DNA of 64,000 bases from Mesorhizobium sp. B1-1-8 (lineage in GTDB: Bacteria > Pseudomonadota > Alphaproteobacteria > Rhizobiales > Rhizobiaceae), in assembly GCF_006442795.2 (NCBI RefSeq), contig NZ_CP083957.1, positions 186,001 to 250,000 of the forward strand, in the 5' to 3' direction. A model generated the notes under the pieces. That model made no database searches, was not told the DNA's origin, and worked only from the letters and a program-made list of their open reading frames with translations. How positions within the stretch are numbered: position 1 is the first letter of the stretch; each line of letters opens with the position of its first letter. This document shows, piece by piece, positions 1-64,000 of this stretch. A program made the translations under genes and the position numbers.

Positions 1-136
1 GGACGGTTCGCCTTCTATCGGTGCGCCGTTCGCAGTATGGACAGCTGGCGGGTCCCGTTCAAATTTGAGGCCACGAAAGCCGCTGTCGCGGAGACGCCCA
101 AACTTCTATATGCTCACCCGAACGATGGGAGCGTGA

Positions 137-322
137 ATGGCCTACACTGTCGTGTGGTATGATAGGCAGGGCATCATCGACAAGGTGACTTTCGACGCCG
201 AGAAGACGGCGAAGGCTCATGCCGTCTCCATGTTCGCGACCCGAAAGGGAGATGATGGGGTCGTGTCGGTCGAAGTCCGCAAGGACAGCGGCGCTGTCGT
301 CTTTAGCCATGCCGAGAACTAG
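137..322 (+). CDS. Small conserved protein, 61 aa (paralog of the gene at 44494)
   Basis: This is a 61-residue protein of unknown function. It has no signal peptide or membrane segment. Its centre (GIIDKVTFDAEKTAKAHA) and C-terminus (GAVVFSHAEN) are almost the same as in a second copy at 44494-44679; by eye 49 of 61 residues match. The ATG is preceded by GGGAGCG, a fair ribosome binding site. The composition suggests a small alpha/beta fold. Conservation between two distant copies makes it very likely a real gene. No function is inferred. Confidence 0.75.
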   Translation: MAYTVVWYDRQGIIDKVTFDAEKTAKAHAVSMFATRKGDDGVVSVEVRKDSGAVVFSHAEN

Positions 323-592
323 GACTCCCACCCGGGCGTGAAGGCCGGAATGGCCCTGCGATGGCATCGGCGAAGCTGAATTGTGGCTTTTCTCGAATTG
401 GCCGAATGTGCAGACATCTTTGGGGCCGACCGCGCGTCGCGGCTGCCTGCGAAACGTTCGTGCGCAACCGTGAATGGCGGTTGACACATCAACAATACCG
501 GCCGGATCGCGGTATTGTCCCCGCCAGGACGAACTCGACAAATTTTCCAGCTGAGCTCTGGAACATTTCCGGACCCGGGCCGTTGGCGCCGC

Positions 593-805
593 ATGCGGGA
601 CGTGACGTTCTGTCTTATTCAGGCAACCCTCACTCAGGAGAAAAGGCGAAAGCTTCTTGAGGAGACTGCCGCCGTGATGGCCGAAACCCGCCGCCTCATC
701 GAACAGTCGCTCGACCTGTTGAAGCGAGCCGACTTGAAACTGATACTCGGCGCTTCACAACCCGAGATCCGCTTTGTCGAAGGAACGAGGCCCTTTGCCA
801 GATAG
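593..805 (+). CDS. Short coiled-coil hypothetical protein
   Basis: An open frame whose C-terminal half is rich in Leu, Glu, Arg and Ala with heptad-like spacing (KLLEETAAVMAETRRLIEQS), as expected for a short helical coiled coil. The start is uncertain: ATG at 593, or ATG at 677, which would leave 42 residues. No family is recognised. It lies alone between the 61-aa gene and the terminator of the virB operon. It may be real, but the evidence is only length and composition. Confidence 0.35.
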   Translation: MRDVTFCLIQATLTQEKRRKLLEETAAVMAETRRLIEQSLDLLKRADLKLILGASQPEIRFVEGTRPFAR

Positions 806-915
806 GGCATCGTGGCCGCTCATTCGTCCGGCGGAACATTTCCCTGAGCTGCGGATTGAACATCGCGAGGCAGTGGATTCCTCAGGATGAAGCGGCCTCC
901 GGTGAGTGTTCCCTG

Positions 916-953
916 CAAGCCCGCTGCCAATCCCCACCCCGGCAGCGGGCTTG
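916..953 (-). terminator. Hairpin terminator of the virB/virD4 operon
   Basis: A perfect 13-bp inverted repeat (CAAGCCCGCTGCC, 12-nt loop, then its complement) lies about 43 bp beyond the virD4 stop codon, on the downstream side of the leftward virB transcript. The T-tract is short, so it may need help from Rho. Confidence 0.7.
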
Positions 954-995
954 TCCATGCCGGCATTGGATGCTGCCGGCAGGGACTACACGGGT

Positions 996-2954
996 CTATG
1001 CGCCCTCCCCTTCAGCGATGTTCGGATCGTCGGGGACGATCTCGTCAAAGATGGTCGCCCAGTCGCGCTTTGCGGCCGCGGTGGTCTGGGCAGCCTTGGT
1101 CGTCAGCGTTTTTAGTCTTCGTGCCGCGGAGGCAAAGCGCGCCTCGATGGCGAGCCTGGCGCCTGCCGATGGGTCGGCCGGCAAAAGGGGCTCGGCGGAA
1201 GCGAGGGGCCGAGACCTGTCCTGCGCAAGCTGCGCGACGACCGAAATTTCGGACGCACCGACCCTGGCATTCGCTTCGGAGATCGCCGGTATGGGCAGTC
1301 GCGGCAGGAACTCGGTGGCCGGGACATGCGGGACATTGGCTCTGGAGAATGCTTCCATCGCGGCGAACGGGGCTGTTGCGAAAAACCGCAGCTTGTCGCC
1401 GAAAACCGGGCGCTGACCTTCGACGAGGATGATCATCTTGTCGGCGGGCAATTGCCTGACTTCCTGGGGCATCATCAGATCGCGTTCGCGCAGCTGCTCG
1501 ACCTTCGTGCGGCGATGCAGGCCCATCAGCTCGATGCTGCGGGACTCCGTCTTGTAGCGCACGGTTCGCTTGCCCAGCCCCTTTGAAACATATTCGGCCG
1601 TTACCTGGTCGTTGGCGCCAAGCACCAGCTGATACCCGCAATTGCCCATCAGCGAATGGCGCGAGGTCTCGCCATAGATTTCGTCGAGGTTTTTGAGGTC
1701 CTGAATGACGAAGGCCATTTTTATGTTGTAGCCGGCCACGTAAGGCAGCTTCGTTGTGATCTCGGTGACTTTTCTCAGCTGCCGGAACTCGTCCAGCAGG
1801 AAGTAGATCGGCAGCGAATCCGGTTCATGCGCCAGCAGCAGCGTATCCAGCGTCTGCTGAATGAAAAGCGAAAGCAGCGGCTTCAGCATCGCCACGTCGG
1901 TGATATTGGGGGCGAGATAGATCGAAATCGGTCGATGCTTCATTGCGCGCAGGTCCATATCCGTCACCGTGGTGGCCGCGGCCACGCGCTCGTTGCGGAA
2001 GGGACGCAGGGCCTTCTGGATGTCGAGAAGGGCCGAGGCGGCGGCGCGTTCCGACAGCGCCAGGTAGGCGTTGAAGCTTTCGAGCGTGAAGCGCGACAGG
2101 TTCGGCTCCTTTTCCTTGATCAGGGTCATCAGCGCCTGCAGGTTCACGCCGCTGTTGAAGAAGGAGGTCACCTCGCCAAGGTTGCGCCGGTCGCGATAAG
2201 ACGCGCTCTCGTGGACGTAGCTGATGGCGCCAGCCAGCACCAATTGGGCAGTCGCCTGCCAGATCGCGTTCTCCGAATCGAGGCTTTCGGGGACAAGAAT
2301 GCTGGCGATGTTTTGGATGTCGGTTGTGCGATCGCCGCGATCGGGCCTGATGAAATCGAGCGGATTGTAGCGGTGGGTCCGCTCCGAGCCCGGCGCGAAC
2401 AGGAACACCTGGCTGCCCTGCGCTTTGCGATAGCCGGCGGTGGAACGAAAGATCTCGCCCTTCAGATCCGTCACGATCATCGAACCGCGGTGGGTAAGCG
2501 CGTTCGGGATGACATAGCAGACCCCCTTGCCCGAGCGCGTCGGCCCGATCACAAGGTGATGCCGCTCGTCCTGAACGCGAAGAAGATGCCGGCCGAGCCG
2601 CCCCAGTATATGGCCCTGGCGCCGGAACCACCTGCCTCGTCGAAGCGATACCGCATCCTGAAAGCGCGCGTCGCCTAGCGGATTGGGAACCGACCTGAGG
2701 CCGAGATAGGCTGTCGCCGCGCCAATGAGGAGCGAAGGAAGCGCGGCACCCAGCCCGATCCAGCGCAACACTGGACTGTCTGAATAGTGCGCCAGCTGTC
2801 GCAGCGGCGCCAGCAGGTCCCTGGTGATCGTGGCCTCCAGAATGCGGCCGTCGCCGTAGAGAAGCTGCAACCCCGTGCCATATGCGACCAGCCAGACGAC
2901 CAGCGACAGCACAAGGCAAAACGCGACATAGGCGATGCGAAGCGGGCCGGTCAT
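996..2954 (-). CDS. virD4: VirD4 type IV coupling protein (TraG/VirD4 ATPase)
   Basis: Inner-membrane ATPase that delivers substrates to the type IV secretion channel. The 652-aa length is normal for the family. Two N-terminal membrane segments (about residues 5-30 and 64-85) precede the ATPase domain. Walker A is GPTRSGKG at 137-144, and a Walker B-like LPIYFLLDEF lies near residue 380. Its ATG overlaps the virB11 stop by one base (TAATG), so it is the last gene of the virB operon. The C-terminal ~120 residues are Ala/Arg-rich and probably variable. No relaxase is in view, so substrates (plasmid DNA or effector proteins) cannot be decided. Confidence 0.95.
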   Translation of the reverse strand: MTGPLRIAYVAFCLVLSLVVWLVAYGTGLQLLYGDGRILEATITRDLLAPLRQLAHYSDSPVLRWIGLGAALPSLLIGAATAYLGLRSVPNPLGDARFQDAVSLRRGRWFRRQGHILGRLGRHLLRVQDERHHLVIGPTRSGKGVCYVIPNALTHRGSMIVTDLKGEIFRSTAGYRKAQGSQVFLFAPGSERTHRYNPLDFIRPDRGDRTTDIQNIASILVPESLDSENAIWQATAQLVLAGAISYVHESASYRDRRNLGEVTSFFNSGVNLQALMTLIKEKEPNLSRFTLESFNAYLALSERAAASALLDIQKALRPFRNERVAAATTVTDMDLRAMKHRPISIYLAPNITDVAMLKPLLSLFIQQTLDTLLLAHEPDSLPIYFLLDEFRQLRKVTEITTKLPYVAGYNIKMAFVIQDLKNLDEIYGETSRHSLMGNCGYQLVLGANDQVTAEYVSKGLGKRTVRYKTESRSIELMGLHRRTKVEQLRERDLMMPQEVRQLPADKMIILVEGQRPVFGDKLRFFATAPFAAMEAFSRANVPHVPATEFLPRLPIPAISEANARVGASEISVVAQLAQDRSRPLASAEPLLPADPSAGARLAIEARFASAARRLKTLTTKAAQTTAAAKRDWATIFDEIVPDDPNIAEGEGA

Positions 2955-4006
2955 TACTTTTTTGTCCCCGGCCGGTTCGCCTGGGCTTGGTTCAGGCGCG
3001 CAAAATAGATTTCCGACACGCCGCGCCGGCCGCCGTCGCGCCTGAGCTGGACGACTATGGGGATCACGCTGCGGATATAGGAGACCAGATCAGCCTTCGG
3101 GTATGCAGCCGACAGGCCAGACTGCATCACCATCATGGCAAGCTGTTCATAGGCGCCGGCCGGCGTGTCGGCATGGACCGTGGACATCGACCCTGGATGT
3201 CCGGTGTTGATGGCGCGCAGGAACGAGAAGGCTTCAACGCCCCGCACCTCGCCGACGAAAAGCCGGTCCGGGCGCATGCGCAGCGAGGCCTCGATCAGAT
3301 CCTGGATCGTTACATTGGCCGTTCCCTGGTCGCCCTTGGAGGCAAGCAGATGGACCGCGTTGGGCTGCGGCGGAAACAGCTCGCGCGTGTCTTCCAGCGT
3401 GATGATCCGCTCCTTGCTGCTCACCGCTTTCAGGCAGGCGTTCAGGAATGTCGTCTTGCCGCTTGAAGTGCCGCCGCTGATCAGCATGGAAACGCGGTTG
3501 GCGATCGCCGCGCGGACAAAGCCATAGACATCTCCATGGGTCAGGCGCTCGATCAGCGACCGGTCCGTGTCGCTCAGGCCGTCGACATCCACGGACACGC
3601 GATCGAAGGCGCCGCTGTCGCGATAATCCTCCAGCGTGAACTCGCCGACCACCTGTTTGCGGATCGATACCGCGCCGCCGGCCGGGGCAGCCGGGGGCAG
3701 CACGAACTGAATGCGCTCGCCGGACGGAAGCGCGGCGCTCAGGATCGGGTTGGCGGGGCTGATGAACTGGTTGGTGGCCGCCGCGACGCGCTCGCCCATA
3801 TTGGCGATCTCGGTAGCGCTGAGCCTCGGGATTTCGTGAAACTCCATATGAGCCGCGCCGAGCCGCTCGACATAGACGTGGCCGGGCTTGTTGATCGAGA
3901 TCTCCACCACCCGGGGATCGACCAGAAAAGACTTCAACGGTTCTAGCGACCGGTAAAGAAAGTAGTGCTGGTCGCGGTCGGCGGCTTCAGTTGAGACCAC
4001 GCGCAT
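2954..4006 (-). CDS. virB11: VirB11 secretion ATPase
   Basis: Hexameric cytoplasmic traffic ATPase that powers pilus assembly and substrate transfer. The 350-aa protein has the N-terminal domain, then Walker A GGTSSGKTT (178-186), an Asp box (ITLEDTREL), Walker B (DRLFVGEVRG) and a His box (NTGHPGSMSTVHAD), all in family order. It overlaps virB10 by 20 bases at its start and virD4 by one base at its end, so translation is coupled. All expected catalytic motifs are intact. Confidence 0.96.
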   Translation of the reverse strand: MRVVSTEAADRDQHYFLYRSLEPLKSFLVDPRVVEISINKPGHVYVERLGAAHMEFHEIPRLSATEIANMGERVAAATNQFISPANPILSAALPSGERIQFVLPPAAPAGGAVSIRKQVVGEFTLEDYRDSGAFDRVSVDVDGLSDTDRSLIERLTHGDVYGFVRAAIANRVSMLISGGTSSGKTTFLNACLKAVSSKERIITLEDTRELFPPQPNAVHLLASKGDQGTANVTIQDLIEASLRMRPDRLFVGEVRGVEAFSFLRAINTGHPGSMSTVHADTPAGAYEQLAMMVMQSGLSAAYPKADLVSYIRSVIPIVVQLRRDGGRRGVSEIYFARLNQAQANRPGTKK

Positions 4007-5213
4007 GACGGATTTCCTTGTAGGCCTCTGTCACGGGATCGTCGTAAAGGGCCGAAAAATCGAGGTCCTGGCGCACGAACACAAAGATCCGCTCGCCTTG
4101 CGGCACGCTGATTGTCGGCGGGATTTTGAGGCTGTCGGCAAGCGCCTGGTTGGCCATGTCCGAGAAGGTCTGGGCGATCGTCGTGCGCGCGAGGTCTTCG
4201 GCGCGCTGTGCCTCGTCGCCCTTGCCGGACGCTGCCTGACTGCCATAGCCGGTGAGATAGTTTGAGGCGCCGCCGACTACCGACAGCAGCATCGCCGCGC
4301 CGAAGCGTTCCCGGAACTTGTTGTCGACGCGCCCGGTCAGGCCGGAGCGGCCGAGGCTGTCGGCGCCGATCGAGTTCAGCCGCACGCTCACGCCGTCATT
4401 CCGAAGCAGGCGGGTCCAGATGACGAAAATCCGTTTCTGGCCGCGGGTGATCTCCGACTGGTATTCGCCGATCAGCCGCGAGCCCGTCGCGATGAGAATG
4501 CGACGGCCATCGAAGGAATAGACATCCTGAGAGACGATCGCCCGGATCTGGCCTGGCAGATCGCTGACGATCGCCGTCTCCAGGATCCCGGGGATGAGGG
4601 TGCCTTCGGGAACCAGAGCGTCGATGCGCTGGATTTTCCTCGCGCTTGCCGAGCGATCGCCGATCCCTGCGGCGGCGGCAAGAAACTTGCTGTTGCGATC
4701 CTCGCCCGCGACGGTCCGTCCGTCAGCATCGCGGGAAGCCTCGCCGTTCTCATCGCCTGCGGTCGCCTGGTTGTCATAGACGATCATCTTGGAGCGCAAA
4801 CGCGCCGGAAATTCCTCCACCGGTTCCACCGGTCCAGCATGCTCGGCGGTGGACGCGGGCGGCGGCGGCACGTTGAAGGCCGTCGTGTCGCTCTCATTCT
4901 GCACCGCCGGCGCCGGCGGCGGAGGCGGAGGTGGCGGCAGCTCGATCACCTCCGGTGCCGGCGGCTTCGGCGCCGGCTCGCGCTCGCGCATGAATGAAGG
5001 CGGGCGGAAGCTCGTCGTGGAGAATTCCTCGTCGCCTTCAAGCATGTCGTGCGGCGGCGGCTGACGCCCGGCAAGCACGAAATACCCCGCCGCCAGCCCC
5101 AAAAGGACCAGCACCGCGCCGCCGGCTAGCTGCTTGCGACGCACCGAAGGATCGGCAACCGCCGCATCGCCGCTGCTGGCCAGAACCTCGAGTTCGGGGC
5201 TTCGCTGCGTCAA
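3987..5213 (-). CDS. virB10: VirB10 TonB-like channel protein
   Basis: Spans inner membrane, periplasm and outer-membrane core complex, linking ATPase energy to the channel. One membrane segment lies near residues 28-47. A Pro-rich linker (ELPPPPPPPPAP) follows, then the conserved C-terminal beta-barrel domain with GTLIPGILETAI. The start is taken as TTG at 5213: it sits 6 bases after AAGGAG and overlaps the virB9 stop as TTGA, giving 408 aa. The upstream ATG at 5321 would lie far inside virB9 and adds only Arg-rich residues. Confidence 0.94.
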   Translation of the reverse strand: MTQRSPELEVLASSGDAAVADPSVRRKQLAGGAVLVLLGLAAGYFVLAGRQPPPHDMLEGDEEFSTTSFRPPSFMREREPAPKPPAPEVIELPPPPPPPPAPAVQNESDTTAFNVPPPPASTAEHAGPVEPVEEFPARLRSKMIVYDNQATAGDENGEASRDADGRTVAGEDRNSKFLAAAAGIGDRSASARKIQRIDALVPEGTLIPGILETAIVSDLPGQIRAIVSQDVYSFDGRRILIATGSRLIGEYQSEITRGQKRIFVIWTRLLRNDGVSVRLNSIGADSLGRSGLTGRVDNKFRERFGAAMLLSVVGGASNYLTGYGSQAASGKGDEAQRAEDLARTTIAQTFSDMANQALADSLKIPPTISVPQGERIFVFVRQDLDFSALYDDPVTEAYKEIRHARGLN

Positions 5214-6025
5214 TTGCCGCTCCTTCTGCGCACCTTCGCCTGCTTGTCCTCGACGGGAGCGAGGACGTCGGGATCGGGCGCGCCAAAATCGGGCTTTCTC
5301 AGATTGAAGATGCAGATCCACTGGTCGCCGTCGCGCAGCGTGAACTGCGTCGCCACGCCGTCAACCACGATGTACTCGCCTTCCTTGCGGAAGTTGGCGA
5401 GGGTTTCCGAGTAGTCCGAATTGACCGTAAAGATCGCCGGCACGCGCCGGCCCATCCGGAAGAATGTCTTGTTGCCGTCGTCGAACAGCAGCGAGGGTCT
5501 GAGACGGACGTCCCCGGAAAACGAATAGTCGAGGTTGACGTTGGCCTTGTCGATGCCAGCGATGTTCGGCCAGGCGGCGCGCTGCTCGGCCTCTTGGCGC
5601 AAAGCCGGCTCGAGGCTCTTCTCCGGATAGACGAAGCGGATGCCGAAGACCTGCCTGCCCTTGTCCGGAGCGCCATCGTGCAGCTCGAGATAGTAGATGC
5701 GTTTGCTGGTGACCACGTTCATGTTCGTCCTGACGTTTTTCGCAATCGGCTTGACGAAAAGGATGTTGCCCTTCTCGGCCGGGACCACCTGCCAGCTTTC
5801 AGTGTCGCCCAGCGAAATCGTCTCGAATTTCTCGTCCTCGTCGAAGACGATCATTGTCGAAATGCCGTAGCTGGCGAACACTTGGACAACATTGTTTTCC
5901 TGGTAGGTGACACTGGTGACGCGCGCGTCGAGCGAGCCGCCCTTTGGCGTCTGCGCCGCAGGCGCCGGTGCTGGGAATCCCCAAACAAACAGCGCGGCCA
6001 CAACGGCAAAACCGCGCCGCATCAT
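5210..6025 (-). CDS. virB9: VirB9 core-complex protein
   Basis: Periplasmic/outer-membrane component that forms the core complex with VirB10 and a VirB7-type lipoprotein. About 271 aa, starting MMRRGFAVVAALFVWG with a Sec signal peptide cleaved near APAAQ. The body contains family features: VTYQENNVVQVFASYG, NMNVVTSKRIYYLEL and the C-terminal DYSETLANFR region. Two adjacent ATGs (6025, 6022) overlap the virB8 TGA; either could start translation. The longer ATG at 6103 is rejected because it lies within virB8 and hides the signal peptide. Confidence 0.94.
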   Translation of the reverse strand: MMRRGFAVVAALFVWGFPAPAPAAQTPKGGSLDARVTSVTYQENNVVQVFASYGISTMIVFDEDEKFETISLGDTESWQVVPAEKGNILFVKPIAKNVRTNMNVVTSKRIYYLELHDGAPDKGRQVFGIRFVYPEKSLEPALRQEAEQRAAWPNIAGIDKANVNLDYSFSGDVRLRPSLLFDDGNKTFFRMGRRVPAIFTVNSDYSETLANFRKEGEYIVVDGVATQFTLRDGDQWICIFNLRKPDFGAPDPDVLAPVEDKQAKVRRRSGN

Positions 6026-6714
6026 TGGGCACCCGGCGTCACGGTCTCCTGGTCGCGCCGGTAGCTGTAGACCTGGAAGCCGAGCGGGTTTTCGAAGCGC
6101 CATTCATTCCTGAGCGGCGTGTCGGTGTAGCGGAACCTGACAACCGAGATCCAATGCCGGTCGATCTGCTCGGTGTCGCTCTTTTCAGCGGTCGAGAAAC
6201 GCACGATTGCCGTGCTTGCATTGGGAAACGACACGGACTTTATGTCGACCAGAACTCGCTTCAGCCGGCCATAGAGCTTCGCTGGATTTTGCGGGTTGGC
6301 GGCGCTGAACTGGTTCTGCAGGTCGCGGGCGGCTTCTCCGGTCGACAGCAGCGCCGCGATCCCGAAATATTCCTCTATTGCAAAAGGATCATACCCTTCG
6401 CGATTGCGGATATAGCGCACGACGTTAGCTTGGGTGACGGCCTCCTGCTCGGTGAGGTTGGCCGCCCGTGTCAGTCCAGACTTGACCTCGATATAGCCGG
6501 TGTTCCGGTCGACCTCGACGACATAGGGCTCGAAACTTTTCAGCGGCAGCATCAGGACCAGCGCGAGGATGGCAAGCGCGGCAAGCGCGGCGAAAACCAG
6601 CGTGAAAAACCAGGCAATGCGGCTCGAACGCCTCGCCCCCTTCAGGATCTCGTGCTCCCACAAGTCCCCTTCCTGGAAATACGATCGGAGTCTGTCGTCT
6701 GTCGTGTCGGCCAT
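6022..6714 (-). CDS. virB8: VirB8 inner-membrane assembly factor
   Basis: Bitopic inner-membrane protein that nucleates T4SS assembly. The 230-aa length is typical. A short cytoplasmic N-terminus, one membrane helix (about residues 33-57) and a periplasmic NTF2-like domain are visible, with family sequences VEVDRNTGYIEV and YIRNREGYD. It is 39 bases downstream of virB6, too little space for a separate virB7 gene, and overlaps virB9 at its end. Confidence 0.95.
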   Translation of the reverse strand: MADTTDDRLRSYFQEGDLWEHEILKGARRSSRIAWFFTLVFAALAALAILALVLMLPLKSFEPYVVEVDRNTGYIEVKSGLTRAANLTEQEAVTQANVVRYIRNREGYDPFAIEEYFGIAALLSTGEAARDLQNQFSAANPQNPAKLYGRLKRVLVDIKSVSFPNASTAIVRFSTAEKSDTEQIDRHWISVVRFRYTDTPLRNEWRFENPLGFQVYSYRRDQETVTPGAQ

Positions 6715-6753
6715 GCTTCTCGTCTGATTGCTGGAGGATCGTCGGGCCCTGCC

Positions 6754-7755
6754 CTATCTGGGCCTTCCATTGGCGGTGATGGCGCGCTGCATGGCCTCGC
6801 CCGAAATGGCCGGCGGGCCATGGAGCCTTGCCTGGACCCGGTGGACGGCCGCCTGCATCTGCCGGGCCGAGCTGCCGATCGCCATGCGACCAAGCACAAC
6901 ACCCTGCGCAGCGTAGGCGCGCGAGCGGTGGCCGAGAGGCATTGCCAGCCCGCCGACGATGCCTTGCGCCAGCGACTGGATCTGCAAAAGCACGAAGCTG
7001 CCGGCCAGGCATAACATGATGAAAGCGGCAAGGTCGCTGAGCTTCAGCTCGCGATTGCCCGAGATCTGGTCGATCTTGGTGAGTTCTGGCGCCATGGCCG
7101 CGATCAGGAATGCGGCGATCACATAGACGAACAGTGGAATGAGCGCGTAGAGCAGCGACTGGTTCAGCCATCCGATCGCGTAGTTGCGGGTCACGTCAAA
7201 GAACATGCAGGCGATGAACAGAGGCGCGGTGCCAAGCAGCACCCACAGGATCACCTTCGCAAGCACCAGGATGCCAAGCGCGACGGAGACGAACAGCCCT
7301 GCGAAAGCCATGATGATCATGCCGATCAGCGCAGGCAGGACTGAGAAGTAGCCGGCCTGTTCGGAAAAGGTTGAGGCTGCCAGATTGGCCGTTTCCCAGA
7401 TCTGCGACAGGCCGTTGGTCGGCTCGGTGACGCCGGTGCCGGAGGCAGACAGAATAGCGCGGCCCGCCGCCTCAGGCACCTTGGTGATCCAGTCGTAGAA
7501 GAGCGTGTCGAAGTTGGACCAGGTGCCGACGACGATCAGGATGAGGAACACGCGCGCGATGCGCCCGACGATCTGGGCGACGCCGAGCCGCGAGGAACCC
7601 AAGATGAGCTGCGTGCCGTAGAAGAGCACGACGAGGATAAACAGCAGCCGCAGCAGCGGCTCGATGTCCCGGCTCAGGATGTCGAAGGCACGCTCGGAGA
7701 AATTCTTGCCCGAGGCATCGATGCGCTGCAAAAGCTCGCCGATGAAGTTTTCCAA
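6754..7755 (-). CDS. virB6: VirB6/TrbL polytopic membrane protein
   Basis: Polytopic inner-membrane subunit of the channel. The 333-aa protein has about six hydrophobic segments (near residues 33-52, 75-97, 135-165, 170-195, 200-225 and 235-260) and the VirB6/TrbL arrangement with a long hydrophilic tail. The N-terminus (ENFIGELLQRIDASGKNFSE) is cytoplasmic-like. It follows the small lipoprotein gene by 9 bases and precedes virB8. Confidence 0.9.
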   Translation of the reverse strand: MENFIGELLQRIDASGKNFSERAFDILSRDIEPLLRLLFILVVLFYGTQLILGSSRLGVAQIVGRIARVFLILIVVGTWSNFDTLFYDWITKVPEAAGRAILSASGTGVTEPTNGLSQIWETANLAASTFSEQAGYFSVLPALIGMIIMAFAGLFVSVALGILVLAKVILWVLLGTAPLFIACMFFDVTRNYAIGWLNQSLLYALIPLFVYVIAAFLIAAMAPELTKIDQISGNRELKLSDLAAFIMLCLAGSFVLLQIQSLAQGIVGGLAMPLGHRSRAYAAQGVVLGRMAIGSSARQMQAAVHRVQARLHGPPAISGEAMQRAITANGRPR

Positions 7756-7764
7756 CTGCCTGTC

Positions 7765-7983
7765 CTACTCGGATTGAAGAGCAAGCCCATCGATCGCAGC
7801 CAGCGCGGCGCGCCGGTCTGGATTGACCGGCCGCACCGGCCCGCATTCCAGCCGTGGCTCGGCCGTGTAGCTGCTGACATCGGGCGGCCGTTTGCAGGGC
7901 GCCGACTTTTCTTTCGGCGTGCCGCAGGCCGTCAGCAGCAACACTGCCGAGATCTGCACGAATGCGCTGAGCCAGGCCCTCAT
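7765..7983 (-). CDS. Small T4SS lipoprotein (Eex- or VirB7-like)
   Basis: A 72-aa protein with a signal peptide ending in the lipobox LLTAC (Cys at about 20), so it should be processed to a membrane lipoprotein. Its place between virB5 and virB6 is that of the entry-exclusion gene eex in pKM101-type systems, not the usual virB7 site between virB6 and virB8. No other virB7 candidate is present, so it could be either an exclusion factor or the VirB7 partner of VirB9. Its ATG overlaps the virB5 stop (ATGA). Confidence 0.8.
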   Translation of the reverse strand: MRAWLSAFVQISAVLLLTACGTPKEKSAPCKRPPDVSSYTAEPRLECGPVRPVNPDRRAALAAIDGLALQSE

Positions 7984-8678
7984 TCGTAGGTCAGCGCCTT
8001 CTTGGTGTTCGAGATGTCGGTCAGTCGTCGCTGGTTTTCGGCCTGCAGCGACTGAACGGCGCTGTTCATGACCCCGATCATCTCGTTGAGCGTCAGCCCG
8101 GTCTGGACCTGCAGCTGCGTATTCTGGTCGATCGACCCTTTGATGTCCTTGGCCTGGCCGATCCCCTGCCCGGCGTCTTCGAGCGCAGCCCGTCGGGTCG
8201 CCACGGCCTGTTGCGAGCCCTTGATCAAGGCCGATACGCCCAGCACCGTCTTGACCAGCTCCTCATAGGACTTTTCGCTGGCAAGCGAGCTGTTCTGCTT
8301 GCCCGAAAGCGACTTCACCAGCTGCAGTCCGTTGATGAACACCGTCGCGGCCTTCGCGATGTCTGGCCCCATGGAGCCGAAATCCGGCACGCCATCCTTG
8401 AGCATGCTGTCGAAGGAAGGGACGGACGAGACGCTGAAACCATTGCCGACGGCCAGATCCTTCAGCGATCCGGCATCGCTGCCGCGCTCGCCCGTGACCG
8501 CCTGCAGGGTCTTCTCGACGGTGGTGAGGATATCCTTGTTGGTGTCGAGGATCTTCGCCGTCTTTTCTGCCGTGTCCTTGGCCACGGCATAATTGGTCCT
8601 GTCGATGACGGGAATGTCCGCCTTGGCTGACGTGATGGTAATCGCCGTGGCGGCAAGCAGCAGGAATGAACGTTTCAT
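7980..8678 (-). CDS. virB5: VirB5 minor pilin / TrbJ-like protein
   Basis: Secreted helical protein at the tip of the T-pilus in VirB5 systems. From ATG 8678 it is 232 aa with a clear signal peptide (MKRSFLLLAATAITITSAKA) followed by helix-rich sequence (NYAVAKDTAEKTAKILDTNKD). The start at 8678 has AAAGGTG upstream; the ATG at 8693 would overlap the preceding transglycosylase stop and disrupt the signal peptide. Position after virB4 and a transglycosylase, before the lipoprotein and virB6, fits VirB5. Confidence 0.88.
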   Translation of the reverse strand: MKRSFLLLAATAITITSAKADIPVIDRTNYAVAKDTAEKTAKILDTNKDILTTVEKTLQAVTGERGSDAGSLKDLAVGNGFSVSSVPSFDSMLKDGVPDFGSMGPDIAKAATVFINGLQLVKSLSGKQNSSLASEKSYEELVKTVLGVSALIKGSQQAVATRRAALEDAGQGIGQAKDIKGSIDQNTQLQVQTGLTLNEMIGVMNSAVQSLQAENQRRLTDISNTKKALTYE

Positions 8679-8689
8679 GTGGTCACCTT

Positions 8690-9751
8690 TCATTGCGGGT
8701 TAAAAAGCAGTTCGGCGTTGCGATCGAGCCTTTGCACGCAGCTTTGTGCCTGTTCGCTCCAGACCATGCCGGCGCGCTCGTCGCAGGAACGGCCCGGCGG
8801 CGGCTGATCTTTGGGGCCGGAATACTGTCCTGAACGGTTTGCGCCCGACAGATCGCTCAACGTTGCCGCGTTCCTGGAATTGACGAGATCGGCCAGGCTC
8901 GCACTGAGCTGGATCATGCGATTGAGCATCTCGATATTGGCGGTGCGGGCGTTGGAATTCTGGTCCCAGCTGTCCTGGATGGTGCCGGTGGCGGCCGACC
9001 CGAGTTGCTGGAACCATGAGGCGACGTCAGCCGATCCGTCGCCGATGGCGCCGCTCAGCCCCATGCCGTTCAACGTCGCGGTGCGCATCCCTTCATAGGC
9101 TTCGCCCGATCCGCCGTAATTCAAGGGAATGCCGGACTTGTCCGACCCGCCAAAGGCCGGCAGCCATTTTTGAGTTATGGCCGCGACATATCCCTGCGTC
9201 TCGCGGAACGGCGGGATGCCATTGAATTTCTCGACATTGCCGGCCCCGGAATTGTAGGCGGCCAAAGCCAGCGAGACATTTCCGTGAAACCGCGCCAGCT
9301 GCTGCCTGAAGTAGCGCGCGCCGCCGCGCAAATTTTGCTCGATGTTATGTGGATTGACGCCGAGCTCGGCGGCCGTTCCAGGCATCAGCTGCGCCAGCCC
9401 GAGCGCGCCCGCGCCCGATTTGGCGCAAGGGTTGAACCGGCTTTCCTGATAGACAAGCGCCAGAAACTGGTTCTCGTCCACGCCCTCCTCGCGGGCGATA
9501 CGCCGGACAAGGCCTGCTATCGAGGGATTGGCCTGGGCGGCAGCGACCGGGTCGTCCTTGCGGCCCGGTCGGTAGACCGAGCAGGTGACGCTCTCGCTGA
9601 CGCCATAACGATCACGATCCACCCTTTCGATCTCACCGATCCTGCTGGCGCTATCCCTTCGCTTGTCGAGGATAGTGCCATCTATGGTCGGGATGTCGGC
9701 AGCGCATGGGGAGGCCAGCAGGACCAGCAGCAGGGGAAGTCGCCGGATCAT
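8690..9751 (-). CDS. Lytic transglycosylase (SLT), second VirB1-like enzyme
   Basis: Periplasmic murein transglycosylase expected to open the cell wall for the secretion apparatus. From ATG 9751 (GGGAGG just upstream, ATGA overlap with virB4) it is 353 aa with signal peptide MIRRLPLLLVLLASPCAA. The SLT domain has the catalytic Glu in LVYQESRFNP, then GALGLAQLMPGTAAELG and ALAAYNSGAGNV. The ~150-residue C-terminal extension is unusual for VirB1. Because the virB1 gene at the operon head is frameshifted, this may be the only functional transglycosylase. Confidence 0.92.
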   Translation of the reverse strand: MIRRLPLLLVLLASPCAADIPTIDGTILDKRRDSASRIGEIERVDRDRYGVSESVTCSVYRPGRKDDPVAAAQANPSIAGLVRRIAREEGVDENQFLALVYQESRFNPCAKSGAGALGLAQLMPGTAAELGVNPHNIEQNLRGGARYFRQQLARFHGNVSLALAAYNSGAGNVEKFNGIPPFRETQGYVAAITQKWLPAFGGSDKSGIPLNYGGSGEAYEGMRTATLNGMGLSGAIGDGSADVASWFQQLGSAATGTIQDSWDQNSNARTANIEMLNRMIQLSASLADLVNSRNAATLSDLSGANRSGQYSGPKDQPPPGRSCDERAGMVWSEQAQSCVQRLDRNAELLFNPQ

Positions 9752-12162
9752 GTCGATGCCTCCCAGCCGCAGAATTGCGGCAGCCATGCCGCCGGATCAT
9801 CGCCGAGACGGGTGCGCAGCGCCGCGCAGGCCTCGACCGTTTCCTTGCGGCCGGACAGCACCTTGAGGATGTCGGGCATGGCGGAAAGGTCCAGGCGAGC
9901 GATGACGGAATCGATGCCGTGCTTGATCAGGAATGTCCGCCGCTCCGGCGGCGTGTTCCTGACGAAGTCGAACTCCTTCGTGGTCAGCCCGAAGCGACGG
10001 ATGTAACTCTCCTCGTCGGCCCGTGGATTGGGAAAGTGCAGGTTGGTCGAGGACTGCTCTATCAGCGTATGCGACTGCGGCGCCTTGGCGATATCGGCCG
10101 CGGATTGCGTGCCGAATCCGACGATTCCGTTCAGCTTGCGGATCGTCTTCATCTTGTCGACGATATAGCTGGAGAAGGTCGGGTCCTGCAGCAGCTTCCA
10201 GCCTTCGTCCATGAAGATCAGGACGGGATCGCCGGTGAGCAGCTCATCGAGGCGGTGGTAAACATACATCAGCGCCGGCGTGCGGATGTCGGCGTTGTCG
10301 AGCACATGCGTCATGTCGAAGCCGAAGATGCGCCTGCCCGACAATGACAGGACATCGCGGGGCGCGTTGAAGAGCCAGCTCTTCTCGCCCTCGAACCAGG
10401 GCCGAAGCCGTGATCTGAGATCGTTGGAGTCCGAACGCGATCGCCCCAGGAGCAGGCTGGACAGATTGGAAAGGGTGCGTTGCTCCAGCGGTTCTGCGCA
10501 GATGCGGCGGATCGCCTGCTCCAGCGTGTGCTCCTCCTCCTGGCTGAAGCCACGTCCGTCCGCCGGCTGCAGCATCACCTTGATGAGACGCAGCAAGAAT
10601 TCGCGATTGCCGGCGGTATTCTCCATCTGCAGCGGATTGAAGCCGGTGACGATCCCGGGCTGCAGAACCTCGTAATTGCCGCCCACCGCGCGGATGAAGA
10701 TCTCGGCGCCGCGGTCCTTGTCGAAGAAGACGGCCCGTGGCTCCGGCGAGATGCGAAGAGCCTGCGCCAGCAGAAAGCTCAGCACCACGGTCTTGCCCGA
10801 GCCGGTCGGCCCGGTGACCAGGAAATGGCCGATGTCACGCCGGTGGAAGTTGAACCAGTAAGGCGTCTGCGAAGTCGTCTCGAGGACGGCGATCGGCAGC
10901 CCCCAATGATTCTCGGCAGCCTTGCCAGTGGCAAAGTTGTGCATTGAGGAGAAGCCGGCAAAGTTGGCGCTCGACAGCATCGAGGAGCGCGCAATGTAGC
11001 TGTGGTTGCCCGGCAGCTGCGCCCAGAAGGAGGCCTCCATATTGAGATCCTCGCGCAGCCAGTTGATGTTCATCTCGGTCAGGCAGGCGCCGAGGTCCGA
11101 GACCGATTTGTCGAGGGCTGCCAAATCGCGGGCCAGGCACAGCAGGCTGAAATGATGGTACCCGAATACGGCCTCCTGGTTGACCAGGCTGTTGAAGGCG
11201 AAATCAATGTCGGTTTCGACCGTGCTGCCCGCTTCGTCGGAAGCCTGGATCTGGCGCTGCAGCCGCGCGATGCGTTCCTGTGCGATCGGCTTGTCGGCGA
11301 TGGTAAAGGACTGCGTCAGAATGAACTCGTGATTGAGCTGCAGCAGCCCGTCGAGCATCCCAGGGCCGGAGAAAGGCGGGTATTCCTTTATCGACAGCAT
11401 CGCGCCGAAGCGGTTTTCCGCTTCGCTCGGCCCCTGCGCCTGCAGGGTGCGCTTGGCGAAATGCAGGCGTGAGGTGCCGACATAATTGCGGATCGCCATG
11501 CGCGGCAGCCGCATTGGCCGTGACAATCCGCAGGTCAGGATCGTGTTGAAGAACTCGCAGGGTTCCGAATAAGGCTCGCCATTGCGGTAGGTAATGCCGA
11601 GCGGGCGGGCGCCGTATTTCTGGAGCTCGCGTACTATATTGGCGGTCGCTTCTTCCAGCTCCCTGACCCGCTCGTCAAGACGTTGCTTCTGTTGCTCCTG
11701 GCCGGAGGAGGAGCCGACAACGCCCGCGATTGTCTCGGCGGCTCCCAGGGCACCGCGCATGCGCGCGCGCACCACGGTGAGATAGAGTTCGTTGGTGAAC
11801 ATGCGCCTTTGCGTAAGTTCGGCCATGTAGCGCTGATTGAGGAGATTGCAGAACGGATCGGCGAACCAGCCGCCGATCGACGGCACGACCTGCTTGCGAA
11901 TGATGGTCGACCAAAGCGAATAGCGGCTCGAGCCAAGCGCCCGGATCATGGTGTTCTGGACACTCGCGCGCATGTTGAGCTCGGCCTGGTCCTCCGTCTG
12001 GAAGAACAGGCCGTCGAGCCTGATGACAGAGACCAGCGCGCCGCTCTCCAGGCCGATCACCGTGCGCGCGACGTGGCGCATGTAAGGCACGTGGCTGGCC
12101 ATGGGCTTCTCGCGCCGGCGCTGGCGCCCGAAACCCAGTTCTTCCGCGATGAGGTTCAGCAT
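9748..12162 (-). CDS. virB4: VirB4 secretion ATPase
   Basis: The largest T4SS ATPase, needed for pilus biogenesis and transfer. Start ATG 12162 (MLNLIAEELGFG) gives 804 aa, the usual length; the longer ATG at 12276 lies inside virB3. Walker A GPTGSGKT is at 451-458, Walker B in PVLIFMDEGWKLL, and the downstream Gln motif GFGTQSAADIA is present. The virB3 stop lies one base upstream, and the gene overlaps the SLT gene downstream by ATGA. Confidence 0.96.
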   Translation of the reverse strand: MLNLIAEELGFGRQRRREKPMASHVPYMRHVARTVIGLESGALVSVIRLDGLFFQTEDQAELNMRASVQNTMIRALGSSRYSLWSTIIRKQVVPSIGGWFADPFCNLLNQRYMAELTQRRMFTNELYLTVVRARMRGALGAAETIAGVVGSSSGQEQQKQRLDERVRELEEATANIVRELQKYGARPLGITYRNGEPYSEPCEFFNTILTCGLSRPMRLPRMAIRNYVGTSRLHFAKRTLQAQGPSEAENRFGAMLSIKEYPPFSGPGMLDGLLQLNHEFILTQSFTIADKPIAQERIARLQRQIQASDEAGSTVETDIDFAFNSLVNQEAVFGYHHFSLLCLARDLAALDKSVSDLGACLTEMNINWLREDLNMEASFWAQLPGNHSYIARSSMLSSANFAGFSSMHNFATGKAAENHWGLPIAVLETTSQTPYWFNFHRRDIGHFLVTGPTGSGKTVVLSFLLAQALRISPEPRAVFFDKDRGAEIFIRAVGGNYEVLQPGIVTGFNPLQMENTAGNREFLLRLIKVMLQPADGRGFSQEEEHTLEQAIRRICAEPLEQRTLSNLSSLLLGRSRSDSNDLRSRLRPWFEGEKSWLFNAPRDVLSLSGRRIFGFDMTHVLDNADIRTPALMYVYHRLDELLTGDPVLIFMDEGWKLLQDPTFSSYIVDKMKTIRKLNGIVGFGTQSAADIAKAPQSHTLIEQSSTNLHFPNPRADEESYIRRFGLTTKEFDFVRNTPPERRTFLIKHGIDSVIARLDLSAMPDILKVLSGRKETVEACAALRTRLGDDPAAWLPQFCGWEAST

Positions 12163-12163
12163 G

Positions 12164-12463
12164 TCAGGGGCCGTACGAGTTGGTTTGCCAGAACAGTTTG
12201 TTGCGCGTGCGCGGTGTCCGCCGGCCTGCCGTCTGGACAAGGTCGAGGATGCGGACGTCGCGGCTGCAGAGCGCAAACAGCGCGAGATAGGTAACCGGGG
12301 CGATCAGTGCGGCCCAGAAGCTCGTGGACACCAGGAAGGCGATCAGGGTGATGCCGAGGATGATGTAGAAGGCGTTGAGCGGGACGCCCCACATCATCGG
12401 CGGCCGCGTGAGCCCGATAACCAGCGGCGTCAGTTGCGGTCTGTCGTCAGGACGCTCTGACAT
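12164..12463 (-). CDS. virB3: VirB3 inner-membrane protein
   Basis: A 99-aa protein with the VirB3 signature at the N-terminus (PLVIGLTRPPMMWGVP) and two adjacent hydrophobic segments (about residues 28-65). It works with VirB4 in pilus assembly and here remains a separate gene, not fused to virB4. Spacing to virB2 is three bases. Confidence 0.93.
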   Translation of the reverse strand: MSERPDDRPQLTPLVIGLTRPPMMWGVPLNAFYIILGITLIAFLVSTSFWAALIAPVTYLALFALCSRDVRILDLVQTAGRRTPRTRNKLFWQTNSYGP

Positions 12464-12466
12464 CGC

Positions 12467-12805
12467 TCACTTCCCGACGGCGGAGATCATCTGGTCGACA
12501 ATGGCCGGCGCGCCAAACACCAGGCCGATGCCGATCACCACGGCGCCCGCGGTGAACCATGACAGCCGGCCGGCAAAGGCCAGGAACCCCAGGCCGATGA
12601 CGGCGATAATAGCGAGCAGGCGCCCGAAGGGGCCGGTGATGAAATCGACGATCATCTGCACCGCCGTCTCCAGCGGAGCGAAGGCGCCCGAGGTCTGGGC
12701 AAAGGCCGGGTCTGCGACAACGCCCAGCGCAAACGCGAGGGCGACAGCGGCGATAGCTGTTCGATTGGCAGGCTGAGGCAGGAAGTTGCGCAACGTCTGG
12801 TTCAT
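12467..12805 (-). CDS. virB2: VirB2 major pilin
   Basis: Precursor of the conjugative/secretion pilus subunit. The 112-aa protein has a long signal peptide ending PAFAQ (cleavage near residue 36), then two hydrophobic segments separated by a short polar loop (FAGRLSW), as in VirB2/TraC prepilins. Located directly after the frameshifted virB1 and before virB3. Confidence 0.93.
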   Translation of the reverse strand: MNQTLRNFLPQPANRTAIAAVALAFALGVVADPAFAQTSGAFAPLETAVQMIVDFITGPFGRLLAIIAVIGLGFLAFAGRLSWFTAGAVVIGIGLVFGAPAIVDQMISAVGK

Positions 12806-12817
12806 GTTCTGGCTCCG

Positions 12818-13719
12818 CTAGAAATGCATGACGCCGCCGACCCATTGACGCGGTCTGGTCGGGGTGGCTGATCCGGTGGATCGGTTGCTGTCGATTGGCG
12901 CCAGCGCTGTTTCGGTTGCACCGGCGTGACGCTTGGGGTCGGGCAATCCAAGCTGTCGATTGATGACATCGGCGACGAACTGGACGGTCTCGGCGAATGG
13001 CGGGATCCCGCCATATTCGCGCACGCGCGCCTCCCCCGCATTGTAGGCAGCCGCGACGATCAGCGGATTGCGCCAGGTGGCAAACAGATCCCCATGAACC
13101 GGACGGCGCCGTCGATATTGTCGGCCGGATCGCAAATGTCGGCGACGCCCAATTGTGCAGCGGTCGCCGGCATCAGCTGCATTGTGCCGCGGGCGCCCTT
13201 TGGGGAATTGCGGAAGCGGTCGAGCCGGCTTTCGACTGTCGCGATGGCCAGCGCGAAGCGTTCGTCCACGCCGTATTTCAGGGCCGCGTCTTTGACCAGG
13301 CGGACAATGTCATCCGTACTGGTCAGAGATGGTCCGCAGCGCCCGTCCTCAGTGGTTGCTTGGCCGCTTTCCAGGATGTCAAATTGACTTACCTTGGTGT
13401 TGGATCTTGCAGAGGTGTTGACCTTCCAGGAAGCAGTGCTGGCCGAGATCGAAACCGGGTCTGCTTCCTCTCGCAGGCGCCCGTGCTTATCGACGGCATA
13501 GGCTTGTGGTGCCTCTCGCCAGCGGGCGTCGAAAACGCCCTCGATCATATGATCTTGCGCGCTGGACTTGCCGGCAAGCGGCGGCTTCGGGCCAAAATCC
13601 CAGGCTTCGGCCGTCTCCGTGGCAAAGGCCGCAGGTGCAGTGAGAATCCCGCTTAAGACGGTCGCCGTGAGAAAAAAGGCCGGACGGCGTTTCGTCGGGA
13701 GGGGCAACTTGTCGGGCAT
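12818..13719 (-). pseudogene. virB1: virB1 lytic transglycosylase, frameshifted
   Basis: First gene of the virB operon. The 5' part (from ATG 13719) has a signal peptide, catalytic Glu in ATVESRLDRF and GARGTMQLMPATAAQLG. It reads NIDGAVRFMG and then leaves frame at a C-run at 13090-13093 (GGGG in the coding strand). In the next frame the domain continues perfectly as DLFATWRNPLIVAAAYNAGEARVREYG to a stop at 12818. One extra G restores a normal SLT domain, so this is a one-base deletion in a homopolymer, or a sequencing error. If real, the truncated product would lack the AYNAGE active-site lobe. Confidence 0.85.
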
Positions 13720-13775
13720 CGGCGCTAACGCTCCGGTTGAATCGTGGAATTCGGCGAATCGGTAGCGGATGAAGA

Positions 13776-13800
13776 AAAGAATGTCAAACTGATATTCTTT
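13776..13800. promoter_or_regulatory. Near-perfect palindrome in the virB / nuclease-fold divergent promoter
   Basis: Two 11-bp half-sites, AAAGAATGTCA and TGATATTCTTT, flank a 3-bp spacer AAC, with only one mismatch. The element sits in the 139-bp gap between the start of virB1 (minus) and the first nuclease-fold gene (plus). It is an operator candidate for both operons; the regulator is unknown. Confidence 0.65.
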
Positions 13801-13858
13801 ATTGCCCCCAAGGCGAAGAAAAGGCATTCTGCGTGGGCAATTCGACCAGGAGGATCAG

Positions 13859-14467
13859 ATGAAACGCAGAGTTGGCGGCGGAGTGGCGATTTGCCTGGCC
13901 TCGGCCTTACCGGCCATCGCGGCTCAACCCATCGACAAGGACTACGTCAGATCGCTGGCCGCGGCGGGAAAGACGGTTCTGGTGATGGAGTACTATGATG
14001 GCCAGGGCGGCATCGCCGAGCGCAAGGGCTTCGCTTCCGCAAAGGGATACCACGCTGTCTCGCCGACCGATTTCAGGATCAACGACAAGACGACGATCCA
14101 TCTCTACGGTATCGAGCCTTGCGACGGCGATATGGTCAACAGGCGGGAGAATTTCTCGGGCACCTGTGCCGAGTATGCCAAGCAGGGCCTGGAGACGCTG
14201 TTGAAGTCGCCCAAGGTGATTTTCTGCCGGGCGTTCGTCAGCGAAGCCAACGCTCCGGTCCAGGACGCCACCTGCTACGGCTACTACAACTACCCGGGCG
14301 TCCTTGACTCAGTGGATATGCTTGAGGAGCAGCTGGTTTCCGTCGGCACGCATCGCATCGCCAAAAAGCCTGATGGCACGCCGGCGCGCAAAGACCTCGA
14401 CGAGGCACAAAAGATCGGCCGCGGCGGCTACGGCATGTGGGCCGACCCGAGGATGAAGGCGCAATGA
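13859..14467 (+). CDS. Secreted staphylococcal-nuclease-fold protein 1
   Basis: First of three coupled genes. 202 aa with a signal peptide (MKRRVGGGVAICLASALPAIAA). A thermonuclease (SNase)-like core is suggested by IHLYGIEPCDGD followed by a Cys-bearing segment TCAEYAKQGLETLL and FCRAF. The usual motif is VRLxGIDxPE; here the position of the first catalytic Arg is occupied by His, so nuclease activity is doubtful. AGGAGG lies just upstream of the ATG. Overlaps the next gene as ATGA. Its divergent placement beside virB suggests a role with the T4SS, perhaps as an exported or periplasmic factor; this is inference. Confidence 0.75.
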   Translation: MKRRVGGGVAICLASALPAIAAQPIDKDYVRSLAAAGKTVLVMEYYDGQGGIAERKGFASAKGYHAVSPTDFRINDKTTIHLYGIEPCDGDMVNRRENFSGTCAEYAKQGLETLLKSPKVIFCRAFVSEANAPVQDATCYGYYNYPGVLDSVDMLEEQLVSVGTHRIAKKPDGTPARKDLDEAQKIGRGGYGMWADPRMKAQ

Positions 14468-14997
14468 GAATCGCTGCCTTTGCGTTTGCGGGCGCCCTCG
14501 CGGCGAGCCCCGCGATAGCCACGCCGCAGGGCTATTTCGCGCTTCGTTCAGGCGTGACGCTCGAGAGCGGCGACAGCTGGATTGCTAAGGGCACCCGATA
14601 CCATCTCTATGGTGTCCAGGCTTGTCTTCGCGGGACCTTCTACACCAACGCCGCCGGCCGCCGCAGCGATTGTGGAGAAGCTTCGCTCTCGGTCTTTGCC
14701 GCCTACGTTGCTGACACAAAACCGCAATGCGCGCCTGTCGCGAAAGCCGGTGCCGTTACGCAGGTCGTATGTTTCGTCACCATAGGCCAAGACAGGCTGG
14801 ATCTAGGCACGCTGATGATCAGCACCGGCTTGGCGTTCGCGGCATTGCGCGCCGACGGCTTGCCTTTGTACGAACCCTATGCCGTCGCCGAACAGTCGGC
14901 TCGCGAGAAGCATGCCGGCCTTTGGCAATTCGGTGACGTTCAGCACCCTGCGATCGTGCTCGGCCGGGCCGCCGGCGCCAAGGGGGTTCGGCCATGA
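14464..14997 (+). CDS. Secreted staphylococcal-nuclease-fold protein 2
   Basis: 177 aa with a short signal peptide (MRIAAFAFAGALAASPAIA). It keeps the SNase-like pattern YHLYGVQAC, a paired Cys near SDCGEASL and the C-terminal helix (EPYAVAEQSAREKHAGLW) seen in thermonuclease-family proteins. The catalytic Arg and Glu positions of the first motif are not conserved. Coupled by ATGA overlaps on both sides to the neighbouring paralogs. Confidence 0.72.
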   Translation: MRIAAFAFAGALAASPAIATPQGYFALRSGVTLESGDSWIAKGTRYHLYGVQACLRGTFYTNAAGRRSDCGEASLSVFAAYVADTKPQCAPVAKAGAVTQVVCFVTIGQDRLDLGTLMISTGLAFAALRADGLPLYEPYAVAEQSAREKHAGLWQFGDVQHPAIVLGRAAGAKGVRP

Positions 14998-15689
14998 GCC
15001 ACCGCACCCTGCTCGCGCTGTCGGCGTTGGCGTTCGGCTGCTTTCCTTCGGCTTTGTTCGCAGCGGATGTCGCGAGCAGCCGGGGTGCTGCCACGGGTCA
15101 GCCGCTCATCCCGGATGCGGCGCAAATTCCTGCGACGGTCACCGGTCGGGTTTCGGTTTTGGACGGGCGCACCTTGTGGTTTCCTGTTCCTGCCGCACGG
15201 GTGCGCCTCGCTGGCATCGATACATGTGAATTGCCGCAATGGGCCTTCGATCCGGCCCGACATGGTAACAGCACTAACCTGAAACCAGTCCCTTGCGGCG
15301 CACTTGCCAAGGCGTGGCTAAAACGAACAATTGGCGCAAGGGAAGTTGTCTGTCGGCCGTCCTCTGTTGGTGGCGACGGGGAGCTCATTGCCAGGTGCTT
15401 CGTGGACGGACACGATCTCGCGATCCAGATGCTGCGAGCTGGATGGGCGCGGGTGGTAGAGTCCCCTGCCCCATCGGGATACCTGAAGTGGCAGCGCTAT
15501 GCCATGTCCGGGCGCTACGGCATATGGGCGACATACGTGCTTGGTATGGGCGAATGGCGCGCCAAGGCGCTCGACCGGTCATTGGCGCGCAAGCCGATCG
15601 CGGATTTCAACCTGCTCGGCGAGCGGGAATCTGAGATTTCGCCGCCGTTCACCGAGGCAAGGCGGCGCCCATTTCGTGTAGATCGCTAG
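14994..15689 (+). CDS. Secreted thermonuclease-family protein 3
   Basis: 231 aa, signal peptide MSHRTLLALSALAFGCFPSALFA. The closest of the three to canonical SNase: VRLAGIDTCELPQWA keeps the Arg and the GID turn, then CGALAKAWLK, and HDLAIQMLRAGWARV corresponds to the family's C-terminal motif before the AMSGRYGIW helix. The second Glu of the active site is not evident at its usual place. Probably periplasmic. Last gene of the three-gene operon. Confidence 0.8.
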   Translation: MSHRTLLALSALAFGCFPSALFAADVASSRGAATGQPLIPDAAQIPATVTGRVSVLDGRTLWFPVPAARVRLAGIDTCELPQWAFDPARHGNSTNLKPVPCGALAKAWLKRTIGAREVVCRPSSVGGDGELIARCFVDGHDLAIQMLRAGWARVVESPAPSGYLKWQRYAMSGRYGIWATYVLGMGEWRAKALDRSLARKPIADFNLLGERESEISPPFTEARRRPFRVDR

Positions 15690-15729
15690 TAGGCTCTGCG
15701 CTCTTTGGTGGGTGCTAAGCCGAGGAACT

Positions 15730-16314
15730 CTACTCGTGCTCCGAGGTGGCTCCGCGATGCTCTGGATTCTGTTCCTTTTTGGCCGGCCGGGCGGTCTCCT
15801 GGGCCTGCTCAATACGGACGAGGTCGGCTAAGATCGACCGAAGTTGCGGCCATGGGAAATCGGGACACTCTTCAGACCACTGCCCGTCCTCAATTATCGC
15901 CGCCAGCTTGGCGCAGACACCCAACGCCGATCGCGCAGGTGCATTCCACAGGGCAGCCGCGAACTTCTGTTCTTCAGCGGCAGCTTTGTCTTCGGCCTCT
16001 TTGGCCGAGCAATAGCCGACGGTCTTTGCCGCATCTTGCCATGTAATTTCTGGCACAGCTCCGTCCGCGCCATTGGCGGAATTTGCCATTCGGATAGCTT
16101 GAGATTCGAGCCGCTGCTGCTTTCGGCATAACTCCACAGTTTTTGCATGGGCAGCATTCCACTGCTGCCATAGTGCAACGACCGAATCGGTTTCTTCAAT
16201 TGGATCGGCTGCGATGGACGCATTCGCCAGCTCCAATGCGGCCCGAACTGTGCCCACCAAGCCAGGGTTGCCGATGACATCGAAACGACTCGTGCTACTC
16301 TCAGAATCAGTCAT
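15730..16314 (-). CDS. Hypothetical protein, 194 aa
   Basis: An open frame of about 194 residues (ATG 16314, MTDSESSTSRF; a second ATG at 16329 is less likely). Mostly helical and polar, with Gln/Glu/Lys-rich stretches and conserved-looking Trp residues (ALWQQWNAAH, EECPDFPWPQLRSIL). No signal peptide, membrane segment or known domain. It converges with the nuclease-fold operon. Codon use is normal for the window, supporting a real gene. Confidence 0.6.
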   Translation of the reverse strand: MTDSESSTSRFDVIGNPGLVGTVRAALELANASIAADPIEETDSVVALWQQWNAAHAKTVELCRKQQRLESQAIRMANSANGADGAVPEITWQDAAKTVGYCSAKEAEDKAAAEEQKFAAALWNAPARSALGVCAKLAAIIEDGQWSEECPDFPWPQLRSILADLVRIEQAQETARPAKKEQNPEHRGATSEHE

Positions 16315-16464
16315 GATCCGAGTTCCCAAACAACTGGATTGTGGCTAGGCCGAGCGTCGTGTTGGCGCACTTCGCTTGGCCGCGCCTCCTGGGGCGGACG
16401 TTCAGCCACCATGGAGGACACCTTAGGATGCAGATCATTACCACGGACGTCGGCGCAGGTCAAT

Positions 16465-16725
16465 TTGATATCACATGATAATTTTTCGATCACCGGTGCG
16501 CAAATCAGAGCTGCGCGGGCTCTGCTTAGATGGGGTGCGGGTGAGTTGGCGTCAGCAGCAAGTGTCGGAGTTGCGACGGTCCGACGTGCTGAAGCTGAGG
16601 ACGGCGTCCCTCCAACGACGGTGTCCAATCTAAAATCCATTCAGCGTGCCTTGGAACGCGCGGGTGTGGAGTTCATCCCGGCAAATGGAGGGGGACCAGG
16701 TGTTCGTCTCTCGAAGCGCACCTGA
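16465..16725 (+). CDS. XRE-type HTH transcriptional regulator 1
   Basis: Small DNA-binding protein of the rhizobial ~80-aa HTH family. The helix-turn-helix covers ITGAQIRAARALLRWGAGEL to VSNLKSIQRALE; the C-terminus FIPANGGGPGVRLSKR is the family tail. The start is uncertain: TTG at 16465 gives 86 aa, while an ATG at 16411 gives an N-terminus that does not resemble the family. A TATCA-CA-TGATA element overlaps the proposed start and may be an autoregulatory operator. It is a tandem paralog of the next gene. Confidence 0.7.
   Translation: MISHDNFSITGAQIRAARALLRWGAGELASAASVGVATVRRAEAEDGVPPTTVSNLKSIQRALERAGVEFIPANGGGPGVRLSKRT
16469..16480. promoter_or_regulatory. Inverted repeat at the start of XRE gene 1
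   Basis: TATCA and TGATA half-sites separated by CA. It overlaps the translation start of the first XRE regulator, a common site for autorepression. The half-sites resemble the centre of the 13776-13800 palindrome (T-R-TCA / TGATA). Confidence 0.35.
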
Positions 16726-16754
16726 GAAGCGGCTCTGTCCGTGCCGGTCCGGCC

Positions 16755-17006
16755 GTGAGCGGGCGACAGAAATCATCACCATGTGATGAAATAGATCCTG
16801 TACAGTGCAGGATGGCGCGGGCGGGAATACGTGAACTTGCCGAAGCAGCGCAGGTGGCCACGCAAACGATTACTCGTCTGGAACAAGGCGATCGCCTCAA
16901 GCCCAAAACGCTTCAAGCGATTCGTGCCGCCTTTGAGGCGGCAGGAATCGAATTCTTAGCGGAGAACGGCGGAGGCCCTGGTGTGCGCTTGGCCAAGCGG
17001 CACTAA
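16755..17006 (+). CDS. XRE-type HTH transcriptional regulator 2
   Basis: 83 aa from GTG 16755. The HTH spans ARAGIRELAEAAQVATQTIT with the recognition helix near TQTITRLEQG; the tail FLAENGGGPGVRLAKR matches that of the preceding paralog. ATG 16812 would remove the first helix residues, so the GTG is preferred. A 17-bp palindrome (16773-16789) lies inside the first codons. Likely a tandem duplication followed by divergence. Confidence 0.72.
   Translation: MSGRQKSSPCDEIDPVQCRMARAGIRELAEAAQVATQTITRLEQGDRLKPKTLQAIRAAFEAAGIEFLAENGGGPGVRLAKRH
16773..16789. promoter_or_regulatory. 17-bp palindrome in XRE gene 2
   Basis: TCATCAC and GTGATGA, perfectly complementary, flank CAT. It is at the 5' end of the second XRE gene and is a candidate operator for one or both paralogs. 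Confidence 0.4.
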
Positions 17007-17144
17007 CCCCGCCCTGATCGCATTGTTTCGAACTGTCCAAATCCAGTGCCGTCCGAGAGCGTTTCTGACTTTCAGTCCGAAATGGCCCGGAAGGGGACAG
17101 GTAGCTTCAGGCTGCGGTTCCTCAAGGGCGGACATTCAGGTTGC

Positions 17145-17292
17145 GCGGCATCGTCGTGAGATGACCGATGCCGGAAGCGCGTTCCGCTCGTAAAGCCGGC
17201 TGATGAGATGGAAGAGCAACTGCCCGCCGGCTTGGGCCAAGAGCTCATCGAGCACGACGAAGCCGAGCTGGCTTGCTAGCGCAAGGTTGCTC
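17145..17292 (-). mobile_element. IS21-family IstB remnant
   Basis: Reverse-strand translation gives LASQLGFVVLDELLAQAGG then QLLFHLISRLYERNALPA, which is the Walker B/DEL and LLFHLISRLYER region of the IstB helper ATPase. Only about 48 codons remain before a stop; flanks carry no other IS21 coding sequence. A dead insertion-sequence scrap. Confidence 0.7.
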
Positions 17293-17315
17293 CACGCAGT
17301 TTCTGTTGACGAGTC

Positions 17316-18548
17316 TCAGGCCCCTGTCAACGCACCATGGACGAGTGCACGCAGCTCTTTGCGCACCGGAATGGCGCTCGAAGGCAGCAGTTGCGTGAAA
17401 AGAATGACAACCATGTCGTCGACCGGGCTCACCCAGAAGAAGGTACCTGCCGCCCCACCCCAGCCATAGTCGCCCACTTGCGCCGAAATTTGCGCCTTAG
17501 CCGGATCGAGGACCACGGAGCCCAGCAGACCGAACCCGACGCCGTCAAACTGGGTCTCGGCCCAAACTTCGGGTGCCATCGAGGCAAGATCTCCCGGTAG
17601 GTGATTGCGCGCCGCCAATCTCAAAGTGCGGGGACTGAGGATGTGTTCGCCGTTGAGTTCACCTCCAGCCCGCAGCATTTCGGCGAACCGCCAATAGTCG
17701 TCGATGGTTCCGACGAGCCCGCCTCCGCCGCAAAACGTATCAACCTTGCCTTGCCGCCACTCCGAAACCTCCGGCGCTTCGTGCAAAGCCATGCCGCCAG
17801 CCGTAACCTCATAGAGCGGGGGAAAACGGCTGATCTCAGACTCCGGCACAGAGAAGCCGGTGTCGGTCATGCCGAGGGGCTCGAAGATGCGAGTCGCAAA
17901 GTACTTGTCGAGCGTCGTTCCGGAACCGACTTCCACGATGCGGCCGATGACATCGGACCCGGTGCTGTATTGCCATCTCGTGCCCGGCTCCCATTCCAGT
18001 GGCAGGTCGGCGATCCTGCGCACCATCTTGTCGAGCCCACCGTAGGCAAGGGCGAGGCCGAGTTTTTCCTTGGCATAAGCTTCGCCGAGCAGTCGGGGGT
18101 TCGTAAAAAGGCTTAGGCCAGATGTGTGGGTCAGCAGATGGTGGATCGTCATCTTCATTTTGATGGGCACCGTTTGGTCCAGCGACGTTGCGCCCGGTAT
18201 CAGAAGTTGCCTATTTTTGAATTCCGGCAGGTAAGCTTCGACCGGATCGTCGAGATGCAGGCGCGCCTCCTCGTACAGCATCATCAGCGCGACGGCGGTG
18301 ACAGGCTTGGTCATCGAGTAGATGCGGGCGATGAGGTCGCGCTGCCAAGGCCGCTTGACTTCGACGTCGGCGTGCCCGGCGCAGTCGAAAAAGGCGAGTT
18401 CGCCATGACGCGCGATGAGCACCGCACCACCCGGCCAGCGCCCGGTGTCGGCATATCGCTGCATCCACCGCTTCAGTCGCGCCAGCCGCGCCTTGTCGAA
18501 GCCGAGGTCCGCAGGATCACGAACTGGTTCGCTACCAAATTGACTCAT
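17316..18548 (-). CDS. Serine hydrolase, class C beta-lactamase/esterase family
   Basis: 410 aa, cytoplasmic (no signal peptide). Catalytic motifs of the penicillin-binding-protein/esterase fold are present: SMTK at 78-81 (nucleophile Ser and Lys), Tyr of the YST motif at about 194, and a C-terminal WGGAAGT in place of KTG. These enzymes usually hydrolyse small esters or amides (EstB-like), not beta-lactams. It stands alone, with no operon partner. Substrate unknown. Confidence 0.9.
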   Translation of the reverse strand: MSQFGSEPVRDPADLGFDKARLARLKRWMQRYADTGRWPGGAVLIARHGELAFFDCAGHADVEVKRPWQRDLIARIYSMTKPVTAVALMMLYEEARLHLDDPVEAYLPEFKNRQLLIPGATSLDQTVPIKMKMTIHHLLTHTSGLSLFTNPRLLGEAYAKEKLGLALAYGGLDKMVRRIADLPLEWEPGTRWQYSTGSDVIGRIVEVGSGTTLDKYFATRIFEPLGMTDTGFSVPESEISRFPPLYEVTAGGMALHEAPEVSEWRQGKVDTFCGGGGLVGTIDDYWRFAEMLRAGGELNGEHILSPRTLRLAARNHLPGDLASMAPEVWAETQFDGVGFGLLGSVVLDPAKAQISAQVGDYGWGGAAGTFFWVSPVDDMVVILFTQLLPSSAIPVRKELRALVHGALTGA

Positions 18549-18859
18549 CGCGCAAATGTCCTGTCGCAGGCGAAGGCCTTTGAACAGTCCTGCGCTTCCC
18601 CCGCATTATTGCCAATAGTTGCCTGCTTGACCTCCAGTGAAGCTGCAGACGACGTCTGCTCTCAGGAAGCCCAAATGCGGTCCCCTACGGCAAACTTTGA
18701 GGCGCAGAGCCGCCGTTCACTCCCTAGCAAAGTGCGTCACTTTCGGGTCAGCGGTGTGGCCTAGAAAATTCTTGGAAGCCCCATACCGATCGGATAGTCA
18801 TCCGCCAGGACGGCTTGGCGCGAACTGGACGATCAATACTCCTCGCCATCGAACAAGCT
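18549..18859. other. Intergenic, no gene seen
   Basis: About 310 bases between the divergent side of the hydrolase and the end of the SDR gene. Frames here do not resemble proteins, and no strong hairpin or repeat was noticed. Confidence 0.5.
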
Positions 18860-19606
18860 TCATTTCCGCTCCTGCAAAATATTCCCGCCGTCGACAACGA
18901 GAACGGCGCCGTTGATGTAGCTGGCGGCGGGCGAGGCAAGAAAGGCGACTGCGGCGGCGACCTCCTCCGGGCGACCGGCACGTCCACATGGTGTGTTCAG
19001 GGCTGCTGAGAGCTCGGACGGCGTCGATGCGCCGGTTTGAATCCAGCCGGGAGCAACCGCGTTGACCGTGACGCCTTTCGATGCCACTTCCAGCGCCAGC
19101 GCATGGGTCAACCCAACCATGCCGGCCTTGGCGGCCGAATATGCGGAAGAGCCTGGGTTAGACACGTACGGACCCGTGACCGAAGCCACATTCACGATGC
19201 GCCCATAGCCTAGCGACAGCATTGCCGGAAGGAAGGCCCTCGTGACCAAAAACGCGGTCTTCAGGCTCACTGCAAGCTCATGATCCCATTCGTCCGCGGT
19301 GATTTCCGTGAGGTGCTTCTCCAGGGAGGGCTTCGCCCTGGTGCCCATGCCGGCATTGTTGATGAGGATATCGACGTTCCCGAGCTCGGACAGAAGGCGA
19401 TCGACTTCGCCGGCCTTGGTCAGATCGCCTATATGGCCGCTTGCCGTGTGACCCGCCATATTCAGTTCGTTCACACGATCCATTACGCGCTCCGTGGTCG
19501 CGGAGAGCGCAACCGTGAAACCAGCCTCGGCCAGCAGCCTGGCACAGGCGAAACCAATTCCATCTTTCGCACCGGCACCGGTGATGAGCGCTTTTGATTG
19601 TGTCAC
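18860..19606 (-). CDS. Short-chain dehydrogenase/reductase (FabG-like)
   Basis: 248-aa classical SDR. NAD(P)-binding TGAGAKDGIG at the N-terminus, NNAG motif in DILINNAGMG, catalytic Ser in NVASVTGPYV and YxxxK in SAYSAAKAG, and the C-terminal YINGAVLVVDGG. Function is NAD(P)-dependent oxidation or reduction of an unidentified alcohol/ketone. The neighbouring debris (19603-20115) includes parts of other SDR genes, so this may be the survivor of a catabolic cluster. Confidence 0.92.
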   Translation of the reverse strand: MTQSKALITGAGAKDGIGFACARLLAEAGFTVALSATTERVMDRVNELNMAGHTASGHIGDLTKAGEVDRLLSELGNVDILINNAGMGTRAKPSLEKHLTEITADEWDHELAVSLKTAFLVTRAFLPAMLSLGYGRIVNVASVTGPYVSNPGSSAYSAAKAGMVGLTHALALEVASKGVTVNAVAPGWIQTGASTPSELSAALNTPCGRAGRPEEVAAAVAFLASPAASYINGAVLVVDGGNILQERK

Positions 19607-19795
19607 TTTGGTTCCTGCTGGGTGGACGTATCTGCCAACGTTCCCGAAAACAGCGCGGGGCCGCGCGTCTTGAGCAGCGAAAAGGACGTGTAATCAAGGA
19701 TCGACAATCCGCCATCGACCACAAGCGTCTGACCGGTGATGAAGGATGCATCCTCGCTTGCGAGGAAGGCCAACGCTGCTTCGATTCGACCTACT
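19603..19795 (-). pseudogene. SDR gene fragment (C-terminal part)
   Basis: The reverse strand encodes EVGRIEAALAFLASEDASF then ITGQTLVVDGG, the C-terminal end of a second short-chain dehydrogenase, directly upstream of the intact SDR gene and overlapping its start codon. The N-terminal two thirds are missing: at about 19790 the reading passes into an oppositely oriented SDR piece. Confidence 0.75.
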
Positions 19796-20115
19796 TCGTC
19801 TCCTGCTATGCCCTTCCGGTGATGCGCGACTGCGGCGGTGGGTCGATCGTAAACATCTCGTCGACGGCCACACTGCACGGAAACTGGGGATTGTACGGCG
19901 TTGCGAAGGCGGGAGTGGAGGCGCTCACACGCTCGCTGGCGGTCTAAGGTGCGCTATTCGGAATCCGGGCAAATTGTGTCAGCCCCGGCTGGATCGCCAC
20001 AGAACTCGATGAAATAGAAGCTGCGTCGAGCACGAACTCCTCGGGCGAGTGGGAAGTCCCGCCAGGTGTCTTCAACCGCATGGGAACACCCAACGAGATT
20101 GCTGGCAACCGTCCT
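19785..20115 (+). pseudogene. SDR gene fragment (central part, opposite orientation)
   Basis: Plus-strand translation gives YALPVMRDCGGGSIVNISS, then the catalytic YGVAKAGVEALTRSLAV, a frame change near 19950, and NCVSPGWIATELDEIEA followed by RMGTPNEIAGN. This is the middle to late part of an SDR, facing away from the 19603 fragment. It ends where a solute-binding-protein fragment begins. A recombination junction, not a functional gene. Confidence 0.72.
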
Positions 20116-20275
20116 CACCAGCGACCCCGGTCTTTTTCTCATACTCATTGGCGAGCTCCTGCAGATAGTTGGCTGGATCCCATTCTGCCCACAGGATCGT
20201 GAGTTCGGTTGTCGCAGAAGCCTGGCCACTAGGCGGCAGCAGTGCAGCGCCCGCCAGCAGGCCGATCCACATTCA
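20072..20275 (-). pseudogene. ABC solute-binding protein, N-terminal fragment
   Basis: Reverse strand: a signal peptide (IGLLAGAALLPPSGQASA) followed by TTELTILWAEWDPANYLQEL, typical of the start of an extracellular sugar-binding protein of an ABC importer. The frame is cut after about 50 residues at the junction with the SDR fragment. The rest of the transporter is absent. Confidence 0.7.
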
Positions 20276-20295
20276 TTTAAGCATTGCACTCCTCC

Positions 20296-21345
20296 CTAGG
20301 GCACCGCAGTCGCTCCTTGTGGAAGCCGTTGCAGCAGGCGTCCGGCCTCCATCAGGTCAGGCGTGTCGAGGCCTTCGTCGAATGCCTCATAGACCGGTGC
20401 GAGCAACTCACGCGCCTCCTTGTCGCGGCCGTGGTTGGCCCAAAGTCCCGCGAGGCGAAAAGCGGCTCTCAACTCGGCCAGTATCGCGCCCTGCTCGCGG
20501 GCGGCGGCCAGAGATTGCCGCAAAGGGTCTTCGGCGGCGTCGCCGCGCGGGTCCAGTCGTGACAGCAACTCTCCTTTCGCACTCAAAAGCTCAGGCAGCT
20601 GATATGTGGAGCCTGATTTGGCGAGCGTGTCGAACGCCTGCTCCAGAACGGCCAGTCCCTCGCTTGCCTCGCCGCGTTCGCCGCAGGCCCGCGCGAGCGC
20701 GCATAGATAAGCAGCCATCCCCATGTCGGCGCCGGTCGCAGCCATCGCCGCGATCCCATCACGCATCTCGCCAATCCCATCGTCCAACGCACCCAGACCG
20801 GCAAGCGCCCAGCCGAAGAAGGCGCGAGCCTGCCCCAGCAGCAGCGGAAGGGCGAACTCGGTGCACACTGCAATGGCTTTCTCAGTCCAGTGTCTCGCCT
20901 CTCCGGGCTCTCGCCGGAGGAGATGGACAACGCCGAGGGCCATCTGTGCCTGGGCCAAGCTAAGGGGATGGGAGTCGCGTTGGGCCAGAGCGACGGCTTC
21001 CCTTGCCTGCTGGATCGCCCTGTCAGGCTTGCCGCATATGCAGAGCATCTGCGCGTGGAACGACCTGCAGCAGACGCCGGGATCGTGCCCGGTATAGCCC
21101 CAGGCAAGGTGGCGATGCCGCTCGTAGTCGTAGGTTTCAAGGCCATATCTGACAAACGATTCAGCGGACTCGTACCTGCCGAGGTAAAAATTGACGCCCC
21201 AGAGCTGATGGTGTGCCTCCAGCAGGTATTCAGAATCGCCGGATGTTTCGGCGAGCTCCATACCCAGCGTCTTGCACTGCATGGCAAGAACTTCGGCGGC
21301 GCGCAGGTCGCGCCCGAGATGGTGCGGCAGCCGCTTTCGCCGCGC
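20296..21345 (-). pseudogene. C-terminal TPR part of frameshifted SAM-cyclase-ATPase gene
   Basis: Continues the gene at 20583-23681 in another frame. From about 21340 this frame reads DLRAAEVLAMQCKTLG, EYLLEAHHQLWGVNFYLG and successive helical TPR-like repeats (QAREAVALAQRDSHPLSLAQ, GEARHWTEKAIAVC) to a stop at 20296. These are the expected last ~350 residues of the family. A single-base change in the segment about 21330-21345 separates it from the upstream part. Confidence 0.82.
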
Positions 21346-23681
21346 ACCGCTGCGAACAGCTTGGCTTTGTCGCCGAGCCGCGCGGCAAGTTCCCGCGCGG
21401 TCGAAAATGCCTGCAGGGGCTCCGGGGCGGCCCAACCTTTGGCGGGGACAAGAGCCGAGCCCATCGCCGTCCACAGTGAGACTTCCTGCCTGAGCCGGGT
21501 CTCGGAAGCAGGCAGCGACGCGGCAAGCTCGAGCCCCTTGGCGAAGTGAGCTGCGGCCTCGCGGTTGGCAGACCTTGCCATCGCGCGCTGCCCCGCCCGC
21601 AGCCACCATGGCACGCCCTGATCCGCCAGTCCGGCCAGCGTGTAGTGCTGCGCGACGGTCTCGGGTTCGGCTTCGGCGATTTCGGCGAACTCGGCTTCGA
21701 GCGCTGCGGCGATCCTGCCATGGATTTGCTGGCGCCGGCTCCTAAGCAGGCTCTGGTAGGCGGTGTCGCGCACAAGCGCATGCTTGAACGTATAGGTCGC
21801 TTCCGGCGCGACGCCGCTGCGAAACACCAGCTCGGCCTGTTCGAGCTGGTGGAGCGCATCGTCGAGCCGCGCCTGGTCCGTACCGCTCACCGCAGCGAGC
21901 AGCCGGTGGCCGAAGATGCGCCCGATGCAGGCGCCGATCTGGGCCGTCTCTTTGACCGGCGACAGCCGGTCGAGGCGCGCCATCAGCGAGTCCTGCAGGG
22001 TCGAGGGAATTGCCAGGTTGGGCAGCGGCCCGATCGCGAGATAGCGCCCGTCTGCCTCTCGCAGCAGCCCGGAATCGAGAACCGTCCGCGTCAGCTCCTC
22101 GACGAACAGCGGTACACCTTCCGTGTTGGCCAAGATCCGGTCGGCAATATCGGGCGGCAGCTTTCTGTTGCCTGCAACGCGCTCTACGATCGCTATGCCG
22201 TGTTCCTGTTCGAGCCGTCCGAGCAGCACCATCTCTACAGACGATAGCGCCTTCCAGCGCGGCTCGAATTCGGGTCGTGCCGTCACCACCAACAAGGCGC
22301 GCAGGCCGGCGAGCCGCTCAACCAGCATCCCGAGCCACTCTGCCGTCGTCGGGTCTATCCAGTGGGCGTCTTCGACCAGCACAAGCGTCGGCTTGTTCGC
22401 CGCCGACGCCTCGACCAGCCCTATCAATGCCGCCAGCATGCGCGCCCTGAGCGTCGGCGCGGGCAGTCTGGGCGGCTGGTAGCGTCTGCCTGGGTCGATC
22501 GACAATAGGATCGCCAGCAGCGGCAGCGCCTCGTCCGTCTCCACCTGGAGCCTGGCGACCAGTGCCCTGAGTTTGTCGAACCTGCTATCGGCACTGTCGT
22601 CACTGACGAAACCCGCCGCTCGCTCGAGATGCGCTATGAGAGGATGCAGCGCGCTGTTCGTATGATAGGCGGAGCAAAAGAAGCGCAGCTCAGCATGCGG
22701 TTCGGCGGCAACCCGCTCTGTGAGCGCCGCAATCAGGCGCGACTTGCCGATGCCCGCTTCGCCGCTGAGCAGCACGACCCGACCCTCTGCCGCTGTCGCG
22801 CGGTGCCAGCATTCGAGCAAGAGTGCCAGCTCACGGTCCCGCCCGACCAGAGGTGCAAGCACGGCGTGCCGCGCTTCGAACCTGCTTTCGGCGGCTGTTT
22901 CGCCGACGACGCGCCGGCACCGCACCGGAGCGGCAAAGCCCTTCAAAAGGCGCTCACCGAGATCGGCTGTCGCGAACAGCCCCGCGACCAGCTTTTGCGT
23001 CGTGTCGGCGATGATGACTGCTCCTGGCTCTGCGAGTGCCTGCAGCCGGGCCGCGAGGTTGGGCGTGTCTCCGACAACGGCTTCCTCTTGTGCAGCGCCT
23101 TCGCCGACCAGGTCGCCGACGACCACCAGCCCCGTGGCGATGCCGACGCGCGCCGCTAGCGGCTTGCCGCCGGGCGCGTTCAGCTCGCCGGCGGCGGAAG
23201 CAGCGGCGAGGCCGGCTCGTACCGCGCGCTCGGCGTCATCCTCGTGCGCGTGCGGCCAGCCGAAATAGGCGAGCACGCCGTCGCCCATCAGCTTGGCGAC
23301 GCGCCCGTCGTAGCGAGCGATCTCCCGCGCAACCGCCTGCTGATAGGCGAGAATGACCTCGCGCATGTCTTCCGGGTCGAGCGCCTGCGCAAGCTCGGTC
23401 GAGCCGACGAGGTCGACGAACATCAAAGTGAGTTGCCGTCGCTCTGCGCGAGCACCCGAGGGTGCGGGCGGGGGCTGAGCCGTTGTGGGCCGGGTCGGAT
23501 TCTCGGCGAGGGCCGCAATGGCGCTGAGCAACTTGCGCCGATGGCCAATCGACGTGACCCCGAGCGCCGTTAGGTCGTCGGCGGTCAGGCTCGGGAGCAC
23601 CTCTTCATCGATTTCTTGGCTGCCGAAGGCGTCGGCATACTCGCCGAGGCCGAGACTCATCAGCCAGGCCCGAATATCCAC
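20583..23681 (-). pseudogene. SAM / class III adenylate cyclase / AAA ATPase / TPR protein, frameshifted
   Basis: Large rhizobial multidomain signalling protein. Residues 1-60 form a SAM domain (IRAWLMSLGLGEYADAF). A class III cyclase domain follows, with metal-binding Asp in FVDLVGSTELAQ and in KLMGDGVLAYFGW. Next is an AAA/NACHT-like ATPase with Walker A SGEAGIGKSRL and Walker B PTLVLVEDAHWID, then helical repeats. The correct frame is lost after KAKLFAAVRG (near 21345), and residues beyond about 780 here are out-of-frame. The natural gene is 20296-23681, about 1,128 aa. Truncation would remove the TPR tail but leave the cyclase and ATPase. Either a true mutation or a base-calling error. 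Confidence 0.85.
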
Positions 23682-24017
23682 GTGCCAACTCCCAGGCGGT
23701 GGAGGCTTTGCCCCGCACTATATCGCAAACACTAGGTAGGGCCGCGCCTCTTATGCGAGGAGCAATGTTAGCTTTGGGCCCCCCACAACTCAGTCGAGTT
23801 GAGCCCTCCAAGCGCCCTCTCGCCTTGTGACCTGAACGTCGGCTCTCACCTTTCCAACGCCAGAAGCTGCCGATCCGCTAACGAGAAGAGTTTCGGGCGC
23901 CGGCGAGGCTGCGGAGACGATAACGCCACGGCCAACGGTGTTTAAGCAACCCCTCTCCTTGCTTTGCCAAGCCATCGCCTCACCCGCTCCCCGCTCCCTG
24001 CTCCCTGCGGCGCGCTG
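23682..24017. other. Intergenic, no recognised gene
   Basis: Between the cyclase start and the IS66 remnant. A reverse frame (about 23790-23950) reads VGRGVIVSAASPAPETLLVS and could be the end of a lost protein, but no family is recognised. Confidence 0.4.
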
Positions 24018-24325
24018 CATTCCATCGGCGAGAGCGTGAGCGAGATGCTGGACTGGGTACCGGCGCAGCTGCGCGTGATCAAGACGACGCGACCAAAATA
24101 TGCTTGCCGGACTTGCGAGACGGTGGTGCAGGCGCCCGCTCCGGAGCGGCCCATCGCCGGCGGCTTGGCAACGCCGGCGCTGCTGGCGCAGGTGCTGGTC
24201 AGCAAATATTGCGACCATACCCCGCTCTACAGGCAGTCGCAGATCTTCGCCCGCAATGGTGTCAATCTTGAGCGTTCGACACTCGCCGGATTGGTTGGCG
24301 GGGCCTGTTGGTGGCTCGAAGCCCG
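24018..24325 (+). mobile_element. IS66-family TnpC transposase remnant
   Basis: Plus-strand frame encodes GESVSEMLDWVPAQLRVIKT, CRTCETVVQAPAPERPI and LLAQVLVSKYCDHTPLYRQS, the zinc-finger and flanking region of IS66 TnpC. The transposase is cut at both ends; the catalytic domain is missing and it is fused to an IS481 fragment near 24330. Confidence 0.85.
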
Positions 24326-24329
24326 GCGA

Positions 24330-24707
24330 TGTGCAGTTACCAGCCAAGAGCACGGTGCATGCGGTCCTCGATCGCCATGGCCTTGTGAAGCGCGCCCGCC
24401 AGACGCGGCGCTTCACAAGCCGAGGGCACGCCGCTTTCCCAAGCCGTCCAGCCCAACGATCGGTGGTGCGCCGACTTTAAGGGTGAGTTCAGGCTTGGCA
24501 ACGGCCACCACTGTTACCCGCTGACGGTCACCGACCAGGCCTCGCGCTATGCTGGTCTGCGAAGCGCTTGACTCGACAAAGGAAGCTCCGGTCATCGAAA
24601 CCTTTGTCCGGCTCTTCAGGGAGCGCGGTCTGCCGGACGCCATCAGGAGCGACAATGGGCTCGACACTCTCCTGGATGAGCGAGCTGGGCTTTCCCGGAA
24701 GATCTGA
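24330..24707 (+). mobile_element. IS481/IS3-type integrase-core remnant
   Basis: Three frames together give KSTVHAVLDRHGLVKRARQ, then NDRWCADFKGEFRLGN and YPLTVTDQASRY, then STKEAPVIETFVRLFRERGL and DAIRSDNG. This is the DDE core of an IS481-type transposase with at least two frameshifts and no C-terminus. It directly follows the IS66 scrap, so the two elements were joined by deletion or nested insertion. Confidence 0.82.
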
Positions 24708-24709
24708 CG

Positions 24710-24997
24710 TTAGCCACCCATTTTCTTAGCCATCGCGCAGAACTTTGCGTGCGCCTTCTTAACCCCCGCATCGGCGCATTCCTTTATCATCGCTGTACGC
24801 TCGTCGGGTTTCATAGCCATCCACGCGGTCTTGAAATCCTTTTGCGATTTCATGGTCTTCATACCCGCATCGGTGAAGAACGGCGACATTTTAGCCGGGT
24901 CATCGAGTGCGGACGTACCGCTCGTGGAAGCAGCCATTGCAGCACTACCCGTCATTGCGAGTGCAATTGCACCCATGCAGAGCATTTTGATTGTCAT
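24710..24997 (-). CDS. Small secreted hypothetical protein
   Basis: 95 aa with a clear Sec signal peptide (MLCMGAIALAMTGSAAMA, cleavage near residue 22). The mature part is short, Lys/Met-rich and helical (MKTMKSQKDFKTAWMAM, then DERTAMIKECADAGVKKAHA, CAMAKKMGG). Two Cys may form a disulfide. No domain is recognised. It lies intact between IS remnants; GGAGG precedes the ATG. Confidence 0.75.
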   Translation of the reverse strand: MTIKMLCMGAIALAMTGSAAMAASTSGTSALDDPAKMSPFFTDAGMKTMKSQKDFKTAWMAMKPDERTAMIKECADAGVKKAHAKFCAMAKKMGG

Positions 24998-25589
24998 TTG
25001 GATGTCCTCCGGTTACGTGTCCTTCACTAAGTAGTGACGGTAACGGGAGAACGTGTAGTTGCTCGGGTCGGTTCCGGGGCGTTGCAAACAACCTCGGCTG
25101 CTATCGACCCTTCCGGCCATCCTTGCCGAGAAATGAAGGCGTTGGTGCGTGAGCTTTCCTTGATGATCCCGAGAGCTTCGTCTCTGGTGATGCGCACTTG
25201 GGAGCGTAGAAGGCGGCTTCCACTTCCAGGTCGCCGTCTAGTGGGGTCCCAATCGCCTTCTTTGGCTTTTGCTTCGCCGGACGGCTCATCATGTCGCTCG
25301 CCGATAGCGCCATCGACAGCGGGCTATCCCGGCGAGAAGCGCCACATAGGCGGAAAGGGATTTGAAACTCTTGAGCATTTAACTTTGTGCCGGATTTGCC
25401 TGTTAAGCCGGAAGGGCAGCCGGACGCGGATTGCCGAAATGGCGCCAGCCCATCTGCAACAGGAGCACGGTGACGGCGATCGAAGAGGATTTACGTCTGA
25501 ATATAGACCGGCCGACGTGAATCATTCTTAAGACTTGCATGCTCTTGGCGTGGACGAAGCAACAGAAACTACCTCGAACGCATCAAGTG
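24998..25589. other. Intergenic, no supported gene
   Basis: Open frames here (for example 25034-25531 plus) have no protein-like composition. A 70-codon reverse frame at 25101-25313 (MSRPAKQKPKKAIGTPLDG) is a weak candidate only. Confidence 0.4.
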
Positions 25590-26487
25590 TGCAGCTTGTT
25601 GGCAAGCGCAACGACCACCACGTTGCGTTTGGCGCGCTGCAGCAGCGCTTGCAGCCAGGCGCCGAGCTGAGTGTCCATTCGCGCCAGATATGGCAGTGCC
25701 GCTCGCGCCCCATGGATCAGCAGAACGCGCACTAGGTGCTCCCGCGCTTGCTTATCCCGGTCAGCCGCGGCTTGCCGCCGGTGGTGATCTGACGTGGACA
25801 AGTCCCAGCCAGGCGGCGAAGTCACGTCCCTTGGCAAACGCCGACACGTCGGCGACCGCTGCCGCCAGCGCCGTTGCGTTGAGAGCGCCAATGCCTGACA
25901 CGCTACGCAGGAGACGGGCTCGTTCATCGCTTTTGGCAAGCACTTCGAACTTCTGATCCAGTTGCTTGATCCGACGATCGAGCGCGTGCAATTCATCGAC
26001 CATGTCGTGAACGAGTTGCTGCATCCTGACGGTCAGGATCGTGTTGTTCGGCGGGTTATCGCGCAGCCACAGGTTCAGCTTTGGCCGACCCTTGGGAATG
26101 ACGATGCCGCGGTGGAACAGCACACCGCGCAGTTGATTGATCAGTGCCGTTCGCGTGCCGACCAGCCGCTCGCGGGCACGATGCAAAGTCTGCACATCGA
26201 GTTGCTCCTCCGACTTGATCGGCACGAACCGCATGGTCGGTCGTGTCGCCGCCTCGGCGATTGCCTCGGCATCGCGATCATCGTTCTTGTGCGACTTCAC
26301 GTACGGTTTCACATACTCCGGCGGCATCAGACGAACATCGTATCCGAGCGCGGCAAACTGACGAGCGAGGTGATGAGCGCCGCCGCAGCACGCCTCCATG
26401 CCAATGATGCAGCGCGGTTGCTTTTTGACGAATGCAGCAAGGGATGGCCGGCGTCCGACGACGCAGCACAACCGCTCCTTCGGCCAT
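25590..26487 (-). mobile_element. IS110-family transposase remnant, frameshifted
   Basis: The reverse strand encodes the RuvC-like DEDD region (CIIGMEACCGGAHHLARQFA, KNDDRDAEAIAEAA) and the C-terminal transposase_20 domain (LLRSVSGIGALNATALAAAV, DFAAWLGLV). It then changes frame twice near 25800 and 25735: RQITTGGKPRLTGISKRG, then HLVRVLLIHGARAALPYLAR. The first ~40 codons are missing. Inactive. Confidence 0.88.
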
Positions 26488-26504
26488 GATGGCGGCAAGC
26501 CCAG

Positions 26505-27278
26505 TTATTGGACCTCACATCTCCCGATCTGGCCTTTCCAGAGTGGCAGACCGAGCGAGTCGGCCACATGTGGATCGCTCGTATAAAGGGGAAAACCGAG
26601 CGCCGACAGCGCCAGCAGCGTGGCACGGTCGGAACTGATGTGCATCCGGTCGATGTTCAGTTCGTTGTAGACATGGCCGTGCGAACCTGGGTCAATTCCG
26701 GTGATGATCACGGCCGGCGCGCAGTTGTGCAAGGCGTAAAGGACCGCTGTGATCCCGGTCGAGAACTTCTCCTCCAGATGCATCTCGAAATTGGCCACAC
26801 CTGTCACTGCCTCGTAGAGCGCCATGCGCTGGTGACGGGTGATCTTGCGCAGGTCGCGGCAGCGGTAGTTGAAGGCCGCGATGTTGCGGCGCAATTCCTC
26901 GATCGTGCGGTGTGCGCGCACAATCCAGAGCAGATCGGTCTCCTGGCCGGTCAAGACGGCGCGCACGGCTAAAGCGTTGGGCTTGGCCCCGTCAAGCTGG
27001 TTGACGTAAAGAAATGTTGCATCAGGAGTACCCATTCCCCAACGTGCCGTGACCGTCTGCGAGCCATTCACGGTAAAGATCGTGAAAGCATCGCGCCGAA
27101 AACCCACCGGCGGGTTTGAGACCGGCGCGGAGCCCACGATGAAGACCGGTTTTGTAAGCGGCGCAGGGTGCCGCGGCGGACGAGGGTGCAGCAGGCGATA
27201 TAACAGTTTCCGCTTGATCACGAGAAGCGGGTAATCGAACAAGCGCTTACGCAGCGGCTTCGGGGCATCGGGATTCAT
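26505..27278 (-). CDS. Putative glycosyltransferase-like protein of the polysaccharide island
   Basis: 257 aa, start ATG 27278. Basic N-terminus, then FIVGSAPVSNPPVGFRRDAF, FTVNGSQTVTARWG, and a conserved-looking C-terminal block STGITAVLYALHNCAPAVII followed by TGIDPGSHGHVYNELNIDRM. This pattern resembles sialyltransferase-like (GT29) or DUF115-type bacterial surface-sugar proteins; the match is from memory and not firm. It heads the polysaccharide region, and the IS110 remnant abuts its 3' end. Confidence 0.6.
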   Translation of the reverse strand: MNPDAPKPLRKRLFDYPLLVIKRKLLYRLLHPRPPRHPAPLTKPVFIVGSAPVSNPPVGFRRDAFTIFTVNGSQTVTARWGMGTPDATFLYVNQLDGAKPNALAVRAVLTGQETDLLWIVRAHRTIEELRRNIAAFNYRCRDLRKITRHQRMALYEAVTGVANFEMHLEEKFSTGITAVLYALHNCAPAVIITGIDPGSHGHVYNELNIDRMHISSDRATLLALSALGFPLYTSDPHVADSLGLPLWKGQIGRCEVQ

Positions 27279-27706
27279 GTTGCCCTATGCTCTGCAATCT
27301 CCAAAGTGACCTTCGAAACTCAAAGTGCTAAATCGGCAGCATCGCAGAAGCGATAGCCATACTCAACATTCAGCAGACGGCCAATCTCACTCGCCAGCCG
27401 AATAGGAATTTCACCATTCAGTTTCGACAACCAGTGGCAAGACAGATTGCTGCAACTGCGACCTAGACCCGGCCTCAACTGGCGGGAGGATCATACTGCC
27501 GATTGACCCCGAGCAAGGGCTATCCTTGGGGATATGTGTGTGTTACCGCCCAGTTCACGGCACGCAAGCCGAGCCTCTGCGAAGAGATCGGCGGCCGTCG
27601 CCGGAGGCGAATTGCGGCCCGCGCCGGACGATGCGTGGGCGATCATGGATAAGCCGTCGAGGCAGATCAAGTTCCCACCGAGTCGCCGGCGCAAAGGAGA
27701 ACCGCC
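27279..27706. other. Intergenic with an unrecognised reverse-frame remnant
   Basis: A reverse frame at about 27328-27465 encodes WLSKLNGEIPIRLASEIGRL then NVEYGYRFCDAADLAL before a stop. It looks protein-like but has no start and is short; probably the end of a lost gene. Nothing else seen. Confidence 0.35.
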
Positions 27707-28165
27707 GTGAATCACATGATCATCGCTCGGGACCTGCCCCAGCGGAATAAAGGGCTATATCTTTTCGTGATTCAGACCAATGCCGCGGGCAGGGTGGACC
27801 TCCGTCGATTGCCGACTTGCTGGCAAATCGGACAGTCTGCGCTCGCACCGGCTGATAACCCCAAGCCCCCGCCCGTTTTCGACAGTTTCCTGCCCTATGC
27901 CACCGGCGGCTTCGCAGTCGGCCATGTCAAGGGATCCGCCGACCTCGGCGCATGCGGCTTTACCCCGACTTGCAGCTACAGTGACACAAGGTGGGGTTGG
28001 ACCGCTGGCGCCGGCGTCGAATGGGCCATGAACCAGAAGCTTTCCCTAAAGACCGAATATCTGCATGTGGACCTGGGCAAGCCAAACTTCGACTCGCTCG
28101 GCAACCCCTCGACCGACGCCATCAAGTTCGACACGGTCCGTGTCGGCCTCAATTATCATTTCTAG
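27707..28165 (+). pseudogene. Outer-membrane beta-barrel porin, C-terminal fragment
   Basis: The last ~95 residues (LPYATGGFAVGHVKGSADLG, DTRWGWTAGAGVEWAMN, LKTEYLHVDLG, FDTVRVGLNYHF) match the C-terminal half of the rhizobial/Brucella Omp25/Omp31-type 8-stranded barrel and end in the required aromatic Phe. The signal peptide and first strands are missing. The first 55 residues look unrelated, so translation from ATG 27707 would not give a functional porin. Confidence 0.78.
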
Positions 28166-28201
28166 TCCGAGCTAGCGTATGCGGCGGGCCTCATGGGCCT
28201 C

Positions 28202-28228
28202 CATGGCCGGCGTCACCCGCCGGCCATG
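28202..28228 (+). terminator. Hairpin terminator after the porin fragment
   Basis: Perfect 11-bp stem CATGGCCGGCG / CGCCGGCCATG with a TCACC loop, followed by TTTCGTC. It lies 37 bases past the porin stop codon. Confidence 0.7.
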
Positions 28229-29232
28229 TTTCGTCAGGCTCGGCGATCATGACCCTGGTGCGACCGGCCATACCCTCACTGCGATGCCTATTCCGGCCGG
28301 CGTCGATCTATCCGTCAAACTGCTTCCCGGAAATCCAGCAGTGCAGCAGATCTTTCCCGCCTGCGCATGACAGGTTAAGCCGGGCTTGACGTATTGCATC
28401 GCCCGCCGTTTCATCCCCTTCGGCGTCAAGCCCTAAATTCCAAAGAGCGAACGTATCGATCAGGCTAGGCTCCTGGCCTGTTCCGATATTCCGATCTCTT
28501 TCATAAGCGCGCAATTCCGTCGGTGGCTCGAGACAGAAAGTTCGAAGGGTTTCGGGAACCTCAGTCGAGGGCCAACTATAGAACCGTCTGTCGACCGCTT
28601 TGGGCCGCAATCAGACCGACAGCTTTCGTGATAATCGCGTCGACAAGCCGCCATTCAGCCTGACGACCCAGAGCCGATTTTCGTCGACCTATCTTGATAC
28701 TCAATAGTCGACATAATAACGAACACTGCCACGAAAGATCAACCTGCGGAAACGGGACGATTGACATTGCCGCCGTCGGTGTCGTGTCGCAGCACTGCCC
28801 TCAGTCGTTCCTTGTCCCGGGCTTTCGATCTCCCGCTCCGCGGCTTCGATGCCGTCCAAAGCCGCCAACGCAACGATCAGATTACCGTTGTCCAGGCCCT
28901 GTTCGAGCAGCATGGACCAGGTCGCCAAGCGGGGATGCTGGCGGGGCAGATTGGCATCCAAGTGTCTCGGCGTCAGTCCGCGAATGTATGATCCCGCCAG
29001 CCCCAACTGTCGGAACCGACATCCAGAATGGGGCGGTGTTCTTCATCGCCCCATTCCAGGCGGAGAACGCTCGTGTTCGCGGCAGTGTTCTGTTGTCGCC
29101 CGGTTAAAACTCGCCTACCGCTACTCTTCATGACCCAAGCTTCCCGTTGGCGGTCGGCGCCAATCAGCATCATTGACGAATGGCGCAGGCGCGCTACGTC
29201 TCGGTCTTGTTTGATCTCATTGCTTGCACCCA
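28229..29232. other. ~1 kb without a recognised gene
   Basis: Several reverse frames (28308-28610, 28701-29006, 28973-29233) are open but match nothing known and disagree with each other. The stretch 28690-28735 is AT-rich. It may hold decayed genes from before the acyltransferase arrived. Confidence 0.4.
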
Positions 29233-30264
29233 ATGACCGCCTCGCGAAGACTCAGCGCTCTTGACGGATTGCGAGGTCTGGCCGCCCTCGGCGTGGTTGC
29301 CTACCACTACGTCGACAGGCCCGCCTACTATGGCCTGCTTGGCGTCGAGTTGTTCTTTGTGATCAGCGGGTTCGTGATCCTTATGACGCTCGAGCGAGTG
29401 AAATCGTTGACCGAATTTGTCATCGGTCGTGCGGCCCGTTTGTATCCTGCATATTGGCTTTCAATCGGCGTAGCCGGCCTTTTCCTATGGGTGACTGATC
29501 AAACCACCGGTCGAACCATCCTGATCAATGCCACGATGCTGCAGGCCTTTCTTTACGCGCCTAACATTGTTAGTCCATATTGGAGCTTAGCGTATGAACT
29601 CGTGTTCTACGCTACCATGGCGGTGATTTTCAAAGTCAGCCGACTCCATAATATAGACGCTATATCGATTGCCTGGCTAACGCTTATGATTCTGCTTAGA
29701 GGCGCAATCCTGCTAAGCGGCCACGGGTGGGGCTTCTACAATGACTGGCTGGTGCAGTCGCTACTAATGCCGCAGTTCGGGCACCTGTTTATCGCTGGCA
29801 TGATGCTCTACCGCATCCGCACCGGCCGAGCGACGAAATTGACTTGCGTTGCGCTTATCCTAGCGGTTTTTTATTCGCTTTTTGGGCGCCCGGATTGGGC
29901 GCACATCAGTCCGACTCTCTACTTCTTGGTCAATGCAGCATTCATCACTGCCGTTTGGGCTGCTTCGTCGGATCGAGCATCACTTCTCGCGACCCCATTG
30001 CTGGTTGGCGTAGGGGTTTGCTCTTATTCGCTCTACCTATTGCACCTGCCGGTGAAGCTGGTTTTGAGCCATCTGTTCGGTCAACTTAGCGGACAGCCTT
30101 GGTTCGTGATCGCGGTCCTTTTCCCGGCTGCGATCGGCACGGCCGTCGTTTCGCGGAGGTACATTGAGCAACCAGTTCAGTTGTGGGCCAGGAAGCTGAT
30201 CACGCCGGCTTGGATGATGGACGAGCGAAGACCTAGCATCACGCCGACCACCGGCGGCCGCTAG
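29233..30264 (+). CDS. Acyltransferase 3 family protein (OafA-like sugar O-acetylase)
   Basis: Multi-pass inner-membrane enzyme that transfers acyl groups to surface polysaccharides. 343 aa from ATG 29233; the TTG at 29224 is less likely. It starts with the family motif LSALDGLRGLAALGVVAYHY and includes FFVISGFVI, RAARLYPAYW and about ten membrane segments. Lower GC and more A/T-ending codons than its neighbours suggest transfer. Likely modifies the O-antigen or capsule made by the adjacent island. Confidence 0.9.
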   Translation: MTASRRLSALDGLRGLAALGVVAYHYVDRPAYYGLLGVELFFVISGFVILMTLERVKSLTEFVIGRAARLYPAYWLSIGVAGLFLWVTDQTTGRTILINATMLQAFLYAPNIVSPYWSLAYELVFYATMAVIFKVSRLHNIDAISIAWLTLMILLRGAILLSGHGWGFYNDWLVQSLLMPQFGHLFIAGMMLYRIRTGRATKLTCVALILAVFYSLFGRPDWAHISPTLYFLVNAAFITAVWAASSDRASLLATPLLVGVGVCSYSLYLLHLPVKLVLSHLFGQLSGQPWFVIAVLFPAAIGTAVVSRRYIEQPVQLWARKLITPAWMMDERRPSITPTTGGR

Positions 30265-30351
30265 TCCTCCGGGCGCCGCGCTATTTGGGGCGGACATTCC
30301 ATTCATGACTCGTGCTGCAAGGTAGATTCCTCCGCCCCCGCTGAATGCGGA

Positions 30352-30665
30352 TCACAGGTTGGCATGGACTATGATCGAATTGCGCTCCATGAGACGAGCG
30401 GCAAGGACGCGGTGCTCGAAAGGTATCGTGGCCTCCGCTTGCCTCTTCAAGAGAAGCTCCGTGTCGCCGCTCCGATCAAGTGCGCGATGGCGGCGATACC
30501 CTAGGCCACGAACTGCATCCAGTCGAGATCGTCGAGGGAAAGCAGCGAAATGTCGCCTGGGATCGCAAAACTTCAGTGCTGAAGTCGCCTCAAGAACGCC
30601 TGTCGCCATGACACCGTCGGCGGTAAAAGTAGCGGACGGTGCATTGCGCAAAGCGGCCATAAACG
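30352..30665 (-). pseudogene. LacI-family regulator, C-terminal remnant
   Basis: Reverse-strand frames encode PSATFTADGVMATGVLEATS, then (shifted) AIPGDISLLSLDDLDWMQFV, then (shifted back) ELLLKRQAEATIPFEHRV and LAARLMERNS. These are the effector-domain signature and C-terminus of a LacI-type repressor. The HTH and most of the domain are absent, and two frameshifts are present. Confidence 0.75.
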
Positions 30666-31011
30666 ACGGCCGCTTGCAGGATGCAGACGTGGTCAGGGCA
30701 ATGACCGGGATGCTGAAGGGTTTCGGGTGCCGTCAGGTGTACGAAAGTCTCTCATGCAGGAACCCGCGGGCCGCAGACGATTGCCTATGGGAATTTGTGT
30801 CTCGGGGTGTGCCAGCGCCTGTCGCGAACAGCCGCGCAGGGTGCGGTGGGCGTGTCGAGGAAGCGGCCTCCAGGCGGGGTCGCAGAGCCGGTCGACGTGA
30901 TTCCGACGGGATTGGTGTGCATGATGACCGGCGCCACGGCAACGTACAGATAACATCCCGTTGACCGGCGCCGGCGTGGCGTGGTCGTAAGAGCAACTTG
31001 GCTATGCCGGG
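30666..31011. other. Intergenic debris
   Basis: About 350 bases between the LacI remnant and the IS91 end. Frames on both strands are open but not recognisable. Confidence 0.4.
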
Positions 31012-32037
31012 TCATGGGGCGTTCTCCCGGTTCGGCGCTCTTGAGGCAGGCGGCGCACGAGGCTGGCACCACCGTTCGAACCTCTCGATGACGACCATGC
31101 GTCCGCCGCAGCAAGGGCAAGGCGGGCGGACGTCAGCCGGTTCTTCCGGAGTGTCGTCTTCGGGCGGCGGAGCGACGCTCAGCAGGGCCCGAGCGAGTGC
31201 GAGGCTATCCTTGCGGGCGGAGCCGGCGAGCAGGCCGTAGTGACGGATGCGGTGGAACCCACGCGGCAGGAAGCGGCGGATGAACTCGTCGGCGGCAAGC
31301 GTCATGGCGCGCTGGCGCTCGACACCATCGCGGCGATAATCTTTGTAGCGGAAGGTGACTCCAGCCTCGTCGAAGGCGATGAGGCGGCGGTTCGAGATCG
31401 CGACCCGGTGGGTATAGCGCGACAAATAGGCGAGCACCGCCCCCGGCCCGGCGAACGGTGGCTTGGCATAGACCACCCAGCGCTTGCTACGGACAGGCTT
31501 CAGATGACGCAGGAAGGCCCGACGGTCGGCCAGGTGCGCCGCCGATCCGAAGAAGGCGAGCCGACCGGCGTCGTGCAGCGCGACCAGCCGGATCAGGAAC
31601 AGACGGCGGAACAGCTTGCCCAGTACTCTAACTGGGAGAAGGAAGGCCGGGCGCGACGATATCCAGCGTGACCCGTCCGGCGCAACGCCGCCGCCCGGCA
31701 CGATCATGTGGACGTGCGGATGGTGGGTCATTGCCGAGCCCCATGTGTGGAGCACGGCGGTGATGCCGATGCGCGCGCCGAGGTGCTTGGGATCAGCCGC
31801 GATCGTCAGCATCGTCTCCGATGCCGCCTTGAACAGCAGGTCATAGACCGGCGCCTTGTTGTGGAACGCGATGACGGCGGCCGCGGCGGGCAGCGTGAAC
31901 ACGACGTGGAAGTAGCCGACCTTGGGAGCTTGTGGGGCGTGGACAAATCTCGTTACGACGATCGATCTGACCAGTGGCGAAGCGGACAACTGCCGCCCTA
32001 AAAACGGGCGACGACGGACTGCCGCGACTGATGACAA
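31012..32037 (-). mobile_element. IS91-family transposase, N-terminally truncated
   Basis: HUH/Y2 rolling-circle transposase. Present are GYFHVVFTLPA, the HUH metal motif in HPHVHMIVPGGG, the tyrosine motif in LAYLSRYTHRVAISNRRLIA, and a C-terminal region with CPCCGGRMVVIERF. The N-terminal zinc-finger domain is missing: before residue ~40 the frame encodes unrelated sequence. Probably inactive. It separates the acyltransferase from the GT2 gene and may have captured or joined the flanking island. Confidence 0.85.
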
Positions 32038-32230
32038 ACCGCTCAGCGGCAGGTAAGATCATTCACGAGGGGTCTCGTCTCCGGGAAATGGTGCTGATCG
32101 GCTTAAGCAAGCAAATCTCCGTCCAACGGCTTGCATAAACGCTGTGTAGGAGGAGCAACAAGCGGGCGATGGTTTCATGAGTCAGACGATTTCCTGACAC
32201 GCATCAGCCGTTCACGGTAGCACCGCAACA

Positions 32231-33721
32231 ATGCCGCAAGTTTCGATCATAATACCCGTTCACAATCAGCCCCTTTTGGTTCTCGAGGCTGTGGACTCGC
32301 TTAGGGTCCAATCCATCGGCGACTGGGAAGCCATTCTCGTCGATGATGGTTCAACCGACGAGACCCCAATGGTCCTCCAGAAACTCGCAGCCCAAGACGC
32401 CAGGATCTCGCTCCTGGTGCAGACGAACAAAGGGGCGGCGGCTGCCAGGAATTTGGGCGCGGCAAACGCAAAGGCGGACTGGCTGCTCTTTCTGGACAGC
32501 GACGACTGGCTTGCCCCTCGGGCGGTCGAATCTCTCATTTGCGCGGCCGGCGAGAACATTGATCTGGTGCACGCCCTAGGCCTCCGTGTTTGCGGGCCAA
32601 ACAGCCAAAGTCGTTCCCAGGTGCAGCTTCCTCCAAAGGATGATTTGTTCCACCGTCTAACGTGGACAGCAACTTTTATGGTGCATGCGTGCCTTCTGAG
32701 GAGATCGACCTTTCAGGAACTCGGGGGATTTGATGAAACATTGATGGGCTGCGCAGATTGGGACCTGTGGCAGCGAGTCGTGAGGTCAGGCGCCCGTTAC
32801 GCAGGCGTTGATGAGATAGTGGCTTTCTATCGTCAGACCGAATCCTCGCTCAGCACCAACTATGGGCAGGAGCTTAGAGATGGTCTTGTCGTAATCGACC
32901 GCGGCCACGGTCGCGACCCTCGAGTTGTCCGACCGTATCCGGCCTATGCCGAAGGCGCTCAACGCTCGGCGTTTTCTCCTGCAGCATATCGATTTGCCAC
33001 TTGGTTGGGCGGGCTAGCGATAGCTAGAAATCATCCCATCGAAGGCATCCTTCGCGGGATTCAGTCCATTCCAGCGGAACGCTTATCGGCCGGCGATATC
33101 GCAGCGACACTGCTCGACGCTATTCCCATTGGACTAGGCGACTTCAGGCCCGACTGGGAAGCATGCTGGCCTACCTTAAGACCCCAACTTTCAAAATTCC
33201 TAGAGAAGCTTGGCGACACAACGAGGTCCGGACAGGATTTCGTCCGCGAGACACTGCTTGCGACAGAGCGTCTTGCCGCAATCGCAAATGCTTCGGACGA
33301 CGGGGCGTGCGTTGGCGCCATGGCATCAAGGGTCGTACGAATTCCCGGGTCTATTCCACACCTCGATCTTGGCCCCAACGTCACTTCGTTCATCGCCGTC
33401 GTTCGCACGGACAGGACTGAACTCGGACAATTGGAGGCTGTGGTTGATCCAACCTTCTCTGGCGGAAAGGTTCGGGAGATTGTGGTCGAGCATTATCCGA
33501 GAGCGGTTTTCTCGGCCTATTTTAAACGGTTCCCCGCCTCTCTGATCTTTGGAATGATTATTCACGTCACTGATTGGAAGAATTTATTGCTGTCGCTGGC
33601 GAACTTTGTGGGGAGCGGCTCGATCGCGCCATCGCTAAGAAGACAAATCGCTCAGGCTTTGTTGGCTCAGTCTTTCGTGCTTCCGGTTCTCGATACCACT
33701 TTGATCCAGCGCAATACATAG
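32231..33721 (+). CDS. Glycosyltransferase family 2 with long C-terminal region
   Basis: 496 aa. The N-terminal GT-A domain has VSIIPVHNQ-like beta-strand 1, the DDGSTDE nucleotide-binding motif and LFLDSDDW (the DxD metal site), then FDETLMGCADWDLWQRV, the family's ED-like acceptor motif. The last ~220 residues match no domain I recognise. Expected to transfer a sugar during surface polysaccharide synthesis in the cytoplasm. Confidence 0.92.
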   Translation: MPQVSIIIPVHNQPLLVLEAVDSLRVQSIGDWEAILVDDGSTDETPMVLQKLAAQDARISLLVQTNKGAAAARNLGAANAKADWLLFLDSDDWLAPRAVESLICAAGENIDLVHALGLRVCGPNSQSRSQVQLPPKDDLFHRLTWTATFMVHACLLRRSTFQELGGFDETLMGCADWDLWQRVVRSGARYAGVDEIVAFYRQTESSLSTNYGQELRDGLVVIDRGHGRDPRVVRPYPAYAEGAQRSAFSPAAYRFATWLGGLAIARNHPIEGILRGIQSIPAERLSAGDIAATLLDAIPIGLGDFRPDWEACWPTLRPQLSKFLEKLGDTTRSGQDFVRETLLATERLAAIANASDDGACVGAMASRVVRIPGSIPHLDLGPNVTSFIAVVRTDRTELGQLEAVVDPTFSGGKVREIVVEHYPRAVFSAYFKRFPASLIFGMIIHVTDWKNLLLSLANFVGSGSIAPSLRRQIAQALLAQSFVLPVLDTTLIQRNT

Positions 33722-33776
33722 AACCGATCGCGAACTGAGAGGGTGCGCTGATTGCGGTAGCTTTTCTGCCTGTTGG

Positions 33777-34772
33777 TCAATCGAACCCGACTTGCTCGTC
33801 AAGGTTCCCGTTTCTCATCATTAGCCGTGGCAGCGCAAAAACAGAGTCAGTGTCGTCAATGGATTTGGGAAACGCCGAAAGCGCACAGTCCAATCCAGCT
33901 TCTTTCGCGCATTCGACGGTCTCGTTAGAGTAGTCACCATAGGGATATGCGAAACTCACGCAGGGGCGCCCCGACAGTTCCTCACATGTCTGCTTGCTTT
34001 GCCGTATTTCTCGCAGTTGAACCTCGCGATCCCACATCGGAAGTGACAGATGGCTTTCCGTATGGCCTGATATGTCCAGCCCCGCCCTCGCTGAGTGTGT
34101 TCGAGCTTCATCAAAGGTCATAGGTCGGTGGCTGGCCCGAGGCTTCAAATCGCTGCCGACTTGACACGCCAGCGAATTGATCGCGTCGTACTGAACCTCC
34201 AGTGGCACCTGCTTCAAAAATTCCCAGAGCTTAAGATACGCGGTTTCGCGGCGAGTTCGGGGCGGCTCTTGCATTGCTCGCCAGCCTCGGCCCAACTGAT
34301 TGTCGTCGGCGCACTCGCCGAGATCAATGTGGACTTCGCGATAATGGTCGACAACAACACGGGCGGGTCCTCCAGCCTTGCTATCGAAAACGACACGCTC
34401 GAGAGCGTCGCTCCAGAACTCATTCGCACGTCCGAGCATGGCTGTGGCCAGAAAGAAAGTGGCGGGAAGACCGAGGGTTTCCAACAGTGGCCCCGCGACC
34501 AAGGCATTGCACGCATAGCCGTCATCAAAGGTGATTGCCGCAGCGTTCCTGGGCAGGCTTCCCTCGACATGGCGCCGCACGAACTCGCGAAGAGGTAGGA
34601 CCCGTCGGGTCCTTGCTAGCGCTCGCATCTGCTGTTCAAAGTCTGTAGGAGAAACAGCCAGCTCCCAAGGGTCAATATCGGTCGCAGCGATACGGTGGTA
34701 CATCAAGATAACCGGCTTTGAAGGCTTGCTGCCCCACGCGCGGCGCAATCTTGTCCTCAGCCCCCAACCCAT
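33777..34772 (-). CDS. Polysaccharide deacetylase (NodB homology, CE4)
   Basis: 331 aa from ATG 34772 (MGWGLRTRLRRAWG), four bases after the methyltransferase stop. CE4 motifs: ITFDDGYACN (catalytic base and metal Asp), SGHTESHLSLP (the metal-binding H-x3-H), and FAYPYGDYS. Removes N-acetyl groups from a sugar polymer or lipid-linked sugar. The longer ATG at 34940 lies within the neighbour. It forms a two-gene minus-strand operon with the methyltransferase. Confidence 0.9.
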   Translation of the reverse strand: MGWGLRTRLRRAWGSKPSKPVILMYHRIAATDIDPWELAVSPTDFEQQMRALARTRRVLPLREFVRRHVEGSLPRNAAAITFDDGYACNALVAGPLLETLGLPATFFLATAMLGRANEFWSDALERVVFDSKAGGPARVVVDHYREVHIDLGECADDNQLGRGWRAMQEPPRTRRETAYLKLWEFLKQVPLEVQYDAINSLACQVGSDLKPRASHRPMTFDEARTHSARAGLDISGHTESHLSLPMWDREVQLREIRQSKQTCEELSGRPCVSFAYPYGDYSNETVECAKEAGLDCALSAFPKSIDDTDSVFALPRLMMRNGNLDEQVGFD

Positions 34773-34776
34773 TTCC

Positions 34777-35532
34777 TCAGTCCTTGGTAGCGCAAATCCC
34801 GATCGTGACGGGATAGTGACGATCCCGAGTATATAGCATTTCCGCGTTGAGCTCCTCCGCCGCGAGACCCTCCAAAAAGCATATCGCGGAAAAAACGTTG
34901 CCGTATGTGGCCACCTTTGTCCCCTCCGCGCCGAAGACATCCGAGAACATGCGGCGAGCCGATACCTCTGTCATCGACCAGTACCAGGTCTCATAATCTT
35001 GACCGTGATCGATTGGCGTAAGGCCCGGAACGGTTGCCAATACGGTTCCACCCCGTTTGAGAAGTCGGAACAATGCAGACACTGCAGCCTTCATATCGAA
35101 GATCATGTGCAAGGTCTGTGTGATGACGATGGCATCGAACGTATCACTCCATTCTCCTCCCAACTCAGTCAGGTCACCAATAATCGTCGCTCCTGTATTT
35201 TCTGGTCGCAAGTCAATGATGTCACGCCTAGTCGTTCTTTGATCGCCGAAGCGCGCCGTGTAGTCGTCGTTCACAACCTCAAGTGTTCTTCCATGTATCC
35301 TTGGTGCATGCTCCGAAAGAAACCTTTCAATGTAGATGCGATCAATGGGAGTGCCCCGATCGTATCCGTAGTTGCGGCTTATCGGATCCGTCCTTCCGAA
35401 ATCACCAAAGCGAAATTTTCCGACAACCGGCCGGCCTTGCCCTAGCGTTGGACTCAAGGCTCTGACTGCAAATTCGGGCAAGATGTTCCGAGCGAAAAGT
35501 CTCACCTTTGATCTAAGGTGGTTTTCATACAT
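34777..35532 (-). CDS. SAM-dependent methyltransferase of the polysaccharide island
   Basis: 251 aa from ATG 35532 (MYENHLRSKVRLFARN). Class I fold: motif I region RTLEVVNDDYTARFG, motif II-like GDLTELGGEWSDTFDAIVIT, and LKRGGTVLATVPG. Glycine loop I is unusual (EVVNDD instead of EVGxG), as in sugar/polysaccharide methyltransferases found next to glycosyltransferases. Target likely the growing glycan end. Confidence 0.82.
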   Translation of the reverse strand: MYENHLRSKVRLFARNILPEFAVRALSPTLGQGRPVVGKFRFGDFGRTDPISRNYGYDRGTPIDRIYIERFLSEHAPRIHGRTLEVVNDDYTARFGDQRTTRRDIIDLRPENTGATIIGDLTELGGEWSDTFDAIVITQTLHMIFDMKAAVSALFRLLKRGGTVLATVPGLTPIDHGQDYETWYWSMTEVSARRMFSDVFGAEGTKVATYGNVFSAICFLEGLAAEELNAEMLYTRDRHYPVTIGICATKD

Positions 35533-35768
35533 TTCGCGTCCTTTCGGGCTTCCCCCGGTATGCTCCAAGCCATAACTTGTCTACCATGTCAGGAAGGGAA
35601 TTTAGGCCGCCTCAGCCCTAAGGCGCAAGGTCTGGTCTGCGGCCGGCCCTTGCCAGGAAGTGGATTCGCGCCAACAAATCCGATCCGCTCTTGTCTGCCA
35701 AAATCGGAGTGGAAGGAATTCTAAAGCTTCTAGTAAAGGCTTTCTGATCGCCGGACGAAAGATGACGT

Positions 35769-36758
35769 GTGTTGAGAGAGAAAATTAAAATAAGTGTCGT
35801 TATTTGCACATACAATAATTCATCACTGCTTGATCGAACGCTCGAATGTCTATCATGCCAAAAAAACCCAGGTGTACCGTGGGAAGTTCTGGTTGTAGAC
35901 AACAATTGCACGGACGACACGCTGCTTGTCGCGAACCGGCATAAGACCTCAAACAAGATAGAACGCCTGAGAATCGTGAGTGAGGCTCGGCAGGGCTTAA
36001 CGCCTGCGCGCCAGCGAGGCGTCAATGAGACGGAGGGCGAATGGCTGGCTTTCGTTGATGATGACTGCCTCCTCGACCAAAGCTGGTTGATCAACGCAAT
36101 TTGTTTTGCGGATGCGCATCCCAGTTGCGGCGCCCTTGGCGGAATAGTCAGGCCGAAATGGGAGGGCGGAGCCGAGGCCCTTCCAGATTCTGTGGGTTGG
36201 GCCCTCGCATGCCAGGACCACGGGTCCACAGCATGCGAGATCTGGGGGTTGGTGGGAGCAGGAATTGTCCTGAGACGATCCGCACTCGAGCAGACGGGCT
36301 GGACCAAGAGGCCGCTCCTGGCCGATCGCATCGGCAACAAACTCGTCTCCGGGGGCGATACGGAGATCAGCCTGCGGCTTCTGGCATGCGGGTGGGAGGT
36401 CTGGTACACGCCTCAATGTGTGATCGACCACATCATACCCGCCCGGCGGACGTCACGAAGTTACCTCAAACGGCTATCTTTTGGACTGGGTATTTCACAG
36501 GTATTAGTCGACGCCCTGACTTTCGAGAACGGATTTTCTGCATGTCTGGCAAAGAGTGCGAAATCCGCGCTGCGCCAGACTGTAAGGGCCCTTAAGGATG
36601 TCATTCGCGACCGGATGAATGGTAGCGATCGACGGCCTTCGCTAATTGGCCTCCACTTCGCACTGGGCAATTGGGCCGGCATCGGCCGGCTCGCTTTCAG
36701 GCGTTCACTGGTCGGCGCAGTAACACGGTCGCTCTATGCCTCCATTTCAAACTCGTAG
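35769..36758 (+). CDS. Glycosyltransferase family 2
   Basis: 329 aa, start GTG 35769 or TTG 35772. GT-A motifs: SVVICTYNNSSLLDRTL, VDNNCTDDT, WLAFVDDDCLLD (DxD), and a later GGDTEISLRLLACGW acceptor motif. The first codons are AT-rich, unlike the window average, indicating foreign origin. It converges on wzt with a 25-base 3' overlap. Confidence 0.9.
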   Translation: MLREKIKISVVICTYNNSSLLDRTLECLSCQKNPGVPWEVLVVDNNCTDDTLLVANRHKTSNKIERLRIVSEARQGLTPARQRGVNETEGEWLAFVDDDCLLDQSWLINAICFADAHPSCGALGGIVRPKWEGGAEALPDSVGWALACQDHGSTACEIWGLVGAGIVLRRSALEQTGWTKRPLLADRIGNKLVSGGDTEISLRLLACGWEVWYTPQCVIDHIIPARRTSRSYLKRLSFGLGISQVLVDALTFENGFSACLAKSAKSALRQTVRALKDVIRDRMNGSDRRPSLIGLHFALGNWAGIGRLAFRRSLVGAVTRSLYASISNS

Positions 36759-37981
36759 GTGCAGGGTATGAGTCCTTCGGACGGGAGGAGACTTTCACCT
36801 TCAACGTCGGGTCTGAGGACCTCGACCCGACATGCATGGTGGACGTGATCAAGAATGTCGTCGGCTAGGTAGTCACCAGATCGTTGAGCCATCCATAGCT
36901 CCAGGGCGTAGGTCCCCGGCAGCAGGTGCACCTGGTCAATCGTAAGGCGGACCCGGTTCAGGCCGGCATGCAGACGGCATACGTTCTTCAGCAAGGCGGT
37001 GTCTGCATTGATGAGCTTGAGGCCAGAGAGGCTATTTATCACGACTGCCAAACTGTCGACAATCATGTGCGTCTCGGCCGCGATCTCGAGCTCGCAATGT
37101 GCCGGTCCTCCAGTAAAGATTTGGCTGGACGACGAAGGATCACCGCTAGTAATCGAAAGCCCGAGAAACCGGGCTTTGCCGTTCCCGGTGCGCGGCGCCG
37201 CTGTGACGTCGATTCGATTCCCTGAAACTGCAAGATCGCCAGATGACTCCAGATAAGAAGTCACGATTTCGCGGGTTTTTCCAAAAGCCTTGACAGTGCC
37301 GGAGTCGAGCCAAAGGCAGCGAGAGCACATACGGTTGATGGTGTCCATGCTGTGGCTTACCAGCAGCACCGTTCTGCCCCCTTGGGTAACTAGGCTTTCG
37401 ATCTTGGACAAAGACTTTCGCTGGAACCGCGAGTCACCGACAGATAAGATCTCGTCCAGTATTAGTATCTCCGGTTCCAAATGAACCGCTACCGCGAACG
37501 CCAGGCGCACGAACATTCCACTGGAATAGCGTTTGACGGGTACGTCCAGAAATTGCTCGATCTCGGCGAAGGCAACGATATCGTTGAAGCGCCTCCCCAG
37601 CTCTGCTTTCGACATGCCGAGTATGGCGCCGCTGAGATAGATGTTGTCCCGCCCTGAAAGATCCCCGTGGAACCCCGCCCCAACTTCGAGCAGGGCGCCC
37701 ACCCGGCCGCGAATGATGACTTCGCCTTCCGACGGATCGGTTATGCGAGAAAGGATTTTGAGTAGTGTTGATTTTCCTGCCCCGTTTAGGCCGATGACAC
37801 CGACAATTTCGCCCGGCTCGACGGAGACGGAAACGTCCCGCAACGCCCAATAGGCCCCCACTCTGTCCGTAAACCCACCAGGTCCACCGAACCACGGGCC
37901 AAGCCTCTCACGCAGTGACGTCGGACGACGCTGCAGATCATAGCGCTTGGACAGGTTCTTGATCTCGATCGCCGGCTTCAT
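36734..37981 (-). CDS. wzt: Wzt-type polysaccharide ABC exporter ATPase
   Basis: ATPase of an ABC exporter for O-antigen or capsule. 415 aa from ATG 37981; TTG 37999 overlapping the wzm stop is an alternative. Walker A GLNGAGKST, signature VKRYSSGMFVRLAFAVAVHL, Walker B ILILDEILSVGD. The ~150-residue C-terminal extension (SRCLWLD onward) is the carbohydrate-binding domain that in Wzt reads the modified glycan end, which fits the nearby methyltransferase and O-acyltransferase. Confidence 0.93.
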   Translation of the reverse strand: MKPAIEIKNLSKRYDLQRRPTSLRERLGPWFGGPGGFTDRVGAYWALRDVSVSVEPGEIVGVIGLNGAGKSTLLKILSRITDPSEGEVIIRGRVGALLEVGAGFHGDLSGRDNIYLSGAILGMSKAELGRRFNDIVAFAEIEQFLDVPVKRYSSGMFVRLAFAVAVHLEPEILILDEILSVGDSRFQRKSLSKIESLVTQGGRTVLLVSHSMDTINRMCSRCLWLDSGTVKAFGKTREIVTSYLESSGDLAVSGNRIDVTAAPRTGNGKARFLGLSITSGDPSSSSQIFTGGPAHCELEIAAETHMIVDSLAVVINSLSGLKLINADTALLKNVCRLHAGLNRVRLTIDQVHLLPGTYALELWMAQRSGDYLADDILDHVHHACRVEVLRPDVEGESLLPSEGLIPCTYEFEMEA

Positions 37982-37995
37982 TCGGGTTTTCCATC

Positions 37996-38829
37996 TCAAG
38001 CCAGATCGACCGCAGTCCTCGACGCCCTCTCAAATGCGACAAGACCCAGGAGAAACAGGGACGCGCTGGTCAAAACGGACACGATCGACTGAACCGGTGT
38101 AACTCCCGCCGTATTGAGCGCCAGTGACCTCATGCTTTCGATGATGACGGCGAGAGGGTTGAACCAGGGTAGCAGTTGCAGATGAGGCGGCAAGTTGGAC
38201 ATCGGGACGAAAACCAGCGAGGCGAACATGGCGATCAGGAGCACGTATTGGGTGGCGTGGACCAAGTCGCGATATTGCGCAGCGAGCGCTGCCACGCATA
38301 GGCCCGCGCCCAACGTGAACACTACGAGTTCAGTGAAAAGGACTGGGATTAGGAGAAGACGCCAAGACAGTGACATCCATATCCCGTCGAAATGGTAAAA
38401 GATCAACACCGCCAGGAAAAGGCCCGTTTGAATAGCAAGGGACACGAGATTCGATAATCCGATCGCCAAGGGTACGGCACTTCGCGGAAAGTATACCTTC
38501 TGAAACAAATCTGCGTTGTTCACAAATGTGGCGCCGACGGCGCCGAATGTTTGAGAGAAATAAAGCCAAGGCGCCAAGCTGCAAAGATTGAATAGAAACG
38601 GAGGAACGCCCTCCGTTCCGATACCAGCCCCGCCGTTGATGGCAACAGAAAGAACGATCGCCAATCCGAGCGGCTGGACTGCGAACCAAAGCGGCCCAAG
38701 CAAAGTCTGTGCGTATTTGGTTACCAGGTCTCGGCGCACCAAAAGCCCAACGAGGTCGCGCGCTTGCCACAGCTCTCTCAGATCGATCCACTGCCAGCCT
38801 GAGCGGGGACGAATGCGCGTTTCCCGCAT
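37996..38829 (-). CDS. wzm: Wzm-type ABC-2 polysaccharide export permease
   Basis: 277 aa with six membrane segments and the ABC-2 family start (LRELWQARDLVGLLVRRDLV, then KYAQTLLGPLWFAVQPL). Also characteristic: YFPRSAVPLAIGLSNLV and QYRDLVHATQYVL. Pairs with the downstream Wzt to move the lipid-linked polysaccharide across the inner membrane. Confidence 0.93.
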   Translation of the reverse strand: MRETRIRPRSGWQWIDLRELWQARDLVGLLVRRDLVTKYAQTLLGPLWFAVQPLGLAIVLSVAINGGAGIGTEGVPPFLFNLCSLAPWLYFSQTFGAVGATFVNNADLFQKVYFPRSAVPLAIGLSNLVSLAIQTGLFLAVLIFYHFDGIWMSLSWRLLLIPVLFTELVVFTLGAGLCVAALAAQYRDLVHATQYVLLIAMFASLVFVPMSNLPPHLQLLPWFNPLAVIIESMRSLALNTAGVTPVQSIVSVLTSASLFLLGLVAFERASRTAVDLA

Positions 38830-38939
38830 AGGCTAGACCTGCCCAAAACAAGGCATTCGGGCTGGCCCGCACCGCGGTTGCGGAAAAATTATTCGCTTAG
38901 AACTCATTGCATATGACTCTGGCGGCTCGAGTGTGCGCG

Positions 38940-39341
38940 GCTCAATCATGGTCCTTTTTACCTTGGAACGGCGATTGTCATATGGGCCCATAAGTTCACC
39001 ATTCGCAACTCGCACTAACTCAAAAAGCCCAAACGCGCCAGCCGGGCACGCTGGCGAATGCGCCCGCCTCGCCCTCAACGATCCTCCAGCCGATTTCGAC
39101 ACCATGACATCGTTGGCATCTTGGACCCGAATTGCAGCGATACGGCCCTTCGCCGATCGCTGGGCTCGCGTCAGGTTAATGGCAAGGTCTGGCAGGGCGC
39201 GATCCCGCATTCGTCCATCGCGATCGAGGAAGAAGCGGATTGCCAATATCTGCCGCGGATCGAGAGGGCGCTTAGCCCCTACCTGCCGACCAGCGTTCCA
39301 CGCCGGCCGTCCTTTGGCTGCCGGGTCAAATTGGGAAATAC
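38940..39341 (-). pseudogene. Tyrosine recombinase/integrase N-terminal remnant
   Basis: Reverse frame encodes GRPAWNAGRQVGAKRPLDPR, QILAIRFFLDRDGRMRDRAL and PDLAI, closely like the N-terminal core-binding part of short rhizobial phage-type integrases. The sequence then degenerates (no SKLRGCD motif, no catalytic R-H-R-Y). Its upstream end coincides with the left end of the IS3 element at 39342, suggesting the IS landed in it. Confidence 0.7.
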
Positions 39342-39359
39342 TGACGTTGCCCCCAGGTT

Positions 39360-40280
39360 CTATCCAGTTTTGAGTTCGTTTCCGGCGTGGGTTGTGCCCT
39401 GCTGGGCGGGTGAAGCGACGGTCGCTGGCGCGGAGCTTTTGGCATAGCGCAGCGCGAGCGACCGTCGCGGATCGAAGGTGGTGGCGAACTCGGCCGGTGT
39501 CTGCCACGCGATTTGGGAGTGCGGCCGCGCGGTGTTGTAGTCGGCGCGCCACAGGGCGATGGCTACGCGCGCCTGAGCCAGCGAGGTAAACAGCGTCTCG
39601 TTGAGCAGTTCATCGCGCAGCCGGCCGTTGAAGCTCTCGATGAAGCCATTCTGCATCGGCTTGCCGGGCGCAATGTAATGCCATTCGACGCGGTTCTGCT
39701 CCGCCCAGGCGAGGATGTCGTTGGAGGTGAACTCGCTGCCATTGTCGCTGACGATCATCCTCGGCCGGCCGCGCTCGGTGATGAGCCGGTCCAGTTCGCG
39801 GGCAACCCGCATGCCCGAGAGAGACGTATCAACGATGAGTGCCAGGCACTCTCTCGTGCAGTCGTCGACGATGGCCAGGATTCGGAAGCGGCGCCCGTCG
39901 GTGAGTTGGTCCGATACGAAGTCGAGCGACCAGCGCTCGTCTGGCCTCAGCGGCACCAGCATCGGCGCCCTGGTCCCGATCGCCCGCTTGCGGCCGCCAC
40001 GTCGGCGAACGGCGAGCTTCTCCTCCCGATAGAGCCGGAACAGCTTCTTGTGGTTCACGACCAGGCCCTCCCGCCTCAGCATAACGAGAAGACGCCGGTG
40101 GCCGAACCGGCGACGCTCCTGCGCGATCGCCTTCATCCGCTCGCGAACCTCGCGGTCGTCCGGCCTGCTGGTCTCGTAGCGAACCGTCATACGGCAACAG
40201 CCGATGGCTTTACACGCCCGCCGTTCGCTCATCCCGAAGCCTTCCTTCAGACGAGCGACAGCTTTCCGCTTGGCCGCGGG
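39360..40280 (-). CDS. IS3 transposase OrfB (DDE integrase core)
   Basis: The functional frame begins near [20 protein letters not shown] and is reached from orfA by programmed frameshift. HTH_21 region, then the rve core with Asp in [11 protein letters not shown], Asp in [11 protein letters not shown] and Glu in [14 protein letters not shown], giving a complete DDE triad. C-terminal [17 protein letters not shown]. The open frame extends upstream to 40457. Probably active. Confidence 0.9.
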
Positions 40281-40537
40281 CGTCCCACGAGATCCTTCAA
40301 CGCCGCATTGTCGAGCATAGCATCGGCCAGAAGCCGCTTCAGCCGCGTGTTCTCGTCCTCCAGCGCCTTCAGTCGCCGAGCCTCGGAGACATCCATCCCG
40401 CCGAAGCGGGCCTTCCAGTTGTAGATCGAAGCATCGCTGACGCCGTGCTTCCGACACAGATCGGCGACCGAAACCCCGGCCTCATGCTCCTTCAAGATTC
40501 CGATGATCTGCTCTTCAGAGAAACGGCTGCGCTTCAT
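40247..40537 (-). CDS. IS3 transposase OrfA (HTH)
   Basis: 96 aa from ATG 40537 ([20 protein letters not shown]). HTH_Tnp_1 domain with [20 protein letters not shown] and a Leu-zipper segment ([17 protein letters not shown]). Binds the IS ends and overlaps orfB. Confidence 0.92.
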
Positions 40538-40717
40538 GTCCTGGTCCTCTCGATAGGCCAGAACGAACTTCAAACCGGATTAGATCAGAGGGGCAAGGTC
40601 ACCAGATCTCATGCACTTGCTTTGTCAAACGGGAATTCGGTCTTCCACCGGCGCGGTGGAGAGAAACCAACAACTGGCGCAATAGGGTGACCGATTGGAC
40701 GGCAATGGGGCGGCCGT

Positions 40718-41260
40718 CTAATGCAGGGAAGGTTTACGCAAGCGGGACAACAGTGCCGCCAGTTCGGCTTGGCGGCGCGTTCCCGTTTTCGCAAAGACAG
40801 CCCGCAGCTGGGTTCGGGCAGTCTCGCGACTAATGCCCAATTCTGCGCTCGCGGTGCGAATGCCTTCTCCGGATGCCAATTTCGAGGCCAGACGAGCTTC
40901 CGCTCTTGTCAGCTTGAAAGTCAAGCTCAGCAATTGCTCATTTAGAAGCGGCTCATTCAGAAGATCTGTGAAATACAGTAGGACATCGCCGCCAGGGAAC
41001 AGATCGTGCCCTAACGCAGTCATCGGCATGACATCCGCTATGAGGCAGGGATACCCTTTGCGCGTAATGACAACAGGTTCGGATCGAACCGACACACCCG
41101 AAACGGCGGCTCTGATGAAGCCTTGAAGACGGGCGTCACTCGGCTGATCAATCGCGCGGATGCGGCCATGTCGGACAATGAGGTCGGAGCCGAACAGGGC
41201 TGCTGCGCGTTCGTTGAATCGCCTCACGCATCCACGACAGTCTAGCAACACCGCGCCAAA
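40718..41260 (-). pseudogene. LuxR-family regulator, C-terminal HTH part (frameshifted gene)
   Basis: Holds NFGAVLLDCRGCVRRFNERA (PAS-like segment) and the LuxR HTH: FKLTRAEARLASKLASGEGI followed by ELGISRETARTQLRAVFAKT. The upstream reading frame changes near 41255, where the N-terminal half (41242-41874) runs out of frame. Together they form a normal ~385-aa regulator. Confidence 0.82.
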
Positions 41261-41874
41261 ATTGAGCGATCAAGAGTGACTAGGCTCGGACCGATCGATA
41301 GGTCGCCGAGCTTCTCTGCTGCGCTTATGATCCGGCTCAATTCCGGCGCCACTCTCAAGAAATGATCAGCTTCGCTCGGGTAGAACGGTCCTCTCTGATC
41401 ATCGCGGTACAGCGACACGCCCCATCTGTGGTTCTTGACCACCAAGCCGACCAAGGCCCACCATTCTCGGTGTCCGGGACGGGCGATCTCTTGATAATAA
41501 GGCAGCCCCCTTCGTTCCTCCGGAGTTGTGATTTCGTCCTCTACAGTGAAACTGACCGGCGGTTTCGCGAGCAGCTGCGGTCTCTCAAGATGGGGACTGG
41601 GAGCGTCTCCGATCCGCGCGTGCCAAAGAGCCGAAAATTCAGCATGTTCCGTCGAGTCCGGCACGCGGCCGACTTTATTACGCTGATCGGCCGCAAAAGG
41701 GTGCGCTTGTTCGCAGGTGCGGAGAGCGCAGCTCCTCGCCCCCAGTGACTCCGCAAGTCTTTGCAGTGCTCCGGGCCACCGCTCAAATTCGAAAGCGGCG
41801 TCGTAGCAAGCCTCTATGGCAAGTGCGACTGCGTCGGCAGCCATTCGAACCACCTTCATTGGCTGAGCTACCAA
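41242..41874 (-). pseudogene. LuxR-family regulator, N-terminal part (frameshifted gene)
   Basis: 210 codons: a sensory N-terminal domain typical of rhizobial LuxR proteins (ALAIEACYDAAFEFERWPGA, GVSLYRDDQRGPFYPSEA, FLRVAPELSRIISAAEKLG). After SLVTLDRS the frame reads ILARCC and stops, while the next frame continues as NFGAVLLDCRG. One-base indel between 41250 and 41270. ATG 41874 or 41859 start. Confidence 0.8.
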
Positions 41875-42230
41875 TCAGGCGCGAGGATATCACAGATGCG
41901 TGAAAATCAGTACAGCAAAGTCAATCGTCGCGACTACGGGCGACGGCAAGCACGCTTGGCCACCAGGCAGGGAAGTAGGTGGCTTTGATTCTTTCGTAAA
42001 AGAGACACATCTCCGGGGCCGCTCTTGGCGTGCCGGTGCCAGGGCGTCGCAACAGAGTTTCAGGGCCTACCATCTCCGCGGTTGGGTAGCAGGAATCTCA
42101 GCGCGTTGACGCTGGATTCCGGCCCATATTTACTAGCAGAATCGCAGTCCTGATATTCACCCATACGGGTGATGGCAGACAAGGTCGCCGGCGGCATCTT
42201 CCCGATCGACCATCGGATGGACGCGCTGAG
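41875..42230. other. Intergenic between luxR and the DUF1194 gene
   Basis: Divergent promoter region of about 355 bases. No gene or clear operator was recognised. Confidence 0.45.
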
Positions 42231-43055
42231 ATGATGTCTTCCGTTCCACGCTGCGCCGCGCAAAAAGGACAGGCACGAGGCCGACTGTTCGCTGTCGCGG
42301 TAAGCTTAACAACGTCGATGTCAGCCACAGCGGAGCCGGTTTCCTCGGTGGATCTCGAACTGGTTCTTAGCGTCGATGTATCATCTTCGATGAGCGAGGC
42401 GGAACAACGGCTGCAGCGGCAAGGATATGTCGAAGCACTCCAGGATGCCAAAGTTTGGCAGTCCATCAAATCCGGCCGGCGCGGCAGAATCGGCATAACG
42501 AATGTCGAGTGGGCTGGCCCGGACCATCAGATCGTGCGGATGCCATGGGCTATTCTGGAGCAGCCTGAAGATGCGGTCGCCTTCTCAGAGGCGCTGCGGG
42601 CCCAACCAATCGTCAGGGGGCGAGGCACCTCAATCTCTGGAGCGCTCCTGGTGGCGGGCAAGCTGCTGGAGGATGGCCCCGCAGGCGATCGCCAAGTCAT
42701 CGATGTCTCGGGAGACGGACCCAACAATGCCGGTCTACCTCTGCAACCGGTGCACGACACACTCATAGCCGACGGCGTGACCATCAATGGACTGGTGATC
42801 TCGCTGCACGCACACGACACGCTCGACAGCTTTGGGCCGGGCTTTGTTGAGTTCTATTATGAGAGCTGTGTTATTGGCGGTTCCGGGACGTTCACTGTCA
42901 CCGTCGCGAGCACAGCCGACTTTGCAAACGCGATTCGAAGGAAGCTCGTGAATGAAATTGCCGGTATGTCCGCCAGCGTGCACTCTGCGGCTTATCAGCT
43001 CCACTTAGGACCGGTTGTCGATTGTGACACGGTCGGAGAGGCGCCTGGACGATAA
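42231..43055 (+). CDS. DUF1194 secreted von Willebrand factor A-like protein
   Basis: 274 aa with a long N-terminal region ending in a signal-peptide-like stretch (RLFAVAVSLTTSMSATAEP). The body is a VWA domain: MIDAS DVSSSMSEAEQ, then RGRGTSISGALLVAG and VIDVSGDGPNNAG. This matches DUF1194, common in rhizobia as an exported protein of unknown role. Initiation could be at ATG 42234 as well. It lies alone, divergent from the LuxR gene. Confidence 0.88.
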   Translation: MMSSVPRCAAQKGQARGRLFAVAVSLTTSMSATAEPVSSVDLELVLSVDVSSSMSEAEQRLQRQGYVEALQDAKVWQSIKSGRRGRIGITNVEWAGPDHQIVRMPWAILEQPEDAVAFSEALRAQPIVRGRGTSISGALLVAGKLLEDGPAGDRQVIDVSGDGPNNAGLPLQPVHDTLIADGVTINGLVISLHAHDTLDSFGPGFVEFYYESCVIGGSGTFTVTVASTADFANAIRRKLVNEIAGMSASVHSAAYQLHLGPVVDCDTVGEAPGR

Positions 43056-43550
43056 AAGCCCCTAACGGTATCGCAGCGACCGATTTGTCACGAAGGCCAC
43101 GGGCGTTACCAAAGAAGAGCCGGAAGGCCTCACCCGTGCGCCCATGGTGGAGCTCTCAGGAACATGACACGTTCGAAACACGACGACGCTGCGCCCCTCG
43201 TTCTGCTTCGCGTTCGCATCGGGGGCGCTCAGCACTCCCAGTCTTTCGGGTCCCGCGACAGCTGCCCGTGACGGATGTCAGCGCGGATAGTGTAAACGAC
43301 CTCGTCCATTCCCGGCGCGATATGCAGCGCCGTAAACGTTCCAAAGTTTCTGCAAATCATCGCGGATCGGCATTTGTCCCCCCCTCCACCGGCCCCGCAT
43401 ATTTTAGCGACGTCTTGAGGACCGAATAGATCGCCAACCCCGCGTCTCTTGCTGGCCGCTCGAGACTACACGGGCGAAACGCGAGTCGCGTCCTGGCGCC
43501 CTCCTGTGGCCCGTAGCCCACGCTCCGGCGCGCGTTCCTAGTTGAACCCA
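43056..43550. other. Intergenic, possible small decayed gene
   Basis: A reverse frame near 43220-43340 encodes IAPGMDEVVYTIRADIRHGQ and LSRDPKDWE, protein-like but without a convincing start; an overlapping reverse ATG gives MPIRDDLQKLWNVYGAAYRA, then loses frame. Possibly a broken gene; nothing firm. Confidence 0.35.
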
Positions 43551-43841
43551 CTAAGTCTTTTGAATGTTCTGAACTTCGAATGTTGTCTCTTGGGGTGGTG
43601 AGGTGAAGCCGCCCTTGATGCCCTTGCTCATTGTGGGCATGAGGACCCCATCGCGAAACCTCTCCCAACTGTCTTTGGAGTCGTGGATGGCTACGATCGT
43701 CCAGCCACCTGCTGAAGGCCCGGCGGCGTGGAACGTCTGGCCCTTTGGTAGGGCCCCGCCTGCTGGATGCACAGCAGCCAGCGAAGCCTCATATTGCGAC
43801 TTTGTCCCACCCGGAAAGTGGTGGACTATTCCGTAAGCCAT
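43551..43841 (-). CDS. Small hypothetical protein, 96 aa
   Basis: Starts ATG 43841 (MAYGIVHHFPGGTKSQYEAS) and ends EVQNIQKT. Pattern HHFPGGTKSQYEASLAAVHP, then AAGPSAGGWTIVAIHDSKDS and WERFRDGVLMP is that of a single ferredoxin-like (antibiotic-monooxygenase-type) domain found in small actinobacterial and rhizobial proteins. No partner gene nearby. Function unknown. Confidence 0.75.
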   Translation of the reverse strand: MAYGIVHHFPGGTKSQYEASLAAVHPAGGALPKGQTFHAAGPSAGGWTIVAIHDSKDSWERFRDGVLMPTMSKGIKGGFTSPPQETTFEVQNIQKT

Positions 43842-43853
43842 CTTTTCCTCCAT

Positions 43854-44493
43854 TGTGACGTTTGAGCCGGTTTCGTTTTGTAGGCGTTTTTAGGCGCATT
43901 AGCGAATCCTCTACCTCCGCTTGTCGAGCGTCTTCGCATGGTTCGTGAATTGCAGGTTCCGGTCGTCACGGCCGGCGCCGCGGCACTCGTGGCAGAATTA
44001 TTCAACAGGTCCCAGTGCAAACAAGGCTGCTCCGAGCCGAAGCGTTTGACGAGGTCAGCGACGTCAAGCACCGCCTTACGACGGCATGTCTGGGTGAAAC
44101 GACCTACGTTCTCATGACAATTTCCAGGCAGCAAAAATGGCCCAGGAGCTGCAGTCTCCGAAGCTGTCACCCGTTATGACATATAGCCGGGATGGAGCCG
44201 GATGGGGCCGGTAAAACAAACCCGCGCCTTCCGCCTAGTGATTGAGAAGACGCGGGATGCTGCCACCATGTTAAGTATATTGACGCATCTGAAAAAGAGC
44301 GCCAATTCCGCGATCGCACCATCTCCAGGCGAGCTCTCTTAGCCATTTTGCATATGCGGCGGACCTAACGGAGCGACAGGCCGGCGCCTTCAGGCAATTT
44401 CCCCCAAACGGAAGGAAGGGCGTCGGCCACTATCCATAGCCCAGCGGGTTGGCCCGAGAATGTGCTATGCTGGCGGAAAGCGTGAGAGCAACA
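43854..44493. other. Intergenic with one copy of a dispersed repeat
   Basis: No gene supported. Contains copy A of the TTAGC-ATTTTG / GCGGCGGAC repeat at 44339-44390 and a loose GC hairpin at 44222-44255. Confidence 0.45.
44339..44390 (+). repeat. Dispersed repeat, copy A
   Basis: TTAGCCATTTTG, then ATATGCGGCGGAC, then a GC-rich tail ending CCGGCG. Shared with 50556-50605 (+) and 63601-63645 (-). Located 105 bp upstream of the 61-aa paralog gene. Confidence 0.5.
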
Positions 44494-44679
44494 ATGGCCT
44501 TCATTGTGATCTGGTATGGCAGGCGAGGCATCATCGACAAGGTGACCTTTGACGCCGAGAAGACGGCCAAAGATCATGCAATCGCCATGTTCCAGACCCG
44601 AAGAGGCGACGACGGCGTCGTATGCGTTGAGGTTCGCAAGGACAACGGCGCTGTGGTCTTCAGCCACGCGGAGAATTAG
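44494..44679 (+). CDS. Small conserved protein, 61 aa (paralog of 137-322)
   Basis: Second copy of the 61-aa protein: GIIDKVTFDAEKTAK and GAVVFSHAEN are the same, with 12 substitutions overall, mostly conservative. The ATG at 44494 lines up exactly with the start of the first copy; the upstream ATG at 44449 does not. The duplicated pair flanks most of the window and no other gene travels with it. Confidence 0.78.
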   Translation: MAFIVIWYGRRGIIDKVTFDAEKTAKDHAIAMFQTRRGDDGVVCVEVRKDNGAVVFSHAEN

Positions 44680-45162
44680 GAAAAGGCTCGCGAGCGCAGG
44701 TCATCGCCGTGATAACCTCATCGAGCGATGCGATGTCCTTTACCGCCGCCATTTCTACCGGATCGTGGGTTTGGGCGAGCGTTCGCATTTCGGGAATATC
44801 ATCCGGGCCGATCGGCGCGTAGCTCGCCACCAGCAAGTCTCGATATTCGTGTAAGGAAACCCAAGGCCTGGATCGATAGTTTTTTTAATCCATCGACCCA
44901 CCTTGTCATAGCGATGCGCCCTGTGCCGCGTTCAGCTAATAAATTCTCCTCACGAAAATCCTGCAATGATGCATGCCGCAGGTCGTCCACGCCTCGTACA
45001 TGCTTTCTGACACCACTCGGCATGGCTTGGAGCTCCGTCGTCGGCCGTCATACATTTGCCAACCGCACGTCGAAGGCCTATGCTGTTTCAATCGGCCGCC
45101 AGTGTTTTCGGATGCCGCCGACAGTGAGAGATACGCGCTCTTGCCCGTCAGGGAGGAGAGCC
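44680..45162. other. Intergenic upstream of the Crp/Fnr gene
   Basis: About 480 bases; no gene or strong hairpin recognised. Open frames here are the extension of the regulator's frame and lack family similarity. Confidence 0.45.
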
Positions 45163-45861
45163 ATGCCTCGATCCATTTTTCGCAATTATGTTTTGAAAAC
45201 CCTTGCCCCAAGGGACTTTTCGCTTTTACAGCCATCGATGCATCGTGTCGAACTGGCCATCAAAGCCCGGCTGGAGGAACCCTATCGACCGATACAGCAC
45301 GTGTATTTCCCCGAGACGGGTATCGCGTCAGTGGTCGCCACCATGACCGGAGGACGGCAGAGCGAAGTCGGCATTATTGGCTACGACGGTATGACAGGAG
45401 CCGCGGTCATTCTCGGCCAAGACAGGTCTCCCAACGAAACCTATATCCAAGTCGCAGGTAATGGCTGGTGCCTGTCGGCTGAAGACCTTCGGACTGCAAT
45501 CGCCGAAAGCCAGACGCTTCGCGGGTCGCTGCTTCGCTACGCTCACGCATTCCTAGTGCAGTCATCCAGAACGGCATTGGTCAACGGTCACTCGAAAATC
45601 GAGGAACGGCTGGCCCGGTGGTTGCTGATGGTCCACGACCGCACGGAAGGAAAAATCTACCTGACGCATGAATTTCTGGCGACAATGCTTGGCACTCGGC
45701 GTCCCGGCGTTACCTCCGCCCTCCAAATGCTTGAATACCGTGGGCTGATCCATGCCAAGCGCGGTGAGATTACAATTGTTGACCGGCCCGGAATGATAAA
45801 ACTGACACGTGGCGCTTATGGCGAGGAGGAACAACGTCACTTCGGCAGTGCCTCAAGCTGA
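45163..45861 (+). CDS. Crp/Fnr-family transcriptional regulator
   Basis: 232 aa, ATG preceded by GGGAGGAG. N-terminal cyclic-nucleotide-binding-like domain (PIQHVYFPETGIASVVATM, EVGIIGYDGMTG) and C-terminal HTH (LTHEFLATMLGTRRPGVTSA then LQMLEYRGLIHAKRG). This is the rhizobial subgroup without obvious Fe-S cysteines, often light/stress-related. Two small tandem paralogs follow within 85 bases and 10 bases, possibly co-transcribed. Confidence 0.92.
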   Translation: MPRSIFRNYVLKTLAPRDFSLLQPSMHRVELAIKARLEEPYRPIQHVYFPETGIASVVATMTGGRQSEVGIIGYDGMTGAAVILGQDRSPNETYIQVAGNGWCLSAEDLRTAIAESQTLRGSLLRYAHAFLVQSSRTALVNGHSKIEERLARWLLMVHDRTEGKIYLTHEFLATMLGTRRPGVTSALQMLEYRGLIHAKRGEITIVDRPGMIKLTRGAYGEEEQRHFGSASS

Positions 45862-45944
45862 TTGTCCGGAATCGGACAGACGCTTGTAGGTCGCAGAATA
45901 TTGGCCGTAAATCGCGTTGGTTTGGGTTCAGGGAGGAGCTCTTG

Positions 45945-46190
45945 ATGACCAACGCCTTTCATACCGTCACGGTTGAAGGAGCGGCCGAGGCCTATGTCCT
46001 TTCCAGAGGCAAGGCGCGCTTCCTTTCCATCGCACAGGCGATCCGCGCAATCCGAACACTCATGCCCGCGTGCAAGGCCACCGACCACGAGTTGGAGGAG
46101 ATGCTGGCGGCCGCATGCATCGTTCACCATGTCCCCGTCGCGTTCGACGTTGCACCGGCGCACAGCACGGCAACGAGACTTCATTCATAG
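45945..46190 (+). CDS. Small hypothetical protein (tandem paralog 1)
   Basis: 81 aa, ATG 45945 after GGGAGGAG. The segment AIRTLMPACKATDHELEEML aligns with VRALFPLCELTDWELGDYI of the next gene, so the two are diverged tandem duplicates. Helical, no membrane segment or metal motif. Probably in an operon with the Crp/Fnr gene. Confidence 0.72.
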   Translation: MTNAFHTVTVEGAAEAYVLSRGKARFLSIAQAIRAIRTLMPACKATDHELEEMLAAACIVHHVPVAFDVAPAHSTATRLHS

Positions 46191-46199
46191 GAAGTCGCG

Positions 46200-46427
46200 A
46201 TGCGTTCGCTCGCACAGACGCCTGCTTTATCGGACTATCGGCTAGTGATAGTCCGCTACCTGATCAACAAGGTAGACAATCCAAGCGTTTCGATATCAGA
46301 GGTCATTCGCACCGTGAGGGCGTTGTTTCCGCTTTGCGAGCTGACCGATTGGGAACTTGGCGATTACATTGCGCGGAGCGCGATTGATGCGGGATTTGTA
46401 GTTGAATTCGATGCGGAGGTCCCCTGA
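46200..46427 (+). CDS. Small hypothetical protein (tandem paralog 2)
   Basis: 75 aa, starting 10 bases after paralog 1. Shares its central helix pattern (ISEVIRTVRALFPLCELTDW, AIDAGFVVEFD). Likely same function as its neighbour; unknown. Confidence 0.7.
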   Translation: MRSLAQTPALSDYRLVIVRYLINKVDNPSVSISEVIRTVRALFPLCELTDWELGDYIARSAIDAGFVVEFDAEVP

Positions 46428-46688
46428 CCACCCCGAACTATGCTGCCCAGCGATCGGCTCTCACGAAGTCCAGCGGGCTTGGCCTGAAGACAGCGACGGC
46501 GAAGCCGGCGAAGAAGGCGGTCAGGCAGCCGGGCCGCCGGGCTTGATCGGTGCGAACCGCCGGACGAGACGCCAGAGAAAAGGTTCAAGGCGAACATCAC
46601 GGCGTCAGCGAACCAACGCTGCGCGCATGCAGAATTGCCGAGCAGATCGTCGCGGCCGCCTGAAGCCGGTTGCGCGTCGGTCTTCCGG

Positions 46689-47579
46689 TCAGTCTGAGAC
46701 AATTTCGTAGTGAAGAACCTGCGCGTCGCTGAGGGACAACCTTAATCCAGGCGAGATCACGCCGGAGCCGAAGAGGAGAATATCTTCGCGGCGTATGAAT
46801 ACTTCATGACCAGGTCCCATCGACAGATATGTGCCCGACGAGCTTCGCTCGACAAGCCGGGCCCTGCCATTCGAAATGGTGAAGGTCGCGTGGTGCCTTG
46901 AAACCCAAGGCCGCGCGACGACAATATTGCATTCAGGAGATCGGCCAATGGTCACCATTTCGTTGTTTCGACAGGATCGCAACTGATCTCCGTAGCGGAT
47001 GAACAGATTGATCTGCCGCGGCGGGCCGGAGCGCTTACCAGTAATGGTGCCCCGGCTTGTGATCTGAGTACTGAGGGCCCCATTGTCGCTCCACAGCGTA
47101 TAGACATCGAAGACTTGGTGCTTCCCCTTGAAGTCCATTTTGTCGAGGAGCCGCAAGCCGCTGCGGCTGCCGGCGGAAAGGGCTTCGTAGAAGCTTTGGC
47201 TGATCAGCACCTCCCCAGGGTTGGCCGTAGTGGATAACCTTGCGGTGACATTGACAACGTCGCCGAAGACCTCGCCCCGTGCGCGAATGACCCCCCCGAA
47301 ATGCAATCCTATACGGGCGCTCAACGGCCCTTCCGTCAGTTGGCGGCTGATTTGGCAGACGGCCCTCAGCGCCGCCTCCGGGTTCTCGAACAGACTGAGT
47401 ACGTCATCGCCTTTCGAGTGAATGAAATCACCGCCGTGCCGGGCGACGATCTCGCGCATCGCGTCCAGGCAATCCGAGACCTGCTGCAGAGCGGCATCGT
47501 CGCCGATGTGCTCATAGAGGGGCGTGCTGCCCACGACATCAGCTAAAAGGACCGCGGCTAGGAGTCTTTCCTGATCCAT
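46689..47579 (-). CDS. Class III adenylate/guanylate cyclase with FHA domain
   Basis: 296 aa. Residues 1-180 are a class III cyclase: LLADVVGSTPLYEHIG and GGDFIHSKGDDVLSLFEN provide the two metal Asp sites, and GDVVNVTARLSTTANPGE follows. Residues ~205-290 are a forkhead-associated domain (VTIGRSPECNIVV, WVSRHHATFTISNG, SSGTYLS), which binds phosphothreonine. The fusion implies nucleotide synthesis gated by a Ser/Thr kinase signal. Cytosolic, single gene. Confidence 0.93.
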   Translation of the reverse strand: MDQERLLAAVLLADVVGSTPLYEHIGDDAALQQVSDCLDAMREIVARHGGDFIHSKGDDVLSLFENPEAALRAVCQISRQLTEGPLSARIGLHFGGVIRARGEVFGDVVNVTARLSTTANPGEVLISQSFYEALSAGSRSGLRLLDKMDFKGKHQVFDVYTLWSDNGALSTQITSRGTITGKRSGPPRQINLFIRYGDQLRSCRNNEMVTIGRSPECNIVVARPWVSRHHATFTISNGRARLVERSSSGTYLSMGPGHEVFIRREDILLFGSGVISPGLRLSLSDAQVLHYEIVSD

Positions 47580-48030
47580 CGATCTCGTATCCGCCCCGAG
47601 AGCGCAGCGTGTATATCACACAAGGACGCCGATAATCTATTTGATCACGCGGCCGGGGGTGGAGGCGCTGCTTCGGTGTAATCGTCTTCGACAGACACGC
47701 GTCTGCCTTCACTCATATCGCCAAATGACCCGCTTCTCCCATCGGATCTGAACCAGGCGCCGGAAACGGATGGTGTGCGCCTGTTACCGATGGGTGGAAT
47801 AGCTCGGCATCCATCCATTCGCGACCGCCGAACTTTTGGCGCCCGCACCGGATGCCCGCCACCTGCCCGGTGTCATGGGCATGCGTCAGGGTCTAGCGGC
47901 ACCTCGCGCCCACTTTTCCGGTTGATCAGGCATTCCTCAAAATGAGGATTATTCCTGTCTGGTCAAGAGGGCCTTGACTCCAGGTTCTCATTTTGTTCAC
48001 TATTTGCAGGACAGCCACAGGAGGCCGGTC
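47580..48030. other. Intergenic; promoter of the SRAP operon at its right end
   Basis: A 67-codon reverse frame (47645-47848) is weak. The right 100 bases hold CCTCA-AAA-TGAGG at 47935-47947 and the LexA box. Confidence 0.45.
47974..48003 (+). promoter_or_regulatory. Promoter with embedded alphaproteobacterial LexA (SOS) box
   Basis: TTGACT (-35, 47974-47979) and CACTAT (-10-like, 47998-48003) with GTTC-TCATTTT-GTTC (47984-47998) between them. GTTC-N7-GTTC is the established alphaproteobacterial LexA site. Binding would block RNA polymerase. The first ATG follows at 48031 with AGGAGG before it. Confidence 0.75.
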
Positions 48031-48621
48031 ATGGACATGTTTATGGATGCCAGGGGCGCCACCCCTGAGGAAAAGCAGCGCGGGCTTGAGGCGGCAAGGG
48101 CGGTGCTCGATCGGGCTGGAATCGCGGCCGAAGAAGCCGCCGACGGTGCTTTTGCAGTTGAGGGCTGGGACGATATGGGCTTCCCGCCGGACCAAGAGCC
48201 GACCGAAGCCGTGTACGTGGCTGCCGAAGCCTGGTGGGCAGCAAGCAACGCAGCAAAGGAAGCCTGTTGCGCGGGCTGGTCGGACGAGAAGAGATATCAC
48301 GTCGGTGGCCTGCAATTGCTGCACGATCCTGAGACGGAGCTAGCAGATCGCGCCACGGCGCTGGCGCGAATGCGCGCCATTATTGAGGAGGAAGACGGCC
48401 GAAATGAATACCATGAGGATCGCATCTTCCTGCTGGCGCTTGCCGCCACGGCCGAAATGGCTGACAGCATCAAGGCGCGAGAACTCGTCAGCGCGGTGAC
48501 TTGTGCATACACACCTCTGGCGCACGCCGGTTTCACGCCAGACGAACCTATTGAGCCCAAGCGTCGGGCCGTGTTTGATGCGATCGATGCGCTGGAGCGA
48601 GGATCGGCGCCACTCAACTGA
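48031..48621 (+). CDS. Hypothetical protein upstream of SRAP
   Basis: 196 aa, ATG 48031 (MDMFMDARGATPEEKQRGLE). Ala/Glu-rich, mostly helical, with conserved-looking Trp (EGWDDMGFPPDQEP, AEAWWAASNAAKEACCAGWS). No domain recognised. It is the first gene behind the LexA box, 8 bases before the SRAP gene, so a DNA-damage role is inferred from context only. Confidence 0.78.
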   Translation: MDMFMDARGATPEEKQRGLEAARAVLDRAGIAAEEAADGAFAVEGWDDMGFPPDQEPTEAVYVAAEAWWAASNAAKEACCAGWSDEKRYHVGGLQLLHDPETELADRATALARMRAIIEEEDGRNEYHEDRIFLLALAATAEMADSIKARELVSAVTCAYTPLAHAGFTPDEPIEPKRRAVFDAIDALERGSAPLN

Positions 48622-48629
48622 GGTCGAGC

Positions 48630-49322
48630 ATGTGCGGTCGCTACACCAGATATCTGTCCTGGTCTGAGATTCACCGGCTCTATCGGTTGACCGCGCCGGC
48701 CGAGATCGGCCGAAACGATGCGCCGCGCTACAACATCGCCCCGACCGAAGAAGTGCCTTTCATCACGGCCGGTGACGACGGCAATCACAAGCTCCGCAAC
48801 GGTCGATGGTGGCTCGTTCCATTCTGGGCGAAGGAAATGCCCAAGGCTGCCACCTTCAATGCGCGCATCGAGACGGTGGACACCATGCCGGCCTTTCGGG
48901 ACGCCTTCAAATCGAAACGTTGCCTGATCCCCGCCGACGGCTATTACGAGTGGACGATCTCACCGGCTGACAAAGGTCGAGACCCTTGGCACATCTTCCA
49001 GCCCGGCCATGCGCCGTTCTCGTTCGCTGGTCTATGGGCCTACAATTCGAACCTTGATGTCACCAGCTGCACCATCATCACCGAACCCTCTGCAGCGCCC
49101 GTGAACCACATCCACGATCGGCAGCCGCTCATCCTCGATCCGACCTATTATGACGCTTGGCTCGACCCCAAGACGCCTGTCGGCGACCTCAGGGATATTC
49201 TCAGCCATGACATCGATGATCAGCTGCAGTTCTATCGCGTCGGCCGAGAGGTCAACGCCAGCGTGAAAGACAAGCAGCCCAACGACTACGCCGGGCTGAT
49301 CGAGCCGATCAAGCTGCTATGA
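48630..49322 (+). CDS. SOS response-associated peptidase (SRAP, YedK/HMCES type)
   Basis: 230 aa. Binds abasic sites in single-stranded DNA through Cys2 and shields them as a thiazolidine crosslink. Motifs: MCGRYT start (Cys2), FNARIET (Asn and Glu region), GYYEWT (Glu) and HDRQPLIL (His). All catalytic positions are intact. Preceded by a 196-aa gene and followed by three small overlapping genes; the LexA box upstream agrees with SOS control. Confidence 0.95.
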   Translation: MCGRYTRYLSWSEIHRLYRLTAPAEIGRNDAPRYNIAPTEEVPFITAGDDGNHKLRNGRWWLVPFWAKEMPKAATFNARIETVDTMPAFRDAFKSKRCLIPADGYYEWTISPADKGRDPWHIFQPGHAPFSFAGLWAYNSNLDVTSCTIITEPSAAPVNHIHDRQPLILDPTYYDAWLDPKTPVGDLRDILSHDIDDQLQFYRVGREVNASVKDKQPNDYAGLIEPIKLL

Positions 49323-49492
49323 GCGACGAGCTTGTGAAAGGCGCGCCACCGGCGCCCCAGCGTGTGGTCGAAAACCACGTTTGTGAGCATGCCGGATGCT
49401 GCAAGGATGCGGCGTTTGGTTTTGCCATGCCGCGACGACCCGCCCACTGGTTCTGTCTGGAGCACCGCGGCGAGGGAGAGCAGTTTCTATGA
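49319..49492 (+). CDS. Small Cys/His protein, 57 aa
   Basis: Starts at an ATGA overlap with the SRAP stop and ends at another ATGA overlap with the next gene. Contains VCEHAGCCKDAAFGF and HWFCLEHRGEGEQF, giving C-x4-CC...C-x2-H spacing, a possible zinc site. The tight coupling on both sides supports a real gene. Confidence 0.75.
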   Translation: MSDELVKGAPPAPQRVVENHVCEHAGCCKDAAFGFAMPRRPAHWFCLEHRGEGEQFL

Positions 49493-49734
49493 TCAGCCCG
49501 CCGAAGCATTCTGAAGCCTACGCGGACCGCGAGCTCGATTGCCAGGAGGCGATGGAGCCTGGCTTTCAGGCGATCGTCGATTGCATGCTCGAGGCTGGTT
49601 GGACGCGCGGCGAGATCATTCGTTCGCTGCGCCGGCTGATCGCGGCCGACAACATGACGCAGAAGGAAAACGCCAAGGTCGAGGCGGAGCTTGCGATTGT
49701 TCGGGCGATGGTGCGGGCGGGTCGGTTGTTTTAA
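49489..49734 (+). CDS. Small hypothetical protein of the SRAP operon
   Basis: 81 aa from ATG 49489, overlapping its neighbours. Helical, acidic (EAYADRELDCQEAMEPGFQA, CMLEAGWTRGEIIRSLRRL). Common helix pattern in short rhizobial proteins; no known domain. Confidence 0.72.
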   Translation: MISPPKHSEAYADRELDCQEAMEPGFQAIVDCMLEAGWTRGEIIRSLRRLIAADNMTQKENAKVEAELAIVRAMVRAGRLF

Positions 49735-49967
49735 TGGAAAGGCTTCAGAGGAAACGGGGCAACGGTCGGGTTATGGGGAAAGATTTCACTTCGCAACTGG
49801 TCATCACAACTATTCGAAAGCAAATCAGCGCGAGCTGGGCGGAGTTGGACCGCATAAATGACCGGATTCAACAGACGCACCTAGCTATTGAACGGTCCCG
49901 CATCTTGCTCGAAAGGCAGCGGGACCGCGCCGTTGACAACCTCCAACTCCCGCGAGCGTCCAAATAG
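49734..49967 (+). CDS. Coiled-coil hypothetical protein of the SRAP operon
   Basis: 77 aa from ATG 49734, sharing one base with the preceding stop. Basic N-terminus then heptad-like helix (ELDRINDRIQQTHLAIERSR, ILLERQRDRAV). ATG 49773 is an alternative start. No function recognised. Confidence 0.55.
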   Translation: MERLQRKRGNGRVMGKDFTSQLVITTIRKQISASWAELDRINDRIQQTHLAIERSRILLERQRDRAVDNLQLPRASK

Positions 49968-50059
49968 TTGGGCGCCGCTTGCCGGCCGCCGGTCCGCCAA
50001 GCCTGCATCGAATGTAGCGTCAGCTTGACGAAGCCGCCGGCCGCGCCAGACTCTTTCCC

Positions 50060-50365
50060 ATGGCCAGGGGCATCAACATTGGCGACGAGGTCGCCATCAC
50101 CGCGACCGTGCGCGGGCGAGTGACAGAGGATCGCACCAGCGTCTCGATCCCGTCGTACAATCATTCACACTCGATTGTAGACCGGACATCGAAGGTGAAA
50201 ATGGGCCAGCCGATCGAGCTAACCGGCAGCGTCACCCGGGTCGATGAGCGCACCGTGACGGTCAATCTCGGCGTGCCGGTTACAGTCGACATCAGCACTG
50301 TGCGGCTGGTGAACGCCTACGTGCTGCCGAAGCGAAAGACGCCCTTGGTCGACAAAGCGACCTGA
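50060..50365 (+). CDS. Hypothetical beta-rich protein, 101 aa
   Basis: MARGINIGDEVAITATVRGR and VTRVDERTVTVNLGVPVTVD alternate polar and hydrophobic residues, suggesting a small beta-barrel (OB- or KOW-like). No motif is specific. 92 bases past the SRAP operon and possibly read from it. Confidence 0.68.
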   Translation: MARGINIGDEVAITATVRGRVTEDRTSVSIPSYNHSHSIVDRTSKVKMGQPIELTGSVTRVDERTVTVNLGVPVTVDISTVRLVNAYVLPKRKTPLVDKAT

Positions 50366-51210
50366 GAAAAGCCCGCCACCGTGAGGCAGCGGGCAAAAGA
50401 GGTGGTCTCTCCATGCTCGGCTTGGCGGGCCAAGCACAGGCATCTTGCACAGCAGCCGGGGTCCGGGCATCAACATTTGTTAACCAGCGGCGCGAGTGCT
50501 CCACTACCGTAGTGCCAACGGCTTACGTGATCGCACCATGTCGGAAACCATATGCATTAGCTATTTTGAATATGCGGCGGACTTCGGTTCGTCGGGCCGG
50601 CGTCGGAGGCAACCTCAGGCAGCAGGCGCCGGTCACTTACTTTGCCAAAAATCCTGTTTGCTCTCTCAAATCGTGATGCGGTGACCTCATTCAAACTGGG
50701 GATGTGCTCTGACGTGCATTAGAGAATACTAATGCTACCCGGTGGCTCACAACGCCGGTGCAGCCCGGTATGCGTCCACCGCCAACACACCCCGTTTGAC
50801 GGTTGGTTACCGGGCTGCTCCGTCTCGTTTCAGTCCTCTTCCCGGAAATCCCACAGCGAGGCGTGGCGAAGCATCTCCTCGCCCTTCAGGAACTTCACCC
50901 GACCGACGAGGGCCAGGCTTCAGCCATTCGGCCTTTTCCTTGCCAGGCCCTTCGGCGGCGGCGGCGCGCCCTGCGGCCAGCAGCGATAAGCGCGATCTGC
51001 GGTAAGTCATCTGGCACGAGCAGCCGGGGCACGAGCCGACAGACATTGATAGCTAAAGAAAAACCCGCCGACCGAAGCCAGCGGGCCATCTCCCTCATAC
51101 CTGCGCCCCTAGTCCCCAGACGGTCCGCCGAGTCCAGGAACCCCCTACGCAACCGCGTTTGTAGAACTAAACCCGGATGCTGCGCTGTAGTTCTGCGGCA
51201 ACACTTGCCT
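50366..51210. other. Long gene-poor stretch
   Basis: Holds a GCCCGC/GCGGGC hairpin at 50374-50395 and dispersed repeat copy B (50556-50605). No protein-like frame on either strand. Confidence 0.5.
50556..50605 (+). repeat. Dispersed repeat, copy B
   Basis: TTAGCTATTTTG, one base, ATATGCGGCGGAC, then TTCGGTTCGTCGGG and CCGGCG. Same core as copies at 44339 and 63601. Confidence 0.5.
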
Positions 51211-51211
51211 C

Positions 51212-51365
51212 AGATGTGTCTCGTTTCGAGACAAAAAGTCGGCATCGGTTTTGCATTGAAGAGAATGCCGGTCTTCCTCCACCGGTCCTGATCGGGGGAT
51301 CAGGTTTAAATCTCGCCGGGCCTTGGGGCTTTGGGTTTGGGTTTTGGCCCGGCGAGTTTTCTTTC
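51212..51365 (+). ncRNA. Candidate structured small RNA
   Basis: Four stems in 155 bases: TGTCTCG/CGAGACA (51217-51233), CGGCAT/ATGCCG (51240-51270), CCTGATC/GATCAGG (51287-51304) and a terminator stem (51312-51356), ending TTTTCTTTC. No coding frame is plausible. The dense, ordered pairing before a strong terminator is typical of a bacterial sRNA. Start point and promoter are unclear. Confidence 0.5.
51312..51365 (+). terminator. Rho-independent terminator
   Basis: Perfect 11-bp stem CTCGCCGGGCC / GGCCCGGCGAG with a 23-nt loop followed by TTTTCTTTC. No coding gene precedes it on this strand, hence the RNA-gene proposal. Confidence 0.8.
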
Positions 51366-51561
51366 AAGCAGGTGGTCATCGCATTCCGCAGGAGCGAAAC
51401 GAGCGTTCGAACAGCTTGTTCTTGGTGAGCGTCACGCGGGCGTAACTGGGCTTCGACTCAGAGCACGGCGCCTGCAATCCCTGACAAATGAGACCTGGAT
51501 ATCGAATTGAGACCAGGAGCGGAGAACGTACCTTCAGCGCCCAGCAGCGCAATCCAATCGA

Positions 51562-53079
51562 TCAAAGGTCGCGACTTGCGTGGTTTTCGTTGAGCAGGTG
51601 GACAATCTCGACTGCGGAGACCGGCTTGCTGAAATGATAGCCCTGCATTTCATCGCAATTGTTCTTGCGCAGGAACGCTATCTGATCATCCGTTTCGACG
51701 CCTTCGGCAATGACCCTGAGGTGCAGCTTCTGGCCGAGCGAGATCACGGCGCTGGCAACTGCCTGGTCGTTCGGATCGGTGGCGAGATCCTTGATGAAGG
51801 ACTTGTCGATCTTCAGCCTCGCCACAGGGAAGGTCTTGAGCGCGCTGAGGCTCGAATATCCCGTTCCGAAGTCGTCGATCGATATCTGGACACCCAGGCT
51901 TTGCAGAGCGTTCATCGTAGCGACTGCCCGCTCGGCATCCTGCATGATCAGGCTCTCGGTCAGTTCAAGCTCGAGAAATCTCGGCTCCAGCGCGCTGTCC
52001 TCCAGCGCTGCGACGACCCGATCGATCAGATTGTTTTCCTTGAATTGTCGCGCCGACACATTCACGCACATCACCATTGGGTGCATGCCCGCGTCCTGCC
52101 AAGCCCTGTTCTGTCGGCAGGCCTCATGCAACACCCAGTCGCCGATCGGCACGATCAGGCCCGTCTCCTCCGCGATCGGGATGAACTTTATCGGCGAGAT
52201 CAGGCCCAGCGTCGGATGTTTCCAGCGGATCAGCGCCTCGACAGCGAAGACCCGACCGGAGCGCAGATCGACCTGCGGCTGATAGAAAAGCGTGAATTCG
52301 GAACGCAACAGCGCGTTGCGCAATTCCTCCTGCAGCAGGAATTTTTCGTGGCTGGTGGCGTTGAATTCGGGCGCATAGAACTGGAAATTGTCGCGGCCGA
52401 GCTCCTTGGCCCGGTACATGGCCATATCGGCGTTGGCCAGCAGCGCATCGGCATTCTCCCCGTCCGTGGGGTAGTTCGCCACGCCCATGCTGGCTCTCGT
52501 CCTGAGCTGATGTTCGCCCAGCTGAATCGGCTCCGCGATCGCCGTACGGAGCTTATGCACGGCCGCGGCGACGAGGTCAGTGTTCGGGTCTTGGTCGAAA
52601 AGCACGACAACGAATTCATCGCCGCCGAGCCGCACGACCGTGTCGGTCGCCCGCACGCATTCGACCATCCGGCCGGCGACGGTTTTTAGCAGCGCGTCTC
52701 CGGCATTGTGGCCCAGCGTGTCATTGACGAGCTTGAAATTATCGAGATCGATGAACACCACACTGACCCAGCGGTGATAGCGCTGCGCATAGAGGATCGC
52801 TTGCGAAAGCCGATCGCCAAGCAAGGCGCGATTGGGAAGCCCGGTCAGCGTGTCATGGTTGGCCATGAAATGGATGCGGTCCTCGGCCAGCTTACGCTCG
52901 ATGGCGATGCCGGCGATGCGGGTGGTAAAATCAATGAGGCCGGTCTCGGCCTCGATCGGCTCGCGCACCGTCGTCGAATACATCGCAAAGACGCCCAGCA
53001 CCGCGCCGGTATGCGACAGGATCGGCGTCGACCAGCACGAGCGGTAGCCATAGGGCTCCGCGATGCCGCGATAATCCTC
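51562..53079 (-). pseudogene. GAF-end, GGDEF and EAL domains downstream of the amber codon
   Basis: In the same frame as 53080-54255. It begins [20 protein letters not shown] (end of the GAF domain). The diguanylate cyclase follows with [10 protein letters not shown], then the phosphodiesterase with [12 protein letters not shown]. Both active-site signatures look intact, so an internally started product (first ATG 53001, 479 aa) could still be active as a dual c-di-GMP enzyme. Confidence 0.88.
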
Positions 53080-54255
53080 CTAGAGCGGATCACTCATCAC
53101 ATCGGCCACGATGACGGGCTCGCGGCGATAGGCGGCTGTTCCGCAGGATCCGACGTTGGGACCGATCTCGATGCCCTCGATGGCGCTTGTATAGTCTTTC
53201 GCCAGGCTTGGCGCCGCGCCGTGCCGCAGATGTCTGCCGTCCTTGGCTAGCAAGAGCACGGAGCCGAATATGCCATCCAACTGCGACTCGACGAGGTGCA
53301 TAAGGCGGTCGAGCACATCCTCGAGCGGAGCGCTAGCAGCGATCATTTCCAGGATATGCGCCTGGCCGTTACGCAAATCGTCCGCCCGCCTGCGCTGGGT
53401 GACGTCGCGGGCGATGCCGACCAGTCCAAAGATCTCGTTCTGGGCGTTGCGCAACGGCACCTTGGTCGAAGACAGCCACTTGCCGTTGCCCAAGGCATCG
53501 ACAACGAATTCTTCCTCATTGACCATCGGCTGGCCGCGGCGCAAAAGGTCCTGCTCGCAGGCGTGAAACTGCCTGGCGAGCTCCGGGGCATGCAGATCGA
53601 AATCGGTCAGGCCCATCATTTCGCGCGTCTGCCGGCCACTATCCGCGGCAAGCGCCCGGTTGACCACCACGAAGCGGCTTTCGGTGTCCTTGACCCATAG
53701 ATAATCAGGAACCCAGTCGATCAACGTCTGCAGCGAAACGCGCTCATCGGCGATCAGGCGGCTGGCGGCGAGTTCCGTGATATTCTCATGCGTCGCCACC
53801 CATCCGCCGTCAGGCATCGGGTGATGGCAGACCCGGATCGTGCGACCGTCTTTGAGTTCGGCAGTCCAGGTTTTCGACTTTTTGCCCGCATTGATCGAAC
53901 GGGCGAACGCGAGATAGGCCTCGCCTGTCATTGACGATGTTTCGGCGGCGAGCCTCAACTCGACGATATCGCCGAGCGTCACCCCCGCATGCAGTTTCTC
54001 GGGCGCGATGCGATAGATTTCCGCGTAGCGGCGGTTGCACAGGATCAGCCGTTCATCGGCATCGAAAAAACAGATGCCTTGGGAGATGTTGTCGATCGCC
54101 GTCTCGAAGCGCCGCGACTGCGCTTCAAGCGCTGCGTTGGCGGCCCGAAGCTCGTTCTTCAGATCCTCGTACGAGACGACCGCCAGTTTCGACAGCTCAG
54201 CCAGGCCGGCTTGGCCCGCCGGCTCGGCAGTGCGCCTGAATGATTTCGTGGCCAA
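53080..54255 (-). pseudogene. PAS-PAS-GAF sensor half of a c-di-GMP enzyme, stopped by an amber codon
   Basis: 391 codons: coiled-coil N-terminus (ELRAANAALEAQSRRFETAI), PAS domain 1 (GICFFDADERLILCNRRYAE), PAS domain 2 (DWVPDYLWVKDTESRFVVV) and the start of a GAF domain (VGSCGTAAYRREPVIVADVM). The frame ends SDPL-TAG at 53080, where related proteins have DPLW: TGG to TAG by one base. Reading through the TAG joins seamlessly to GAF, GGDEF and EAL, so this is one ~897-aa gene. Confidence 0.88.
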
Positions 54256-54765
54256 ACAGAGTTCCTCCGGTTCGGCCTGCTAGGCAAATAAAATTGGCCG
54301 AGACAGAGCAAAAATCGCTTACAAGTTAGTTGATACCTACTAATTGTGTATGAACGCTCTCGCGTGACCGGGTCGCTATCCCGAGGCCTCTGGGACAACT
54401 AACGGCATCCATGTAGAAGATAACTTGGCAGAAGCCGTTTACTGGTTATTGCAAAGGAAACGAGCCCAGCGCCGCAAGGTATGGTCAAGTCGAACCGCAT
54501 GTCCGTCGCCGCGACAAAGGCTTACGAAACTGCGCCCCCCGACCATGACGCGCCCGGGCGCCGCCGCCCGATGGTCTGCCGATATCCAGCGGGCGACGCA
54601 TGGCTCGGAAGAGACCTTGAAATCCCTGCTACGTTCTGGAAGATGCTCGCCGAGTTCTCCAGCAGACCGGGCTTATCAGTGCGCTGAACATGTCGCGCGG
54701 CGGTAGCTACAGTAAGGGCGGGGAACGTTTGGCCAAATTTGCCACTCAGGGACGCTTAAAACTCT
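54256..54765. other. Intergenic, one weak frame
   Basis: A 68-codon plus frame at 54481-54687 (MVKSNRMSVAATKAYETAPP) lacks family similarity. No repeat seen. Confidence 0.4.
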
Positions 54766-54996
54766 CTATCGTTTGTTCCACCGGCTTTCCGCCGCCTTCC
54801 TGGCGATCTCGGTGCGCCGCTCCGGTGACATGCTGGCGGCGCGCTTCTTTCCGCCCTTTGCGCCAAGCTCTTTGGCGGCGGCGCTCTTGCCGTCGTCCGG
54901 CGTGCCGTCGGTTTCTTCCCCCGCAATGCACATGACGCGGACGGCGTTGCCGATCACGTCGGCGGGGCGTTTCTGGCCTTTAGGTCCGGTCGGCAT
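54766..54996 (-). CDS. Conserved rhizobial small basic protein (KGGKKRA family)
   Basis: 76 aa. N-terminus GPKGQKRPADVIGNAVRVM, acidic linker, then basic ELGAKGGKKRAASMSPERRT and EIARKAAESRW, a pattern seen in many rhizobial small proteins that often sit on plasmids. Probably binds nucleic acid, by composition only. Overlaps the gene before it. Confidence 0.82.
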   Translation of the reverse strand: MPTGPKGQKRPADVIGNAVRVMCIAGEETDGTPDDGKSAAAKELGAKGGKKRAASMSPERRTEIARKAAESRWNKR

Positions 54997-55219
54997 TGTC
55001 GTCCTCCGGAACGAGAGTGCCTATCAGGCGCAGCAAATTCTCACGCTGTGGCGCACCTCGATCCCTACTAAGAAATGCGTCAAGTTCGATGTGATTGGAC
55101 TCGCCGCCCGATGCGGGGTTCGGAACGTGTCGAACAAAAGCCTTACCAGATGCGTCTCGCGTGAGAAGCCACTGGTCGCCGTTGCCGCTGGCGTAGATCA
55201 ACAGGGATGCGTTTGCCAA
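54980..55219 (-). CDS. Conserved rhizobial hypothetical protein, 79 aa
   Basis: MANASLLIYASGNGDQWLLT followed by RDASGKAFVRHVPNPASGG; the C-terminus LLRLIGTLVPEDD overlaps the small basic gene by 17 bases. These two form a recurrent two-gene cassette in Rhizobiales; function unknown. A pair of hairpins lies just upstream (55251-55299). Confidence 0.8.
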   Translation of the reverse strand: MANASLLIYASGNGDQWLLTRDASGKAFVRHVPNPASGGESNHIELDAFLSRDRGAPQRENLLRLIGTLVPEDDNADRT

Positions 55220-55250
55220 TGCCTCGGCTCCTATGCTTTCCGGTAAGCAT

Positions 55251-55299
55251 ATAGGCGCTTTCGCCTATGGGAGCAAACGTGGCGAGGCGCTTTCGCCTA
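55251..55299 (-). repeat. Tandem hairpins upstream of the 79-aa gene
   Basis: ATAGGCG-CTTT-CGCCTAT (55251-55268) and AGGCG-CTTT-CGCCT (55285-55298) are two copies of one palindromic unit, about 32 bases centre to centre, within 80 bases of the start codon. Could be operators or RNA hairpins in the leader. Confidence 0.55.
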
Positions 55300-55368
55300 G
55301 CCGTCAAATTTGAAACTGAGACACTACCCGCGTGCGATAGGAGGTTCATTACTGCCTGCGGTATGCAA

Positions 55369-56433
55369 TTATCCTCTCTGGATCAGGACCGTGCTTTCAG
55401 CCGACCAACGCAACAGCACATCTTGTCCTTCCACAAGCTTCTGGGAACCGTCATTCTTGACCAGCACCTTGATCGTGTCGCCAGCGCGCTCGACGAAGTA
55501 GGTGCTGGAATTGCCGGCGAAGATGCGCTTCGAGACCCGGCCGCTCATCATGTTGCCGGCCGAGCCCGTGCCCGCAGAGACGGGAACAATCTGGATGCGC
55601 TCAGGCCGCACCGCGCAACTCACCTTGCCGCCTGCGACCGCGTGTACACCGGCCGCTGTGGCGATTGCCGTGCCGTCGGCCAACCTGATGCCGCTCCCGG
55701 TTGCCTCGCCGCGCAGGATGTTGGCATCGCCGAGGAAGATCGCCGCGAACTCACTCTTCGGTTGGTCGTAAATGTCTTCTGGCGGGCCTTCCTGCACCAG
55801 ACGGCCATCGCGGAGGATGCCGATTCGGTCGGCCATGGTCAGCGCTTCTTCCTGGTCGTGGGTGACGAAAATGGTGGTGATGCCGACCTCGCGTTGGATA
55901 CGTTTCAATTCCACCTGCATGTCGACGCGCAGCGCCTTGTCGAGCGCCGAGAGCGGTTCGTCGAGCAAGAGCACGCGAGGCGTCGTCACTATGGCGCGGG
56001 CCAACGCAACGCGCTGACGCTGGCCCCCGGAAAGCTGATGCGGACGCCGGCCGCCGAGCTTGGCTAATTGAACCAAGTCTAACGCACGCTGAACCTCGGC
56101 CTGAACGGTGGCCCTCGCCTCGCCTCGCACCGATAGGCCGAAAGCGACGTTGTCGGCGACGCTCATGTTGGGAAACAGCGCATAATTCTGGAACACCATC
56201 CCGATGCGCCGCTTCTCGACCGGGACCCGCTCGACGTTGTCGCCGCCGATGGAAATACGGCCACTGTCGGGGAAATCGAAACCGGCGATCTGCCTCAGGA
56301 GCGTGGTCTTGCCGCTGCCCGATGGCCCGAGCAGCGCATAGAAGCCGCCGTCGGGAAAGTCGATCGACACGTCGTCCAGTGCCTTCATAGCGCCGAAGCT
56401 GCGCGAGACATTCCGGACTTGCACCTCGGCCAT
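55369..56433 (-). CDS. ABC transporter ATPase (PotA-like)
   Basis: 354 aa. Walker A GPSGSGKTT, Q-loop VFQNYALFPNM, signature LSGGQRQRVALARA, Walker B LLLDEPLSALD, switch His THDQEEALT, and a C-terminal TOBE domain (PERIQIVPVSAG). PotA/CysA subgroup. Last gene of the GntR operon; its ATG overlaps the permease 2 stop (TAATG). Confidence 0.95.
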   Translation of the reverse strand: MAEVQVRNVSRSFGAMKALDDVSIDFPDGGFYALLGPSGSGKTTLLRQIAGFDFPDSGRISIGGDNVERVPVEKRRIGMVFQNYALFPNMSVADNVAFGLSVRGEARATVQAEVQRALDLVQLAKLGGRRPHQLSGGQRQRVALARAIVTTPRVLLLDEPLSALDKALRVDMQVELKRIQREVGITTIFVTHDQEEALTMADRIGILRDGRLVQEGPPEDIYDQPKSEFAAIFLGDANILRGEATGSGIRLADGTAIATAAGVHAVAGGKVSCAVRPERIQIVPVSAGTGSAGNMMSGRVSKRIFAGNSSTYFVERAGDTIKVLVKNDGSQKLVEGQDVLLRWSAESTVLIQRG

Positions 56434-57221
56434 TACTTTTCTCCGCCGAATCTAAACAAGCGCGCCGTAAGCAGCATCAGCGCCATCGACACGACAATGA
56501 TAATGGTCGATACCGCGTTGATCTCGGGCGTGAACCCCTTGCGGATCGCGGCGTAGATTTCGACCGGCAGCGTCGTCTGTCCGGGTGTCGCCAGGAAATA
56601 CGACACCACGAACTGGTCGAACGACACGGCAAAGGCAAACAGCCCACCGGCAATGACGCCAGGCATGATCCAGGGTAGCGTGACGCGCATCGTCACTTGC
56701 CACTGGTTGGCGCCGAGCGAGCGGGCCGCCTCTTCCAGCTCCGGCGCGAAGGTTTGCAACCGGGCCGAGACGACCACAATGACATAGGGCAGCGCCAGTG
56801 CGACATGGCCGAGCAGGATGGCGAACAGGCCCCGCCCGATGCCGATGCCGAAGAAGAAGATCAGCATCGCCGTGCCGGTGATCAGCCACGGAATGGCGAT
56901 CGGCGGGAAGAGAAGCGCCTGCAGGAATCTCTTGCCGCGGAATTCATAGCGGTAAAGCGCCAGCGACGCCGCTGAACCCAGCACGGTCGAGATGATGGTC
57001 GTGATGACGGCGATCTCGATGCTGTTCCGGGTGGCCGCGATCAACTGGTCGTTTTGCCAGAGCGAAGCGTACCACTCCGTCGTCCATTCGAACGGCAGCT
57101 GGTAGAAGGGCGAGACGTTGAACGACATCAGCGCCATGATGATGATCGGCAGGTAGAGGAAGGCGAGCAGCATTAAGATGTAGATCCGGCCCAGCCATTC
57201 CAGGATACGCGTCGTCGCCAT
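56433..57221 (-). CDS. ABC transporter permease 2 (PotC-like)
   Basis: 262 aa from ATG 57221 (MATTRILEWLGRIYILMLLA), ATGA overlap with permease 1. Six membrane segments and the EAA loop EEAARSLGANQWQVTMRVTL. PotC-type inner-membrane subunit. Confidence 0.94.
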   Translation of the reverse strand: MATTRILEWLGRIYILMLLAFLYLPIIIMALMSFNVSPFYQLPFEWTTEWYASLWQNDQLIAATRNSIEIAVITTIISTVLGSAASLALYRYEFRGKRFLQALLFPPIAIPWLITGTAMLIFFFGIGIGRGLFAILLGHVALALPYVIVVVSARLQTFAPELEEAARSLGANQWQVTMRVTLPWIMPGVIAGGLFAFAVSFDQFVVSYFLATPGQTTLPVEIYAAIRKGFTPEINAVSTIIIVVSMALMLLTARLFRFGGEK

Positions 57222-58090
57222 CACGCGGCCCTTCGCAGCACCGGTGAGGCGATCGCCAGGATGACCAGGACGACGGCGAGCAGTATGAAGGAGAGTGCCG
57301 CTCCCAGCGGCCAGTTGAACACGGCGACGAACTGGTCCTCGATTAGCGTGCCGTAGAACGTGCCGGTGCGCCCGCCAAGAATGCGCGGTTCCATGAAGGA
57401 GCCGACGACTGGCACGAAGATGAGCGCCGCGCCCGCCACCAGCCCGGGCATCGACAGCGGGAGGATCACTCGCTTCAGCACCTGCAGCCGCGAGGCGCCG
57501 AGCGAGCGTCCGGCCTCGATCAGCGAGTCGTCGATCGCCTGCAGGGTGAGATAACAGGTCAGCACCATGTAGGGCACGTAGGAGTGCACCAGCCCGATGA
57601 TGACGGCCGGATAGGAATACATCAGGTCGATGTTGATCTTGAACGGCAGCACCGCGTTGAGCGTTGTGTCGAGAATGCCGCCTTCGCGCAAAACCATCGC
57701 CCAGGAAAAGATGCGCACCAGCCCGTTCGACCAGAAAGGCAGGATGACGAGCAGGAAGATCGCCTCGCGGCTGCGGCCCTTCAGCACCTTGGCCAGCACG
57801 TAGGCCGCGGGATAGCCAATGACGATGCACCACAGCGTCACCTCGAGGCCGAGGCGCAGCGAGGCCAGCAGCAACGTCAGGTAAAGGCTTTGCGAGAAGA
57901 AGGCGGCATAATTGCCGAGCGTGAACGCCCACGGCTTTCCCGACAACGGCAGGTCGCTCATGAAGGAGAAGAACACCATGGCCGACAGCGGCAGGAAGAT
58001 AGCCACCGTCAGCCACAGATAGGCGGGCGCCAGCAGCGGCAGAGCCGATTTCAGCCCGCTGCGCGACGCCGTCGCAGCCTGTGCTGTCAT
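57221..58090 (-). CDS. ABC transporter permease 1 (PotB-like)
   Basis: 289 aa. Six membrane segments; EAA motif IEAGRSLGASRLQVLKRVIL. PotB-type inner-membrane subunit, placed after the binding protein gene. Confidence 0.94.
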   Translation of the reverse strand: MTAQAATASRSGLKSALPLLAPAYLWLTVAIFLPLSAMVFFSFMSDLPLSGKPWAFTLGNYAAFFSQSLYLTLLLASLRLGLEVTLWCIVIGYPAAYVLAKVLKGRSREAIFLLVILPFWSNGLVRIFSWAMVLREGGILDTTLNAVLPFKINIDLMYSYPAVIIGLVHSYVPYMVLTCYLTLQAIDDSLIEAGRSLGASRLQVLKRVILPLSMPGLVAGAALIFVPVVGSFMEPRILGGRTGTFYGTLIEDQFVAVFNWPLGAALSFILLAVVLVILAIASPVLRRAA

Positions 58091-58155
58091 GATACCCTCC
58101 TCCCCAGGATAGGAAGGATCAGCCAGCCTGATGGTCGGCTGATCTCGGCGTCTTG

Positions 58156-59217
58156 TTACTTCACGTCGACCTTCAGCTGCTGCCAGAGCTCCAGATAGGC
58201 TTTTCGCTGGGCATCGGTGATCGGTGCCTGGAACTGGATGCGTTTGGCTACCTCGGGGCTGCCCATCACCTTGCGGTTGAAGGCATCCTCGGGCAACGCT
58301 TCCACTGCCTTTGTGTTAGCCGAAACCGGCGCGCCGACCTTGGTGACCCATTCGACATAGAATTTCGGGTCGATCATGTAGTTGATGAAGGCCTCGGCGC
58401 CGGCAACGTTCTTGGAACCGGCCGGAATGGAAAAGGCGTCGAGCCAGGCGACCGCCCCTTCCTGAGGGATGACCAGCGAGACCGGAAGCTTGAAGTGGGT
58501 CTTGGCCCGGTCGGCCGAGCCGCTCCAATAGGTGCCGATGTCGATCTGGTTGGAGGCGACCATCTGGTTCCAGTCGTTCTCCGAGCTCCAGAAGGTCTTG
58601 ATCTGCGGCATTAGCGAGGTGAGCTTCGCCTTGACCGCACCCATGTCCTTGATGTCGTTGATATTCTGGCCGGTGGCGATAGCGCCGAACTGGACCGCTT
58701 CGACGGCGTCGTCGCGGATGATGACGCGGCCCTTGTGGGCGGGATTCCACATCTCGGCGATCGACGTCGGCGGTTTGTCGAAGGATTTATCGTTGATGGC
58801 GAGCGCCGTCAGGCCCCAGACCCACGGCACGCCATACACCTTGCCGTCATGGTCGAGCATCGGCGAGCTCGCCTTGTCCTTGGCGATGTCGGCATAGTTC
58901 GGCATCTTGGAGGTATCTATCGGCTGGATCAGCTTTTCCGCCATCGCCTGGTCATTGAAGGCGGCGTTGATCATGACGACGTCGTAGAGCCCGGGATTGG
59001 TCCGGATCTTGGTCAGCATTTCCTGTTCGGAATTGAAGAAGTCGTTGACGACCTTATTGCCGGTCGCCTTCTCGAAGGCTGCAACGGCCCAGGATTCGTC
59101 GGCTCCGTAGCCCTTCCAGTTGAGCACATGCACTTCGTCGGCCTTGGCCGCAAAGGCGAGCGCGGAGGTGAAGACGGCGGTCGCCGTCAGCAGGGCAGTC
59201 AAGTCAGGCATGCGCAT
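58156..59217 (-). CDS. ABC transporter periplasmic binding protein (PotD-like)
   Basis: 353 aa from ATG 59217 (GAGGAG upstream), signal peptide MRMPDLTALLTATAVFTSAL. Mature start DEVHVLNWKGYGADES is the spermidine/putrescine-binding (PotD/PotF) pattern; also YDVVMINAAFNDQAM, VPWVWGLTALAIN and DIGTYWSGSADR. Ligand not fixed by sequence; the linked enzymes suggest a riboside-type or amine compound. Confidence 0.93.
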   Translation of the reverse strand: MRMPDLTALLTATAVFTSALAFAAKADEVHVLNWKGYGADESWAVAAFEKATGNKVVNDFFNSEQEMLTKIRTNPGLYDVVMINAAFNDQAMAEKLIQPIDTSKMPNYADIAKDKASSPMLDHDGKVYGVPWVWGLTALAINDKSFDKPPTSIAEMWNPAHKGRVIIRDDAVEAVQFGAIATGQNINDIKDMGAVKAKLTSLMPQIKTFWSSENDWNQMVASNQIDIGTYWSGSADRAKTHFKLPVSLVIPQEGAVAWLDAFSIPAGSKNVAGAEAFINYMIDPKFYVEWVTKVGAPVSANTKAVEALPEDAFNRKVMGSPEVAKRIQFQAPITDAQRKAYLELWQQLKVDVK

Positions 59218-59257
59218 GGTTCGCTCCTCTCTGTGTGATGCCCGCTTCCCGGGCTTT

Positions 59258-60241
59258 TCAGGCTGTCTGGTCGGCCTTCTGGGTCTGGCCTGGCGCACCG
59301 GTCGAAGAACCGTCCGCATGGCTCAGGAAAGTCTGGATTTCCTCGTCGGTCGGCGCCGATGAGCCGCCGTGACGGGTAACCGAAATGGCCGCGGCCGCGT
59401 TGGCATAGTGCGCCGCCTCGAAGGCACGCATATCGCGGGCCAATGCGCTGACGAAAGCGCCGATATGGGTGTCGCCGGCGCCGTTGGTGTCGATGCCTGC
59501 GACCTTGAAACCGGGAATGGTGCGGGCGGACCCGTCTGCCAGCAGCACATGGCAGCCCTTCGCGCCAGAGCGGATGATGACGCCGGCCGCCTGCGGGCAA
59601 TGGTCGGCCAGAAGCCGTGCCGCGAGTGCTCCCACATCGCCCGGACCGGCAATCTCGGCCGCTTCGGTGGCGTTGCAGCTCAACCAGGTGACACGGGCAA
59701 GCACCGGCGACAGGACGGCGCGCGGAATGTCCGAAATGACCGGCGTTGGGTCGAAGACGAAAGGCAATCCGGCCGGCAGCGCCTCGATCCAGTCGGTCAG
59801 CGCGTCGCGACTCCCAGGGTAGCTCAGCGTATAGCCGGAAGTGAACACCCAATCCCCCGGCCCAACCACCACCGGCGCCATCATGTCGAGGCTCAGCACG
59901 CTTTCGGCACCCGGCCATGACACGAAGGTGCGTTCGGCATCGTCCGAGATCATGGCGACGCAATTGCCGCTGTCCATGACAGGCGATGGCGGCATCAGCG
60001 TTTCGATGCCCGCCTCGGCGAAGGCGGTGCGCAGGAAGTCGCCATTGGGTCCGCTGCCGAGCTGGCCCGCGAATACCACTTTCATGCCGGTGCGGCTCGC
60101 AGCGACCATCATGTTGAAGCCGCCGCCGGCGACCTGCGCATAGCTCGAAGCAGTCTTCTCCGTCCCGGACGCCGGCAAGGCGTCGATGCGGTAGATGTAA
60201 TCGACCACCGCGCTGCCGATATGGACGAGACGCCCGCTCAT
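59258..60241 (-). CDS. PfkB-family carbohydrate kinase
   Basis: 327 aa from ATG 60241, ATGA overlap with the glycohydrolase stop. PfkB signatures: GGGFNMMVAASRTG near the N-terminus and IDTNGAGDTHIGAFVSAL (catalytic Asp in GAGDT) near the C-terminus. Ribokinase-like; phosphorylates a sugar or nucleoside, plausibly the ribose freed by the neighbouring hydrolase. Confidence 0.94.
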   Translation of the reverse strand: MSGRLVHIGSAVVDYIYRIDALPASGTEKTASSYAQVAGGGFNMMVAASRTGMKVVFAGQLGSGPNGDFLRTAFAEAGIETLMPPSPVMDSGNCVAMISDDAERTFVSWPGAESVLSLDMMAPVVVGPGDWVFTSGYTLSYPGSRDALTDWIEALPAGLPFVFDPTPVISDIPRAVLSPVLARVTWLSCNATEAAEIAGPGDVGALAARLLADHCPQAAGVIIRSGAKGCHVLLADGSARTIPGFKVAGIDTNGAGDTHIGAFVSALARDMRAFEAAHYANAAAAISVTRHGGSSAPTDEEIQTFLSHADGSSTGAPGQTQKADQTA

Positions 60242-61278
60242 GCTGCCGCCTCCCCACCGCCTTGTGCCAAACGTGCCGAAACAAGATCGCCGGCGAGCCG
60301 GCGTACCTCGTCCAGATCGAGACCCTTCAACTCGGCAATCCTCTCCCGCGGCAGCGCGGACAGTCCAGCGCAGGCGCCTGCCATGCCGGCAGCGATTGCT
60401 CCGATCGTGTCGGTATCGCCGCCGAGGTTGGCGGCAATGACGGCCGCCTGCCACGGATCGCCCCGGGCTACTTCCAAAACCGCGAAGGCAGCGGGTATCG
60501 ACTCCTGACTGATGACGCCGGTGCCGACCAGATCGACAATCAGCGCTATGGCTTCGTCGCGGGGCTTGCCACGCACAAGGGCCCGCGCCCAGTCGATGCG
60601 CGCTGCCATGTCGTCGCCGCCTGTGACCCAACGCCCGAGAGCCGCGCCACGCCTGGCCGCCTCGGCAGCATGGCTGGACGCTTCCTGCCAGCTCGCGCCG
60701 GATATTCCGCAGCTGACCGCGGCCGCAACAGCCGCAGCAGACGCGATGGCAATCGAGGTGTTGTGGGTCGCGCGGCATGTCTCGTCCACCTTGGCGACCA
60801 ATGCATCCAGGGATTCCGGCGGCATTAGGATGCCGACCGGGGCGATCCGCATCGCCGCTCCGTTGGTATCGCCGGTGCGCCCGGCTTCCTCCGGCTCGAT
60901 CCCGTCATTGATGGCATCTATGGCGCGCTTGGTTGAGGGCCCGAGCAGGTCGTAGGAGCCGCGAGCCTTGACGTCGCGCTCCCAGTCGAGCAGCGCGTTG
61001 ACCCAGCGACGATGGTCGAAGGCGGGCCCCGATTCCAATAGGATACGGCCGAGCAAAAGGGTCTGTTCGGTATCGTCTGTGATGGCGCCGGCCGGCAGGC
61101 CGCGCGAGACTGGATGATCCGGCACCGGCGCGACCAACCTGTCGACAAATCCATAGGCCGACCTGATCTCGGCAGGCGACAGAAGCTGCGTCGGCATGCC
61201 CAGCGCATCGCCAAGCGCGCCGCCTAGCAGCGCACCCATCGCCCGATCAACCACCGCCTCCCTGTACCTCCCCTTCAT
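60238..61278 (-). CDS. ADP-ribosylglycohydrolase family protein
   Basis: 346 aa. DraG-like all-helical fold: GALLGGALGDALGMP, AITDDTEQTLLLG (first Mg site), TGDTNGAAMRIAPVG, NLGGDTDTIGAIAAGMAG (second Mg site). These enzymes cleave N-glycosidic bonds of ADP-ribosyl or related ribosyl groups. Placement with a sugar kinase and importer points to catabolism of an imported riboside rather than protein deADP-ribosylation. Confidence 0.92.
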   Translation of the reverse strand: MKGRYREAVVDRAMGALLGGALGDALGMPTQLLSPAEIRSAYGFVDRLVAPVPDHPVSRGLPAGAITDDTEQTLLLGRILLESGPAFDHRRWVNALLDWERDVKARGSYDLLGPSTKRAIDAINDGIEPEEAGRTGDTNGAAMRIAPVGILMPPESLDALVAKVDETCRATHNTSIAIASAAAVAAAVSCGISGASWQEASSHAAEAARRGAALGRWVTGGDDMAARIDWARALVRGKPRDEAIALIVDLVGTGVISQESIPAAFAVLEVARGDPWQAAVIAANLGGDTDTIGAIAAGMAGACAGLSALPRERIAELKGLDLDEVRRLAGDLVSARLAQGGGEAAA

Positions 61279-61281
61279 CGC

Positions 61282-62007
61282 TCAAAACTCCAGATGCAGG
61301 GCGAAGTGCTGGGGATTGAGCAGGCTGACGACATATTCGATCGGCCGACCGTCGGCGGCCCGCGTTAGCCGCCGGCCGCGAAGGAACGGCGTGCCCGGTG
61401 GACAATTGAGGACCGCGGCGTCCTCGCCGCTCAACATTTCGATATCGACCCACTCCTCGCCGTGATCGGGCACCAGACCAGCGCTGCGCAGTGTCTGGTG
61501 AAGAGAGCCCTCGCGCAGACCCTTGAGCGGAACTTCCTCCAACTCCGGGGACAAAGGCATGCGGCTGCGTTCTATAGAGATTGCATGACCGTCGGCGGCA
61601 TTGCTGCGCACGCGATCGACAGCGATGAAAGCTGGGTTTTGTATGCCAAGCCTCGCCGCCAACTCAGCATCCTCGATGACCTCCAGTCGCAGCGTGCGCG
61701 TTTCGGCGTTCGCCCCGGCATTGGCCAGCGCCCTCGACCAGCCAATAGAATCGTCAACCCTCTTTCCGTCGAAGGTCACGAATGAGCCGATGCCGACGCG
61801 GGTGGTGATAAGGCCGCGATTGGAAAGCTCCTCCAATCCTTTGCGCACCGTGTTGCGGCTGACGGAGAAGCGCTGCACCAGCTCGTTCTCGCTCTGCAGA
61901 CGCTCGCCAAAGCCCAGAACGCCGGAGCGGATTTCCTTTTCGAGAACGGTCGCGATCTGCTCCGGCTTGGCGACGCCAGGCGATAGGGGAAATGCAGATC
62001 GAGCCAT
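61282..62007 (-). CDS. GntR/HutC-family repressor (HTH plus UTRA)
   Basis: 241 aa from ATG 62007. N-terminal winged HTH (RLQSENELVQRFSVSRNTVR, KGLEELSNRGLI) and a C-terminal UTRA ligand domain (AFIAVDRVRSNAADGHAISI, IEYVVSLLNPQHFALHLEF). First gene of the operon, three bases before the glycohydrolase, so it probably represses itself and the operon until the imported ligand is present. Confidence 0.93.
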   Translation of the reverse strand: MARSAFPLSPGVAKPEQIATVLEKEIRSGVLGFGERLQSENELVQRFSVSRNTVRKGLEELSNRGLITTRVGIGSFVTFDGKRVDDSIGWSRALANAGANAETRTLRLEVIEDAELAARLGIQNPAFIAVDRVRSNAADGHAISIERSRMPLSPELEEVPLKGLREGSLHQTLRSAGLVPDHGEEWVDIEMLSGEDAAVLNCPPGTPFLRGRRLTRAADGRPIEYVVSLLNPQHFALHLEF

Positions 62008-62013
62008 ATGCAA

Positions 62014-62042
62014 ACCTGTTCAATATACCTGTATAACCCTGT
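62014..62042 (-). promoter_or_regulatory. Repeated ACCTGT motif upstream of gntR
   Basis: ACCTGT at 62014 and 62027 and ACCCTGT at 62036, with TATAC-AG-GTATA inverted across the second (62024-62035). Likely GntR operator region. Confidence 0.5.
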
Positions 62043-62382
62043 CCACTAGCGCCAGTTGGCCTCCTCGTCAATTCGATTTTCTTAAATTGGCTGCCGCAAC
62101 CCACCGTCGCGGCCAAGGAAGACGATCCCAAGCAGCCCGATTCAGGAAGGGTGATCGAACGCAGGCGTTCGCAAATGAGCACAGGTCGGCAAGAAAGTCC
62201 TTCTTGGCGCCGTCACTGCTCGCAGGCAAGTCCTGGTTGTAATCGAGTGTTTTGCCTTCCGGCACCTGCCCGGCAAATCAATCCCTGGAGATGCTGCTCA
62301 TTGATATCCCGCGGCTGTATCCCCTTCAGCGGCATCTTGACCTCACCCTTTCTTCCTTACACCAACCCGGCATGCGCAGCCG
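62043..62382. other. Intergenic between gntR and fic
   Basis: About 340 bases, no gene or hairpin recognised. Confidence 0.45.
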
Positions 62383-63489
62383 TCAGTCCAGCTTCACCAG
62401 CGAATAACTGGTGCTGCGCCCGCCGCCCTCATCCTTGATCAACATACCCCGGCCCAGCAAATCACTGATGTCGCGCAGCGCCGTATCGGGGGAGCATTTC
62501 TCGATGATCGCCCACTTGGACGATGTGAGCTTGCCTTCAAACTCATCGAGCAACCGGTTCAGCATGTCGCGCTGGCGCTCGTTGAGAGGGTCCGCCGCAT
62601 GCTTCTCCCAGAACCGCGCCTTCGTGAGCACGCCGCCCAGAATGGTTTCGGCTCGCTCAAACGCGCCCGAAAGACAGGCAACAAACCACATGAGCCACTC
62701 GGTGATGTCGAGATCGCCTTTCTGCGTCGATTCCAGGATATTGTAATACGATTTGCGCTCCTGCCTGATCTGCGCCGACATGCTGTAAAAGCGCTGCGGA
62801 TTATCCTCCGAGCGCGCAAGCTGCATGTCGGCGATCGCCCGCGCGATGCGTCCGTTGCCGTCCTCGAACGGGTGAACGGTCACGAACCACAGATGCGCGA
62901 TGCCTGCCTTCAGCACGGGATCGAAGCCCTGCTCCTCATTGAACCAGGCAAGGAGTGCGCTCATATCGTCCGCAACGCGCGCGGCCTTCGGCGCCTCGTA
63001 ATGAACGCGCTCGCGCCCAACCGGCCCCGAAATAACCTGCATCGGCCCTGAACTGTCATCCCGCCATGCGCCAACTCTGATCTTTTGCATGCCACTGCGC
63101 CCCGTCGGAAACAGGGCCGCATGCCATCCGAACAACCGCTCGTCGGTGAGCGCCTGATCGTATTTCTGCGTCGCATCGAGCATCATCTCGACGATGCCTT
63201 CGACATCGCGATGCGCCGGGACCAGCCCCCCTATATCCATGCCCAGACGCCGGGCAATGGATGAGCGCACCTGGTCGCGATCGAGGATTTCGCCCTCGAT
63301 CTCGCTGGATTTGAGTACGTCCTCAGTCAAGGTCTGGAGCGTGGCTTCGCTGCGCAGGCCAAAGCCGAGCCCTTCCATCCGCCCGATCAGCCGCCCCTGG
63401 CGGTGGCGCACGGATGCAAACGGCTCCGCCAGAACCTTGTGATCCCAGCGAAACTCCGGCCAGTCGTCCCGTTCATGGATATAACTCAT
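62383..63489 (-). CDS. Fic family protein (DUF4172-Fic-winged HTH), self-inhibited class
   Basis: 368 aa. N-terminal DUF4172-like region (DWPEFRWDHKVLAEPFASVR). Inhibitory helix motif SSEIEG at 61-66 ([S/T]xxxE[G/N]). Catalytic Fic motif HPFEDGNGRIAR at 206-217, expected to transfer AMP to a hydroxyl side chain. The C-terminal winged-helix (SPDTALRDISDLLGRGMLIK) could bind DNA. Two palindromes lie at and just upstream of the start codon, so autoregulation is likely. Confidence 0.94.
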   Translation of the reverse strand: MSYIHERDDWPEFRWDHKVLAEPFASVRHRQGRLIGRMEGLGFGLRSEATLQTLTEDVLKSSEIEGEILDRDQVRSSIARRLGMDIGGLVPAHRDVEGIVEMMLDATQKYDQALTDERLFGWHAALFPTGRSGMQKIRVGAWRDDSSGPMQVISGPVGRERVHYEAPKAARVADDMSALLAWFNEEQGFDPVLKAGIAHLWFVTVHPFEDGNGRIARAIADMQLARSEDNPQRFYSMSAQIRQERKSYYNILESTQKGDLDITEWLMWFVACLSGAFERAETILGGVLTKARFWEKHAADPLNERQRDMLNRLLDEFEGKLTSSKWAIIEKCSPDTALRDISDLLGRGMLIKDEGGGRSTSYSLVKLD

Positions 63490-63515
63490 AATCTCCGCAC
63501 CTCATGCGGATGTTC
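63489..63515 (-). promoter_or_regulatory. fic operator 1
   Basis: TAATCTCCGCAC, CTC, then ATGCGGATG: imperfect palindrome overlapping the fic start codon. Confidence 0.6.
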
Positions 63516-63543
63516 TGCTCGACATTCACCGCAAAAGCAAGAT

Positions 63544-63570
63544 TAATCTCCGCATCTAATGCGGTGATTA
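63544..63570 (-). promoter_or_regulatory. fic operator 2
   Basis: TAATCTCCGCAT, CTA, ATGCGGTGATTA: a 27-bp palindrome with one mismatch, 55 bases centre to centre from operator 1 (about five helical turns). Confidence 0.65.
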
Positions 63571-63600
63571 ACGCCCGCAATCTCCGCTTGCCGTCCCGAC

Positions 63601-63645
63601 GCCGTCCCGACTGAAGTCCGCCGGACATACAAAATAGCTAATTTA
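63601..63645 (-). repeat. Dispersed repeat, copy C (promoter side of fic)
   Basis: On the minus strand: TTAGCTATTTTGTATG, then CCGGCGGACTTC. Same core as copies A and B; here it lies upstream of fic operator 2 and could supply promoter elements. Confidence 0.5.
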
Positions 63646-63745
63646 GGGTCGAGCCGATCACATAAGATCGAGCACTTGGCCTCAGCCTTCCGTCTTCCTG
63701 GATGCAGCGGGGCAATCGGCTCGCATCCGTCGGCGGAAGGCGGCG

Positions 63746-64000
63746 CAATATGAAAGCTGGGTGCTGCCGTTCGCCATTGTGCTGGTGGTGCCGCTCGGCG
63801 TGCTCGCGGCGTTGCTCGGCGTGTCTTTCCGAGGGCTGGACAACAACATCTCGTGCAGATCGGCCTCATCGTGCTGATCGGGCTTGCCGCCAAGAACGCG
63901 ATCCTGATCGTCGAATTCGCGCGGCAAGCGCAGGAACGCGGGCTGTCGGCCGCCGAGGCTGCCGTCGAAGCCTGCCGGCTCAGGCTGCGGCCGATCCTGA
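63746..64000 (+). pseudogene. RND efflux transporter fragment, frameshifted and cut at the window edge
   Basis: [34 protein letters not shown], a one-base loss near 63854, then [20 protein letters not shown] and [20 protein letters not shown]. This is transmembrane segments 9-11 of an AcrB/MexB-type pump. Sequence before 63746 is unrelated. The end lies beyond the window. Confidence 0.8.

Follow-up and report, generated by a model that had tools for sequence, protein, structure and literature searches.

A probably LexA-controlled SRAP cassette of mosaic make-up on a Mesorhizobium replicon

Results

The window, by which we mean the whole 64,000-nucleotide stretch of Mesorhizobium sp. B1-1-8 DNA that was analysed, belongs to a 494,404-base replicon (G000:C2); Mesorhizobium accounts for most of its close relatives, at the protein as well as the DNA level. 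Consecutive frames on the forward strand make up the cassette studied here. A leader protein of 196 aa (48031..48621, +), from an uncharacterised family centred on Mesorhizobium, is followed by a SRAP protein of the accessory class (48630..49322, +), a 57-aa Cys/His protein (49319..49492, +), an 81-aa protein (49489..49734, +) and a 77-aa ORF (49734..49967, +). A first-pass annotation, made from the letters alone, had named the SRAP gene and described overlapping stops and starts, and both statements were confirmed: SRAP family PF02586 was matched far above its cut-off (E 3.8e-59; 200 bits against 27.1), the leader stop ends at 48621 with the SRAP ATG at 48630 after an 8-base gap, and the later genes are joined by ATGA overlaps at 49319 and 49489 and by TAATG at 49732-49736. 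The 57-aa protein shows a weak EsV-1-7 Cys motif (PF19114, E 4.6e-4, below cut-off) and matches phrog_29777 (E 6.6e-13); a word-based protein search gave no hits for it, with too few words in common. SRAP occurs in 62 phage records, at less than 60% identity, and the 57-aa protein in 4. The 81-aa family comprises 331 matches including the protein itself, and all named ones among the 120 listed are Mesorhizobium; a CII-like match of this protein was weak and below cut-off (E 0.0065), and a phage CII-like identity was not relied on.

On the reverse strand upstream of the cassette, tblastn with an intact 105-aa Zn-ribbon-like gene (L039:2475-2789) aligned to 47712..47933 (-), with 35% identity over 105 gapped alignment columns within 222 bases (E 8e-10). 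The window's ORF list holds no intact frame of this gene's size at 47712..47933, and the divergent gene is, as read from the sequence, decayed. The upstream neighbour at 46689-47579 (-) joins an adenylate/guanylate cyclase domain to an FHA domain. Downstream, a ligD-type ATP-dependent DNA ligase gene has left a scrap of its 3' end at 50833..50985 (-) (tblastn, 61% identity across 51 residues, E 2e-12); another small piece resembling ligase was seen at 44943-45005 (-) (E 0.003). Ku was not found in the window by tblastn, and ligase is represented there only by the 51-residue scrap. The published SRAP-Ku-ligase neighbourhood, with intact Ku and ligase beside SRAP, is thus absent from the window; an intact ligase adjoins the paralogous cassette in L020, and both Ku and ligase lie near SRAP in the relatives L127 and L145.

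For gene content, 34 leader loci and 40 SRAP loci were searched by tblastn. As flanks were short, counts of SRAP neighbours are lower bounds: the 57-aa Cys/His gene is present in at least 29 of the 40 SRAP stretches (directly after SRAP on the same strand in 25), ligase in 18, the 81-aa gene in 15, the leader in 13 (14 with a longer relative as query), the 105-aa Zn-ribbon-like gene in 13, a 126-aa gene in 12, an 86-aa gene in 11 and Ku in 2. The 77-aa ORF was found by tblastn in none of the relatives' loci (0/40 SRAP and 0/34 leader loci); on this count of 0/74 it was rejected as an operon member and is probably not a conserved one. SRAP of the window's class (at least 55% identity) is present in 11 of the 34 leader loci, the others having other SRAP types or none, and the gene after the box described below may be the leader, the 126-aa gene or SRAP directly. 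Judged by this gene content, the cassette is a mosaic with one steady SRAP partner, the 57-aa protein, and two optional ones, the leader and the 81-aa protein. The first-pass annotation had proposed a larger damage-response unit in which four small proteins help SRAP. Across the loci surveyed, only the 57-aa gene is a regular neighbour of SRAP; the leader and the 81-aa gene come and go and the 77-aa ORF drops out. In that form, the proposal of a fixed four-helper unit is not supported.

The promoter in front of the leader gene could be read directly. A -35 element TTGACT (47974..47979, +), which also appears in the promoter listing of leader loci, and a -10-like CACTAT (47998..48003, +) are separated by a spacer of 18. 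Between them lies GTTCTCATTTTGTTC, a GTTC-N7-GTTC direct repeat at 47984..47998 (+) and a candidate LexA box, whose last base, 47998, is shared with the -10-like element. This is the arrangement first proposed from the sequence alone; the distance to the first ATG at 48031, then given as 33 bases, is 32. A ribosome-binding AGGAGG follows at 48019..48024 (+). The box thus sits inside the promoter spacer, a position where a repressor would block RNA polymerase. An identical 15-mer occurs at G000:C1:1288359.

Inverted repeats accompany this promoter. GTCAAG-N5-CTTGAC (47962..47978) overlaps the -35 element, has like repeats by eye in many leader promoters and probably consists of two back-to-back -35 elements. 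Further upstream, AGGATTATTCCT (47945..47956) is, by eye in the promoter listings, a degenerate copy of the AGGAACATATTCCT inverted repeat present in most related promoters. A reading of AGGAACATATTCCT as a stress-sigma promoter of the EcfG type was dropped because its spacing, compared by eye, is off the consensus; the repeat is assigned, again by eye, to the promoter that drives the divergent Zn-ribbon gene.

The 34 leader loci had been found by a contig search with a leader protein alignment, in which upstream DNA played no part. Absence of the box before orthologous operons, named in the first-pass annotation as the outcome that would speak against LexA control, was not observed: a forward box is present in 33 of the 34 loci, at 25-34 bases from the start in 30 and at 90-103 bases in 3, against a chance expectation of 0.04 boxes in 34 stretches of 110 b. 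The one locus without it, L079, is a degenerate fragment. The 33 distinct promoters, whose half-sites are identical because sites were chosen by them, share 45% pairwise identity over the 20 bases before the box and 39% over the 17 bases further on; the three bases 3' of the box, mostly ACT and part of the -10, reach 79%. Even where the flanks differ, as in L115, L117 and the MCGRVFVK class, the box lies beside TTGACT, and the box stays with the leader whatever gene comes next. Among leader loci from whole genomes, a set that overlaps the 34 and is not independent of it, 39 of 41 have the box, L180 included; the two without it, L160 and L167, are both fragments.

The bare motif is at chance level. 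The window holds 2 GTTC-N7-GTTC sites against 1.96 expected, with 2 or more in 56 of 100 shuffles, and the genome (6.19 Mb) holds 131, fewer than the 158 sites of the reversed control pattern. For the stricter form GTTC-N6-TGTTC the figures were 39 against 27. Motif count was therefore rejected as evidence for a LexA box, and what goes beyond chance is the position and conservation of the box. Two papers name GTTC-N7-GTTC as the LexA site of alpha-proteobacteria (PMC3323433, PMC6237742). Within this genome, the lexA gene (TIGR00498, E 9e-53) is preceded by its own box, GTTCCAGTTGTGTTC, about 60 b upstream, as in a LexA regulon. The motif also lies 50 b upstream of the longest uvrA frame (translation probably begins some way inside that frame), 102 b upstream of ssb and 78 b upstream of one dinB; in a second dinB it falls right where the longest frame begins. 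These identities and that of lexA were assigned by family models. Several further sites fall inside genes.

The genome has six SRAP loci (eight matched pieces), and five of them have a box. In the window, L019 and L020 cassettes the box lies just before the first gene, with the identical 15-mer in L020. L021 has a single shared intergenic box between two short divergent SRAP-type genes (3554-4708), and in the broken cassette at C2:414467 the box lies about 4 kb upstream of the SRAP gene, beyond an apparent transposase gene. The sixth locus, of the housekeeping class, has no box in its 9-kb stretch. The second cassette on C2 (L039:2843-2857 onward) carries a box and the intact 105-aa Zn-ribbon-like gene, and an apparent transposase, presumably of type IS1595, stands between the box and the broken SRAP.

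SRAP was found in 99 of 99 Mesorhizobium genomes searched, this genome included. For the accessory class we used 40 near-full-length loci outside the top-scoring housekeeping group, taken from the matches listed; the set excludes the genome's own loci, partial matches, matches with stops and one match that lay at the edge of a contig. Several of the 40 coincide with leader loci. A forward box lies within 2.4 kb in 33 of the 40, a count that includes the distant boxes of L114 and L148 (2129 b and 2259 b upstream), which may be chance. At L114 there is, in addition, a reverse box 45 b away; the start of L148 resembles housekeeping SRAP. Seven of the 40 have no forward box. Altogether, the upstream DNA of these loci (94.7 kb) contains 34 forward sites against 1.0 expected, with 3 reverse boxes and 2 and 1 hits of the reversed-pattern controls. 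By subtype, the forward box is present in 26 of 31 MCGR[YF]TRYL.WSEI loci and in 5 of 7 MCGRVFVK loci.

For housekeeping SRAP, none of 30 Mesorhizobium loci has a box within 1.5 kb; 29 of them were scanned together (43.5 kb, 0.46 boxes expected), and the thirtieth is L108. This division by the box is imperfect because a further Mesorhizobium housekeeping SRAP, L198, has the box GTTCGTATATCGTTC 130 b upstream. Nor is the box general: seven plasmid SRAP regions from Rhizobium, Allorhizobium, Sinorhizobium, Agrobacterium and Roseibium, with another SRAP subtype, all have no forward box, and two of them have a reverse box 1.3-1.5 kb upstream. In six of these seven regions (L225-L231), a gene annotated as an I78 family peptidase inhibitor follows SRAP. 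Two Mesorhizobium plasmid regions examined with them (L232, L233) do have the box.

The window's SRAP has C2, N77, E107 and H162, the counterparts of C2, N75, E105 and H160 of YedK; residues were matched by motif, and an alignment to a solved relative pairs the same blocks. These YedK active-site residues are studied in PMC9436759. Based on the conserved residues, the window's SRAP probably shields abasic sites.

The classes also differ at the C-terminus. QxxL[FL] is a beta-clamp binding peptide, and human HMCES has a PCNA-binding tail. Housekeeping SRAPs (L022:3878-4636 (-), L084-L113, L195-L222) carry a beta-clamp-like, putatively clamp-binding QxxL[FL] at the C-terminus. In Mesorhizobium it takes the form QM[ST]LF in 29 of 29 read from the 30 loci, one of them with two residues after it. 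Accessory SRAPs have a QxxLF tail in 0 of 19 readable of the 40 loci, all of the WSEI type, and the window's SRAP ends EPIKLL, without the C-terminal QxxL[FL] peptide of a beta-clamp client. A third SRAP type, which starts MCNLYN (L012:1501 (+), L080:6685-7386 (+)), ends QASLF or QGSLF; the genome's own copy in L020 has a box upstream and a QASLF tail, and the L080 relative has QGSLF. SOS control alone does not imply a tail-less SRAP, since this box-linked type has a tail, and a wider claim that SOS-driven SRAPs are without it was narrowed to the window's class. Across the order, 131 genomes gave a match, and 29 SRAPs were read from the 30 loci that scored best. Of these, 24 (20 of the 25 from outside Mesorhizobium) have Q..[LMIV][FL] in the last 14 residues, with differing linkers in front of it. 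The background is 17 of 652 other ORFs, or 11 of 646 after removal of six SRAP frames with an extended start. Among the matches listed, no publication links SRAP or YedK with beta clamp, sliding clamp or clamp-binding motif. The clamp-like tail of housekeeping SRAPs and its absence from the window's SRAP class are new here.

The leader family has 55 proteins in the collection searched, the window's own included. It was found in 51 of 99 Mesorhizobium genomes, in some by fragments or weak matches, and in 9 of 297 genomes of the order, eight of the nine being Mesorhizobium. For the leader, neither Pfam nor NCBIfam gave a family over cut-off, and PDB gave nothing better than E 0.02. A weak Pfam match to plastid ARM repeat, seen in 12 of 35 members at E values up to 0.5 (8e-5 at best), was not relied on, and a phage origin was rejected on finding no relative in viral contigs. 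The AlphaFold2 model is of high confidence and mainly helical (mean pLDDT 91.6, pTM 0.79). About the first 100 residues are common to the types aligned and the remainder varies.

In 7 of the 34 loci the leader adjoins imuB and dnaE2, called in one example each, imuB from its Y-family polymerase domain and place and dnaE2 from the NCBIfam error-prone polymerase. Two leader relatives beside imuB-dnaE2 (L075:6001-6618 and L077:6001-6618) carry QFELF and QMNLF two residues from the C-terminus; the window's leader has no such clamp-motif-like tail. Downstream of a box in this genome, L036:1227-1613 (-) encodes a 128-aa protein that ends RQLELFTAS, matches no NCBIfam family and by eye resembles the C-terminal part of L075-type leaders. 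The leader family appears to be a new, uncharacterised and SOS-linked one that is sometimes found beside imuB-dnaE2, and a new candidate member of the rhizobial damage response.

Discussion

LexA control of the window's cassette is very likely, because the box is conserved and the motif recurs at lexA, uvrA, ssb and dinB of the same genome. We give a probability of roughly 0.8 to the reading that the unit is a LexA-repressed, damage-inducible SRAP cassette, with LexA binding and induction inferred. LexA would bind the direct repeat in the promoter spacer and block RNA polymerase. Upon damage, self-cleavage of LexA would allow transcription of leader, SRAP, Cys/His protein and 81-aa protein. 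SRAP would then link covalently via Cys2 to abasic sites in single-stranded DNA and shield them. Because its class is without the QxxLF tail, the window's SRAP would not be held at the replication clamp and would act on DNA exposed by damage, with targeting perhaps supplied by the small partners.

That GTTC-N7-GTTC arose here by chance and was kept only by recent common ancestry of the promoters is highly improbable. Many of the promoters are indeed homologous, and neither the window nor the genome has more copies of the motif than chance would give, yet 33 of 34 leader loci carry the box amid neighbouring bases that are only 39-45% identical, promoters with unlike flanks keep it beside TTGACT, and, L198 apart, none of 30 housekeeping SRAP loci has it. 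A different question is which product matters. The cassette might be LexA-controlled with the leader as its main product, an SOS mutasome accessory acting with ImuB and DnaE2, and with SRAP as an interchangeable rider on a mobile SOS promoter. The constancy of box and leader in front of changing genes would fit this, as would the seven imuB-dnaE2-linked leaders, two of them with the clamp-motif-like QFELF or QMNLF near the C-terminus, and the presence of the window's SRAP class in just 11 of 34 leader loci. We nevertheless regard it as unlikely: the imuB-dnaE2-linked leaders are a minority at seven of 34, and the leader of the window, whose gene stops 8 bases short of SRAP, is without a tail of this kind.

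The ligase sequences near SRAP point towards another role, in which SRAP and the Zn proteins would prepare single-stranded ends for Ku and LigD as an end-joining accessory. Within the short flanks covered, 18 of 40 SRAP loci have ligase sequence nearby and 2 of 40 have Ku, the window itself contains a ligase scrap, and SRAP with Ku and Zn-chelating domains is reported in PMC3765255. As the window has only this scrap and no Ku was found, its copy cannot rely on end-joining neighbours in cis, and convergent genes need not function jointly; we consider this role unlikely for the cassette. Compared with these alternatives, a LexA-repressed cassette whose SRAP shields abasic sites remains our preferred reading.

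A broader idea, unlikely in our estimate, is that Mesorhizobium splits abasic-site shielding between a constitutive, clamp-tethered SRAP with the QxxLF tail and a second, untethered class that only the SOS response sets free, the latter with a new leader family from the circle of the ImuB-DnaE2 mutasome. If true, the QxxLF tail would be a bacterial counterpart of a PCNA tether, and the cassette would have a say in the fate of a damaged gap: shielding, joining or error-prone copying. As far as the literature covered goes, the 'SOS response' name of bacterial SRAP rests on gene neighbourhoods. Here, one SRAP class has a LexA box at a fixed place, whereas the housekeeping class is as a rule without the box and has a clamp-like tail. 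When and where bacteria shield abasic sites thereby becomes directly testable with two genes of one organism.

Compared with the YedK-HMCES/SRAP family (PF02586), the window's SRAP is alike in domain, Cys2 start and active-site Asn, Glu and His, and differs as an accessory class with its own LexA-box promoter and without the clamp-like tail of the housekeeping copy. The neighbourhood of SRAP is not new because Aravind et al. 2013 (PMC3765255) already describe SRAP beside imuA-imuB-dnaE2, dinB, lexA, Ku, ATP-dependent ligase and two small Zn-chelating domains; the loci analysed here are alike in imuB-dnaE2-type genes, Ku, ATP-dependent ligase and small Zn-chelating proteins. In the main text of that paper neither Mesorhizobium nor rhizob- occurs, and its available part mentions no such leader family and no LexA box at a fixed place. 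Box form, placement inside the promoter and the motif at lexA, uvrA, ssb and dinB are shared with the alpha-proteobacterial LexA regulon, which the window extends by an accessory cassette, mosaic in make-up and carried by a 494-kb replicon. Remigi et al. 2014 (PMC4151985) showed for a rhizobial plasmid that its imuABC cassette, which is under SOS control, increases mutation once the plasmid has been transferred, and SOS-controlled DNA-damage genes on plasmids are the common trait. Unlike imuABC cassettes, the window's copy has no polymerase gene and its SRAP would shield rather than mutate; by analogy, it is plausibly a protective counterpart of imuABC on similar replicons. In conclusion, the cassette is of a known general kind, and what is new is the leader family, the mosaic make-up and the division of SRAP classes, with exceptions, by promoter and tail.
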